44,772 bases of DNA. Source: Burkholderiales bacterium. Lineage in GTDB: Bacteria > Pseudomonadota > Gammaproteobacteria > Burkholderiales > Casimicrobiaceae. Numbering within the stretch: the stretch's first letter is position 1; each line of letters opens with the position of its first letter. A program made the position numbers and the translations under genes. Location: contig JAISYH010000047.1 in NCBI GenBank assembly GCA_031270015.1, forward strand, positions 1 through 44,772. The letters are read 5' to 3'. A model generated the notes under the pieces. It saw nothing but the letters and a program-made list of their open reading frames with translations, did no database searches and was not told the DNA's origin. Shown here piece after piece: positions 1-44,772 of this stretch.

Positions 1-1499
1 TGACGCTGGTGGCGAACACCGTTGCGACGGCGACCCCGGCGACGGTGACCAACCACATTGTGCCGAGCAGCACGACCTTGACCACGGTGACGCTGACCAA
101 CAGCGTGACCGGCGACAAGAGCGCTTCGGGCTACACGGCGAGCGGGCGGTTTACCGGCGCGCTCAACTGCGGCACCGGTTACGTCTTTACGACCGAACTG
201 TTGGAAGGCGCGGTTGGCGAATACAGTGTTGCGCAAGGCGCGTCATGCACGGCGAGCACGAGCGCGCGTCCGGCGCTGACCAATGCGCTCTACAGCTGGT
301 ACGGTCCGACCTACACGCCGAGCCAGCCGTTCACGGCGACCTCGGCGACCGCGGTGACCGCGGCGCACGTGATTGACTTGGCGGATGCGGAGGAGATCAC
401 GGTGGAAGTGACGTTGACGGGAGAAACTTACCTTTACACTACAGGGAGCAACTTCTCCTTCAATGTGACTTGCGGCGCAATACCGAATGTGCCGGTGACG
501 ATCACGGGCGTCAGTTCTTATACGGTGCCACTGAGACAAACCATAACGACGACAAGAATTCCGCGAGGCCTGTCTTGCACGATCGCTGAAGCGGTGCCGT
601 TTACTGTCGCGGGCGCGACGATAGCGCCGGCGTTCGTGAACGGACTCACCCGCGTGGTCGCCGATCCTACGTCCAACGCCAATGCGAATACTTTTGAAGT
701 TGAATATTACATTCGCGCGGGAACGCATGATACGGCGGCATTGACCGTAGAGAAGAAGGTAACGGGGAATATGTCCGGGCATGATGCGTCCAATGAGTTC
801 GAAATTGGCATTAGTTGCGTAGATCAAAGTTCTGCTCCGTCGGTCAATACAACGGTCAAGCTGTATGGCAACGGAGGGACGGCGAGAGTTACGGCGTTTG
901 TTGGCGATGAATGCGCAATCAGTGAAAACACGCTGCCGAATGCGCTTGCGGGGTACAAGTATGCGCGAAACATCGTGCCATCGTTGATTGATGAAATCAC
1001 TTTGGATCGGACGATTACGGTGACCAACGAGGTTATCGATAGTGCAGAAAACGCGCTTGTGCTCAGGGTACGTAACACTGTAACGGGCGTGAAGACAACG
1101 GACGCTAATTACATACAAGGTCGCAACCTTTTCGACGGCATCGTATTGAGTTGCGCGGGTGGCAACGCGCCGCAGACCTTCAATGCAGCCGAAAACGAAG
1201 AGGCGACGCTTAGCCTTGTCGGTATCGTCACGCCATTTGCGATGTGTGAGTTGGCGGGTGTGACCGATACGGTACCACCAGTAAGCAATGCTTACCGTGT
1301 CACTCCGACCGGTTTCAATGGTCTGGCGAATAGCAGCGACATGTTGACAGTGACGCACGATATTGTGTTGAAAGGCGGTTCGAGTCCGACCAATATTGGT
1401 GTGCCCATCCCGACACTCGATGTGAAAGGTCTCATCTTGTTGATCGGATTGATGTTGGGCGCTGTATTGTGGCAGATAAGGAGAAGGCGTCAGGTATAA
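1..1499 (+). CDS. Secreted repeat protein with C-terminal IPTL-CTERM anchor (5' end missing)
   Basis: The reading frame is open from the first bases, so the N-terminus lies outside the window. The visible ~498 residues are Thr/Val/Ala-rich beta-type repeats, with paired cysteines in segments such as VTGNMSGHDASNEF and ISCVD that resemble DUF5979-like bacterial surface domains. The C-terminus has the pattern of an IPTL-CTERM sorting signal: a short VPIPTLD motif, a hydrophobic stretch (LILLIGLMLGAVLW) and a basic RRRR tail. In that family the tail directs secretion followed by processing or anchoring at the envelope. The first ~400 bases are much richer in GCG/ACG codons than the rest, as if the repeat part had a different origin. 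A clear terminator follows, so it is the last gene of its transcript. Function beyond surface exposure is unknown. Confidence 0.75.
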   Translation, partial: TLVANTVATATPATVTNHIVPSSTTLTTVTLTNSVTGDKSASGYTASGRFTGALNCGTGYVFTTELLEGAVGEYSVAQGASCTASTSARPALTNALYSWYGPTYTPSQPFTATSATAVTAAHVIDLADAEEITVEVTLTGETYLYTTGSNFSFNVTCGAIPNVPVTITGVSSYTVPLRQTITTTRIPRGLSCTIAEAVPFTVAGATIAPAFVNGLTRVVADPTSNANANTFEVEYYIRAGTHDTAALTVEKKVTGNMSGHDASNEFEIGISCVDQSSAPSVNTTVKLYGNGGTARVTAFVGDECAISENTLPNALAGYKYARNIVPSLIDEITLDRTITVTNEVIDSAENALVLRVRNTVTGVKTTDANYIQGRNLFDGIVLSCAGGNAPQTFNAAENEEATLSLVGIVTPFAMCELAGVTDTVPPVSNAYRVTPTGFNGLANSSDMLTVTHDIVLKGGSSPTNIGVPIPTLDVKGLILLIGLMLGAVLWQIRRRRQV

Positions 1500-1530
1500 T
1501 ATGGTGGCGATGACGCAGTAAGCAGTGAAA

Positions 1531-1560
1531 ACGGAGGCTTTTCCAGCCTCCGTTTTTTTA
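1531..1560 (+). terminator. Rho-independent terminator after the surface protein
   Basis: A stem ACGGAGGC / GCCTCCGT with a short TTTTCCA loop is followed directly by seven T residues. It lies 31 bases after the stop codon. Confidence 0.85.
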
Positions 1561-1740
1561 TGGGTTGCATGAAGATAAAAGGGGAACGAGGAGAGAAAAA
1601 GAAAGTTATCTCGAATCACTGATTGCTTTTCATCTGATAATTTTGGTAATGACGAAAAATAGTAATGATTCTGAGATGATTGATGAGCAGATACGATCAT
1701 TTAGGTGACAAAAACAAAATTTCTGATTATCCTCAGGCGG

Positions 1741-1762
1741 TGGTCAAGCGTCGGCTTGATCA
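1741..1762 (+). repeat. Inverted repeat in the leader of the lipoprotein gene
   Basis: TGGTCAAGC and GCTTGATCA form a nine-pair stem (one G-T) around a GTCG loop, ending eight bases before the AAGGAG ribosome-binding site at 1770-1775. It could be an operator or a leader hairpin. The remaining ~180 bases between the terminator and this repeat are AT-rich with no recognisable gene. Confidence 0.4.
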
Positions 1763-1783
1763 ATCATTCAAGGAGAAAATAAA

Positions 1784-2401
1784 GTGAAAATCAAAATAAT
1801 TCTTTTGGTATGCCTGTTAATTGCATTAACGGGTTGTCAGAAAGAGGAGACAAACGTTCAGCAAAGCGGACGGCAGGATAAACAGCAAAATACCAATGGT
1901 CGACAAAACATTGCACCTGAAACGGGGTTGGCAAACGCGGGATTTGAAACGGGCGAGCTTTCAAAAAGCGGCAGAGTGGAAGGATGGCATTTTGAGCAAC
2001 ACGCGGGACCCGCGTCTTATGAATTCACTTTGGACAAAGAAATCTTCCACGGCGGATCGCGTTCTTTGAAGATCACCAATATTGGCGCAGAACCTTACGG
2101 TGTAGCACAGCAAAAAATACCGGTTCACGGATTGCGCGGCAAAGAGGCAATATTATCGGCATGGATCAGAACTGAGAACGCGGATGGCACGGGCGCGGGA
2201 CTGACGATCCGCATGTTAAACAGCGGCGCGATTCTCGCGTACAATTTCATGAGCGAGGCATTGGTCGAGGGTACGCAAGATTGGAAACAATATTCGATTT
2301 CTCTCCAAGTTCCCGAACGCGCAACCGATATCGAAGTCGGCATCATGCTGCAAGGCAAAGGAATGGTTTGGGCAGATGATTTTGAATTAACTTTCAAATG
2401 A
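1784..2401 (+). CDS. Lipoprotein with a carbohydrate-binding-like (CBM4/9-type) domain
   Basis: The protein starts with a GTG codon nine bases after a strong AAGGAG site. Residues 1-18 are a lipoprotein signal peptide ending in the lipobox LTGC, so Cys18 is probably lipid-modified. A Gln/Asn-rich linker follows. From about residue 45 to the end the sequence has the beta-sandwich pattern of CBM4/9-type modules: N-A-G-F-E at the start, W-H-F, GSRSLKI, and a terminal WADDFEL strand. Such modules bind glycans or act as generic beta-sandwich domains. No catalytic domain is present. It stands alone on its strand and converges on the DNA-glycosylase gene. The ligand is unknown. Confidence 0.65.
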   Translation: MKIKIILLVCLLIALTGCQKEETNVQQSGRQDKQQNTNGRQNIAPETGLANAGFETGELSKSGRVEGWHFEQHAGPASYEFTLDKEIFHGGSRSLKITNIGAEPYGVAQQKIPVHGLRGKEAILSAWIRTENADGTGAGLTIRMLNSGAILAYNFMSEALVEGTQDWKQYSISLQVPERATDIEVGIMLQGKGMVWADDFELTFK

Positions 2402-2454
2402 AATCGCGGCCAAGGGGACGATGAGCTGTTGTTGCGATTGACTGGATGCGCGGC

Positions 2455-2490
2455 AAACCCCGTCCTTCAGGCGGAGGAGGATGTCAAAGT
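2455..2490. mobile_element. Probable orphan right end of an IS200/IS605-type element
   Basis: The segment reads CCCCGTCCTTCAGG, then a G-rich imperfect complement, then GAGGATGTCAAA. This order (C-rich arm, TTCA loop, G-rich arm, AGGATGTCAA) is typical of right ends of IS200/IS605 elements that carry tnpB, which also encode the omega-RNA scaffold. The stem here is imperfect and no tnpA or tnpB is present, so this would be a decayed remnant between two convergent genes. Confidence 0.35.
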
Positions 2491-2503
2491 ACGACCAGAC
2501 TTC

Positions 2504-3235
2504 TCACCAAATGCCAAAATCGCGTAACTGTTGAGTCGCCGCTTGCGCCCAGCCGCGATTGGCGATGGGGCTGGCGGGGCTGGGATGAAGAATACGCCCG
2601 ACGCGGATGGGCGTGGCGTCACCTAGCGCATGGCGGATGCGCGTCTCCGTCCAGACGCCGACGCCGATCGTCCACTGCGGTTGCAGAAGATCGAGCAAGG
2701 CGCGCAGATGAATATCGCAGGCTGCGAGCAGCGGTCGTTGTTCCAATAGCGGAAGTTTATCGGGAGTCATGTTGCGCGCTTCGTTGAAAAAAATAAGGGG
2801 ACAATAGTTGACGACGAAATGGTCGGAGAAAAACACTTCGGGCGCGCCGAAGCGCTGCGCGAATAATCCCCATAAGCGACGTCCGCTGACTTCGGAGCGT
2901 TGGCAGGAAAAACCTTCGACCGGGCGTTTTGGGTTTTCACGCGTTGGTTTTTGAATCGGCGCGTAAATACCGAGCCAATCGCGAACGGCAGCGATTTCAC
3001 CGAAAGGTACGCCGGTTTGCGCCATTCCGAAGGGACCGGGATTCATGCCGACGAAAACTATTTTTTTAGTCGTATTGGCGAAGCGGCGAAGATAGGTTTC
3101 ATGCGCGGTCCAGGCGTAATCGAGTGGGTTGTAAACGTGCGTGACTGGTGGCGCGAACGAAAGCGTGTTCACTGTGGCGCGCAGCTTTTGGGCAGCGGCG
3201 AGCGCGGATTCGGTAATGGAAGAACATTTTTTCAT
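2504..3235 (-). CDS. SMUG1-type (family 3) uracil-DNA glycosylase
   Basis: The 243-residue protein should remove uracil and oxidised pyrimidines from DNA in base excision repair. It has the SMUG1 signature: GMNPGPFGMAQTGVPFG at residues ~63-79 (Asn in the catalytic loop), then VRDWLG, HPSP/NPKRPV-like and SEVSGRRLWGLF segments, NYCPLIF, and the minor-groove motif HPSPASP at ~217 followed by ANRGW. These match vertebrate SMUG1 closely, and only a limited set of bacteria carry this family. The ATG at 3235 overlaps the stop of ampG by four bases (ATGA), which implies translational coupling. A longer in-frame extension to 3499 exists but lies wholly inside ampG and lacks family similarity, so I rejected it. 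Confidence 0.9.
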   Translation of the reverse strand: MKKCSSITESALAAAQKLRATVNTLSFAPPVTHVYNPLDYAWTAHETYLRRFANTTKKIVFVGMNPGPFGMAQTGVPFGEIAAVRDWLGIYAPIQKPTRENPKRPVEGFSCQRSEVSGRRLWGLFAQRFGAPEVFFSDHFVVNYCPLIFFNEARNMTPDKLPLLEQRPLLAACDIHLRALLDLLQPQWTIGVGVWTETRIRHALGDATPIRVGRILHPSPASPIANRGWAQAATQQLRDFGIW

Positions 3236-4743
3236 GATGAGAGCTGTGGCGCGTCGAGTTTTTTCAGCGATTGCCTCAACCACCAGACCATCAATATGCC
3301 CGGTACGGCAGCGATGATCGAAAAAAGAAAGAACGAGGGCCAACCGATAGTTTTGGAAAGTATGCCTGATAAAGGCGCGACGTAAATTCGGCCAACCGCC
3401 GCAAAAGCCGAGAGCAGCGCGTAGTGCGTCGCGCTGAACCGCCGGTTGCATAGGGACATCAACAGCGCAACGAAAGCGACAGTCCCCATACCGCCGCATA
3501 TATTTTCAATCGCAATGACGGTTAGCAATAGCCAATCGAGAGAGACCGGCGCATCCAGAGAGACGATCCGCCAGTCGAACGCCGGAACGAATACTTTACC
3601 CCAAAAACCCTTGCCGAGAACCGATAGGCTATAAAAACCAATATTGGAAACGAGTTGCAAAATACCGAATGATAACAATGAGCGGAAAAGCCCGAGCTTG
3701 GTCATTAAAAACCCACCGAGCAGAGCGCCAAAGATGGTCAGCCACAAACCGATGACTTTATTCACGATGCCGACTTCTTCTTGCGAAAAACCCATGCTCT
3801 GAATCAGAAACGGCGTCGTCAATACGCCGGCAAACGCGTCACCCAGTTTGAACAGAACGATCAACGCCAGAAATGCCAGCGCGCCCTGTCGTGAAAAATA
3901 GCTCGATAGCGAGCGGTTGAGCGTCTCGAAACCAGCGTATTTCGCCGCAAGCCAAGCAAGTGGCAACGCGAAAAGAATTTCAGTGATGATAAAAAGAAAT
4001 TGTATCCAGTCGTTGTCGTCATCGGGGTCAAAGCCAACGAAAACCAATATTATGCGCGCCAGTCCATAACCGACAATGACGCCGATGATCATCGCCAGAA
4101 ATCCGGCGAGCTCGCGTTTGGGATCGGTATCCAATATTTTGAACGCCGCGTTGATACGCGGCAGCGTGGTGAGCGAAAGGCAGCCGCATATGAACATCAA
4201 CGCCGCCATCACGCAATAAACTTTCGACCAAGACCCCCATTGTCCCGCCCAGATCATCGCGATACCGCCGGATAGGATCATTGCGATGCGATAGGAAAAA
4301 ACATGCGCCGACGCGCCCGGTCCACGCTCGTTTTCAGGAAGCAAATCGGTACGGTAAGCATCGACGACGATATCTTGCGACGCCGATAAAAACGCGATGA
4401 GCGTCGCCATTGTGGCAAAAAGTTTGGGCGTTTCGGCGGGCGATACTTGCGCTATCGCATAGAGCGCGCTCGCCAGCGCGAATTGGGTGATCACCAGCCA
4501 GCCTCGTCGCCGTCCGAGCAGCGGCGGCTCAAAACGATCCATCAGCGGCGCCCATAAAAACTTGAGCATATAAGGGACGGCGACTAAGCCGAAGAAGCCG
4601 ATGGTGGCGATATCAATGTGTTCCATCACCAGCCACGCCTGCATTGCCTGACCGGTAAGCGCCAACGGTAAGCCGGAAGCGAACCCCAATATCAGGATGG
4701 CAGAAAGTCGCCAGAATCGTAAAAGAGGGAACGACATCATCAA
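3232..4743 (-). CDS. ampG: AmpG-family muropeptide permease (MFS)
   Basis: This multi-span inner-membrane transporter of ~503 residues should import GlcNAc-anhydromuropeptides for cell-wall recycling. It matches AmpG from the start: LGFASGLPLALT near residue 20, then TIGFFGLV, KFLWAPLMDR, GRRRGW, and ASQDIVVDAYRTDLLP around residue 125. These are the segments that distinguish AmpG from other MFS proteins. The start could be any of three nearby Met codons (4743, 4740 or 4734). It lies 21 bases after metF and overlaps the SMUG gene by four bases, so all four genes from ahcY onward are probably co-transcribed. I see no ampD or beta-lactamase gene nearby. Confidence 0.88.
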   Translation of the reverse strand: MMMSFPLLRFWRLSAILILGFASGLPLALTGQAMQAWLVMEHIDIATIGFFGLVAVPYMLKFLWAPLMDRFEPPLLGRRRGWLVITQFALASALYAIAQVSPAETPKLFATMATLIAFLSASQDIVVDAYRTDLLPENERGPGASAHVFSYRIAMILSGGIAMIWAGQWGSWSKVYCVMAALMFICGCLSLTTLPRINAAFKILDTDPKRELAGFLAMIIGVIVGYGLARIILVFVGFDPDDDNDWIQFLFIITEILFALPLAWLAAKYAGFETLNRSLSSYFSRQGALAFLALIVLFKLGDAFAGVLTTPFLIQSMGFSQEEVGIVNKVIGLWLTIFGALLGGFLMTKLGLFRSLLSFGILQLVSNIGFYSLSVLGKGFWGKVFVPAFDWRIVSLDAPVSLDWLLLTVIAIENICGGMGTVAFVALLMSLCNRRFSATHYALLSAFAAVGRIYVAPLSGILSKTIGWPSFFLFSIIAAVPGILMVWWLRQSLKKLDAPQLSS

Positions 4744-4764
4744 TATTAGTTTTTTAACAGGGGG

Positions 4765-5619
4765 TTAGCGCGTTGTACGTTTCCCCTGCAAACGATGGCA
4801 AATTTCCGTCGTCAGCGACGCGCGGTTCATCGTGTAAAAATGCAAACCGGGCGCGCCGCCGGCAAGCAGGCGTTCGCATAATGCAGTGATGACATCGAGA
4901 CCGAACGCGCGGATCGACGCCGCGTCGTCGCTGTAACTTTCCATTTGCAGAGCGAGCCAACGAGGAATTTCCGCGCCACACATCTCAGAAAAACGTTGCA
5001 ACCGCGAAAAATTGAAGATCGGCATTATCCCGGGGACGATCGGCACATTCGCGCCGATCGCCGCGCAACGATCGATAAAGTGAAAATAAGCGTCGGCATT
5101 AAAGAAATATTGGGTAATTGCCGAATTGGCACCAGCATCAATTTTCGTTTTGAAGTGGCGCACATCGAGATCGTAGCTGTGCGATTGCGGATGCGCTTCG
5201 GGATACGCCGCTACGTCGATATGGAACCAATCGCCGCTAATCTCGCGGATATAAGCGACGAGTTCCGACGCATAGTGGAAATTGCCGCTATCGCCCGTGC
5301 CAGAGGGCATGTCGCCGCGCAACACTACGATATGATGAATATCGTAATCACGATAAACGTCAATGATTTCACGAATCTGTTTTTTAGTCGCGCCGACACT
5401 CGATAAATGTGGCGCGCCACGCAAACCGTCTTTGCGAATCGCCAATACGGTATCGAGTGTGCCTTGTCGCGTCGAACCGCCCGCGCCGAACGTCACCGAA
5501 CAAAAGTCCGGATTCAATAGCGCCAATTTACGGCGAGTCACGTTCAGTTTTTCCACGCCTTCGTCGCTTTTGGGCGGGAAAAACTCAAAGCTCAATCCGG
5601 AAAGAGTTCGGGTATTCAC
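4765..5619 (-). CDS. metF: 5,10-methylenetetrahydrofolate reductase
   Basis: MetF reduces methylene-THF to methyl-THF with FAD, supplying the methyl group for methionine synthesis. The protein shows the family order: LSFEFFPPK at the N-terminus, VTFGAGGSTR, HHIVVLRGD, DVAAYPEAHPQS, ITQYFF, VPGIMPI and GLHFYTMNR at the end. I chose the GTG at 5619, giving 284 residues, because AAAGG sits six bases upstream. A longer TTG start at 5661 would overlap the ahcY stop. It follows ahcY by 38 bases and links the methyl-THF supply to SAH recycling. Confidence 0.93.
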   Translation of the reverse strand: MNTRTLSGLSFEFFPPKSDEGVEKLNVTRRKLALLNPDFCSVTFGAGGSTRQGTLDTVLAIRKDGLRGAPHLSSVGATKKQIREIIDVYRDYDIHHIVVLRGDMPSGTGDSGNFHYASELVAYIREISGDWFHIDVAAYPEAHPQSHSYDLDVRHFKTKIDAGANSAITQYFFNADAYFHFIDRCAAIGANVPIVPGIMPIFNFSRLQRFSEMCGAEIPRWLALQMESYSDDAASIRAFGLDVITALCERLLAGGAPGLHFYTMNRASLTTEICHRLQGKRTTR

Positions 5620-5657
5620 GGGTAACCTTTCATCAGTCAGGCAATCGACTACTTGTA

Positions 5658-7079
5658 TCAATAACGATAAGTATCGGGTTTATAAGGACCGTCCGCCGGA
5701 ACATTGATGTAATCGGCTTGTTGTGACGTCAAGCGTGTTAGTTGCGCATTGAGTTTTTTCAGTTGCAACAATGCCACTTTTTCATCGAGATGTTTGGGCA
5801 ACACGTAAACACCTGGCGGGTATTCGCCGCTGTTCCGTTTCGTCCATAACTCGATCTGCGCCATCGTTTGATTGGCAAACGACGAACTCATCACATACGA
5901 TGGGTGTCCCGTACCGCAACCGAGATTGACCAGGCGACCTTCGGCAAGCAAAATAATACGTTTCCCATCGGGGAAAATGATATGATCGACTTGCGGTTTG
6001 ATCTTTTCCCAGCGGTATTGCTTTAGCGCCGCGACTTGTATCTCGTTGTCGAAGTGACCGATATTGCAAACGATGGCGTTGTTTTTCATGCGCGCCATGT
6101 GATCGTGCGTAATCACATCGCGGTTTCCGGTAGCGGTGACGAAAATATCCGCTTGATCGGCAACATCATCCATTCTGACGACGCGGTAACCTTCCATCGC
6201 CGCTTGCAACGCGCAAATCGGGTCGATTTCCGTAATCCACACTTGCGCGGACAATGCGCGCAGCGCTTGCGCCGAACCTTTGCCAACGTCGCCATAACCG
6301 CAAACCACGGCGATTTTGCCCGCGATCATCACGTCGGTGGCGCGTTTGATTGCGTCGACCAGCGATTCGCGGCAGCCGTACAAGTTATCGAATTTCGATT
6401 TGGTGACCGAATCATTGACATTGATCGCCGGAAACGCCAGACGCCCTTGCTCGTGCATTCGTTGCAAACGGTGTACGCCGGTCGTCGTTTCTTCAGTCAC
6501 ACCGTGAATCGATGCTTTGATGCGTGAATAGAAATCGGGCGTTTCTTTCAATGTTTTTCTGATCGACGCGAACAATGCCGTTTCTTCGTCACTGTTTGGA
6601 TGGTTGAGTATCGACGGGTCTTTTTCCGCGTTCGCGCCGAGATGAATGAGTAGCGTCGCGTCACCACCGTCGTCTAAAATCATATTAGGTTTCTCGCCGT
6701 TTGACGATTGAAAAATACGGTGCGTGAACGCCCAGTATTCATCAAGCGTTTCACCCTTGTAAGCAAAAACGGGTGTGCCGGACGCCGCGATTGCCGCCGC
6801 CGCGTGGTCTTGCGTTGAATAAATATTGCACGACGCCCAGCGCACTGATGCGCCCAGCGCTTGCAAAGTTTCAATCAATACCGCCGTTTGGATCGTCATG
6901 TGCAACGAACCGGCGATACGCGCGCCCGCCAACGGTTGGGACGGCGCGTATTCTTCACGAATCGCCATCAAGCTCGGCATTTCCGTTTCGGCGATGGCGA
7001 TTTCCCGTCGCCCAAAGTCAGCCAGGTCAAGATCGGCGACATAATAATCGCGCGCTGTTTTCACTGTATCTTTCATCAT
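5658..7079 (-). CDS. ahcY: S-adenosylhomocysteine hydrolase
   Basis: AhcY splits S-adenosylhomocysteine into homocysteine and adenosine, clearing the inhibitory product of methylations. The 473-residue length fits the bacterial form with its internal insertion. Visible motifs are [17 protein letters not shown] and the catalytic region [12 protein letters not shown], the NAD-binding loop [27 protein letters not shown], and the C-terminal PYKPDTYRY whose Lys and Tyr reach the NAD of a neighbouring subunit. The start is the ATG at 7079 behind GAGAGGACACC; a second ATG follows at once. The leader carries an SAH riboswitch, so expression should rise when SAH accumulates. Confidence 0.97.
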
Positions 7080-7090
7080 GGTGTCCTCTC

Positions 7091-7116
7091 AAAAAAGGAG
7101 GCGATCAGAACCGCCC
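7091..7116 (-). terminator. Possible expression-platform hairpin before ahcY
   Basis: On the minus strand GGCGG-TTCTGAT-CGCC is followed by TCC and six T residues, just upstream of the ahcY ribosome-binding site. It resembles a short intrinsic terminator that the riboswitch could disrupt. The stem is only four to five pairs. Confidence 0.35.
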
Positions 7117-7130
7117 GCATTCCCGTTCAT

Positions 7131-7215
7131 GGGTCAAATGCGAGCGCCGTTGGAAAAGACCCGAGCCTGGCTTGATCGGCGATAACGCCCAAAAGTCGCA
7201 ACGCTCCTCGGAACG
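7131..7215 (-). promoter_or_regulatory. S-adenosylhomocysteine (SAH) riboswitch
   Basis: Read on the minus strand, this leader contains CCGAGGAGCGTTGCGAC (7210-7194), CCAGGCTCGGG (7170-7160) and AACGGCGCTCGC (7150-7139), in the order of the SAH riboswitch. CCGAG pairs with CTCGG and GAGCG pairs with CGCTC, the latter giving the long-range pseudoknot-like helix of the family. It lies between a TATAAT box and ahcY, the usual position in proteobacteria, where SAH binding turns on the SAH-clearing enzyme. Metabolite specificity is inferred from the family. Confidence 0.9.
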
Positions 7216-7220
7216 GGACG

Positions 7221-7249
7221 ATTATACCGATTTCTCGCTGGAACGCGAA
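7221..7249 (-). promoter_or_regulatory. Promoter of the riboswitch-ahcY transcript
   Basis: A perfect TATAAT (minus strand, 7226-7221) lies ~8 bases before the riboswitch. The -35 region about 17 bases further upstream (TTCGCG) is weak. The promoter lies just outside the end of the glycosyltransferase gene. Confidence 0.6.
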
Positions 7250-7259
7250 GATCGGCGTA

Positions 7260-8186
7260 TCAAAGTTTATCCAGTAAGGCTGCGGCAAGAAGTTTTCCGT
7301 TTCCCAACACGGTTTGGCAATACACGCCCGATTGCGCGAGCAACTTCAATCGTCGCGGTAAAGCGGATTGCCGCGCTTGAGCAAACCATGCCAGAATTTG
7401 CCAGTTTTCGGGGGGCAGTTCTTCGCGGAAAGACTGTAACGCTTCGATGTGGCGGGCGTTCCATGCGCGAAAATCGCCGATGAACAACGAACGGACACGG
7501 GAAGCGCGAGCAGACGCGCCGACGCCCGCGCCGATCTGGTTGTCGCGGTGTTGACGATAATGAACGGTAGGTTGAAGTTCGAAACGGATTTGTCCGCCGC
7601 AAGCGGCAACCAAGAGATACGTCCACCAGTCATGGATGACGATAAGCGTATCTTCCGATGTTTTTTGCAATAAGCGGCGCGTCGCTTCGTTGAATAACAT
7701 GGTATTGCCGCTGGCGATGTTTTGTGCGAGCGCGTTGCGGAACGATGGCGGGCGGCGAAACGCGGGCGAAACGCCGACGACGTTGCCGCTATCATCGATG
7801 AGCCGCGTGCGACTGCCAAAAAGCGCAGGCGTGGTATCGGCGACCGTGCGGCAAAAAGCAAAACCGCGCGCGATGCGCTCTGGCAACCAAATATCGTCTT
7901 GATCGCAATAAGCGTAATAATTTGCCTGAATTTCAGCGCGACGTACGAGCGACAAAAAATTTGCGGCAGCGCCTAATCGAGGTGTTTGCGCGATACATAA
8001 ACGCTCGCCGCCCAAGCGTTGCTGATATTGACGAAGGATATTGAGCGTGCCGTCGGTCGAACCATCGTCGGAGGCATAGATCGTCCAATTCTGATGCGTT
8101 TGCGCAATCAACGAATCGAGTTGCGCCGCGAGGAATTTTTCGCCTTGATAAGTAGCAAGCAGAATGGCAACGTGGTCGGAGCTCAT
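7260..8186 (-). CDS. Family 2 glycosyltransferase
   Basis: The protein of ~308 residues is a GT-A-fold sugar transferase. The start shows the nucleotide-sugar fold AILLATYQGEKFLAAQLDSL, then ASDDGSTDGT with the first acidic pair, and YCDQDDIWLPER containing the DxD-like metal site (~residue 95). The middle part, with an HDWW motif near residue 190, resembles rhamnosyltransferase-like GT2 enzymes of O-antigen or exopolysaccharide synthesis. I chose ATG 8186 over an upstream TTG because the fold begins at once. It follows hslU by 20 bases and probably shares its transcript. The sugar and acceptor cannot be told from the sequence. Confidence 0.8.
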   Translation of the reverse strand: MSSDHVAILLATYQGEKFLAAQLDSLIAQTHQNWTIYASDDGSTDGTLNILRQYQQRLGGERLCIAQTPRLGAAANFLSLVRRAEIQANYYAYCDQDDIWLPERIARGFAFCRTVADTTPALFGSRTRLIDDSGNVVGVSPAFRRPPSFRNALAQNIASGNTMLFNEATRRLLQKTSEDTLIVIHDWWTYLLVAACGGQIRFELQPTVHYRQHRDNQIGAGVGASARASRVRSLFIGDFRAWNARHIEALQSFREELPPENWQILAWFAQARQSALPRRLKLLAQSGVYCQTVLGNGKLLAAALLDKL

Positions 8187-8206
8187 GGTTGGCGGGAAAA
8201 CCAATA

Positions 8207-9532
8207 TTACAGAATATAATCCGACAACTTTTGATTATGCGCGATGCCGTCGAGCGTTTTATCGACGAACGCGGCGTTGATGACGATTTCCTTCCCGCTG
8301 AAACGCGACGCGTGAAACGCGCTTTCCTCAAGCAATCGTTCGATTACGGTATAAAGCCGCCGCGCCCCAATGTTTTCCATGCGCTCATTGACTTCGAAAG
8401 CAATTTCCGCCAAACGTTTTACACCATCGTCGTGAAAAATCAAGCGCACGTTTTCGGTGGCAAGCAGCGCTTCGTATTGTTTGGTCAGACAGGCATCGGT
8501 GGCGGTGAGAATTTGTTCGAAATCAGCGACCGATAACGACGACAATTCGACGCGGATTGGAAAACGTCCCTGTAATTCGGGAATCAGATCGGAAGGTTTC
8601 GACAGATGAAATGCGCCCGACGCGATGAACAAAATATGATCGGTACGGATCATGCCGTATTTTGTCGAAATAGTCGTGCCTTCAACCAACGGTAGCAAAT
8701 CCCGCTGCACGCCTTGCCGCGACACATCCGAACCATGCGTTTCCGAGCGTACCGCGATTTTATCGATTTCATCGATGAATACGATACCGTTTTGCTCGAC
8801 GGCAGTAATGGCTTGCGTTTTGATTTCGTCATCGTTCAATAATTTGGCGGACTCTTCGTCAGCAAGCGCTTTGAGCGCGTCGCCGACCTTCATTTTCCTG
8901 ACTTGTCGCCTCGCGCCGCTGACATGATGAAACATTCCTTGTAATTGCGCCGCCAATTCTTCCATGCCGGGCGGCGCCATGATTTCCATTTCCGCCGACA
9001 ACATCGGAACGTCGATATCGATTTCTCTATCGTTGAGCTTGCCTTCACGCAACATTTTGCGGAATTTCTGCCGTGTGCCGCCGTCGGTGGATTGTGTCGT
9101 CGGGTCGGCATCGCGAGCGGGCGGCAGCAATGCGTCCAGCAAACGTTCTTCGGCGGCGTCGAGCGCGCGGTCGCGCACTTTACGCGACTCGCTTTCGCGC
9201 ATTTGTTTGACGGCGATTTCGGCGAGATCACGAATGATGGAATCGATGTCTCGCCCGACATAACCGATTTCGGTAAACTTTGTCGCCTCGACTTTGATGA
9301 ACGGCGCTTCAGCGAGCTTCGCCAATCGACGCGCGATTTCCGTCTTGCCGACGCCGGTAGGACCGATCATCAAAATATTTTTGGGTGTGATTTCATGCCG
9401 TAGTGGTTCAGGCACTTGCTGCCGTCGCCAGCGATTACGCAGCGCGATAGCGACGGCGCGTTTGGCGTCGTCTTGTCCGATCACGTGTTTATCAAGTTCG
9501 TGAACAATTTCTTCGGGAGTCATCGAAAACAT
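8207..9532 (-). CDS. hslU: HslU, ATPase subunit of the HslVU protease
   Basis: HslU is the AAA+ unfoldase that feeds proteins into the HslV peptidase. The 441-residue protein has the family start [17 protein letters not shown], Walker [10 protein letters not shown] (~57-65), [14 protein letters not shown], the inserted I-domain, Walker [12 protein letters not shown], sensor region ASGAFH and sensor 2 GARRL. It ends in DYIL, like the hydrophobic tail that docks into HslV. The ATG at 9532 is preceded by AAGG at good spacing. The usual partner hslV, normally just upstream, is absent: 223 non-coding bases and the divergent ccm operon lie there instead. Confidence 0.95.
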
Positions 9533-9755
9533 GCGGAAACCTTGAAAAAGAAATGGAAACAATGATAACAGTACCCAAAAGGAGGAGAAGCCAATACGGT
9601 AATATTATGCCGAGTTAATCAATATGCGGGTGATTCACGTATATTTTATTCGGATGATGTCGCCAAATTTGCTACAATCCAGCGACCGATTCTTCGTGAT
9701 CGTCAGCGTTCACGCTTATGCGTTTTAATTTTAGGATTCGTCGTTTTTCGTTTTC

Positions 9756-10364
9756 ATGCTTGAAGTAAAAAATCTTGCGGCGCGCCGTGGTCATATCACA
9801 TTGTTCGATCAGGTGAATTTTCGTCTGTCGGCGGGCGAGGCGTTGGTGGTGACCGGCGCCAACGGTACCGGTAAAACGACGCTGTTACGGATGCTGGCGG
9901 GGTTGTCGCATCCGTTGTCGGGGAAAATGTTTTGGCAAGAGCAAGAAGTGCGTCCTTTCGATCCGCTGCTGCGCAATAACATCAACTTTGCCGGACACGC
10001 GCCGTCACTTAAAGATGAGTTGACGGCGGAAGAAAATCTGGAAATTTTGGTGCGCTTGACCGGCGAGTCGGTATCGCGGCAGACTTTGCGCGACGCGCTG
10101 GACAAAGTGGCGCTTGGCGCGCGTTTGAATGTGCCGGCGCGCTCGCTTTCGCAAGGGCAGCGGCGGCGCATCGGTTTGGCGCGGTTGACGTTGATACCGC
10201 GTGTCTTGTGGATACTGGACGAACCGGTGACGGCGCTGGATGTGGCGGGCATTGCGTTACTCGGCGAGATGATGGCGTCGCACGTCAAAGCGGGCGGTTC
10301 TGTGATCGCGGCGACGCATCAATCGCTGGATTTGCCCAACGTGCGTTCTTTTTCTTTTCAGTGA
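9756..10364 (+). CDS. ccmA: Heme exporter ATPase CcmA
   Basis: CcmA is the cytoplasmic ABC ATPase of cytochrome c maturation System I. With CcmB it drives release of heme-loaded CcmE. The 202-residue protein has Walker A GANGTGKTT near residue 34, the signature LSQGQRRR and Walker B VLWILDEP. It is the first gene of a nine-gene ccm operon reading to 16905. The 223 bases upstream contain a TACAAT-type -10 box near 9674 but no clear -35. Confidence 0.95.
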   Translation: MLEVKNLAARRGHITLFDQVNFRLSAGEALVVTGANGTGKTTLLRMLAGLSHPLSGKMFWQEQEVRPFDPLLRNNINFAGHAPSLKDELTAEENLEILVRLTGESVSRQTLRDALDKVALGARLNVPARSLSQGQRRRIGLARLTLIPRVLWILDEPVTALDVAGIALLGEMMASHVKAGGSVIAATHQSLDLPNVRSFSFQ

Positions 10365-10371
10365 GTTGCCG

Positions 10372-11097
10372 ATGAATACGCCCGCTTCTTTCCCAACCAG
10401 ATCGGCTTACGCATTTGGCGACGGCGCGCTTTCAGCTTTTTCCTGGGCGTTGCGCCGCGATCTTCGGCTGGCGATGCGGTCGCGCGCCGAACTTGGCGTG
10501 CAGATTTTGTTTTATATTATCGTGGTTGCGCTTTTTCCGCTGTCTATGGCGCCGGATCATCAGTTGTTGCTGTTGCTCGGACCGGGCGTACTTTGGGTCG
10601 CGGCGTTGTTGGCGTCGTTGTTGTCGTTGTCGCGTCTGTTCGCCAACGATTTTGCTGACGGAACGTTGGAACAAATGGCATTGTCGCCGTGGCCCTTGTC
10701 CGCGCTAATTTTGGGGAAAGTCGCGGCGCATTGGTTGACCACCGGCTTACCGGTCGTGCTGTTGGCGCCATTGTTGAGCATCCAATACGCGCTGGAAGCT
10801 GAAGCGGTAAAAGTATTGATGATGGGGTTATTGATTGGCACGCCGGTGTTATCGTTGCTGGGCGCTATCGGCGCGGCGTTGACACTCGGTTTGCGTTCCG
10901 GCGGCGGCAGTTTGTTGGCGTTGTTGGTTCTTCCATTGTATGTTCCGATTTTAATTTTTGGCGCCGCTTCGGTGGACGGCATACGCGGCGGTATTGACGT
11001 CAGCAGCAATTTCGCGTTGCTCGGCGCAGGACTTTTGCTTGCGCTGGTCGGCGCGCCATTCGCAACTTCGGCGGCAATTCGCATCGCGTTAGATTGA
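10372..11097 (+). CDS. ccmB: Heme exporter membrane protein CcmB
   Basis: CcmB is the integral membrane partner of CcmA. The ~241-residue protein has an N-terminal cytoplasmic stretch (LRRDLRLAMRSRAEL) typical of the family, followed by about six hydrophobic spans and a conserved FANDFADGTLEQMALSPWPL segment. ATG 10372 is preferred to the TTG at 10366. It begins seven bases after ccmA stops. Confidence 0.93.
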   Translation: MNTPASFPTRSAYAFGDGALSAFSWALRRDLRLAMRSRAELGVQILFYIIVVALFPLSMAPDHQLLLLLGPGVLWVAALLASLLSLSRLFANDFADGTLEQMALSPWPLSALILGKVAAHWLTTGLPVVLLAPLLSIQYALEAEAVKVLMMGLLIGTPVLSLLGAIGAALTLGLRSGGGSLLALLVLPLYVPILIFGAASVDGIRGGIDVSSNFALLGAGLLLALVGAPFATSAAIRIALD

Positions 11098-11125
11098 ACA
11101 AATGAAAAAGGTCGAGAGCTAAAAG

Positions 11126-11863
11126 ATGAACAGTTTCAAATATGCATCTCCCGCGCAGTTTTATCCATTGGCGGGCAAACTGGTTTCAGTATTCGCGGTA
11201 TTGGCGACTGTTCTTCTCATCATCGGGCTGATCGTCGGTTTATACCTTGCGCCGATAGACGTCACGCAAAAAGATTCCTATCGGATTATTTATGTCCATG
11301 TTCCCGCCGCGTGGATGTCGATGTTTTTATATGTCGTCATGGCGTTTTGGTACGCGATTGCGTTGGGCGCGAATACGCGGCTTTCGGCGATGATGGCGCA
11401 GTCGATTGCGCCGACGGGCGCGTTGATGACGGCGCTGGCATTGTGGACGGGTTCTTTCTGGGGCAAGCCGACATGGGGGACCTACTGGGAATGGGATGCG
11501 CGTATGACGTCGGAGCTGGTGTTGCTATTTCTTTATCTGGGCGTGATCGCGTTGCGCAGCGCGATCGATGATCCGCGTCGCGCCGATAAAGCTTGCGGCG
11601 TGCTTGCCATCGTCGGTGTCGTCAATGTGCCCATCATTTACATGTCGGTTCAATGGTGGAATACGTTACATCAAGGCGCGACGATTTCTGTCGGAGAAAG
11701 AACAATTGACAGTATGATGTTAACCGGTCTTTTGATGATGATATTCGCATTCTGGTTTTATTCTATTGCGATTACTTTGATGCGTGTTCGCGCCATTATT
11801 TTGGAGCGTGAAGCGGGCGCGAACTGGATATCGGAACTTTCGGAAGTAAAGGGACAACGGTGA
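11126..11863 (+). CDS. ccmC: Heme handling protein CcmC
   Basis: CcmC loads heme onto the chaperone CcmE at the periplasmic face of the inner membrane. The 245-residue protein has six hydrophobic spans, the tryptophan-rich WWD-type motif (WGTYWEWDARMTSEL, ~residue 115) and flanking heme-ligand histidines (YVHVPAAW early, WWNTLHQGATI late). It overlaps ccmD by four bases. Confidence 0.95.
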   Translation: MNSFKYASPAQFYPLAGKLVSVFAVLATVLLIIGLIVGLYLAPIDVTQKDSYRIIYVHVPAAWMSMFLYVVMAFWYAIALGANTRLSAMMAQSIAPTGALMTALALWTGSFWGKPTWGTYWEWDARMTSELVLLFLYLGVIALRSAIDDPRRADKACGVLAIVGVVNVPIIYMSVQWWNTLHQGATISVGERTIDSMMLTGLLMMIFAFWFYSIAITLMRVRAIILEREAGANWISELSEVKGQR

Positions 11864-12045
11864 AAGAATTTTTTGCAATGGGCGGATACGCTTTCTATGT
11901 TTGGATGGCGTATATGATGGGAGCTTTTTTGTGCATCGTTGAAGTCATTGCGGTACGCGCGCGATTACGCAAAGCGCGCGCGATCGCGGCGCATCGCATA
12001 GACGATGGCAAATCGGCGGCGCGTTTCACAGAGGCAAAACAATGA
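11860..12045 (+). CDS. ccmD: Small membrane protein CcmD
   Basis: This 61-residue protein has one hydrophobic span (FYVWMAYMMGAFLCIVEVIA) followed by a basic cytoplasmic tail, which is the CcmD pattern. CcmD helps CcmABC release holo-CcmE. The GTG start overlaps the ccmC stop (GTGA) and its own stop overlaps ccmE (ATGA), so translation is coupled on both sides. Confidence 0.9.
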   Translation: MKEFFAMGGYAFYVWMAYMMGAFLCIVEVIAVRARLRKARAIAAHRIDDGKSAARFTEAKQ

Positions 12046-12533
12046 CGGGACAGCAGGCGGCAAATCCGCAAAGTGGTTCGGGAATGAGCGCCAGAAAAAA
12101 ACGCTTTCTCTGGATCGGTTTTGGGCTATTGCTTTCTTTTGCGATTACGGCGCTGGTGGTCAAAGGATTGAGCGCCAACGTGACGTATTTCTATTCGCCG
12201 ACGGAAGTCGCGCAGAATGTCGCGCCGAAGGATCGCGCTTTTCGTATCGGCGGTATGGTCGAGGAAAAAAGCCTCCGGCGCGCAGCCGATGGCTTGACCA
12301 TTTACTTCGGCGTGACCGATAGCGCGCATACCGTCAAGGCGGTATATACAGGTATTTTGCCCGACCTCTTTGCTGAAGGAAAAGGCGTAGTCGCGCAAGG
12401 GAAACTCGATGAAAACGGTGTCTTTCAAGCAACGCGGGTGCTGGCGAAACACGATGAAAATTATGTCGCGCCGGAAGTTGCCGAAGCGATGGACAAAGCG
12501 CACAAAGAAGCTGTGCTGAAAACGCTGAAATAG
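12042..12533 (+). CDS. ccmE: Periplasmic heme chaperone CcmE
   Basis: CcmE carries heme bound covalently to a histidine from CcmC to the CcmF/H lyase. The 163-residue protein has an N-terminal membrane anchor (~residues 22-40), the beta-barrel segment FRIGGMVEEKSL, and the heme-binding HxxxY motif as HDENY within VLAKHDENYVAPEV (~residue 138). A basic, flexible tail follows. Confidence 0.96.
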   Translation: MTGQQAANPQSGSGMSARKKRFLWIGFGLLLSFAITALVVKGLSANVTYFYSPTEVAQNVAPKDRAFRIGGMVEEKSLRRAADGLTIYFGVTDSAHTVKAVYTGILPDLFAEGKGVVAQGKLDENGVFQATRVLAKHDENYVAPEVAEAMDKAHKEAVLKTLK

Positions 12534-12575
12534 CGTCTTGTCTCAATCTCATGATCTGAAAAAGAGAGAGGAAAC

Positions 12576-14579
12576 ATGATTCCTGAAATAGGGCAGTTTG
12601 CGTTGATATTGGCGTTGATCTTGGCGTTGGTGCAAGGAACGTTGCCGCTCGTCGGCGCGGCGCAAGGCATTCCGGTTTGGATGTTTTTGTCGCGGCGCAC
12701 GGCGCAAGGGGTATTTTTCTTTTTGATATTGGCTTTTGGCTGCCTCATTTATTCGTTCATCGTCAACGATTTTTCGGTATTGAACGTTGCTTCGAATTCC
12801 AATACGCAACTGCCTTTGCATTACCGCATCGCCGCTTCGTGGGGGTCGCACGAAGGCTCGATTTTAATGTGGGTTTTCATGTTGGGACTGTGGTCGTGCG
12901 CGGTCAGCGTGTTCTCGCGCCATTTGCCGGAGGAAGTGGTGGCGCGGGTTCTGGGTGTGATGGGCTTAGTCACGGCGGGGTTGCTGCTCTTTTTGCTGTT
13001 TACCTCCAATCCGTTCGAGCGGTTGTTTCCGGTACCGACTGAGGGGCGCGACCTCAATCCGTTGCTGCAGGATCCGGGTATGGTGCTGCATCCGCCGATG
13101 TTATACATGGGCTATGTCGGTTTTTCGGTGGCGTTCGCGTTCGCGGTTGCGGCGTTGCTCGGCGGGCGGCTTGACGCGACATGGGCGCGCTGGTCGCGTC
13201 CTTGGACGACGGTGGCTTGGTGTTTCCTCACCGTGGGCATCATGATCGGTAGTTGGTGGGCATACTACGAATTGGGCTGGGGCGGCTGGTGGTTCTGGGA
13301 CCCGGTCGAAAACGCGTCGCTGCTGCCATGGCTGATCGGCACGGCGCTGATCCATTCGCTGGCGGTCACCGAAAAACGCGGGACTTTCAAAATTTGGACG
13401 GTCTTGTTGGCGATTTGCGCGTTTTCGCTGTCGTTGCTGGGCACTTTCCTCGTGCGTTCCGGCGTATTGACGTCGGTGCATGCGTTTACGACCGACCCGC
13501 GACGCGGGCTGTTCATCTTGGTGTTTTTAGGGTTGGTGATCGGCGGTTCGCTGGCATTGTTCGCGTTTCGCGCTCCGCGTGTCGGCACGCAAGGAAAATT
13601 CGAGTTCATTTCACGCGAAACGGCGTTGCTCTGTAACAATATTTTGTTGGCTGTCGCTTGCGGAACGGTGTTGCTCGGTACGCTGTATCCATTGTTTCTC
13701 GACGCGCTCAATTTGGGCAAAATTTCGGTGGGTCCTCCATACTTCGAGGCGGTTTTCGTGCCGATCATGGCATTGTTGATCGTGCTGATGGGTATCGGCG
13801 CGATAGCGCGCTGGAAAGAATCGCCGCTTGCCGAATTGTGGGAAAAATTGCGCGCCCCACTTGCCGTTACCGTCGTTTGCGCGGTGGCGTTGCCATTGAT
13901 CCTTGGAAGAACGCATTGGCAGAGCGTCGCGCTGCTGGCATTGGGTTTCGGTATGGCGTTTTGGATCATTACGACATTGATCGTCAGCGTCACGGATCGT
14001 CTGCGCCATTTACAGGGCGGTCTCTGGTACAAATTACAACGGCAGCCGCTCAGCTTCTGGGGGATGTGGTTCGCGCATTTTGGTGTCGCGATATTCATCA
14101 TCGGCGTCACGGTCGTCAAAGGATTTGAAGCCGAGCGCGATGTTCGGATGACGCCGGGCGACGTGATTTCCGTCGGTGATTACGCCTTCCGTTTCGTCGG
14201 CATCGAAGATCGACAAGGACCCAATTACCACGCCGCGCGTGGCACCTTCGAATTACTCAAAGACGATAAAAAAGTGCGTAATCTTTATCCCGAAAAACGG
14301 ATGTATTTCGCGCACGGGATGCCGATGACCGAAGCCGCCATCGACTCCGGTTTCTTCGGCGACCGCTACGTGTCTCTCGGCGAGGAAATCAATGACGGCA
14401 AAGGTTCGTGGAGCGTGCGCGTATATTACAAGCCGTTCATTACATGGCTTTGGGGCGGTTGTATTCTGATGACGTTGGGAGGCGTGCTGGCGCTCAGCGA
14501 CCGGCGTTATCGCGTATATGCGCGCAAACCGGCGAAGGAACTGCTCGCCGGACACACATTGCCCCGTCCAGCACATTGA
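12576..14579 (+). CDS. ccmF: Cytochrome c heme lyase subunit CcmF
   Basis: CcmF is the large membrane core of the heme lyase that joins heme to CXXCH motifs. The 667-residue protein has many spans, the motif AASWGSHEGSILMW (~residue 85) and the WWD signature GWGGWWFWDPVENASLLPWL (~residue 230), plus conserved heme-ligand histidines. A strong GAGAGGA site precedes the ATG. It is the only CcmF-like protein in the window, which matters because the next operon encodes a cytochrome with a CXXCK heme. Confidence 0.97.
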   Translation: MIPEIGQFALILALILALVQGTLPLVGAAQGIPVWMFLSRRTAQGVFFFLILAFGCLIYSFIVNDFSVLNVASNSNTQLPLHYRIAASWGSHEGSILMWVFMLGLWSCAVSVFSRHLPEEVVARVLGVMGLVTAGLLLFLLFTSNPFERLFPVPTEGRDLNPLLQDPGMVLHPPMLYMGYVGFSVAFAFAVAALLGGRLDATWARWSRPWTTVAWCFLTVGIMIGSWWAYYELGWGGWWFWDPVENASLLPWLIGTALIHSLAVTEKRGTFKIWTVLLAICAFSLSLLGTFLVRSGVLTSVHAFTTDPRRGLFILVFLGLVIGGSLALFAFRAPRVGTQGKFEFISRETALLCNNILLAVACGTVLLGTLYPLFLDALNLGKISVGPPYFEAVFVPIMALLIVLMGIGAIARWKESPLAELWEKLRAPLAVTVVCAVALPLILGRTHWQSVALLALGFGMAFWIITTLIVSVTDRLRHLQGGLWYKLQRQPLSFWGMWFAHFGVAIFIIGVTVVKGFEAERDVRMTPGDVISVGDYAFRFVGIEDRQGPNYHAARGTFELLKDDKKVRNLYPEKRMYFAHGMPMTEAAIDSGFFGDRYVSLGEEINDGKGSWSVRVYYKPFITWLWGGCILMTLGGVLALSDRRYRVYARKPAKELLAGHTLPRPAH

Positions 14580-14602
14580 TGTTCAATGAGAAACGGATCG
14601 CC

Positions 14603-15139
14603 ATGAAAAAGAAACTTCTGTTATTGCTTCCTCTGCTGATTTTCGCGGTGCTCGCCAGTTTTTTTGTGGTCGGCTTGGATCGTAATCCGCGTGAAATTCC
14701 GTCGCCGCTGGTTGGCAAACCGTTGCCGGAATTTTCGTTGCCGACGCTCGACGCGCCGGAGCAGATCGTGACGAAAGAGCGCTTTGCCGGACAAGTCTGG
14801 CTGCTCAATGTTTGGGCGTCGTGGTGCGTTTCCTGTCGTAGCGAACATCCGCTATTGCTCGAATACGCGAAAACCAACGAAACGCCGATCATCGGGTTGA
14901 ATTACAAAGATAAGATGCCGGACGCTAAAGCATGGTTGCAACGCTACGGCAATCCATACGAAATGTCGATAGTCGATGCCGACGGTCGGTTCGGTATCGA
15001 TCTTGGCGTCTATGGCGTGCCGGAAACTTTTCTCATCGGCAAAAACGGAATCATCAGCTATAAACATATCGGTCCCATTACCGAAGAATCGTTGCGCAAT
15101 ATCATTATTCCCAAGATCAAGGAGTTGAAGCAACAATGA
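14603..15139 (+). CDS. ccmG: Thiol:disulfide interchange protein CcmG (DsbE)
   Basis: This membrane-anchored periplasmic thioredoxin keeps apocytochrome cysteines reduced before heme attachment. The ~178-residue protein has a KKK-led hydrophobic anchor, then the thioredoxin active site WASWCVSCRSEHP (~residue 75) and the cis-proline loop VYGVPETFLI. An alternative ATG at 14579 overlaps the ccmF stop. I chose 14603 because it gives a standard signal anchor. Its end overlaps ccmH. Confidence 0.93.
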   Translation: MKKKLLLLLPLLIFAVLASFFVVGLDRNPREIPSPLVGKPLPEFSLPTLDAPEQIVTKERFAGQVWLLNVWASWCVSCRSEHPLLLEYAKTNETPIIGLNYKDKMPDAKAWLQRYGNPYEMSIVDADGRFGIDLGVYGVPETFLIGKNGIISYKHIGPITEESLRNIIIPKIKELKQQ

Positions 15140-15621
15140 AGCGATTGTTCCTTTTATTCGTAGCCTGTGGTTTATCGTTCTGGTTGCCAATGGCGACGGC
15201 GAACGAAGCGTTGCCGACAGAAAATGATCCGGTCGCGCAAAAACGCGCGGTGGAATTGGCGGCGAAACTACGCTGTTTGGTGTGCCAGAATCAGTCGATC
15301 GCCGAATCGAACGCCGAGCTTGCCGTTGATCTGCGCCGCCAAGTGCGCGAACAAATCACAGCCGGTAAAACCGATCAGGAAATTATTACGTTTATGACTG
15401 ATCGCTACGGCGATTTTGTGTTGTACCAACCGCCGATGAAAGGCACGACGGTTTTATTGTGGCTTGGTCCGCTGATTTTATTGCTTTTGGGGCTGCTCGG
15501 AATGTATTTCTTTTTACGCAAACAAGCCGGAAAAGGGGAAGAGATGCCAGCGCCGTTGACGGATGCGGAACGCGCTCGTGTCGCTTTTTTGTTGAAACAG
15601 CGCGATGATTCGAAAACTTAG
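15136..15621 (+). CDS. ccmH: Cytochrome c maturation protein CcmH
   Basis: CcmH (CcmL/N-domain type) reduces and presents the apocytochrome heme site. The 161-residue protein has a signal peptide, the redox motif LRCLVCQNQSIAESNAELA (~residue 48) and a C-terminal membrane span (LLWLGPLILLLLGLLGMYFF). It is the short CcmH form with a separate ccmI, as in many betaproteobacteria. The start overlaps the ccmG stop (ATGA). Confidence 0.95.
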   Translation: MKRLFLLFVACGLSFWLPMATANEALPTENDPVAQKRAVELAAKLRCLVCQNQSIAESNAELAVDLRRQVREQITAGKTDQEIITFMTDRYGDFVLYQPPMKGTTVLLWLGPLILLLLGLLGMYFFLRKQAGKGEEMPAPLTDAERARVAFLLKQRDDSKT

Positions 15622-15636
15622 ATTTCAGAGATAACT

Positions 15637-16905
15637 ATGGTCGGATTTATGATCGCCGCCGTCGTGATGACGGCGGTGGCTATGATTTTTGTGTTTTATC
15701 CGTTCTCGAAAAAGAGCGAGCAAACGGCGAGCCCCGCGTATCTTGATCAAGAGCGTTCCAATTTGGAGATTATGCGCGGTCAATTGGAAGAACTGGAAAA
15801 CGACTATGAGACCGGTGTGATCGGCAAAAACGAATACGATGAAGCGCACGCCGAATTAGAGCGCCGTACCCTCGAAGAAACTGAGGATATCGCGCGGCGG
15901 AAACAAGAGACGAAAAAGACGGATCGTCCCAAAGCGGTATGGGTGGCGGTGTTTTTTCTGGGCTTGCTTTCGGCGGGCAGCATACTTTATTGGGTCGTTG
16001 GCACACCGGATACTTTTTTCCCCAATGCGCAAATGTTGGCGTCGGAGACACAAAACTCGGGCGATCCACACGATTTTTCACAAGAACAATTTGAAGCGAT
16101 GTTGGAAGATTTCGCCGCCCGCGTGGAAAAAGAGCCGAACAATTTCGAAGGTTGGCTGATGTTGGCGCGCTCATATGCGCAAGTCGGCAAACATGAGCAG
16201 GCGATAGCGGCATACGAGCATGTGATTGATCGCGTCCCTGACGACGCGGGTGTACTCGCCGATTACGCCGACCTTCTGGCGTATCGACAAAATGGACAAC
16301 TCGGCGGCAAACCGATGGCGTTGATCGAACGCGCGTTGAAGGTCGATCCGACACATTGGAAAGCGCTCGGTCTTGCCGGAACGTATGCGTTCGACAACGG
16401 CGATTATCGCGCCGCCGAACAATATTGGATTAAGATGAAATCGGCGCTGCCGACGAGTACGGAGATGGCGCGTATGGTAGACGCCAGTATCGAAGAAGCG
16501 CGCCGACGGCAACAAGAAAGTGTATCCGCGCCCAAGTCGCCGGTCACGCAAAACGATGACGATGGACGGATCGAAGGCATGATTTCACTGGCGGCGGAAT
16601 TACAGGGGAAAGTATCGCCGGATGACCGCTTGTTGGTGTACGCGCGCAAAGCGAACGGACCCAAAACGCCGATAGCGTTTATCAGTAAACGCGTCAGCGA
16701 TTTGCCCTTATCGTTCACGCTCGACGGATCGACGCTGGCGATCAAAAGCGAAACATTGACTTCCGCTGGAGAACTCGTCGTCGTCGCGCGCGTTAGTAAG
16801 AGCGGCAGTGCGAACGCGCAAACTGGCGATCTTGAGGGCGTGTCGATCCCTGTTACAGTGAGCGCGAAAAATATTCAAATCGTGATCGACCGAGAGATCG
16901 AGTAA
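15637..16905 (+). CDS. ccmI: Apocytochrome chaperone CcmI (TPR protein)
   Basis: CcmI captures the C-terminus of apocytochrome c and passes it to CcmFH. The 422-residue protein has an N-terminal span, a coiled-coil loop with YETGVIGKNEYDEAHAELERR, a second span near residue 95-115, then periplasmic TPR repeats (~150-290: GWLMLARSYAQVGKHEQAIAAYE and following) and a C-terminal beta domain. It ends the ccm operon, and a Fur-like palindrome begins at its stop codon. Confidence 0.9.
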   Translation: MVGFMIAAVVMTAVAMIFVFYPFSKKSEQTASPAYLDQERSNLEIMRGQLEELENDYETGVIGKNEYDEAHAELERRTLEETEDIARRKQETKKTDRPKAVWVAVFFLGLLSAGSILYWVVGTPDTFFPNAQMLASETQNSGDPHDFSQEQFEAMLEDFAARVEKEPNNFEGWLMLARSYAQVGKHEQAIAAYEHVIDRVPDDAGVLADYADLLAYRQNGQLGGKPMALIERALKVDPTHWKALGLAGTYAFDNGDYRAAEQYWIKMKSALPTSTEMARMVDASIEEARRRQQESVSAPKSPVTQNDDDGRIEGMISLAAELQGKVSPDDRLLVYARKANGPKTPIAFISKRVSDLPLSFTLDGSTLAIKSETLTSAGELVVVARVSKSGSANAQTGDLEGVSIPVTVSAKNIQIVIDREIE

Positions 16906-16923
16906 TTGAGAATAATTCTCAAT
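16905..16923. promoter_or_regulatory. Fur-type palindrome before the nitrite reductase gene
   Basis: ATTGAGAATAATTCTCAAT is a perfect 19-base palindrome. Its core TGAGAAT-A-ATTCTCA fits the 7-1-7 Fur site with two symmetrical changes. It starts at the ccmI stop and lies ~207 bases before the octaheme reductase start. Binding is inferred from the motif alone. Confidence 0.55.
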
Positions 16924-16981
16924 AATTTGACTTTGGTCCTCTAAATCCTTTCTTTTGTACCTCTTTTTATACATTTGACAG

Positions 16982-17030
16982 GCTCTTCTTGATGTAAGTC
17001 AAGAAAGGGCAACAACCAGACAAGAAGAGC
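16982..17030. repeat. 10-base inverted repeat around an FNR-like site
   Basis: GCTCTTCTTG (16982-16991) is repeated in perfect inversion as CAAGAAGAGC (17021-17030). The left arm overlaps the FNR-type site, which itself contains TTCTTGA/TCAAGAA. A hairpin in a transcript, or cooperative protein binding, are both possible. Confidence 0.5.
16989..17002. promoter_or_regulatory. FNR/ANR-type binding site
   Basis: TTGATGTAAGTCAA fits the Crp/Fnr-family oxygen-responsive box TTGAT-N4-ATCAA with one change, and its reverse complement is TTGAC-N4-ATCAA. It lies ~129 bases before the octaheme reductase start, consistent with induction under low oxygen. Confidence 0.6.
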
Positions 17031-17063
17031 GTGATTTATTGTGAATTCTTGTTAGACTTCCCT

Positions 17064-17085
17064 AACGACTGTCGAAAGAGTCGTT
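17064..17085 (+). repeat. Hairpin in the nitrite reductase leader
   Basis: AACGACT and AGTCGTT form a perfect seven-pair stem around the loop GTCGAAAG, 46 bases before the start codon. No T-tract follows at once. It may stabilise the mRNA. Confidence 0.45.
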
Positions 17086-17130
17086 TCTTGTACCATAAAC
17101 CCAGTGTTAAAAGAGAGAGGGGAGTTCGTT

Positions 17131-18810
17131 ATGAAGCATAGTATGATGAGCTTTGGACGATATGTGATTACGGCGACCGTATTTGGTCTGTTCGCTTTAG
17201 CTGCGCCGTCAGCTATGGCGCAGGCGAAAAAAGAAGCTAATGTCAATACGTCTCAATGCTATGCATGTCACCAGCCGATTCAAGCATTTCATGCTGGTAG
17301 TATGCACAAAACGGTGAACTGCGTTTCCTGCCACAGTGGATTAGCAGCGCATAATCAGGATGCCAAAGTGCGTCCGACAACCAGTACCGATCCGGCAAGC
17401 TGTGGCGCAGCGTCCTGCCACAAAGATCAGTACGATTCACAATATAAGATGGATTGGCACAAACAAGCCCGTAAAGAGAAAGCGCTTTATGGCGGGCCGT
17501 CGCCGAACCCATCGTTCGACAAACTAATGGCGCCGCATGGCTTCACCAAAGAACACGCCGAACCACGGGCGCACGCCTTCATGGTGTACGACCAATTCGT
17601 GGCGGATCGCGCGTTCGGCGGACGTTTCCAACCGAAAGATGGCTGGAAAGACTATGCACGTATTGGCGGCAACTTCAAGGTTTGGGATGCGCTGGAAGAC
17701 AAATATCCGGGTGAACCGCATAAAGCGTTTGCGCCGGGTTATGCGGCTGCGGCAAATCCGGTTTGCTTGTCGTGTAAGTCGATGGACCATATCCTTGACT
17801 GGGCGTATTTGGGCGATCCGGCACCGGGCGCGAAATGGAGCCGTTTATCCAACGTGGTTGAAATGGCGAAAGACATTCAACACGCCGCGAACTGCTTCTT
17901 CTGCCACGATCCGCACTCTGGGAAACCGCGTATTATCCGCGACGCTTTGATCCAAGCAATCACTCGTCCGGAAGCGGATACGTTGTTCCACAAAGACGCG
18001 AACAAGCCGAAAGTCGAAGTGATCGATATGGGTTTGCGCGGCTATACGCGCAAGATCGCCGTCCTCGACAGATACGACACCAAATTGCAATGCGGTCAGT
18101 GCCACGTCGAGTACAACTGTAACCCGGGTACCGATATGGCGACCGGCGAAGGTGTGAAGATGACGGATGCGCGTACCAACTACTTCCCGTATGTGAATGT
18201 GTTTGATCTCGGTAAGAACTACAACGATCTGAAGTTCCGCGACTTCAAACATAAGATCACCGGCGCGATGTTGTGGAAAGCGCAGCACCCAGAATCCGAA
18301 ACGTATTACGGTTCGCCGCACCAGTTGGCGGGCGTCGAGTGCCATGACTGCCATATGCCGAAGATGAAGAACAAAGCAGGCAAGACCTATACGAATCACT
18401 GGGTTGCCTCGCCGCGTGAATACCTCAAAGAAACATGCTTGACTTGTCACGCCGATTGGAATGAAAAACAAGCCAATTACGTGATCGATGCCATGAAGAA
18501 CCACTACTATGGCAAAGTGCGTCACGCTGAATTCTGGTTGACTCGTTTGATCGATAAAATCGAAGAAGCGAAGAACCTCGGTATCAACGACGCGCTGTTG
18601 GGTGAAGCGCGCGAAGCGCACTGGCAAGCTCATATGCATTGGGAGTGGTGGACGGCAACCAATGGCGGTTACTTCCACAACCACAGCCAGGCGGTTCAGT
18701 CGCTCAACTTCGGTATGGATGTTTCTCAGAAGATGATCGACAAGCTTGACGCCGCGATGGGTGAAGAGCGCGCGAAATTTGCCAAGCAAGAGGCCAAGCA
18801 AGAGAAATAA
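17131..18810 (+). CDS. Octaheme cytochrome c nitrite reductase (ONR, TvNiR type)
   Basis: This periplasmic enzyme should reduce nitrite to ammonia with six electrons. The 559-residue precursor has a signal peptide ending at AMA-QA and eight heme motifs: CYACH (43), CVSCH (64), CGAASCH (91), CLSCK (212), CFFCH (255), CGQCH (321), CHDCH (404) and CLTCH (436). The fourth, CXXCK, gives the lysine-ligated active-site heme shared with NrfA, and three extra N-terminal hemes mark the octaheme class. Tyr328 and Cys330 (HVEYNC) match the cross-linked Tyr-Cys pair known from the Thioalkalivibrio enzyme. Gln385-His386 in KAQHPESET match catalytic residues. Heme 3 uses the rarer CX4CH spacing. ATG 17131 follows GGGGAG. 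The gene stands alone after the ccm operon with FNR- and Fur-like sites. Confidence 0.92.
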   Translation: MKHSMMSFGRYVITATVFGLFALAAPSAMAQAKKEANVNTSQCYACHQPIQAFHAGSMHKTVNCVSCHSGLAAHNQDAKVRPTTSTDPASCGAASCHKDQYDSQYKMDWHKQARKEKALYGGPSPNPSFDKLMAPHGFTKEHAEPRAHAFMVYDQFVADRAFGGRFQPKDGWKDYARIGGNFKVWDALEDKYPGEPHKAFAPGYAAAANPVCLSCKSMDHILDWAYLGDPAPGAKWSRLSNVVEMAKDIQHAANCFFCHDPHSGKPRIIRDALIQAITRPEADTLFHKDANKPKVEVIDMGLRGYTRKIAVLDRYDTKLQCGQCHVEYNCNPGTDMATGEGVKMTDARTNYFPYVNVFDLGKNYNDLKFRDFKHKITGAMLWKAQHPESETYYGSPHQLAGVECHDCHMPKMKNKAGKTYTNHWVASPREYLKETCLTCHADWNEKQANYVIDAMKNHYYGKVRHAEFWLTRLIDKIEEAKNLGINDALLGEAREAHWQAHMHWEWWTATNGGYFHNHSQAVQSLNFGMDVSQKMIDKLDAAMGEERAKFAKQEAKQEK

Positions 18811-18842
18811 ACACTTGTAATAGCAACTAGCTATTCGCTTTG

Positions 18843-18869
18843 ACGGCGCTTTCGGGCGCCGTTTTTTTA
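18843..18869 (+). terminator. Rho-independent terminator of the nitrite reductase
   Basis: ACGGCGC-TTTCGG-GCGCCGT followed by seven T residues, 33 bases after the stop codon. Confidence 0.9.
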
Positions 18870-18981
18870 TTTTCCTTCGCCTTTTCCATTGAACGTCGTT
18901 ACGCCGATACGCGTTTACCATCTAGTCAATATGAACAAATTATGAAACAATGTATCCAACTTATTGATTGACAGGTGCAAG

Positions 18982-19587
18982 ATGCTGGATCGAGATGGCT
19001 TTCGTCCCTGCATCGCTATCGTAATCGCCAATGCAAAGAATCAGGTTTTTTGGGCAAAGCGTATTCGTGAACATTCATGGCAGTTTCCGCAGGGCGGTAT
19101 CGACCCGAACGAAACGCCTGAACGGGCGATGTATCGGGAACTTTGGGAAGAGGTTGGATTACTCCCTGAACATGTTGGCATTTTAGGGAGAACGCGTGGC
19201 TGGTTGCGCTATTACGTGCCCAAAATTTGGGTGCGCCGTGAATGGCGCGGCAGTTATCGTGGGCAGAAACAAATCTGGTATTTATTGCGTTTTCTCGGGC
19301 GTGACTCCGATATCAATTTGCGCGCGACCGAAAAACCAGAATTCGACGCATGGCGATGGCATCATTATCATGTACCGTTAGACTCGGTGATCGAATTCAA
19401 GCGCGATGTGTATAAAAGCGCGTTGAAAGAATTGGGACACTATTTAGATCGGTATCACAGCGGGCAAAAGCGATTCGCTTATCAACATAAAGAGCAAAAC
19501 ATCGCTCCTGTTCCGCCTGTCGCGGAATCGTTGATCGAAGCGCCCGAGTCGGGAAATATCATTTTACCGCCGCTTTCGCATCACTGA
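18982..19587 (+). CDS. rppH: RNA pyrophosphohydrolase RppH (Nudix)
   Basis: RppH removes pyrophosphate from mRNA 5' ends and so starts decay. The 201-residue protein starts [15 protein letters not shown] and contains [12 protein letters not shown], then the Nudix box from ~residue 37 with the REL-x-EEVG core, and the family segment WLRYYVPK. Length exceeds E. coli RppH by ~25 residues through a C-terminal tail rich in Pro, as in other betaproteobacteria. ATG 18982 is preferred to the upstream in-frame start at 18964 because homology begins there. Confidence 0.93.
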
Positions 19588-19597
19588 CGACGCCAAG

Positions 19598-20623
19598 TTA
19601 CGGAGCGGGCGTCGTTGCGCGCGTCAAACGGTCGCGTACCGCCAGCCAGGAAGCCGAGTCGGGAACGTTTTCTATCAAAATGAGATCGGCGCCCGCCGCG
19701 TCCAAAGTTCGCAAAGCCGCGTACAGATGATGCGCGTACTCGGCGGGGGTTGCGGGAAGCCGGAGCGCGTGGCGAGATGACGAAATCATTGTATGTGCGA
19801 GTGTCGCGACACGCATTCCCTGCGCGGAAAATGCGGCAAGCTTTTCTTCAAATTCGCGGGAAGATACTAATACGGTCGGCGTATCGGGCGCGTAATGCGA
19901 TGCCAGCGTTCCCGATGCGCGTGGCGCGGGCTGACCGGCGGGAAACGCTAAAGTCTCGCCGAGTTCTTCTTCGATCGACGCCAGAGAAAGCGATCCTGGG
20001 CGCAGGAGCAGAGGGCGATCCACAAAAGCGATCACTGTGCTTTCGATACCGTAAATCGCCGCGCCGCCATCGAGGATCAGATCAACTTTTTCGCCGAAAT
20101 CGTCGGCGACATGCTGTGCGCTGGTGGGCGAGACATGCCCGAAACGGTTTGCCGAAGGCGCTGCGACGCCGCGTCCGCCGCGCTCTGCGAACGCGGTAAG
20201 TAAACGCTGCGCGACGGGATGCGACGGAATACGAAGTCCGATGGTGTCTTGTCCGCCAGTGACCGCGTCACGGACATGATTGGCGCGGGGCAGGATCAGC
20301 GTCAAAGGGCCGGGCGTGAAACGGCGCACGAGCCGCCACGCCTGCTCGGGAATATCGCGCGCCCAGAAAGCCATGTCGCTTTGATCGGCGACATGCACGA
20401 TCAGCGGGTGATCGACCGGTCTTTGTTTGACATCGTAAACACGCGCCACGGCGTCGGAATTGGCGGCGTCCGCGCCCAGACCGTAAACAGTCTCCGTCGG
20501 AAAAGCGACCAGTTTTCCTGCCGATAAAAGCTCGGCGGCGGACACGATGTTTTTCTCGTCGGCAGGCCTAATCCTTGCTTTTTCGACAAAAGGCGGGTTC
20601 AGCGCATGATGGTTTTCGGGCAT
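19598..20623 (-). CDS. tsaC: Threonylcarbamoyl-AMP synthase (Sua5/TsaC family)
   Basis: The enzyme makes threonylcarbamoyl-AMP for the t6A37 modification of ANN-decoding tRNAs. The YrdC domain covers about residues 20-205 with LVAFPTETVYGLGADA, YDVKQRPVDHPLIVH, FTPGPLTLIL, GLRIPSHP and APSANRFGHVSPT. A C-terminal Sua5 domain follows a linker containing ASGTLASHYAPDTP, giving ~341 residues, the long Sua5 form. ATG 20623 fits the family start; an extension to 20683 is possible. It is divergent from metK and converges on rppH. Confidence 0.92.
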   Translation of the reverse strand: MPENHHALNPPFVEKARIRPADEKNIVSAAELLSAGKLVAFPTETVYGLGADAANSDAVARVYDVKQRPVDHPLIVHVADQSDMAFWARDIPEQAWRLVRRFTPGPLTLILPRANHVRDAVTGGQDTIGLRIPSHPVAQRLLTAFAERGGRGVAAPSANRFGHVSPTSAQHVADDFGEKVDLILDGGAAIYGIESTVIAFVDRPLLLRPGSLSLASIEEELGETLAFPAGQPAPRASGTLASHYAPDTPTVLVSSREFEEKLAAFSAQGMRVATLAHTMISSSRHALRLPATPAEYAHHLYAALRTLDAAGADLILIENVPDSASWLAVRDRLTRATTPAP

Positions 20624-20739
20624 GGCGAATCGACAGGTTTGTGCTTTAACGGAATACTTTGCGGGAAGTCTGATAAAATCCAAATTCGCGCAAACATTGT
20701 ACTTTGTTTTGCGCTTAATCGCGTTAACGAGAACTGTTC

Positions 20740-21909
20740 ATGAATGATTTTCTGTTTACTTCGGAATCGGTTTCCGAAGGGCATCCCGACAAAATTGCCG
20801 ACCAAATCTCCGATGCGGTGCTGGATGCGATTTTGACCGAAGACCCAATGGGGCGTGTGGCGGCGGAAACGATGGTGGCTACCGGTCTTGTCGTCATGAC
20901 CGGCGAAATCACGACGCACGCGCATCCCGATTACGCCAATATCGCGCGCTCGACGATACGTCGCATCGGTTATAACGATCCGGCGCTATGCTTCGACGCC
21001 GACAGTTGCGCCGTGATGGTCTGTTATGGCAGACAGTCGCCAGACATCGCACAGGGCGTCGATCACGCGTCCGACGAAGCGCTCGATCAAGGCGCTGGCG
21101 ATCAAGGTTTGATGTTCGGTTATGCCTGCGACGAGACGCCGACGCTGATGCCCTTTCCCATTTATTATGCGCATCGGCTGGTGCAGCGGCAAGCTGAAAT
21201 TCGCCGCGACGGACGGCTTCCTTGGCTGAGACCGGACGCGAAAGCGCAAATGACTGTTCGCTATCAAGATGGAAAACCGGCATCGATCGATACGGTGGTA
21301 CTTTCGACGCAGCATCATCCCGAAATGAATGATAAGCAAAAAGAATTGATGGAAGCGGTCGTCGAAAAAATTATTTTGCCGGTATTGCCTAAAAGTATGG
21401 TTAAAAATACGCGCTTTTTGGTCAATCCGACCGGGCGATTTGAAATCGGCGGACCGCATGGCGACGCCGGATTGACCGGACGGAAAATCATTGTCGATAC
21501 CTACGGGGGCGCGGCGCCGCACGGTGGCGGCGCGTTCTCTGGCAAGGACCCGTCGAAAGTCGATCGTTCGGCGGCTTATGCGGCGCGTTACGTCGCCAAA
21601 AACATCGTCGCGGCAGGCTTGGCGCGGCAATGTCAAGTGCAACTATCGTACGCGATAGGCGTTGCTCACCCGATCAATGTGACCGTTTACACAGAAGGAA
21701 CGGGCGTTATCGACGACGCCAAAATCGCGGAGTTGGTGACCACTCACTTTGATTTGCGTCCGAAAGGAATCATCAAAATGCTCGATCTACTGCGACCGAT
21801 TTATGGGAAAACGGCGGCTTACGGACATTTTGGGCGAGATGAACCTGAATTTACTTGGGAAGCGACCGATAAAACCACGTTGCTGCGCGATGCGGCGGGA
21901 TTGAAGTAA
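20740..21909 (+). CDS. metK: S-adenosylmethionine synthetase
   Basis: MetK makes S-adenosylmethionine from methionine and ATP. The 389-residue protein has the canonical motifs [20 protein letters not shown] at the N-terminus, [12 protein letters not shown], the P-loop-like [19 protein letters not shown] and C-terminal [14 protein letters not shown]. Its product is the methyl donor whose by-product is cleared by the ahcY operon in this window. I saw no SAM riboswitch in the short upstream region. Confidence 0.97.
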
Positions 21910-22028
21910 ACGGCAATCATCGCTGGAAAGTGACGGGGGCATGGTTGAGATTTTGTCATAATGCGACGAATCAGCGGAACATGCCAGCAAAACATGCTTC
22001 AAATATCATCGCATCAAGCGTGAAAATT

Positions 22029-22056
22029 TTGAATCATGGGGAAAACGCACTATAAT
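22029..22056 (+). promoter_or_regulatory. Sigma-70 promoter of the 48-residue protein
   Basis: TTGAAT (22029-22034) and a perfect TATAAT (22051-22056) are spaced by 16 bases. Transcription would start near 22063 and leave a leader of ~140 bases. Confidence 0.65.
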
Positions 22057-22070
22057 GCCAACCCTTGGTA

Positions 22071-22163
22071 GCGTTTCCACAATGACGGTTGCGCGCGTAT
22101 GGGACGACGATGTTTTTGTCGTGCTTTTGTTGCGCGGATTCAGCGATACACTTGCGGAAACGC
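22071..22163 (+). other. Folded leader RNA, unidentified
   Basis: GCGTTTCC near 22071 and GGAAACGC near 22156 are perfect complements that would close a domain of ~90 bases. Inside it ACGAC/GTCGT form a hairpin around GATGTTTTT, and GTTGCGCG occurs twice. It lies between a strong promoter and a small gene with a good ribosome-binding site. I do not recognise it as a known riboswitch. Confidence 0.4.
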
Positions 22164-22205
22164 ATCGGTTTACAAGATTAACTTATTGATTAAAAAGGAA
22201 AGATT

Positions 22206-22352
22206 ATGGCGGAGCGGACACGGGTTCGTCGAAACACCATCGAGCGTCGTTGCCTTGGCAAAACGTTCAAACGCATGTTTGTCGGCGCGCCGAAAGGCGT
22301 TTTCAAGATGCTGGAAAAAATAAAAATGCAGGATAAAGCCAAGAAAAATTAA
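22206..22352 (+). CDS. Small basic protein of unknown function
   Basis: This 48-residue reading frame starts with ATG ten bases after an AAGGAAAG site and ends in TAA. The protein (MAERTRVRRNT at the start, MQDKAKKN at the end) has about 16 Arg/Lys residues and few acidic ones, no membrane span and no signal peptide, so it may bind nucleic acid or ribosomes. Support comes from the promoter, the ribosome-binding site and codon use like its neighbours. I do not recognise a family. Confidence 0.5.
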   Translation: MAERTRVRRNTIERRCLGKTFKRMFVGAPKGVFKMLEKIKMQDKAKKN

Positions 22353-22684
22353 TGACGTATCGGCGTTCGAATAACATAAGCATAACAGCCGCATAACATT
22401 TTCATGCGTGATGTTTTATTGAGGATATATCGCGGTCAGGCGGGTTATTGATATAACATTTCCGGCGCGTCTCAAAGGTAAGAGATATTTCATAATAAAA
22501 ACCTTGATAAGACCTTTTTATTGCGTGATACTGACAAAAAAGAGCTTTCCATATTGAATATCGCGCAAAAATAAAAAATTTACAAAGCATTTTTTATTGA
22601 AAAATCATGAAGCGCGCCGCAAAAAAGAAATAAAAAACGTTAAAAAACAAATAGATAAAATTATGCCGCTCATTTTTTGGCAAG
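22353..22684. other. AT-rich non-coding region upstream of pilA
   Basis: No convincing gene is seen. The region is strongly AT-rich with several A-tracts near 22560-22665, as expected for bent DNA and activator (PilR) binding upstream of a sigma-54 promoter. No specific site was identified. Confidence 0.5.
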
Positions 22685-22701
22685 TTGGCACGTTACCTGC
22701 T
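22685..22701 (+). promoter_or_regulatory. Sigma-54 promoter of pilA
   Basis: TTGGCACGTTACCTGCT matches the -24/-12 consensus (TGGCAC-N5-TTGCW) with one change in the -12 element; the GG and GC are correctly spaced. It lies ~73 bases before the pilA start. Pilin genes are typically controlled by RpoN with PilS/PilR. Confidence 0.85.
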
Positions 22702-22773
22702 TAATAAAGATCAAGCCCTTGTTGAAGAGGCAGGGGTTCTTAAGAGTTTTTTATTACATTGAAAGGAAATATC

Positions 22774-23196
22774 ATGAAATCAGTACAAAAAGGTTTTACA
22801 TTGATCGAGCTGATGATCGTTGTCGCGATTGTGGGTATTCTGGCGGCGATTGCGATTCCTGCGTATCAGGATTTTACGGTGCGCAGTAAATTGAGCGAAG
22901 TGTCTGCGGCATTGGGCGCTTGCAAAACATCGGTCGCTGAATATTTTGGGGATCGCGCTGCTTTCCCGTCTGATGAAGACGAGGCGGGTTGTACGAGCAA
23001 TACTACTCGTTATTTGTCGAGTTTAACCGTTAGTGGTACTCCGTCAGCAATTTCGGGAACAACGACATCTGCAGCTGGCGCCAATGGTTGTACCTTAACG
23101 CTGACGGCTGTAACGAGCGGAACGCCTCCGGCGATCACTTCGTGGGATGGTGGTAGCGATTGCAAGCCTTCGCACGTTCCGGCAACATTCCGCTAA
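22774..23196 (+). CDS. pilA: Type IV major pilin PilA
   Basis: This is the main subunit of type IV pili used for twitching, attachment or DNA uptake. The 140-residue prepilin has a short leader MKSVQKG, cleaved by PilD before the N-methylated Phe, then the conserved hydrophobic helix [20 protein letters not shown] with Glu5. Four cysteines follow in the globular part; the last (SDCKPS) is near the C-terminus and probably forms the D-region disulfide loop. ATG 22774 has AAAGGA just upstream, so an in-frame TTG at 22759 is rejected. A sigma-54 promoter and a strong terminator frame it. Confidence 0.95.
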
Positions 23197-23221
23197 TTAG
23201 AAGATTGTATTTAGTTTTGTA

Positions 23222-23258
23222 AAAAACAAAAAGGGCGGTATCGCCCTTTTTGTTTTTC
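23222..23258 (+). terminator. Strong terminator after pilA
   Basis: AAAAAGGGCG-GTAT-CGCCCTTTTT is a perfect ten-pair stem, extended by AAAAC/GTTTT to fifteen pairs. Its T-rich arm works on either strand. It lies only ~20 bases before the accessory gene, so that gene needs read-through or its own promoter. Confidence 0.9.
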
Positions 23259-23279
23259 TGAGTGACTCGATATATAATT

Positions 23280-24029
23280 ATGAAACGTTTTAAAGCCGCA
23301 ATAATACATCTCTCGGTAAGCTTCGTTATTACCTGCATAGCTGTCATATGGGTTCGTTATATTCTTTATCCGAACTATTTTTTTGATCTTTCTGGAGGGT
23401 TAAAGCTATTATCTCTCGTTGTTGTGGTTAATCTTGCTATTGGTCCTTTATTGACCTTAATTATCTACAATGAAAAAAAGACCAAGAAAGCGCTGTTTTT
23501 TGATTTAGGGACGATCATCTTTTTCCAATGGGTAGCTTTGGTTTATGGTTTATATACTATCTGGCTGGCGCGTCCCGTATATAATGTTTTTGTCGATGAT
23601 CGGTTCATCATTATAAGGAATATTGATTTGGAACAGAGTAATTTAGAGAAAGCGCCGCCGCCTTATAATCGATTGCCGTGGGTTGGGGGACCGAAATTAG
23701 TGGCAACTAATCTTCCTGATGATTCTGATGAGAAACTAAGTTTGGCTTTTTCGGGAATGGTTGGTTACGATATTGAGCATTATCCACAGTACTATGTAGA
23801 TTATGTGTCAAAAAAAGAGTATGTTTTAAAAAAAGCCAAGCCTATCATTGAATTAAGAGAAAAAAATGGGAATGCATCGCGGCAGGTTGAAAATTTTTTA
23901 AAAAAATGGAACGGGATGGCTGAAGATTATTATTACCTGCCAATCAAAGGCACTGCGCCAGAATTCATGACGGTAGTACTTACAAAAAGTGGGGATCCGA
24001 TTACTGTATTACCCATTGATCCTTGGTAA
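23280..24029 (+). CDS. TfpX/TfpZ-family type IV pilin accessory protein
   Basis: The 249-residue protein matches the pilin accessory family found next to certain pilA alleles in Pseudomonas and betaproteobacteria, needed for efficient assembly of the cognate pilin. Visible are an N-terminal span after MKRFKAAIIHL, the conserved LYPNYFFDLSGG and NLAIGPLLTLIIYN segments, a third span with FFDLGTIIFFQWVALVYG, RPVYNVFVDDRF, then a soluble part ending in LTKSGDPITVLPIDPW. No good ribosome-binding site precedes either ATG 23280 or GTG 23262. The gene is AT-rich like its neighbours. Confidence 0.85.
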   Translation: MKRFKAAIIHLSVSFVITCIAVIWVRYILYPNYFFDLSGGLKLLSLVVVVNLAIGPLLTLIIYNEKKTKKALFFDLGTIIFFQWVALVYGLYTIWLARPVYNVFVDDRFIIIRNIDLEQSNLEKAPPPYNRLPWVGGPKLVATNLPDDSDEKLSLAFSGMVGYDIEHYPQYYVDYVSKKEYVLKKAKPIIELREKNGNASRQVENFLKKWNGMAEDYYYLPIKGTAPEFMTVVLTKSGDPITVLPIDPW

Positions 24030-24076
24030 AGGTTGACGACAATCATCCTTTATTGTTAATGATTATTTACAAGCGT

Positions 24077-26113
24077 ATGAATATAGATTTCAATCTTCGT
24101 CGTTATAGTTTTTTGTCCATAATTTTATTGATGGCGGTAGCTTTTTTTCTATATGGACAAGTGCTCGGCTTTGAGTATGTTTGGGATGATCATGTTGTTT
24201 TCGAAAATCGACCGAACCTAACTGTTGAGGATTTGAATTGGCAAGCATTGAGCGAACCTGTTTTATATCATTCGAGTTATTTTCGTCCGCTTGTTTTTTT
24301 AACTTTGTGGGGAGAATATAAATTATTTGATCAGGATCCGGGAATTTCGCATGCCATCAATCTTTTGCTATTCATAACCAATACTATATTAATATTCATT
24401 CTAGGAAGAAAATTAGCCTTATTTTCCGGAAAAAAGAATCCTGTATTTGTGGCTTTTGTTGCCTCGCTTTTATATATCGTTCATCCTGCTTTGATTGAAT
24501 CTACCGTTTGGGTATCAGGGCGTTTCGATATTATGGCAACATTGTTCATATTGGCAGGGTCTGTGGTATATCTAAGCGCATTATCAAAAACCATAAAGAA
24601 TTTATTAATATCTTTGTGTATGTTTTTGTCGTTGGCGAGTAAAGAGATAGGTATTGTCTTACCCATTGTTCTTTATTGTTTATGGGTTGCAACGCAGGCT
24701 AAACCAAATGATGAAAGTCCATTGCAGACTCTGAAGAGAGGGTTGATAGAAAATAAAATTATTTTGACGGCATTAATAGGGGTGTTTGTAGTTTATTGGT
24801 TGATTCGTATTCAAAGCATGCCAGACACATTTGGCGGGAGGTTCAATATTGGTTATGTGATTGATGCTTGGTTCAAGGAAATGCTTCCTTTAGACACTTT
24901 AAGGTTTTATCTTATACAAACTTTTTTGCCCTTTCGGGAAGTTGCTGCTCAACATCCTATAGATGATTTTCTTTCTTCGTGGGGTAACTTTCGTGTTCTA
25001 GGAAATATTCTCACGTTGATTTTTCTTGTCTTGCTGTTGGCGGTGGCATGGATGAAGCGTTCGATATCATGTTGGCTTTTTCTGGCAGGGTTGATATGTT
25101 TGCTTCCCGTCCTGCATTTTTTTCCAATGGCGATTGATATCAATATTGGCAACGAGAGATTCCTAACAGCGCCTTTGGCATTTTGGGTTTTGGCAATAGC
25201 ATTAATTCGTTACGATTTGATTTTCGATGGATTATACAGTGAGGATAAACGATATTATAAGAAGAAAAGCTTATATAACAAAGCGCTGAATGGGGTCTTG
25301 CTCTCTTGGATTGTATTTGCGTTGATGACGACATACAGCGTCATCCCTTTATGGCGTAATAATATATTGCTTTGGGGGTGGACGAAGCAATTATACCCGA
25401 ATATTGTTGCTGTGCGCTATAACTACTTGCTTCATGCAAAAATTAATGGGCTGTGGGATATTGTCAAAGAAGAAACGGCAAAAATAGAGAAGGAGCTAGA
25501 GACGGGAAGTGCTGATATAAGTCTTGTAAAGCTTTATATGGAAGATCTTTTAAGGGCGGATGATCCAGAGGCGCTTCTATACGCAAAGCAAGTGGTGTCG
25601 CGAATACCGCCGTTTCATAACATTTTGAGCTCACCTAAAGAGATCAGGTCTTTTCAGCATGATGTTCCTTTACAGCCAAGAATGATAAGGTCTGCGTATT
25701 CAAGTCTTTCTATAGCGACATTGCTGTATGAAGGTGACCCGGACAAAGCGATGGAATATAATAAAATTGTCTATTGGTATAAAGGAGAAGAAAGAGAAAG
25801 CGCCCCATTATTGTATGAACGTTTGATGATTTTATATGCATTGGGACGTTTCGATGAAACAGTAAAAGTCGAGGATTTATCTAATAAGTTACATTATCCT
25901 CATGTCGGAGAAAGAGAAGGAAGAAGACGATTTCTAAAGCATGGCCTGTCAAGGTATTGTGTCACCGTAGAAATGGGGGGGTATTGTAATGACCTTATAG
26001 AAAAAAAAATCATTTCTGAAGAGGATATATCCATCTTAAGATCGCACGATCTAAAAAAGGTATCGGAAAAACAAATGGAAAATTTCAATAAGCTGCTTCA
26101 TTCTCCCGAATGA
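24077..26113 (+). CDS. Multi-span GT-C-like protein with TPR-like tail, candidate pilin glycosyltransferase
   Basis: The ~678-residue protein has about ten to twelve hydrophobic spans in its first ~430 residues. The first periplasmic loop contains GFEYVWDDHVVF, an acidic pair at the position of the metal-binding acids of GT-C enzymes, followed by YFRPLVFLTLW, as in the DUF1736/TMTC group of lipid-linked sugar transferases. The C-terminal ~250 residues are helical and TPR-like. In some Pseudomonas pilin alleles a GT-C enzyme (TfpW) sits beside pilA and tfpX and adds sugars to the pilin, so the same role is inferred here. The start is uncertain (24059 or 24077), as neither has a clear ribosome-binding site. 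Composition is AT-rich, suggesting transfer. Confidence 0.6.
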   Translation: MNIDFNLRRYSFLSIILLMAVAFFLYGQVLGFEYVWDDHVVFENRPNLTVEDLNWQALSEPVLYHSSYFRPLVFLTLWGEYKLFDQDPGISHAINLLLFITNTILIFILGRKLALFSGKKNPVFVAFVASLLYIVHPALIESTVWVSGRFDIMATLFILAGSVVYLSALSKTIKNLLISLCMFLSLASKEIGIVLPIVLYCLWVATQAKPNDESPLQTLKRGLIENKIILTALIGVFVVYWLIRIQSMPDTFGGRFNIGYVIDAWFKEMLPLDTLRFYLIQTFLPFREVAAQHPIDDFLSSWGNFRVLGNILTLIFLVLLLAVAWMKRSISCWLFLAGLICLLPVLHFFPMAIDINIGNERFLTAPLAFWVLAIALIRYDLIFDGLYSEDKRYYKKKSLYNKALNGVLLSWIVFALMTTYSVIPLWRNNILLWGWTKQLYPNIVAVRYNYLLHAKINGLWDIVKEETAKIEKELETGSADISLVKLYMEDLLRADDPEALLYAKQVVSRIPPFHNILSSPKEIRSFQHDVPLQPRMIRSAYSSLSIATLLYEGDPDKAMEYNKIVYWYKGEERESAPLLYERLMILYALGRFDETVKVEDLSNKLHYPHVGEREGRRRFLKHGLSRYCVTVEMGGYCNDLIEKKIISEEDISILRSHDLKKVSEKQMENFNKLLHSPE

Positions 26114-26116
26114 ATG

Positions 26117-26791
26117 GGGTCTGTAATCTGAAGGGATCTATAAAACGAACTGTGTCATTTCAAAGAAATCATAGGAAATCATAACCCGTGGAGAGGAACG
26201 CTATCCTCGCCAAAAACAATGCAAGGCGGGTTTCCAGTGGTGAATCGTTTTCCACTTGTCCGCGCAATGCCGGATCGCCAGATACATCGCCTTGTACACA
26301 CGGTCATCGTTGGGAAAGATTCTACGGTTGCGCGTCAATTTACGCAAACCGGCATTCAATGATTCGATGGCATTGATGATATAAATGATTTTGCGCAGTT
26401 CGGGCGGGAACTGGAAGAAAGAAACGATGTTGCCCAGTTTTCTTTTCACAAGAGGATCACTGCCCGGTACTGATTTCCCATGTCACTTCCAGCGCGCCGA
26501 GCGCCTGTCAATGGTCGCGGATTGATAAATGTCCTTGAGCGCGGCAATCACGGCTTTACTGTCTTTGTAAGCGACATAGCGCGGGCTGGCTCTGACCAGA
26601 TGTACGATGCACAACTGAGTGGAAAGACGGCGCTCACCGCCTCCGACAATTCTTTGGGTATCGACATCTCCCGTGGTCTTGCAGCCTTCCAGAAGTTGAT
26701 CCAGTTGTTCTTCGTTCAGTTTCATGTCATCCTCTCTTCCTCGGCTCACGCCGCCGGTTTAACAGGGTGACACAGTTCAGATTACAAACCC
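26117..26791 (-). mobile_element. Decayed IS256-family insertion sequence
   Basis: The right end, read inward, gives GGGTTTGTAATCTGAA then CTGTGTCA. The left end has GGGTCTGTAATCTGAA (26117-26132), a 17-base interruption, then CTGTGTCA (26150-26157). These are the terminal inverted repeats. The enclosed transposase is broken. No clear target-site duplication was found. The left end lies four bases after the stop of the glycosyltransferase-like gene. Confidence 0.75.
26201..26725 (-). pseudogene. IS256-family (mutator type) transposase, deleted and frameshifted
   Basis: The N-terminus MKLNEEQLDQLLEGCKTTGD follows a good GAGAGGATGAC ribosome-binding site. It then jumps straight to the late catalytic region (LCIVHLVRASPRYVAYKD), so the DDE core and about half of the normal ~400 residues are missing. 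A frame change near 26460-26490 leads to the C-terminal part FFQFPPELRKIIYIINAIES and HHWKPALHCF. Full-length relatives need all of this, so it cannot transpose on its own. Confidence 0.85.
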
Positions 26792-26799
26792 TCGATTGA

Positions 26800-26921
26800 T
26801 GCTTTTTCCTCTTTCCTTTGGCAATTCGATGTCGTAACACTTTGCCAGCGATCTCAGATTTCCTTGACAGAGGCTTATCATCCGGCTACTGCATGGTGCT
26901 GCCGTGCAGGACTTCTCTCAT
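26800..26921 (-). pseudogene. Probable IS481-family transposase N-terminal remnant
   Basis: On the minus strand MREVLHGSTMQ (from 26921) is followed, after a frame change, by GNLRSLAKCYDIELPKER. This resembles the start of IS481 transposases, which read VLHGSA followed by a helix-turn-helix of the type SLRxLAKRYGI. The fragment ends at the IS256 right end, as if that element had cut into it. The ~160 bases from here to fur hold no gene I can recognise. Confidence 0.35.
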
Positions 26922-27079
26922 AAAGCTTCTTGTCAGTTTGAGGGTGAAAGTGCCAACAATAATGTGACTAAATACCTAAAGCCATCTTCTTGCCGCGTCA
27001 TATGCAAATATCAGCAAGCCGCCGCACAAAAAGAAAGCAAATATGATTTCCAATATTTCTATTTTCCGATACACGCTTC

Positions 27080-27529
27080 TTACGCTTCCCTGTTTTCGGC
27101 TTTACGCTCTTCCGCACAAATGCCACTGGCGCAGTATCCATAGATGCATAATGAGTGATCGACGATCTCGAAATTGTTACTTTCAGCGATTTTGTCTTGC
27201 CGTTTTTCGATGTCCGCATCGAAAAATTCTTCGACACGCCCGCATCGTAGACACACGATATGGTCGTGATGCGTACCTGGATTGATTTCATAAACGGCTT
27301 TGTTCGTTTCAAAATTGTGCCGCAACAGCAATCCGGCTTGCTCGAACTGGGTCAATACGCGGTAGATGGTCGCCAACCCGATATCGATGTTTTCGGCGAG
27401 CAATATGCGATAGACATCTTCGGCGGTTAGATGCCGCTCTGCCGAGGTTTCAAAAAGGCGAATGATACGAAGGCGCGGGAGCGTGGCTTTCAGTCCTTTG
27501 TCTTTGAGGTCTTTAGGTGTTGTTGTCAT
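27080..27529 (-). CDS. fur: Ferric uptake regulator Fur
   Basis: Fur is the iron-dependent repressor of iron uptake genes. The 149-residue protein has the winged-helix domain with HLTAEDVYRIL and GLATIYRVLTQFEQAGLL, the metal-site segment HHDHIVCLRCGRVEEF and a terminal zinc pair in YCASGIC. It is divergent from bamE with a 66-base spacer, a common arrangement in betaproteobacteria. Its likely targets in this window include the sites near 16905 and 38179. Confidence 0.96.
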   Translation of the reverse strand: MTTTPKDLKDKGLKATLPRLRIIRLFETSAERHLTAEDVYRILLAENIDIGLATIYRVLTQFEQAGLLLRHNFETNKAVYEINPGTHHDHIVCLRCGRVEEFFDADIEKRQDKIAESNNFEIVDHSLCIYGYCASGICAEERKAENREA

Positions 27530-27595
27530 AATTGTCAGCTCTGTATGAAACGCAGAATATGTCTATAATAACGGTTCTTATCTAGATTTCCTACC

Positions 27596-28078
27596 ATGCG
27601 CGCAAAACAGTTTTTTTCTCCTCGATTTTCGTTGATCGTCGGCTTGGCATTGTTGCTGGGAACGAGTTCCGGCTGCTCAACGATGAGTGAATATCTACCG
27701 AGTTTCAGCAATTTTGGCGTTTATCGGATCGATGTCAATCAGGGCAACTATTTGACCAAAGATATGGTTGAAAAGCTCAAGGTCGGTCAGACTCGCCAGC
27801 AAGTACGCGCGGCGTTGGGCACGCCGATCCTCGATAGCGCGTTTCACGCCGATCGCTGGGATTACGTTTATTCGTATAGAAAATCGGGGGAAGAGGTGGA
27901 AAACCGGAAATTTGCCGTTTATTTTGAGGATGACAAACTGGCGCGCTGGGAGGGTGACGAGGCGCCTGTTTCGGCAATCGAACAAAATCGGATTGCCAGC
28001 GCGCGCGAAGTACCGGATACCGAGAAAGAAGGCGAAGGCTTTTTCAGTTGGCTTTGGGGACTTTTCGGAGGCGATTGA
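27596..28078 (+). CDS. bamE: Outer membrane assembly lipoprotein BamE
   Basis: BamE (SmpA/OmlA) is a small lipoprotein of the BAM complex that inserts beta-barrel proteins. The 160-residue protein has a signal peptide with lipobox SSGC, then YRIDVNQGNYLTKDMVEKLK, the family motif VGQTRQQVRAALGTPIL and WDYVYSYR. A TATAAT box lies at 27564-27569. Its stop overlaps the start of dapB. Confidence 0.93.
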   Translation: MRAKQFFSPRFSLIVGLALLLGTSSGCSTMSEYLPSFSNFGVYRIDVNQGNYLTKDMVEKLKVGQTRQQVRAALGTPILDSAFHADRWDYVYSYRKSGEEVENRKFAVYFEDDKLARWEGDEAPVSAIEQNRIASAREVPDTEKEGEGFFSWLWGLFGGD

Positions 28079-28902
28079 TGACGCGCGTCGTTAATGCTCC
28101 CATACGCGTCGCGATTGCCGGCGCGGGCGGTCGCATGGGACAAGTGCTGATCGAATTGACGTTGCAATCGTCGAAACTGAAATTTGGCGCGGCGCTGGAG
28201 CAAGAACAATCGCCATTGTTAGGTTGTGACGCCGGAGCAAGGATCGGTCACCCAACAGGTATTTTGATTTCATCCAATATCGACGAAGCCATGCGCGGTA
28301 GCGATGTGCTGATCGACTTTACTCGTCCTTGCGGGACGTTGCGGCACGCTGAGGTGTGTGCCGATCATGGTTGCGCGATGGTGATCGGCACGACTGGATT
28401 TTCGGAAGATGAGAAAGCAGCGTTGGCGCAGTACGCGGGAAAAGTGCCAATGGTCATTGCGTCGAATATGAGCGTCGGCGTCACGGTACTCAAGCGATTG
28501 GTCGAGTTTGCGGCAAAACGCTTGGGTAGCGGTTACGATGTTGAAATCGTTGAAATCCATCATAAACATAAAGTCGACGCGCCATCGGGAACCGCGCTTT
28601 TGCTCGGCGAAGCGGCAGCCGCGGGCATGGGGGTCCAGCTCAAAGATAAAGCCATTTTTGCTAGGGAAGGGGTGACTGGCGAACGCCCTGTTGGGGCGAT
28701 TGGTTTTGCCACGCTGCGCGGCGGCGATGTGGTGGGCGAGCATACGGTCGTGTTTTGCGGAGAAGGCGAACGCGTTGAATTGACGCACCGTGCCGGTTCA
28801 CGACGGAATTTCGCCGCAGGTGCGCTGCGCGCTGCTGAATTCGTCGTCGCGCAGGAAAAAACGGGGGTTTATTCTATGGAAGATGTGCTCGGATTATCTT
28901 AA
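28078..28902 (+). CDS. dapB: 4-hydroxy-tetrahydrodipicolinate reductase
   Basis: DapB is the NAD(P)H-dependent step of the diaminopimelate/lysine pathway, needed for peptidoglycan. The 274-residue protein has the nucleotide-binding loop VAIAGAGGRMGQ at the start, DFTRP, VIGTTGFS, and the catalytic segment EIVEIHHKHKVDAPSGTAL with the His-His pair and Lys. ATG 28078 has CGGAGG upstream and overlaps the bamE stop. An in-frame GTG at 28048 was rejected. Confidence 0.96.
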   Translation: MTRVVNAPIRVAIAGAGGRMGQVLIELTLQSSKLKFGAALEQEQSPLLGCDAGARIGHPTGILISSNIDEAMRGSDVLIDFTRPCGTLRHAEVCADHGCAMVIGTTGFSEDEKAALAQYAGKVPMVIASNMSVGVTVLKRLVEFAAKRLGSGYDVEIVEIHHKHKVDAPSGTALLLGEAAAAGMGVQLKDKAIFAREGVTGERPVGAIGFATLRGGDVVGEHTVVFCGEGERVELTHRAGSRRNFAAGALRAAEFVVAQEKTGVYSMEDVLGLS

Positions 28903-29013
28903 AGCGCCGCGCGTCTCATTTGATCTTCGTTTAATCCCGTCGCCGCCATCTCTCGTCATTTTTCGGTAAGCTAACCTTTACATAATTTTTACCGTGACGC
29001 AGGCTTAAAACGC

Positions 29014-29043
29014 TTGACGACGATGTCTGTTCGCCACTACATT
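29014..29043 (+). promoter_or_regulatory. Candidate promoter of the RND efflux operon
   Basis: TTGACG and TACATT are spaced by 18 bases, ending ~60 bases before the adaptor gene. No obvious operator palindrome was seen. Confidence 0.4.
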
Positions 29044-29103
29044 GTTCTTCAGCAAATCTATTCGGGCGACCGACAGCAGTTTTTTAATTGAATAGGTAAA
29101 ACG

Positions 29104-30363
29104 ATGACGTTCGATCAACATTCATATCAAGATACGCCGAAAGCGGCTGGACTTTTCGCCACCGGAAAACGATCTTTCGGTTGGCTTTGGTTTCTGGTGA
29201 TTGCCGTGGCACTTGGCGGCGGCGGTTATGGACTTTATTTAAAAAACAACAGCGGTGAGAAATTCTCTCCGATCATGCAATTTGACGGAAAGATTCCTGT
29301 CCATACAGTGGTCGCCAAAGAAGCGCCGTTCAATCTTTATCTCAATGCGTTGGGGACGGTCACGGCGGCGCAAACGGTAGTCGTGCAAAGCAGGGTCGAT
29401 GGTCAGTTGTTGAAGTTGCATTTTACCGAAGGTCAAGAGGTCAAAGCCGGACAATTACTTGCGGAAATTGATCCGCGCCCGTATCAAGTGCAATTGACGC
29501 AAACGCAAGGACAGATGGCGCGAGACAAAGCGTTGTTGGAAAACGCCAAAACCGATTTGGAACGTTATCGCGTTTTGCTCAAACAAGATTCAGTATCGCA
29601 GCAACAAGTCGATACACAAGAAGCGTTGGTCGCACAATACGAAGGCGCATTGATCTACGATCAGGGGCAAATCGATAGCGTCAAACTCAATCTCGACTAC
29701 ACGCGGATTACCGCGCCGATTTCGGGGAGGCTGGGCATCCGCCGCGTCGATATCGGTAATATGGTACGTGCCTCCGACCTCAATGGATTGGTCGTCATTA
29801 CGCAAGAACACCCTATCGATATCGTGTTTACCATCAATGAAGCCGATCTGCCCAAAATCATCTCCCGCGTGATTGCCGGCACGCGTTTTCCAGTAGAAGC
29901 ATGGGATCGCGCCCAACAACAATTGATCGCCGAAGGCGTGATGACGACTATCGACAATCAAATCGACGTGGCGACCGGTACGGTGAAAGTCAAAGCGCAT
30001 TTCGACAACAAAGGACGGAAACTTTTCCCGAATCAGTTTGTCAATATTCGTATGAAAATCGGCACTTTGCAAAACGCGGTGCAAGTTCCGGTGGCGGCGG
30101 TACAACATGGCAGCGTGGGCACCTTTGTTTATATTATTGTCAATACCGCCGAAGGAAAATCGACGGTGAGTGTCCGTAAGGTGGTATTGGGTGAGGAAAA
30201 CGCCGGATGGCGCGTGATCACCGAAGGATTGCAAGAGGGAGACCGCGTCGTCATCGATGGAACGGATCGGTTGCGTGAAGGGTTTGAGGTCGATGTAGTT
30301 GGCGTAGTGCCCGAAGAAAGCGGCGCGAACGAGAAAAGTGACGGCGCGGCGTCCGGTGTTTGA
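29104..30363 (+). CDS. mdtA: RND efflux periplasmic adaptor (MdtA-like)
   Basis: This membrane-fusion protein links the inner-membrane pumps to the outer-membrane channel. The 419-residue protein has an N-terminal span (FGWLWFLVIAVALGGGGYGLYL), a lipoyl half-motif VDGQLLKLHFTEGQEVKAGQLLAEIDPRPY, a coiled-coil hairpin (~residues 130-185), the second lipoyl half with ITAPISGRLGIRRVDIGNMV, then beta-barrel and membrane-proximal domains. The motif set is that of MdtA. It opens a four-gene operon. Confidence 0.9.
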   Translation: MTFDQHSYQDTPKAAGLFATGKRSFGWLWFLVIAVALGGGGYGLYLKNNSGEKFSPIMQFDGKIPVHTVVAKEAPFNLYLNALGTVTAAQTVVVQSRVDGQLLKLHFTEGQEVKAGQLLAEIDPRPYQVQLTQTQGQMARDKALLENAKTDLERYRVLLKQDSVSQQQVDTQEALVAQYEGALIYDQGQIDSVKLNLDYTRITAPISGRLGIRRVDIGNMVRASDLNGLVVITQEHPIDIVFTINEADLPKIISRVIAGTRFPVEAWDRAQQQLIAEGVMTTIDNQIDVATGTVKVKAHFDNKGRKLFPNQFVNIRMKIGTLQNAVQVPVAAVQHGSVGTFVYIIVNTAEGKSTVSVRKVVLGEENAGWRVITEGLQEGDRVVIDGTDRLREGFEVDVVGVVPEESGANEKSDGAASGV

Positions 30364-30403
30364 AACTCTGCGGCGAGCTTATAACAACGATTAGACATTG
30401 CGT

Positions 30404-33400
30404 ATGAATCCGTCCCGATTATTCATTCTCCGCCCGGTAGCAACATCATTATTGATGCTCGCCATCATGTTGGCGGGACTGGTCGCCTATTATTTCCTTC
30501 CCGTGTCCTCGTTGCCGGAAGTCGATTATCCGACGATTCAGGTCACGACTTTATATCCGGGCGCTAGTCCCGAAGTGATGGCGACGGCGGTCACCGCGCC
30601 GCTGGAACGTGAATTCGGTAGAATGGCGGGACTCAATCAAATGTCGTCGGTCAGTTCCGGCGGCGCGTCGCTGGTGACGCTGCAATTCAGCCTCGACGTA
30701 TCGTTGGATACTGCCGAACAAGAGGTCCAAGCGGCGATCAATGCGGGATCGAACATGCTGCCCAACGATTTGCCGCGCCCACCCGTGTACAACAAGGTCA
30801 ATCCGGCGGACACCCCTGTATTGACACTTGCGGTTACGTCGGAAACGTTATCGTTGACGCGTCTCGAAGACCTCGTCAATACTCGTTTGGCGCAAAAAAT
30901 TTCGCAAGTTCCGGGCGTCGGCTTGGTCAGTCTGTCGGGCGGGCAACGCCCCGCCGTGCGCGTACGCGTCAACCCGGGCGCGCTGGCGGCATACGGAATC
31001 AATATCGAAGAGATACGAACATCCATCGCTAGTGCGAATGTCAATCAACCGAAAGGAAGTTTCGATGGAGCGACTCGCGCTTCGACCATCGACGCAAACG
31101 ATCAATTACGCTCGGCGGAGGAGTATCGCTCGTTGATCATCGCTTATAAAGACGGCGCGCCGATCCGATTGAACGATATCGCCGAAGTCATCGAGAGCGC
31201 GGAAAATTCACGACTTGCCGCTTGGGCGAATGATCATTCGGCGATTATCATCAACGTGCAAAAACAGCCCGGCGCGAATGTCATCAAGGTGGTAGACGCG
31301 ATCAAAGAACGTTTGCCGCAATTGGAAGCGACTTTACCGGGCGCGATACAAGTCACGGTATTGAGCGACCGCACGTTGACAGTGCGCGAATCCATCCGCG
31401 ATGTGCGTGATGAATTGTTCCTCGCAATTGCGTTGGTCGTCATGGTAATATTTGTTTTCCTGCGTAGTTTATCGGCAACGATCATCCCCAGTTTGGCGGT
31501 ACCGTTGTCGCTGGTCGGTACTTTCGCCGTCATGTATTTGGCAGGTTTTTCGATCAATAATTTAACATTGATGGCGTTGATCATCGCGACGGGTTTCGTC
31601 GTTGACGACGCAATCGTGATGATCGAAAACATTTCGCGCTATATCGAAAAAGGCGATCCGCCTTTGCAAGCGGCGTTGGCAGGCGCGAAACAGATCGGTT
31701 TTACGATCATTTCATTGACGTTTTCTCTGGTCGCTGTCTTAATTCCGCTATTGTTCATGGGCGATGTGGTCGGGCGACTGTTCCGTGAATTTGCGGTAAC
31801 GTTGGCTGTCGCGATCATGATTTCGATGATAGTATCGCTGACGTTGACGCCGATGATGTGCGCCAAATTATTGCGCCACACGCCAAGAGAAGAACAAAAT
31901 CGATTTTATCGTATTTCCGAAACGGCGTTCAATGGCATCATCGACCTTTACGCGCGCGCGTTGCGCTGGGTACTCAACCACCAAATATTGACTTTGATCA
32001 TAGCTCTCGGGACGTTTCTGTTGACCGCTTATCTTTATGTGGCGATCCCGAAAGGATTCTTTCCGGTACAGGATACCGGATTGATCCAGGGCATTTCGGA
32101 AGCGCCGCAATTCGTTTCCTTCAAAGCGATGTCGGAGCGGCAGCAAGTGTTGGTTGACACCATCCTTCAAGATGAAGCGGTGGAAAGCGTTTCTTCGTTT
32201 ATTGGCGTTGACGGTATCAATACGACGTTGAACAGCGGGCGGATTCATATCAACCTTAAGCCGCTCGAAGAACGCGATGCGCGCGCGCCTGCCATCGCGC
32301 AACGTTTACAACAGGCTGTAGAAAAAGTGGTGGGTATTCGGCTTTATCTGCAGCCGGTCAACGAACTTACCGTTGAAAGTCAGGTGACGCGCACGCGTTT
32401 TCAATTTGCATTGCAAGGAAATACCATCGATCATTTGAAAATATGGACGCCCCGCTTGACGCAACGCTTGCAAGAATTGCCGCAACTGATCAATGTCAAT
32501 CATGATTTGCAAGATCAAGGCTTGCAAGCGTACGTCGAAATTGACCGGGACGCGGCGGGGCGTTTGGGCATTACTGTCGCCGAGATCGATAATGTATTGT
32601 ACAGCTCGTTCGGGCAGCGATTGATTTCAACGATTTTTACGCAGGCAAGCCAATATCGCGTCGTGTTGGAAGTCGGTCCCGAATTTCAAGACGGTTTGAA
32701 CGCGCTGAGTCGCTTATATGTCACTTCGTCGGGCGGAAAACAAATCGCGTTATCGGAAGTCGCTCGCTTTATTGAGCGCCCCGCAATGCTGGCGATCAAT
32801 CATCTGGCGCAGTTCCCGTCGGCAATGATTTCGTTCGACGTTGCGCCCGGTCACTCCTTGGAAGAGGCGGTCAATGCGATTATTGAAACGGAAAAAGAAA
32901 TCGGTTTGCCGGCGGACATTCAAACGCACTTTCAGGGTGCCGCGTTGGCGTTTCAAGCGTCGCTGGGCGGTACATTATGGTTGATTTTAGCGGCAGTTAT
33001 CACGATGTATATCGTGCTTGGCGTGTTGTACGAGAGCTTCATTCATCCGGTGACGATTCTCTCGACGTTACCGTCGGCGGGGATCGGCGCTTTACTGGGG
33101 TTGATGTTGTTTGATCTCGATCTCGATTTGGTGGCGATCATCGGCATTATATTATTGATCGGCATCGTCAAGAAAAACGCAATCATGATGATCGATTTTG
33201 CGTTGGACGCCGAACGCCACGAAAACAAATCACCACGCGATGCTATTTATCAGGCGTGTCTGTTGCGCTTTCGTCCGATTCTCATGACTACGATGGCGGC
33301 GCTGTTCAGCGCGTTACCCTTGATGCTCGGCGAAGGCATGGGTTCGGAGTTGCGCCATCCGCTTGGTGTGGCGATGGTCGGCGGTTTACTATTAAGCCAA

Positions 33401-33517
33401 TTATTGACTTTGTTCACGACGCCGGTGATTTATCTCATGTTTGACAAACTGGCGCATTGGCGGCGGCGCGCCAACTCTGCGCCGCCGTTGGCGATACACG
33501 AAAAAGGCGCACCGTGA
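30404..33517 (+). CDS. mdtB: RND multidrug efflux pump, first subunit (MdtB-like)
   Basis: This is a proton-driven inner-membrane exporter of 1037 residues with the twelve-span RND plan and two large periplasmic loops. It opens [19 protein letters not shown] and has the proton-relay aspartates in [14 protein letters not shown] (~residue 405). It shows the MdtB/C type by the [18 protein letters not shown] segment. In E. coli MdtB and MdtC assemble as a mixed trimer. ATG 30404 is preferred to a TTG six bases earlier. Its stop overlaps the next pump gene by four bases. Confidence 0.9.
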
Positions 33518-36500
33518 AAGACGTTTTTACCGAAATCATCGAGCGACCCGTCGCAACGTCACTGTTGACGTTGGGTATTACTTTGCTCGGTTTGGTTGGT
33601 TTTAGTTTATTGCCGATTACGCGCTTGCCCGAAGTGGAAATCCCGACGATTTTCGTTTCGGCGTCAATGCCCGGCGCCAGTCCTGAGACGATGGCATCCA
33701 CTGTGGCGACACCGCTCGAGCGCGCGCTTGGCAATATTGCCGGTATTACCGAAATGACTTCGACCAGTTCTTTAGGTTCTACGCGTATCGTCATTCAATT
33801 CGATCTGTCGCGCAACATCGATAGTGCGGCGCGCGAAGTGCAAGCAGCGATCAATGCCGCCAGCAGTCTCTTGCCGTCGGGAATGCCGCGTAACCCGACC
33901 TACCGAAAAGCCAATCCCGCGAACGCGCCAGTGATCATTTTATCGTTGACGTCGGAGACTATGACGCGCGGACAAATGTACGATGTTGCGGCGACGGTAC
34001 TCGCGCAACGCTTATCGCAAGTCGAAGGTGTCGGCGATGTCACGGTTAGCGGCAGCTCGTTGCCCGCTGTACGTGTCGAACTGAATCCAACGCAATTAAG
34101 CCAATACGGCGTTTCGATGGACATCGTTCGGCGCGCGATTGCGTCGAGCAATGCCAATCGTCCAAAAGGGATGATTGAGTATGACGATACGCAATGGCTG
34201 GTCGGCGCGAACGATCAAGCCTTCAAAGCGGAAGAATACAAGCGATTGATCATCAGTTATCGTGACGGCGCGCCGATCCGGTTAGAGGATATCGCCGATG
34301 TCATCGATTCGGTGCAGGACGTGCGTAACGCCGGCATGACCAACGGCAAACCTTCGGTACTGATACAGGTGCGCACGCAAGCCGGCGCGAACATCATTGA
34401 AACGGTTGACCGCGTTCACGCGCTATTGCCAACCTTACGGGCATCGATGCCAGCGGCGATGGACATGCAAGTCACGATGGATCGAACTCCGTCCATTCGC
34501 GCCTCATTGCGCGAAGTCGAGCGCGCATTATTGATTGCCATCGCTTTGGTAATATTGATGGTATTCATTTTCTTACGTAATATTCGCGCGACGTTGATTC
34601 CCTCGGTCACTGTGCCAGTTTCGTTGATATCGACGTTCATCGTGATGTATCTGTGCGGATTCACATTGAACAATCTATCGTTGATGGCGTTAACGGTCGC
34701 TACTGGTTTTGTCGTTGACGACGCCATCGTCGTTCTAGAAAACATTTCGCGCCATCGTGACATGGGCAAATCGATGTTCATCGCCGCGCACGATGGCGTT
34801 CAAGAAGTTAGTTTCACCGTCGTCTCGATGACGCTCGCGCTGATTGCCGTCTTCGTGCCGATTTTATTCATGACTGGTTTAGTTGGGCGATTTTTCCACG
34901 AATTTTCGGTAACGCTGACGACCGCGATCATGGTTTCGATGGTCGTGGCGTTGACCACGATACCAATGATGTACTCGCATACTATCAAGCCCAAAGATCA
35001 GGAAAAACACGGTAAGTTGTATCGGTTCGGCGAACGTTTCTCCGAAGCGATTTATCGGGGTTACGGGAGATCTTTGGCATGGCTGATCGCGTATAAACCG
35101 TTAGTCTTATTTTCTTTTATCGGCATTATCACGCTCAATGTTTTTTTATATATTGATATCCCCAAAAGCTTTTTGCCGATGCAGGATACCGGTCGGATCA
35201 TCGTCGGCATCCGCGGTGACCAAAGTATTTCGTTTCAAGCGATGAAAACCAAATACGAAAAACTTTTGAAGATCGTGATGAATGATCCCGCCGTCGATGT
35301 CGTCACCGGTTTCACCGGCGGGCGGCAAAGCAATCGCGGTTCGATGTTCATCGCGTTGAAGCCGCTTTCAGAGCGGAAAGAATCGGCACAACAAATCGCG
35401 TTACGTCTGCAACGTAAGTTGGCGCCAGAGCCGGGTATTCGCGTTTTCATGAGACCAGCGCAGGATCTGCGTATCGGAGGACGTGAATCCGACGCCGAAT
35501 TTTTATATACTTTGCAAGCCGACGATATTTCCGAATTGCGCGAATGGGCGCCACGCATCCGTCGCGTGTTGGCAGAATTGCCGCAAATCACCGATGTCAA
35601 TACCGACGATGAGGATAAAAGTTTGCAGACGATGTTGACAATCGACCGCGATGCTGTTGCCAAACTCGGATTGACCGTCGCCGAAGTGGATTCGGCATTG
35701 AACAATGCGTTTGGGCAACGACAAGTTTCGACGATTTATAATCAGCTCAACCAATATCGCGTCGTGATGGAATCAGCGCCTGAGTTTACGCAAAGTCCCG
35801 ACAATCTCAAAAACTTTTACCTCGTTCGCAGTGATGGCGCGAAAATTCCGCTTTCTGAAGTCGCTACGTTCGCGTCCGACAATGCCGCGCTGTCGGTCAA
35901 TCATCAGGGGCAATTCATTACCACAACGATTTCGTTTAACCTCGCGCCCGGTTATAGGCTATCGCAAGCGATGGAAGCCGTTACTTACGCGGTACTCGAA
36001 GAAGGTTTACCGGTGTCGATCTTCGGTAGTTTTCAGGGAACGGCGCGCGCGTTTCTTGACGCGATGAAAGACCAATTATTTTTGATCGTCGCCGCGTTGT
36101 TCGCCGTCTACATCGTATTGGGTATTCTCTACGAGAGCCTCAGTTATCCGTTGATTATCATTTCGGCGTTGCCTTCCGCCGGACTGGGGGCGTTACTGGC
36201 GTTGATCATTTCGGGAGAAGGCTTCAGTTTGATCGCGTTATTGGGCATTTTGTTGTTGATCGGTTTGGTGATGAAAAACGCTATCTTGATCGTCGACTTC
36301 GCGCTGACCGCGCAACGCAGACATAATTTACCACCCGAACAGGCGATCTACCGCGCGGCGTTGCTGCGGCTGCGTCCGATCTTGATGACTTCGATGACTG
36401 CGCTTTTCGCCGCCATTCCGCTCGCTATCGGCAGTGGCGACGGCGCAGAATTACGCCGCCCATTGGGTATTGCGATTGCCGGCGGGTTGTTATTAAGCCA

Positions 36501-36618
36501 ATTATTGACATTATACACTATTCCCATCATTTATCTTTATGTAGATCGGCTGCGCCAGCTTTATGTGCGCGATGATGTTCCTGCTCAAGAAGCGCCTGTC
36601 TTATCTTTGACTAAGTAA
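33514..36618 (+). CDS. mdtC: RND multidrug efflux pump, second subunit (MdtC-like)
   Basis: The 1034-residue second RND pump starts with GTG inside the stop overlap (GTGA) of the first. It has the same plan: [20 protein letters not shown], the [21 protein letters not shown] region and relay aspartates in [14 protein letters not shown]. The two pumps are clearly diverged copies, consistent with a hetero-multimer. Substrates in characterised relatives include bile salts and novobiocin-type drugs, which is family knowledge and not shown here. Confidence 0.9.
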
Positions 36619-36624
36619 AGCATT

Positions 36625-38040
36625 ATGAAAGTATTTTTTTATCAACAAATCGTTTTGGCGTTAATCGTGGTATTCACGTTATCGGGCTGTGCGGTCGGAC
36701 CCGATTACGTTCGCCCCGAAATGGACATCCCGCCAGAGTACCGTGAACCAATCGCCGGATGGAAATACGCAACGCCGTCCGACGATCAATTATCGGAAAC
36801 ATGGTGGACACTCTATCGAGACGAAACGCTGGCGCGATTAATCAAAGCCATTGATGTGGACAATCAAAGCCTCAAGGCGACTGAAGCGCGTTACCGTCAA
36901 GCGCGCGCATTGCTTGCTTCGGCGCAGTCGGGGCTTTTTCCGACATTGGACGGCGGCGTTTCGGCAAGCCGCGCGCAAGGTAGCGGTAACCAAAGCAGTC
37001 TGGGAAACCAATATAATTTTTCGCTCAACGCATCATGGAATATTGATTTATGGGGACGTGTGCGTCGCGATATCGAAGCGCAACGCGCTAACGTCGAACT
37101 TGGCAAAGCCGAACTCGACGCGTTGCGATTAAGTTTGCAAACGACGTTGGCGCAAACGTATTTCCAATTACGTACCACCGATGCGCGCATCAAGTTGATG
37201 GACGAAATAGTCGCCGCCTATCAGACTTCTCATGAGATGACGCTCAATCGTTACAACGCCGGAATCGTCACCCGCTCCGATGTGTCGCAAGCGTTGACGC
37301 AGCTAGAAGGCGCACGCACGCAACGCATCGATCTCGACCTCGCCCGCGCGCAAAGCGAACATGCGCTGGCGTTGCTGATCGGGAGAACGCCGTCACAATT
37401 TTCATTGGAAACCGACGGCTCGACTCTTTTACTGCTTCCTGAAATTCCTGTTGCTGTGCCGTCGCAAATACTCGAACGGCGCCCCGACATCGCTTCGGCG
37501 GAACGTGCCGTCGCTTCTGCCAATGCCAATATTGGCATTGCGCAAGCCGCTTTTTATCCATCGCTGATTTTGTCGGCATCAGGCGGTTATCGCGCCGATC
37601 ATTGGTCGGATTGGTTTGATGTGCCTAGCCGGATATGGTCGCTTGGCGCAAGTCTGGCGCAATATATTTTTGACGGCGGGCAGCGCGAAGCGGCGCGGCA
37701 AGCGGTTATCGCTTCTTACGACGCGACCGTCGCGACCTATAAACAAACGGTATTGACTGCTTTTGGCGAAGTCGAAAATAATTTGACCGCGCTGCGTGTG
37801 CTTGACGACGAAATGTACTCGCAACAGGCGACATTACGTGCCGCTCGTGAAACGGAAACGCTGACGCTCAATCAATATAAAGCGGGCACGACGACCTACT
37901 TGAATGTGGTGATCGCGCAAACCGCCCGTCTAAACGCTGAAAACAATCAGATTCAATTGCGCGGTCGCCAATTGGCGGCGACTGCGTCGCTGATCAACGC
38001 GCTTGGCGGCGGTTGGCAAGGCATCAAAATCGATCCTTGA
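36625..38040 (+). CDS. Outer-membrane efflux channel lipoprotein (NodT/OprM family)
   Basis: This TolC-type channel completes the tripartite pump. The 471-residue protein has a lipoprotein signal ending in LSGCAVGPDYVRP, a family hallmark, followed by WWTLYRDETLARLI, the repeated helical barrel halves with QTTLAQTYFQLR and LNRYNAGIVTRSDVSQA, and the second repeat LERRPDIASAERAVASANA. It begins six bases after mdtC, so the operon carries its own channel rather than relying on a shared TolC. Confidence 0.92.
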   Translation: MKVFFYQQIVLALIVVFTLSGCAVGPDYVRPEMDIPPEYREPIAGWKYATPSDDQLSETWWTLYRDETLARLIKAIDVDNQSLKATEARYRQARALLASAQSGLFPTLDGGVSASRAQGSGNQSSLGNQYNFSLNASWNIDLWGRVRRDIEAQRANVELGKAELDALRLSLQTTLAQTYFQLRTTDARIKLMDEIVAAYQTSHEMTLNRYNAGIVTRSDVSQALTQLEGARTQRIDLDLARAQSEHALALLIGRTPSQFSLETDGSTLLLLPEIPVAVPSQILERRPDIASAERAVASANANIGIAQAAFYPSLILSASGGYRADHWSDWFDVPSRIWSLGASLAQYIFDGGQREAARQAVIASYDATVATYKQTVLTAFGEVENNLTALRVLDDEMYSQQATLRAARETETLTLNQYKAGTTTYLNVVIAQTARLNAENNQIQLRGRQLAATASLINALGGGWQGIKIDP

Positions 38041-38041
38041 A

Positions 38042-38093
38042 CGCGAAGACATCGTAGGCTTTTAGCGACAAGCTTCGCGGCGTTTGATTTTTT
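38042..38093 (+). terminator. Possible terminator of the efflux operon
   Basis: CGCGAAG (38042) and CTTCGCG (38073) form a seven-pair stem with a long loop of 24 bases, and a T-run follows after five more bases. The loop is longer than usual. Confidence 0.35.
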
Positions 38094-38178
38094 CGAAATA
38101 TACGATGGTTCGACATAAATATTGCTTGCGCGGCACGCAGGGTTGGGCTATTCTGTCTCATATCATGATCAAACTCGC

Positions 38179-38197
38179 AATAATGAGAATCATTCCA
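38179..38197 (+). promoter_or_regulatory. Fur box before the CDGSH protein gene
   Basis: The core ATAATGAGAATCATT matches 14 of 19 positions of the Fur consensus. It lies 26 bases before the start codon, where Fur binding would block transcription or initiation when iron is plentiful. Confidence 0.65.
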
Positions 38198-38222
38198 ATC
38201 TTAACCAATGCAGAGGCGTGAA

Positions 38223-38870
38223 ATGACGGTACAAAAAATAGCAGGTAAAGAAGCGATTATTTATTTTGACAGTAAGCGTTGTATTCATTCGCGTAATTGC
38301 GTGTTAGGACGTCCTGACGTTTTCGTGCCAAACATCAAGGGCGACTGGATTTTTCCTGACCGCGCCTCGATTGAAGAAATTGCCGAAATCGCGCACAACT
38401 GTCCATCTGGCGCAATTTATTATCAGCGTGTCGATGGACAGGTCGGCGAAAGCGCGCCAAAGGTCAATACCGTTCGCGTTCGAGAAAACGGTCCGTTGGC
38501 TTTTCACGCGCCAATAATCATCGACGGCAAAGATCAGGGCTATCGTTTGACGTTTTGCCGTTGCGGGCATTCGAAAAACAAGCCATATTGCGACGGGCAA
38601 CACGCGGCAGAGAATTTCATCGCCACCGGAGAGCCGCCGACAAAAGAATCCGCGCCACTGGTGAAACGTGACGGCGTGTTGGAGATCACTGAGATTAAAG
38701 ATGGTCCGTTGCGCGCCGCCGGCAATCAAGAAGTCGTTACGGGCACTGGCAAAACGATCAACCGCGCTGAAGAGACATTCATTTGCCGTTGCGGACAATC
38801 AAAAAACAAACCGTATTGTGACGGTTCACATAAAGCGGCGGGCTTTCAAGCTGGCGGAATCACGCGATAA
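38223..38870 (+). CDS. Iron-sulfur protein with an N-terminal ferredoxin-like domain and two CDGSH motifs
   Basis: The 215-residue protein joins a divergent 4Fe-4S mono-cluster domain (YjdI/Fer4_19 type: CIHSRNCVLGRPDVF and later AHNCPSGAIYY) to two CDGSH domains. The first CDGSH motif reads FCRCGHSKNKPYCDGQH (~residue 114) and the second FICRCGQSKNKPYCDGSH (~residue 190), each with the 3-Cys-1-His set that binds a 2Fe-2S cluster. Such proteins take part in electron or cluster transfer; no exact role is known. ATG 38223 has GAGG upstream, so I rejected ATG 38208. A Fur box suggests iron or oxidative stress control. Confidence 0.88.
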   Translation: MTVQKIAGKEAIIYFDSKRCIHSRNCVLGRPDVFVPNIKGDWIFPDRASIEEIAEIAHNCPSGAIYYQRVDGQVGESAPKVNTVRVRENGPLAFHAPIIIDGKDQGYRLTFCRCGHSKNKPYCDGQHAAENFIATGEPPTKESAPLVKRDGVLEITEIKDGPLRAAGNQEVVTGTGKTINRAEETFICRCGQSKNKPYCDGSHKAAGFQAGGITR

Positions 38871-38891
38871 GCAGAGTTCCGCTTTGCTTTT
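38871..38891 (+). terminator. Weak terminator after the CDGSH gene
   Basis: GCAGAG-TTCCG-CTTTGC (one G-T pair) followed by TTTT, starting directly at the stop codon. Confidence 0.45.
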
Positions 38892-39001
38892 CCCAATTAT
38901 GCGTGAATATTTTTATTTGCGTTTTTGTTTTTATAAATGAGATTGATGTAACGACGCGAATACGTTGCGCTTGTTCAGGTCCTGTTGATCTTCAATGCCT
39001 A

Positions 39002-40063
39002 CTACCGTGATTTTTGAAATCGTTTCGCGATTTGTCGCGCCAGTGGCGGAGCCAATATCAATACAATGATCAAACGCGCGATTTGTAATCCCATTACGAA
39101 CTCCAGATCAACATGCGTTGACGCGGCGATTACGAGCATGACATCCGCCCCGCCCGGACTGGTCGCCAGGAATGCGGTGAGCAAATCGACATTCAACGTG
39201 CGCGAGACGAAAACAGCCAAGCCCGCGCAGAACAACATCAATACGAAAATTGATAATAGTATTTTGGGAATGGCGCGTATCACATACAACAGCACGCGCT
39301 TGGTAAAACGCAAACCGATGACCCAACCGATGGTGGCGAACGCAATCGCGCGCAGCCACATCGGCATTTCGATGGTAATGATGCCGAGCATATTCAGCGC
39401 CGCGCCTAGCGTCAATGGCAGCAACATCACACCGGATGGAATTTTCAGCAGCCAACCCATCGACGCGCCGATGGCGATCAATAGCAATGTCTCGGCAAAA
39501 TGTACGCCGTCCGGCAATACAAACCACGCGCTTGCGAATGCCAACGAATGTGCTTCCGTGTCGGAAAAGAAATGCGCTGCCAGTGATGTGGCAAGCGCGA
39601 CGCAAATCACGCGCAAATACTGCATGAACGCGACGAGGCGGACATCGGCGCCGTAAATGCTCGCCATCACCACCATCGCCGATGCCGCGCCGGGCGTCAT
39701 GCCCCAGATGCCAGAAGTGCCAGGCATGATCTGCCAGCGGCAAATCGTCCAACCGATGATACAGCTCATGACGAGGGAAGATAATATTACACCGAGGAAA
39801 ATTTGCCATTCAAACGAAAACATATTGAAAATCTCTGGCGTCAAGGTCGCGGCGATCATACAGCCAATCATCGCTTGCGCGCATTGATAAACGCGAACGT
39901 GAACATTGATGTTCGCGCCGTTGAGCGCAGCGATGATACCCGACGCCATAGGTCCGATCAATAACGCTCCGGGGAACGCAATCGCGTATATTGGCGCAGT
40001 GATGGCGACGGTCAGCAAAAGCAATATTACCCATTGTGCGGGCGGTGAAAACGGTTTAAACAT
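39002..40063 (-). CDS. AbrB-family membrane protein (PF05145 type)
   Basis: The 353-residue inner-membrane protein has about ten spans in two related halves, with family motifs GALLIGPMASG near residue 35, PGTSGIWGMTPGAASAMVVMA (~residue 115) and ATSPGGADVMLVIA in the second half. This family is often mis-annotated as ammonia monooxygenase; it is a putative transporter and has no oxygenase motifs. It lies 28 bases after the lipoprotein gene on the same strand and may share its transcript. The substrate is unknown. Confidence 0.82.
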   Translation of the reverse strand: MFKPFSPPAQWVILLLLTVAITAPIYAIAFPGALLIGPMASGIIAALNGANINVHVRVYQCAQAMIGCMIAATLTPEIFNMFSFEWQIFLGVILSSLVMSCIIGWTICRWQIMPGTSGIWGMTPGAASAMVVMASIYGADVRLVAFMQYLRVICVALATSLAAHFFSDTEAHSLAFASAWFVLPDGVHFAETLLLIAIGASMGWLLKIPSGVMLLPLTLGAALNMLGIITIEMPMWLRAIAFATIGWVIGLRFTKRVLLYVIRAIPKILLSIFVLMLFCAGLAVFVSRTLNVDLLTAFLATSPGGADVMLVIAASTHVDLEFVMGLQIARLIIVLILAPPLARQIAKRFQKSR

Positions 40064-40090
40064 ACGCTTTGTCCAAAAGCGTCAAGTGGG

Positions 40091-40828
40091 TCACTTTTTC
40101 TCGTCGCCCCGTCTGGTATAAGCGATCAGTCGCACAGTTTCATGTTGCACGGGAACTTCTATGGCGCTACGTCGGTCTGTCTTTTCGATATAACCGGCGT
40201 ATTTTTTCGCGTAAACGATGTTATTGATAGATGGAGCGTACCAGATTTGGTAGGTGCCATGTGTCGCCCAGCGCCAGAATTCATCGTCGTCGAATAACGT
40301 ATGAACAAACATAAACAACGCGTCGACTTCACCAATCGGCGATGACATTTTCTCCCAGCCGACGACATCGACTTTAATATCGGGCGAACCGCCCCGTTTT
40401 TCACCGAGATCAGCTTTCAACCGTTGCGACCAAGAATCGCCAGCGCGCATTGGAAAACGGAAACGCTCAAGCGGCGGATCAAAATATCGCGTTTCACCGC
40501 TCATCAATGCGCCTTGCGCGACCAACACGGGTTGCCGCCAGATTTCGGTACGTTCATCGTTGACGTATTCTCCTTGGCGCGTAATGTGAACGGTAATACC
40601 GCTTGCGTCGATCGATGTGATTTCATGTGTTTCCCGCCAGACGACCGGCTGGCGATAACCATCTTCGACGTGATACACCCAGCGGTCACCGACACGATAA
40701 TCCGGCATTCCCGCGACACGGGAAGGATCATTATCCAATCCCATCATCGACGCGCAGCCACACAACAAACAGGTCAGCAGCAAAGTCACCGTTCGCTTGA
40801 AAGAAAGTAAAGCAATATTAGTCATCAT
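40091..40828 (-). CDS. Lipoprotein of unknown function
   Basis: The ~245-residue protein has a lipoprotein signal peptide ending LLCGCASMMG, so the mature part begins at Cys26. The rest is predicted beta-rich, with YRVGDRWVYHVEDGYRQPVVW, RFPMRAGDSWSQ and a terminal IEVPVQHETVRLIAYTRR. The GDRW and AGDSW segments resemble those of other beta-rich envelope proteins, but I cannot name the family. Two starts (40828, 40825) are equivalent. It precedes the AbrB-type gene. Confidence 0.7.
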   Translation of the reverse strand: MMTNIALLSFKRTVTLLLTCLLCGCASMMGLDNDPSRVAGMPDYRVGDRWVYHVEDGYRQPVVWRETHEITSIDASGITVHITRQGEYVNDERTEIWRQPVLVAQGALMSGETRYFDPPLERFRFPMRAGDSWSQRLKADLGEKRGGSPDIKVDVVGWEKMSSPIGEVDALFMFVHTLFDDDEFWRWATHGTYQIWYAPSINNIVYAKKYAGYIEKTDRRSAIEVPVQHETVRLIAYTRRGDEKK

Positions 40829-40967
40829 GTTTCTTTAGAATGTACAATAAGCGCCTCTTCAAAATCACATGCTGCCGCTACGTCAACGCTTTGTAAAATA
40901 AAATATTCCATTAATTTTTTAATTTAAGCAAAACGCTGGAATTTACCGACGTTTTGGAAAAAATTGA

Positions 40968-42650
40968 TCATATCGGTTTGTCGGTGATCGCGCCTTCGCT
41001 GGCGCTCGAAACTAAGCGCATGTATTTTGCCAGCAATCCTCTCGTGTAACGCGGTTTTGGCGGTTGCCATTTCGCTCGCCGTTCCGTCAAGATTTCTTCG
41101 TTAACGTTGAGTTGAATAAGCAAGCGGTGCGCATCTATCGTGATTGAATCGCCCTCTTCGACGAGTGCGATCATACCTCCGGCATACGCTTCTGGCGCGA
41201 CATGACCAACCACCATACCCCACGTGCCGCCGGAAAAGCGGCCGTCGGTGATCAGTCCGACCGATTCGCCCAATCCTTGTCCGACCAACGCGGAAGTCGG
41301 CGCCAACATCTCCTGCATTCCCGGACCGCCTTTGGGTCCTTCGTAGCGGATCACTACCACATCGCCCGCTTTGATTTTACGCGCCATAATCGCTTCCATG
41401 CACGCGGCCTCCGAATCGAACACCCGCGCCGGTCCGGTGATCGACGGATTTTTGAGTCCGGTGATTTTGGCGACTGCGCCGTCGGGCGCGAGGTTGCCGC
41501 GCAGAATTGCCAGATGCCCCTCGCTGTACAACGGTTGATCAAACGGGCGAATCACTTCCTGATCGGCGCGTGGTGTCGGTAGCACATTTGCCAATTCTTC
41601 GGCGAGTGTCTTGCCGGTGATGGTCAAACAGTCGCCGTGCAGCAAATTCTTTTCGAGCAATATTTTCAACACTTGCGGTACGCCGCCGGCGCGGTTGAAA
41701 TCGACCGCGACGAAGCGTCCTGACGGCTTGAGATCGCAAAGCACCGGTACGCGACGGCGGATACGCTCAACATCGTCCAGCGACCATTCGACTTCCGCCG
41801 CCGCCGCGATTGCCAAATAATGCAACACCGCGTTAGTCGAACCGCCGGTTGCCATGATGAGCGACATCGCGTTTTCAATGGCTTTTTTGGTGATGATATC
41901 GCGCGGCTTGATATCGTGGACAATCGCGTTATACAACACCTTTGCCGAGAGCGCCGCCGAATCCGCTTTTTCGGGGTCGGGGCAAGCCAGTTGCGACGAA
42001 CCCAAGATACTCATTCCGAGCGCTTCGAATGAGGACGACATCGTATTCGCTGTGTACATGCCACCACAAGCGCCGCTGGTTGGACAAGCATTCTTCTCGA
42101 TGCCGATGAAGTCCTCGTCCGACATCTTGCCGGCGGCGTATGCGCCTACCGCCTCGAAAACGCTGACAATGGTCAAGTCTTCGTTTTTCCAACGTCCTGG
42201 CTTGATCGTGCCCGCGTACACATAGATCCCCGGCACGTTCATTCGCGCCAACGCGATCACGCCAGCAGGCATATTTTTATCACAGCCGCCGACGATCAAC
42301 GCGCCGTCCATGCTTTGCCCGTTGACTGATGTTTCGATGGCGTCGGCGATTACTTCCCGCGACACCAACGAATATTTCATCGCTTCCGTACCCATGCCAA
42401 TGCCATCGGTCACTGTTGGAACGCCAAACACTTGCGGCATTGCGCCGACTTCTTTCAACGCGACGATGGCGCGATCCACCAGCGGTTGAATGCCGGAATT
42501 GCACGGGTTCATTGTACTGTGTCCATTAGCGACGCCGACGATAGGCTTGCTGAAATCATCATCACCAAAGCCTACGGCGCGCAACATGGCGCGGTTGGGC
42601 GAGCGGGCGACACCTTCGGTAATAAAACGAGAACGGCGGTTATAGCGCAT
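40968..42650 (-). CDS. ilvD: Dihydroxy-acid dehydratase
   Basis: IlvD dehydrates dihydroxy acids in valine, leucine and isoleucine synthesis. The 560-residue length fits the family. The cluster-ligand and signature regions are visible: [17 protein letters not shown] (~residue 122), [19 protein letters not shown] (~residue 190) and the C-terminal [20 protein letters not shown]. The ATG at 42650 gives the usual start [19 protein letters not shown]. The 139 bases between it and the next gene hold an imperfect stem but no clear terminator. Confidence 0.97.
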
Positions 42651-42689
42651 GAGAAACTCCTAAAAAACTGATGCAAAGATAGAAGCCGA

Positions 42690-42730
42690 CGATAACATTG
42701 TGTTCGCTTTAAGACAACACAGCGTTGAAT
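42690..42730 (+). repeat. Short attC-like sequence upstream of ilvD
   Basis: TAACATTGTGTTC (42693-42705) is followed by a hairpin TGTGTT/AACACA and then CAGCGTTGAAT, ending in GTTGAAT, which fits the integron core site GTTRRRY. The layout parallels the longer site at 44092. It is shorter than typical attC sites and could be chance, or a simple hairpin in the ilvD promoter region. Confidence 0.25.
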
Positions 42731-42837
42731 GGGAAACAGAGATACTCCGCAGGAGCGGGATCATCGAACGTCAGAATACCTTGTGTATTCTTAGAACTTA
42801 TCCGTAAATAATGTTAATTTTCGCAGGAACTTTCTTG

Positions 42838-43817
42838 TTATTGTAAGTTATAACTTTCCGATGAGTTTATAACGTATCTATGCTCGACATCGACGCCCGG
42901 CGTATAAGTCTTGTGCAAACGATATAGCGGAATAGTTCCCGATTCCTGCTTCGTATAGATATATCCTACATAACCATCGTCTTGCCAGCCATCGCTTAAA
43001 ACATAAGAAATATCAGCATCGGCATGCGACATAAAATGATTATGTATGCTTCCATTATAAAATCTTCTGAATTTCTTTAAGCTACTATGAAACTGTATTT
43101 TTTCAACCTTGCCAATAGTTCCTACATTAGTATAACCGATACTCAAGGAATACTGATGTTCGCTATAATTTGTGGTCATATAGGTATCGTACTTATTGAC
43201 TGTACGAGACTATACATAGGCATAGTATCAGAGCAAATCGTGATCGCTGGCGCCGTAACTTTCATTATCAACGCCTTTGCGGTTGTTCCGCCGCTACCAT
43301 GGCAAGTCGCCGTCCAACGGTACCAGCTCGCCGTCATTTGCTGAAGTTGATTTCCCCAGTTATAGCTGGTACCCAGATTGAGATATTCGTACCACGGCGT
43401 GAAACTGCTGCCATTTGTAGACTTCTCGGCTTTGAGATTGCAATTATCCGCATACGTGCTTGTATACGCAAAAGTAAAACGATCAGAAGTTTGTTCATAG
43501 ACTGTTCCGGAAACCACCTGATCATTGATTTTCCAAGAGACCTTGGGAGCGGGCGCTCCGGGCGTACTGGTCTGATAGCCAATATAAAATTTCCTAAATA
43601 CATTATCAGCTTGTCTTTCTCCAACGCAGCTAATTGATACACGATATGCAGCAATTCCCGGATTCAAAGGACCATGCATGCCAAAAATGCAGCCTCTTTC
43701 GTGGTTGCCGTGCAAATCCGCTGTATTGCCTTATGGGTCAAAATTTCGTGGCGACACTGTCTTAGCTGGTGGCGTATTGAATCCCAACAAGATGGCCAAT
43801 GGCAACAGAGACGTCAT
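42838..43817 (-). pseudogene. Broken secreted protein with DUF5648-type domain
   Basis: Three pieces in one direction make one former gene. From ATG 43817 a hydrophobic secretion-like stretch MTSLLPLAILLGFNTPPAK runs into an in-frame TAA at 43731-43733. The same frame then continues (DLHGNHERGCIFGMHG, WKINDQVVSG) to a stop at 43176. A one-base frame change near 43190 joins PMYSLVQ to NKYDTYMTTNYSEHQ, which continues through DGWQDDGYVGYIY and SGTIPLYRLHK. The last parts match the DUF5648 pattern (PxYRL, DxFYTT, GYxxEGxxGYV) of secreted bacterial proteins. Composition is AT-richer than the neighbouring genes. Function is unknown. Confidence 0.6.
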
Positions 43818-44091
43818 ATAGATGAAAGGCTTCTGCCAGATGATCTGCTGCTGGACGGAAAACCGTATAAACGCATAATCTCCATGTGTGATTTTGTTAC
43901 CTGTAATAGGATGGAAAATTTATTCATTCCCGCAACTTTTCACATTGAGACAGCGCCTAATTCATGGGAAACCAGAAAAATGACGTGAGAATTGCGTATC
44001 ATCGGCGAGGGTATGTTTCGTGATTCACGTTGTGCGTTTTTGTTATCCCCAAGATTTGAGATTGATTTTGAAGCAATCATTGGTAGGGAAT

Positions 44092-44157
44092 TGCCTAACA
44101 TTTCGTTCCAGAGGGACGCGCTGCAAGCAGTGCGCTTCTGAACTCCAGCGTGATGGA
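44092..44157 (+). repeat. attC-like integron recombination site
   Basis: The segment starts with GCCTAAC (fits RYYYAAC), then ATTT, CGTTCCAGA, a hairpin GCGCTGC/GCAGTGCGC, and TCTGAACTC-CAGC-GTGATGG. GTTC-C-AGA pairs with TCTGAAC leaving one unpaired C, like the extrahelical base of true attC sites. The spacing TAAC-N4-CGTTC and AACTC-N3-CGT is that of cassette sites such as those of aadA genes. The right core GTGATGG departs from GTTRRRY. Confidence 0.45.
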
Positions 44158-44166
44158 GAGGTTGCG

Positions 44167-44772
44167 ATGCCCCGTTTTGCCTGTGGCCGTTTCGAGCTGG
44201 ATTTGTCCGTTCCCCGCATCATGGCGATCATCAATCTGACCGATGATTCATTTTCCGGCGACGGCCTGAGGGGAGATGCCGCCGCCGCGCTGCGACGGGC
44301 GGAACAGGCGCTGGAAGAGGGCGCTGAAATTCTCGATCTGGGCGCCGAATCGACCCGTCCAGGTTGTGACGCGGTTGCCGAAGCACAGGAGGTCGAACGC
44401 ATCGTGGCGGCGGTCGAGGCCCTACGCCGCCTGGATGCGCCACTGTCGGTCGATACCCTGAAACCAGCGGTGATGCGGGCGGCGTTGGCCGCGGGCGCGG
44501 ACATGATCAATGACATCAACGGCTTCGAGGCTGCGGGCGCGGTCGACGCGATCGCGGGCAGCGCCTGCGGGCTGTGCGTGATGCACATGCAGGGCGAGCC
44601 GCGCACGATGCAGCACGCGCCAGAATATGTTGATGTCGTGAATGAGGTGGCGGATTATCTCGCGGGCCGCTTGCGGGCGCTCGATGCCGCCGGGGTGGCG
44701 CGCGAACGCATTGTGTTCGATCCCGGTTTCGGCTTCGGCAAGAACGTGGCCCACAATTACAGCATGCTCAAA
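44167..44772 (+). CDS. folP: Dihydropteroate synthase (3' end outside the window)
   Basis: FolP joins p-aminobenzoate to the pterin pyrophosphate in folate synthesis and is the target of sulfonamides. The visible 202 residues contain RIMAIINLTDDSFSGDG (usual form MGILNVTPDSFSDGG), LGAESTRPG, SVDTLKPAV, ADMINDINGF, CVMHMQGEPRTMQ and DPGFGFGKN. The frame stays open to the last base. A GAGAGG site precedes ATG 44167. Codon use shifts to CTG, GGC and GCC and GC content is clearly higher than in the other genes here. The chromosomal partners ftsH and glmM are not visible. It is not the sul1 sequence. Confidence 0.9.
   Translation, partial: MPRFACGRFELDLSVPRIMAIINLTDDSFSGDGLRGDAAAALRRAEQALEEGAEILDLGAESTRPGCDAVAEAQEVERIVAAVEALRRLDAPLSVDTLKPAVMRAALAAGADMINDINGFEAAGAVDAIAGSACGLCVMHMQGEPRTMQHAPEYVDVVNEVADYLAGRLRALDAAGVARERIVFDPGFGFGKNVAHNYSMLK

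Follow-up and report, generated by a model that had tools for sequence, protein, structure and literature searches.

To judge from sequence, the short open reading frame that follows metK in the 44,772-nucleotide stretch of DNA analysed here (the window) is a real protein-coding gene; its product belongs to a family that has no name in any curated collection searched and that appears confined to the Burkholderiales (GTDB). The family is best read as an uncharacterised one with a constitutive housekeeping role, most likely the binding of structured RNA or of the ribosome, a reading given a probability of roughly 0.4. The leader RNA in front of the gene is regarded as a local, incidental feature, and the evidence does not support reading it as a riboswitch or attenuator.

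Organization of the small gene

The upstream neighbour, metK, occupies positions 20740–21909 of the forward strand, on which all the elements of the small gene also lie. A sigma-70-type promoter-like site, TTGAAT-16-TATAAT, is located at 22029–22056; it matches the consensus at 10 of 12 positions and is the best of six sites found in 1 kb, where shuffled sequences lead one to expect 2.3. It is followed by a 5′ leader of about 143 nt (22063–22205), which can form a long imperfect hairpin, and by the Shine-Dalgarno-like sequence AAAGGA (22194–22199). The open reading frame (22206–22352) encodes a protein of 48 residues, MAERTRVRRNTIERRCLGKTFKRMFVGAPKGVFKMLEKIKMQDKAKKN, with 16 lysines and arginines against four acidic residues and a pI of 11.4; the majority of the family have 42 residues. 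The first-pass annotation had described a near-consensus promoter and a short, highly basic protein with a good ribosome-binding site, placed after metK, and all these elements are borne out.

The same layout recurs among the relatives. A −10-like box is present upstream in 81 of the 90 distinct loci, a count that is somewhat circular because at each locus the sequence before the start that came closest to TATAAT was taken as the box. One of the motifs AGGA, GGAG, GAGG or AAGG lies within 20 nt of the start in 93% of relatives. An intrinsic terminator occurs within 100 nt of the stop codon in 37 of 90 loci and in none of the shuffled sequences; the same scan found no terminator for the window's own copy. 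Usually the gene forms a single-gene unit.

A conserved protein family

The proteins are 40–56 residues long and share the core RxxRRNTLERRCLxKxFKRLF...FKMLEKIK, in which R6, R8, R9, E13, R14, R15, C16, K19, K22 and R23 are invariant among 27 diverse members. Between the window and its congeners, pS is 0.57–0.68 while pN is 0.04–0.07, and over 86 sequences of the gene the variability at the three codon positions is 0.10, 0.06 and 0.24. The frame is kept and synonymous changes are in large excess, as in a coding gene under selection and far beyond what chance would give. The conservation of the frame, on which the first-pass annotation had staked its proposal of an undescribed gene for a basic protein, is therefore strong, and the curated families searched give no match.

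The pattern of substitution also bears on the possibility that the transcript acts mainly as a small RNA, the reading frame being incidental as in S17 of Bordetella pertussis. The short, apparently monocistronic transcript, with a terminator in many species, would suit such a function, but it is the third codon positions that vary and the amino acids that are fixed, which makes this explanation very improbable. S17 is flanked by BP3151 and coq7 and carries an open reading frame of 32 residues (PMC11722255); identity with it was rejected on both the size of the frame and the locus.

Searches with the protein gave no match in Pfam, NCBIfam or PHROGs, and in Pfam no family, DUF1127 included, appeared up to an E-value of 10. 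A PDB sequence search returned no meaningful match. Comparison with known ribosomal proteins and the chains of solved structures likewise gave no sequence match, although the solved ribosomes may not include a species that carries the gene. In the literature, neither the motif nor a matching small protein was found described. An AlphaFold2 model built from 27 sequences predicts helices at residues 12–15, 19–24 and 31–47 with modest confidence (mean pLDDT 72, pTM 0.39), and a Foldseek search with this model found no matching fold in the PDB.

The leader RNA

The leader contains the perfect 8-nt complements GCGTTTCC (22071–22078) and GGAAACGC (22156–22163), separated by 77 nt. The domain of about 90 bases closed by perfect complements, as described in the first-pass annotation, thus exists, but its strength is ordinary: 3% of shuffles contain an 8-bp pair spaced in this way, as do 22 of 313 tiles of the window (7%), and 105 of these 313 tiles equal or exceed the leader in fold stability. 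As folded, the 146-nt leader has a z-score of −2.15; the hairpin alone reaches −3.6, a value for a segment that was cut out only after the fold had been seen. Over 75 leaders of the family the mean z-score is −1.1.

It had been suggested that the layout is that of a riboswitch or attenuator, and an RNA thermometer controlling the small gene belongs to the same class of explanation. Besides the long hairpin with its perfect 8-bp closing helix, folding of the leader by itself pairs CCUU (22063–22066) with the AAGG (22195–22198) of the Shine-Dalgarno sequence, and the SAH riboswitch elsewhere in the window indicates that the lineage uses such devices. This 4-bp pairing is lost, however, once the coding region is included in the fold. 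The leaders of congeners cannot be aligned with one another, the apparent leader lengths in the family range from 13 to about 145 nt and are often far shorter than that of the window, and no consensus fold emerges from 42 Alcaligenaceae leaders. Since the leaders within the genus are unalignable and unequal in length, no compensatory changes can be demonstrated. Rfam gives nothing at the gathering score over 21900–22500, the best matches below threshold having E-values of 1.9 and 6.7; the earlier statement that the RNA fits no known family holds, for no meaningful match appears even at E≤10. Control by the leader is largely refuted by the absent conservation and is hardly to be expected. The hairpin is better viewed as a lineage-specific feature of the 5′ UTR, at most an mRNA-stability element.

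Three further observations concern RNA elements. No second copy of the leader was found in the genome, and the idea of a repeated element was rejected on this ground. The leaders of Achromobacter (L064–L097) contain a well-conserved block, CCGCCAGCCC...CCGGTTGTGCGG, which may fold into a short hairpin; this hairpin did not emerge as a consensus when the aligned leaders were folded. The SAH riboswitch (RF01057) is located at 7135–7215 on the reverse strand, in the same window as metK, and scores 53.2 bits, above the gathering score.

Distribution

In a search of 100 related genomes, 46 had a match with an E-value of 1 or less, strong in about 30 cases; the strong homologues (62–90% identity, E-values down to 7e-22) come from the genus and family of the window and from two other families. 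A wide scan of 84,980 genomes, one per species, yielded 91 confirmed loci, the best 80 of which belong to Bordetella, Achromobacter, Pigmentiphaga, Pusillimonas, Verticiella, related genera and Burkholderiales MAGs, those of Casimicrobiaceae type among them. By profile search, 55 of 399 Burkholderiales genomes carry the gene, a few with weak matches. Across the phylum 8 of 397 genomes match, strongly only the window and one genome of the same order (G111), and in the class 2 of 323, one being the window and the other a weak, partial match. Beyond the Burkholderiales the profile met nothing but weak matches over part of its length. Weak matches in families f42, f18 and f20 and in genome G062 were rejected as likely chance frames. 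Many families of the Burkholderiales and other sampled Pseudomonadota do not have the gene.

Within one Alcaligenaceae-type family (f4) the gene is nearly universal: 113 of 121 genomes carry it, once each, and 41 of 43 genera are represented. This family is taken as the Alcaligenaceae because two of its genomes, G187 and G348, have exactly the same leaders as Achromobacter sp. Root83 and Bordetella sp. 02P26C-1. Its carriers include four genomes of 0.8 Mb (genus g150) and one of 0.9 Mb, which fit Kinetoplastibacterium as a candidate identity, from size and family only. Candidatus Kinetoplastibacterium, a member of the Alcaligenaceae that lives as an endosymbiont in trypanosomatids, has a genome of about 0.8 Mb with 690–732 protein-coding genes (PMC5632650). 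Elsewhere, the gene is carried in family f23 by 25 of 28 genomes, and a diverged form (MAINRNRRSSLERRCVSK...) is found in 11 of 81 genomes of family f21. The gene is absent from plasmid and phage records; a toxin or anti-defence protein borne by phages or plasmids was rejected on this absence and on the near-universal single copy in f4. The family is apparently inherited vertically.

Gene neighbourhood

The neighbours vary by family. Among relatives from the Casimicrobiaceae metK is retained as the upstream neighbour, as it is in one other family (f43). In most Alcaligenaceae loci a divergent uvrA adjoins the gene or lies within 3 kb, and in some, including those of the 0.8 Mb genomes and Pusillimonas, ettA is found downstream. 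A YbiT-like ABC-F gene adjoins the small gene in some f21 loci. An operon partner common to all families was sought and none was found, so that a conserved partner was rejected. The loci at which the gene stands beside genes for ABC-F ATPases include L153, L169 and L170 (YbiT-like in f21, ettA in the 0.8 Mb genomes). In the window, a type IV pilin-like gene (22759–23196) lies downstream; it is kept in several congeners at 41–68% identity, often in its N-terminal part alone.

The proximity of uvrA, together with the strong positive charge, would suit a DNA-binding protein, either nucleoid-associated or an accessory factor, perhaps acting with UvrA. Against this, metK and not uvrA is the neighbour in the Casimicrobiaceae and f43, the UvrA-like match in the Casimicrobiaceae, where present, lies on the opposite side at a distance of more than 3 kb, and no known fold was found. 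This explanation seems improbable.

Proposed role of the protein

Retention in reduced genomes favours a housekeeping function. The near-universal single copy in the Alcaligenaceae, the retention at 0.8 Mb, the strong purifying selection and the absence from plasmids and phages all point to a housekeeping role of a constitutive kind. The gene would be read as a single unit from a vegetative promoter of its own and translated from a good ribosome-binding site into a protein of 42–48 residues with a pI of about 11. An arginine-rich N-terminal segment precedes the amphipathic helices, and the protein most likely binds structured RNA through a face rich in arginine and lysine, the target probably being the ribosome or an RNA–protein complex in translation. 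Expression, binding to RNA or the ribosome and importance for growth are all inferred.

The ABC-F neighbours, EttA and YbiT-like proteins, offer a weak hint of a link with translation and are restricted to few lineages. The absence from many Burkholderiales families and from other sampled Pseudomonadota would be unusual for a core translation factor, and a protein that is basic and amphipathic might just as well bind DNA, acidic membranes or a protein partner. In particular, the protein may be a regulator that works through protein–protein contact, on a sensor kinase in the manner of DUF1127 proteins, or one that uses its basic amphipathic helices to act at the membrane. Its small size, the helices, the invariant cysteine and the stand-alone gene are consistent with this, and DUF1127 proteins of fewer than 50 residues are described in PMC12501420 as acting on a sensor kinase. 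No DUF1127 or other Pfam or NCBIfam model matches, however, and presence in 0.8 Mb genomes speaks for housekeeping; regulation is considered possible but doubtful.

For the preferred housekeeping role, a more specific and tentative proposal, itself rather unlikely, is that the Alcaligenaceae and their relatives have here an unrecognised, lineage-specific protein that is part of the ribosome or bound to it, and that it matters enough to be retained in endosymbiont-type genomes of 0.8 Mb. Its small size would then explain why the protein-family collections have overlooked it. Bound to the ribosome or to RNA, the protein would be a lineage-specific translation factor. The distribution indicates an unstudied conserved component of the cell, a 42-residue protein in nearly all sampled Alcaligenaceae, Bordetella and Achromobacter among them, and in endosymbiont-type genomes, and whatever its role it is a clean, testable target.

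Comparison with known systems

SAM and SAH riboswitches are leader RNAs found, like the small-gene leader, near a gene of the methionine cycle, here metK; the leader described here differs in that it is placed after metK, has no Rfam match and is unconserved. SRA/bS22, RMF and bTHX are ribosome-associated proteins of fewer than 60 residues, highly basic and encoded by stand-alone genes. The small protein shares their size, basicity and gene arrangement, although no sequence relation is seen and Pfam, NCBIfam and PDB give no match. The arginine-rich DUF1127 proteins are similar in being shorter than 50 residues, basic and encoded alone, but they have a different conserved core, and the DUF1127 model of Pfam does not match. 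S17, a betaproteobacterial toxic small RNA, is likewise a short conserved betaproteobacterial transcript with a small open reading frame; it lies beside coq7 and is conserved as RNA (PMC11722255), whereas the small gene has other neighbours and is conserved as protein.
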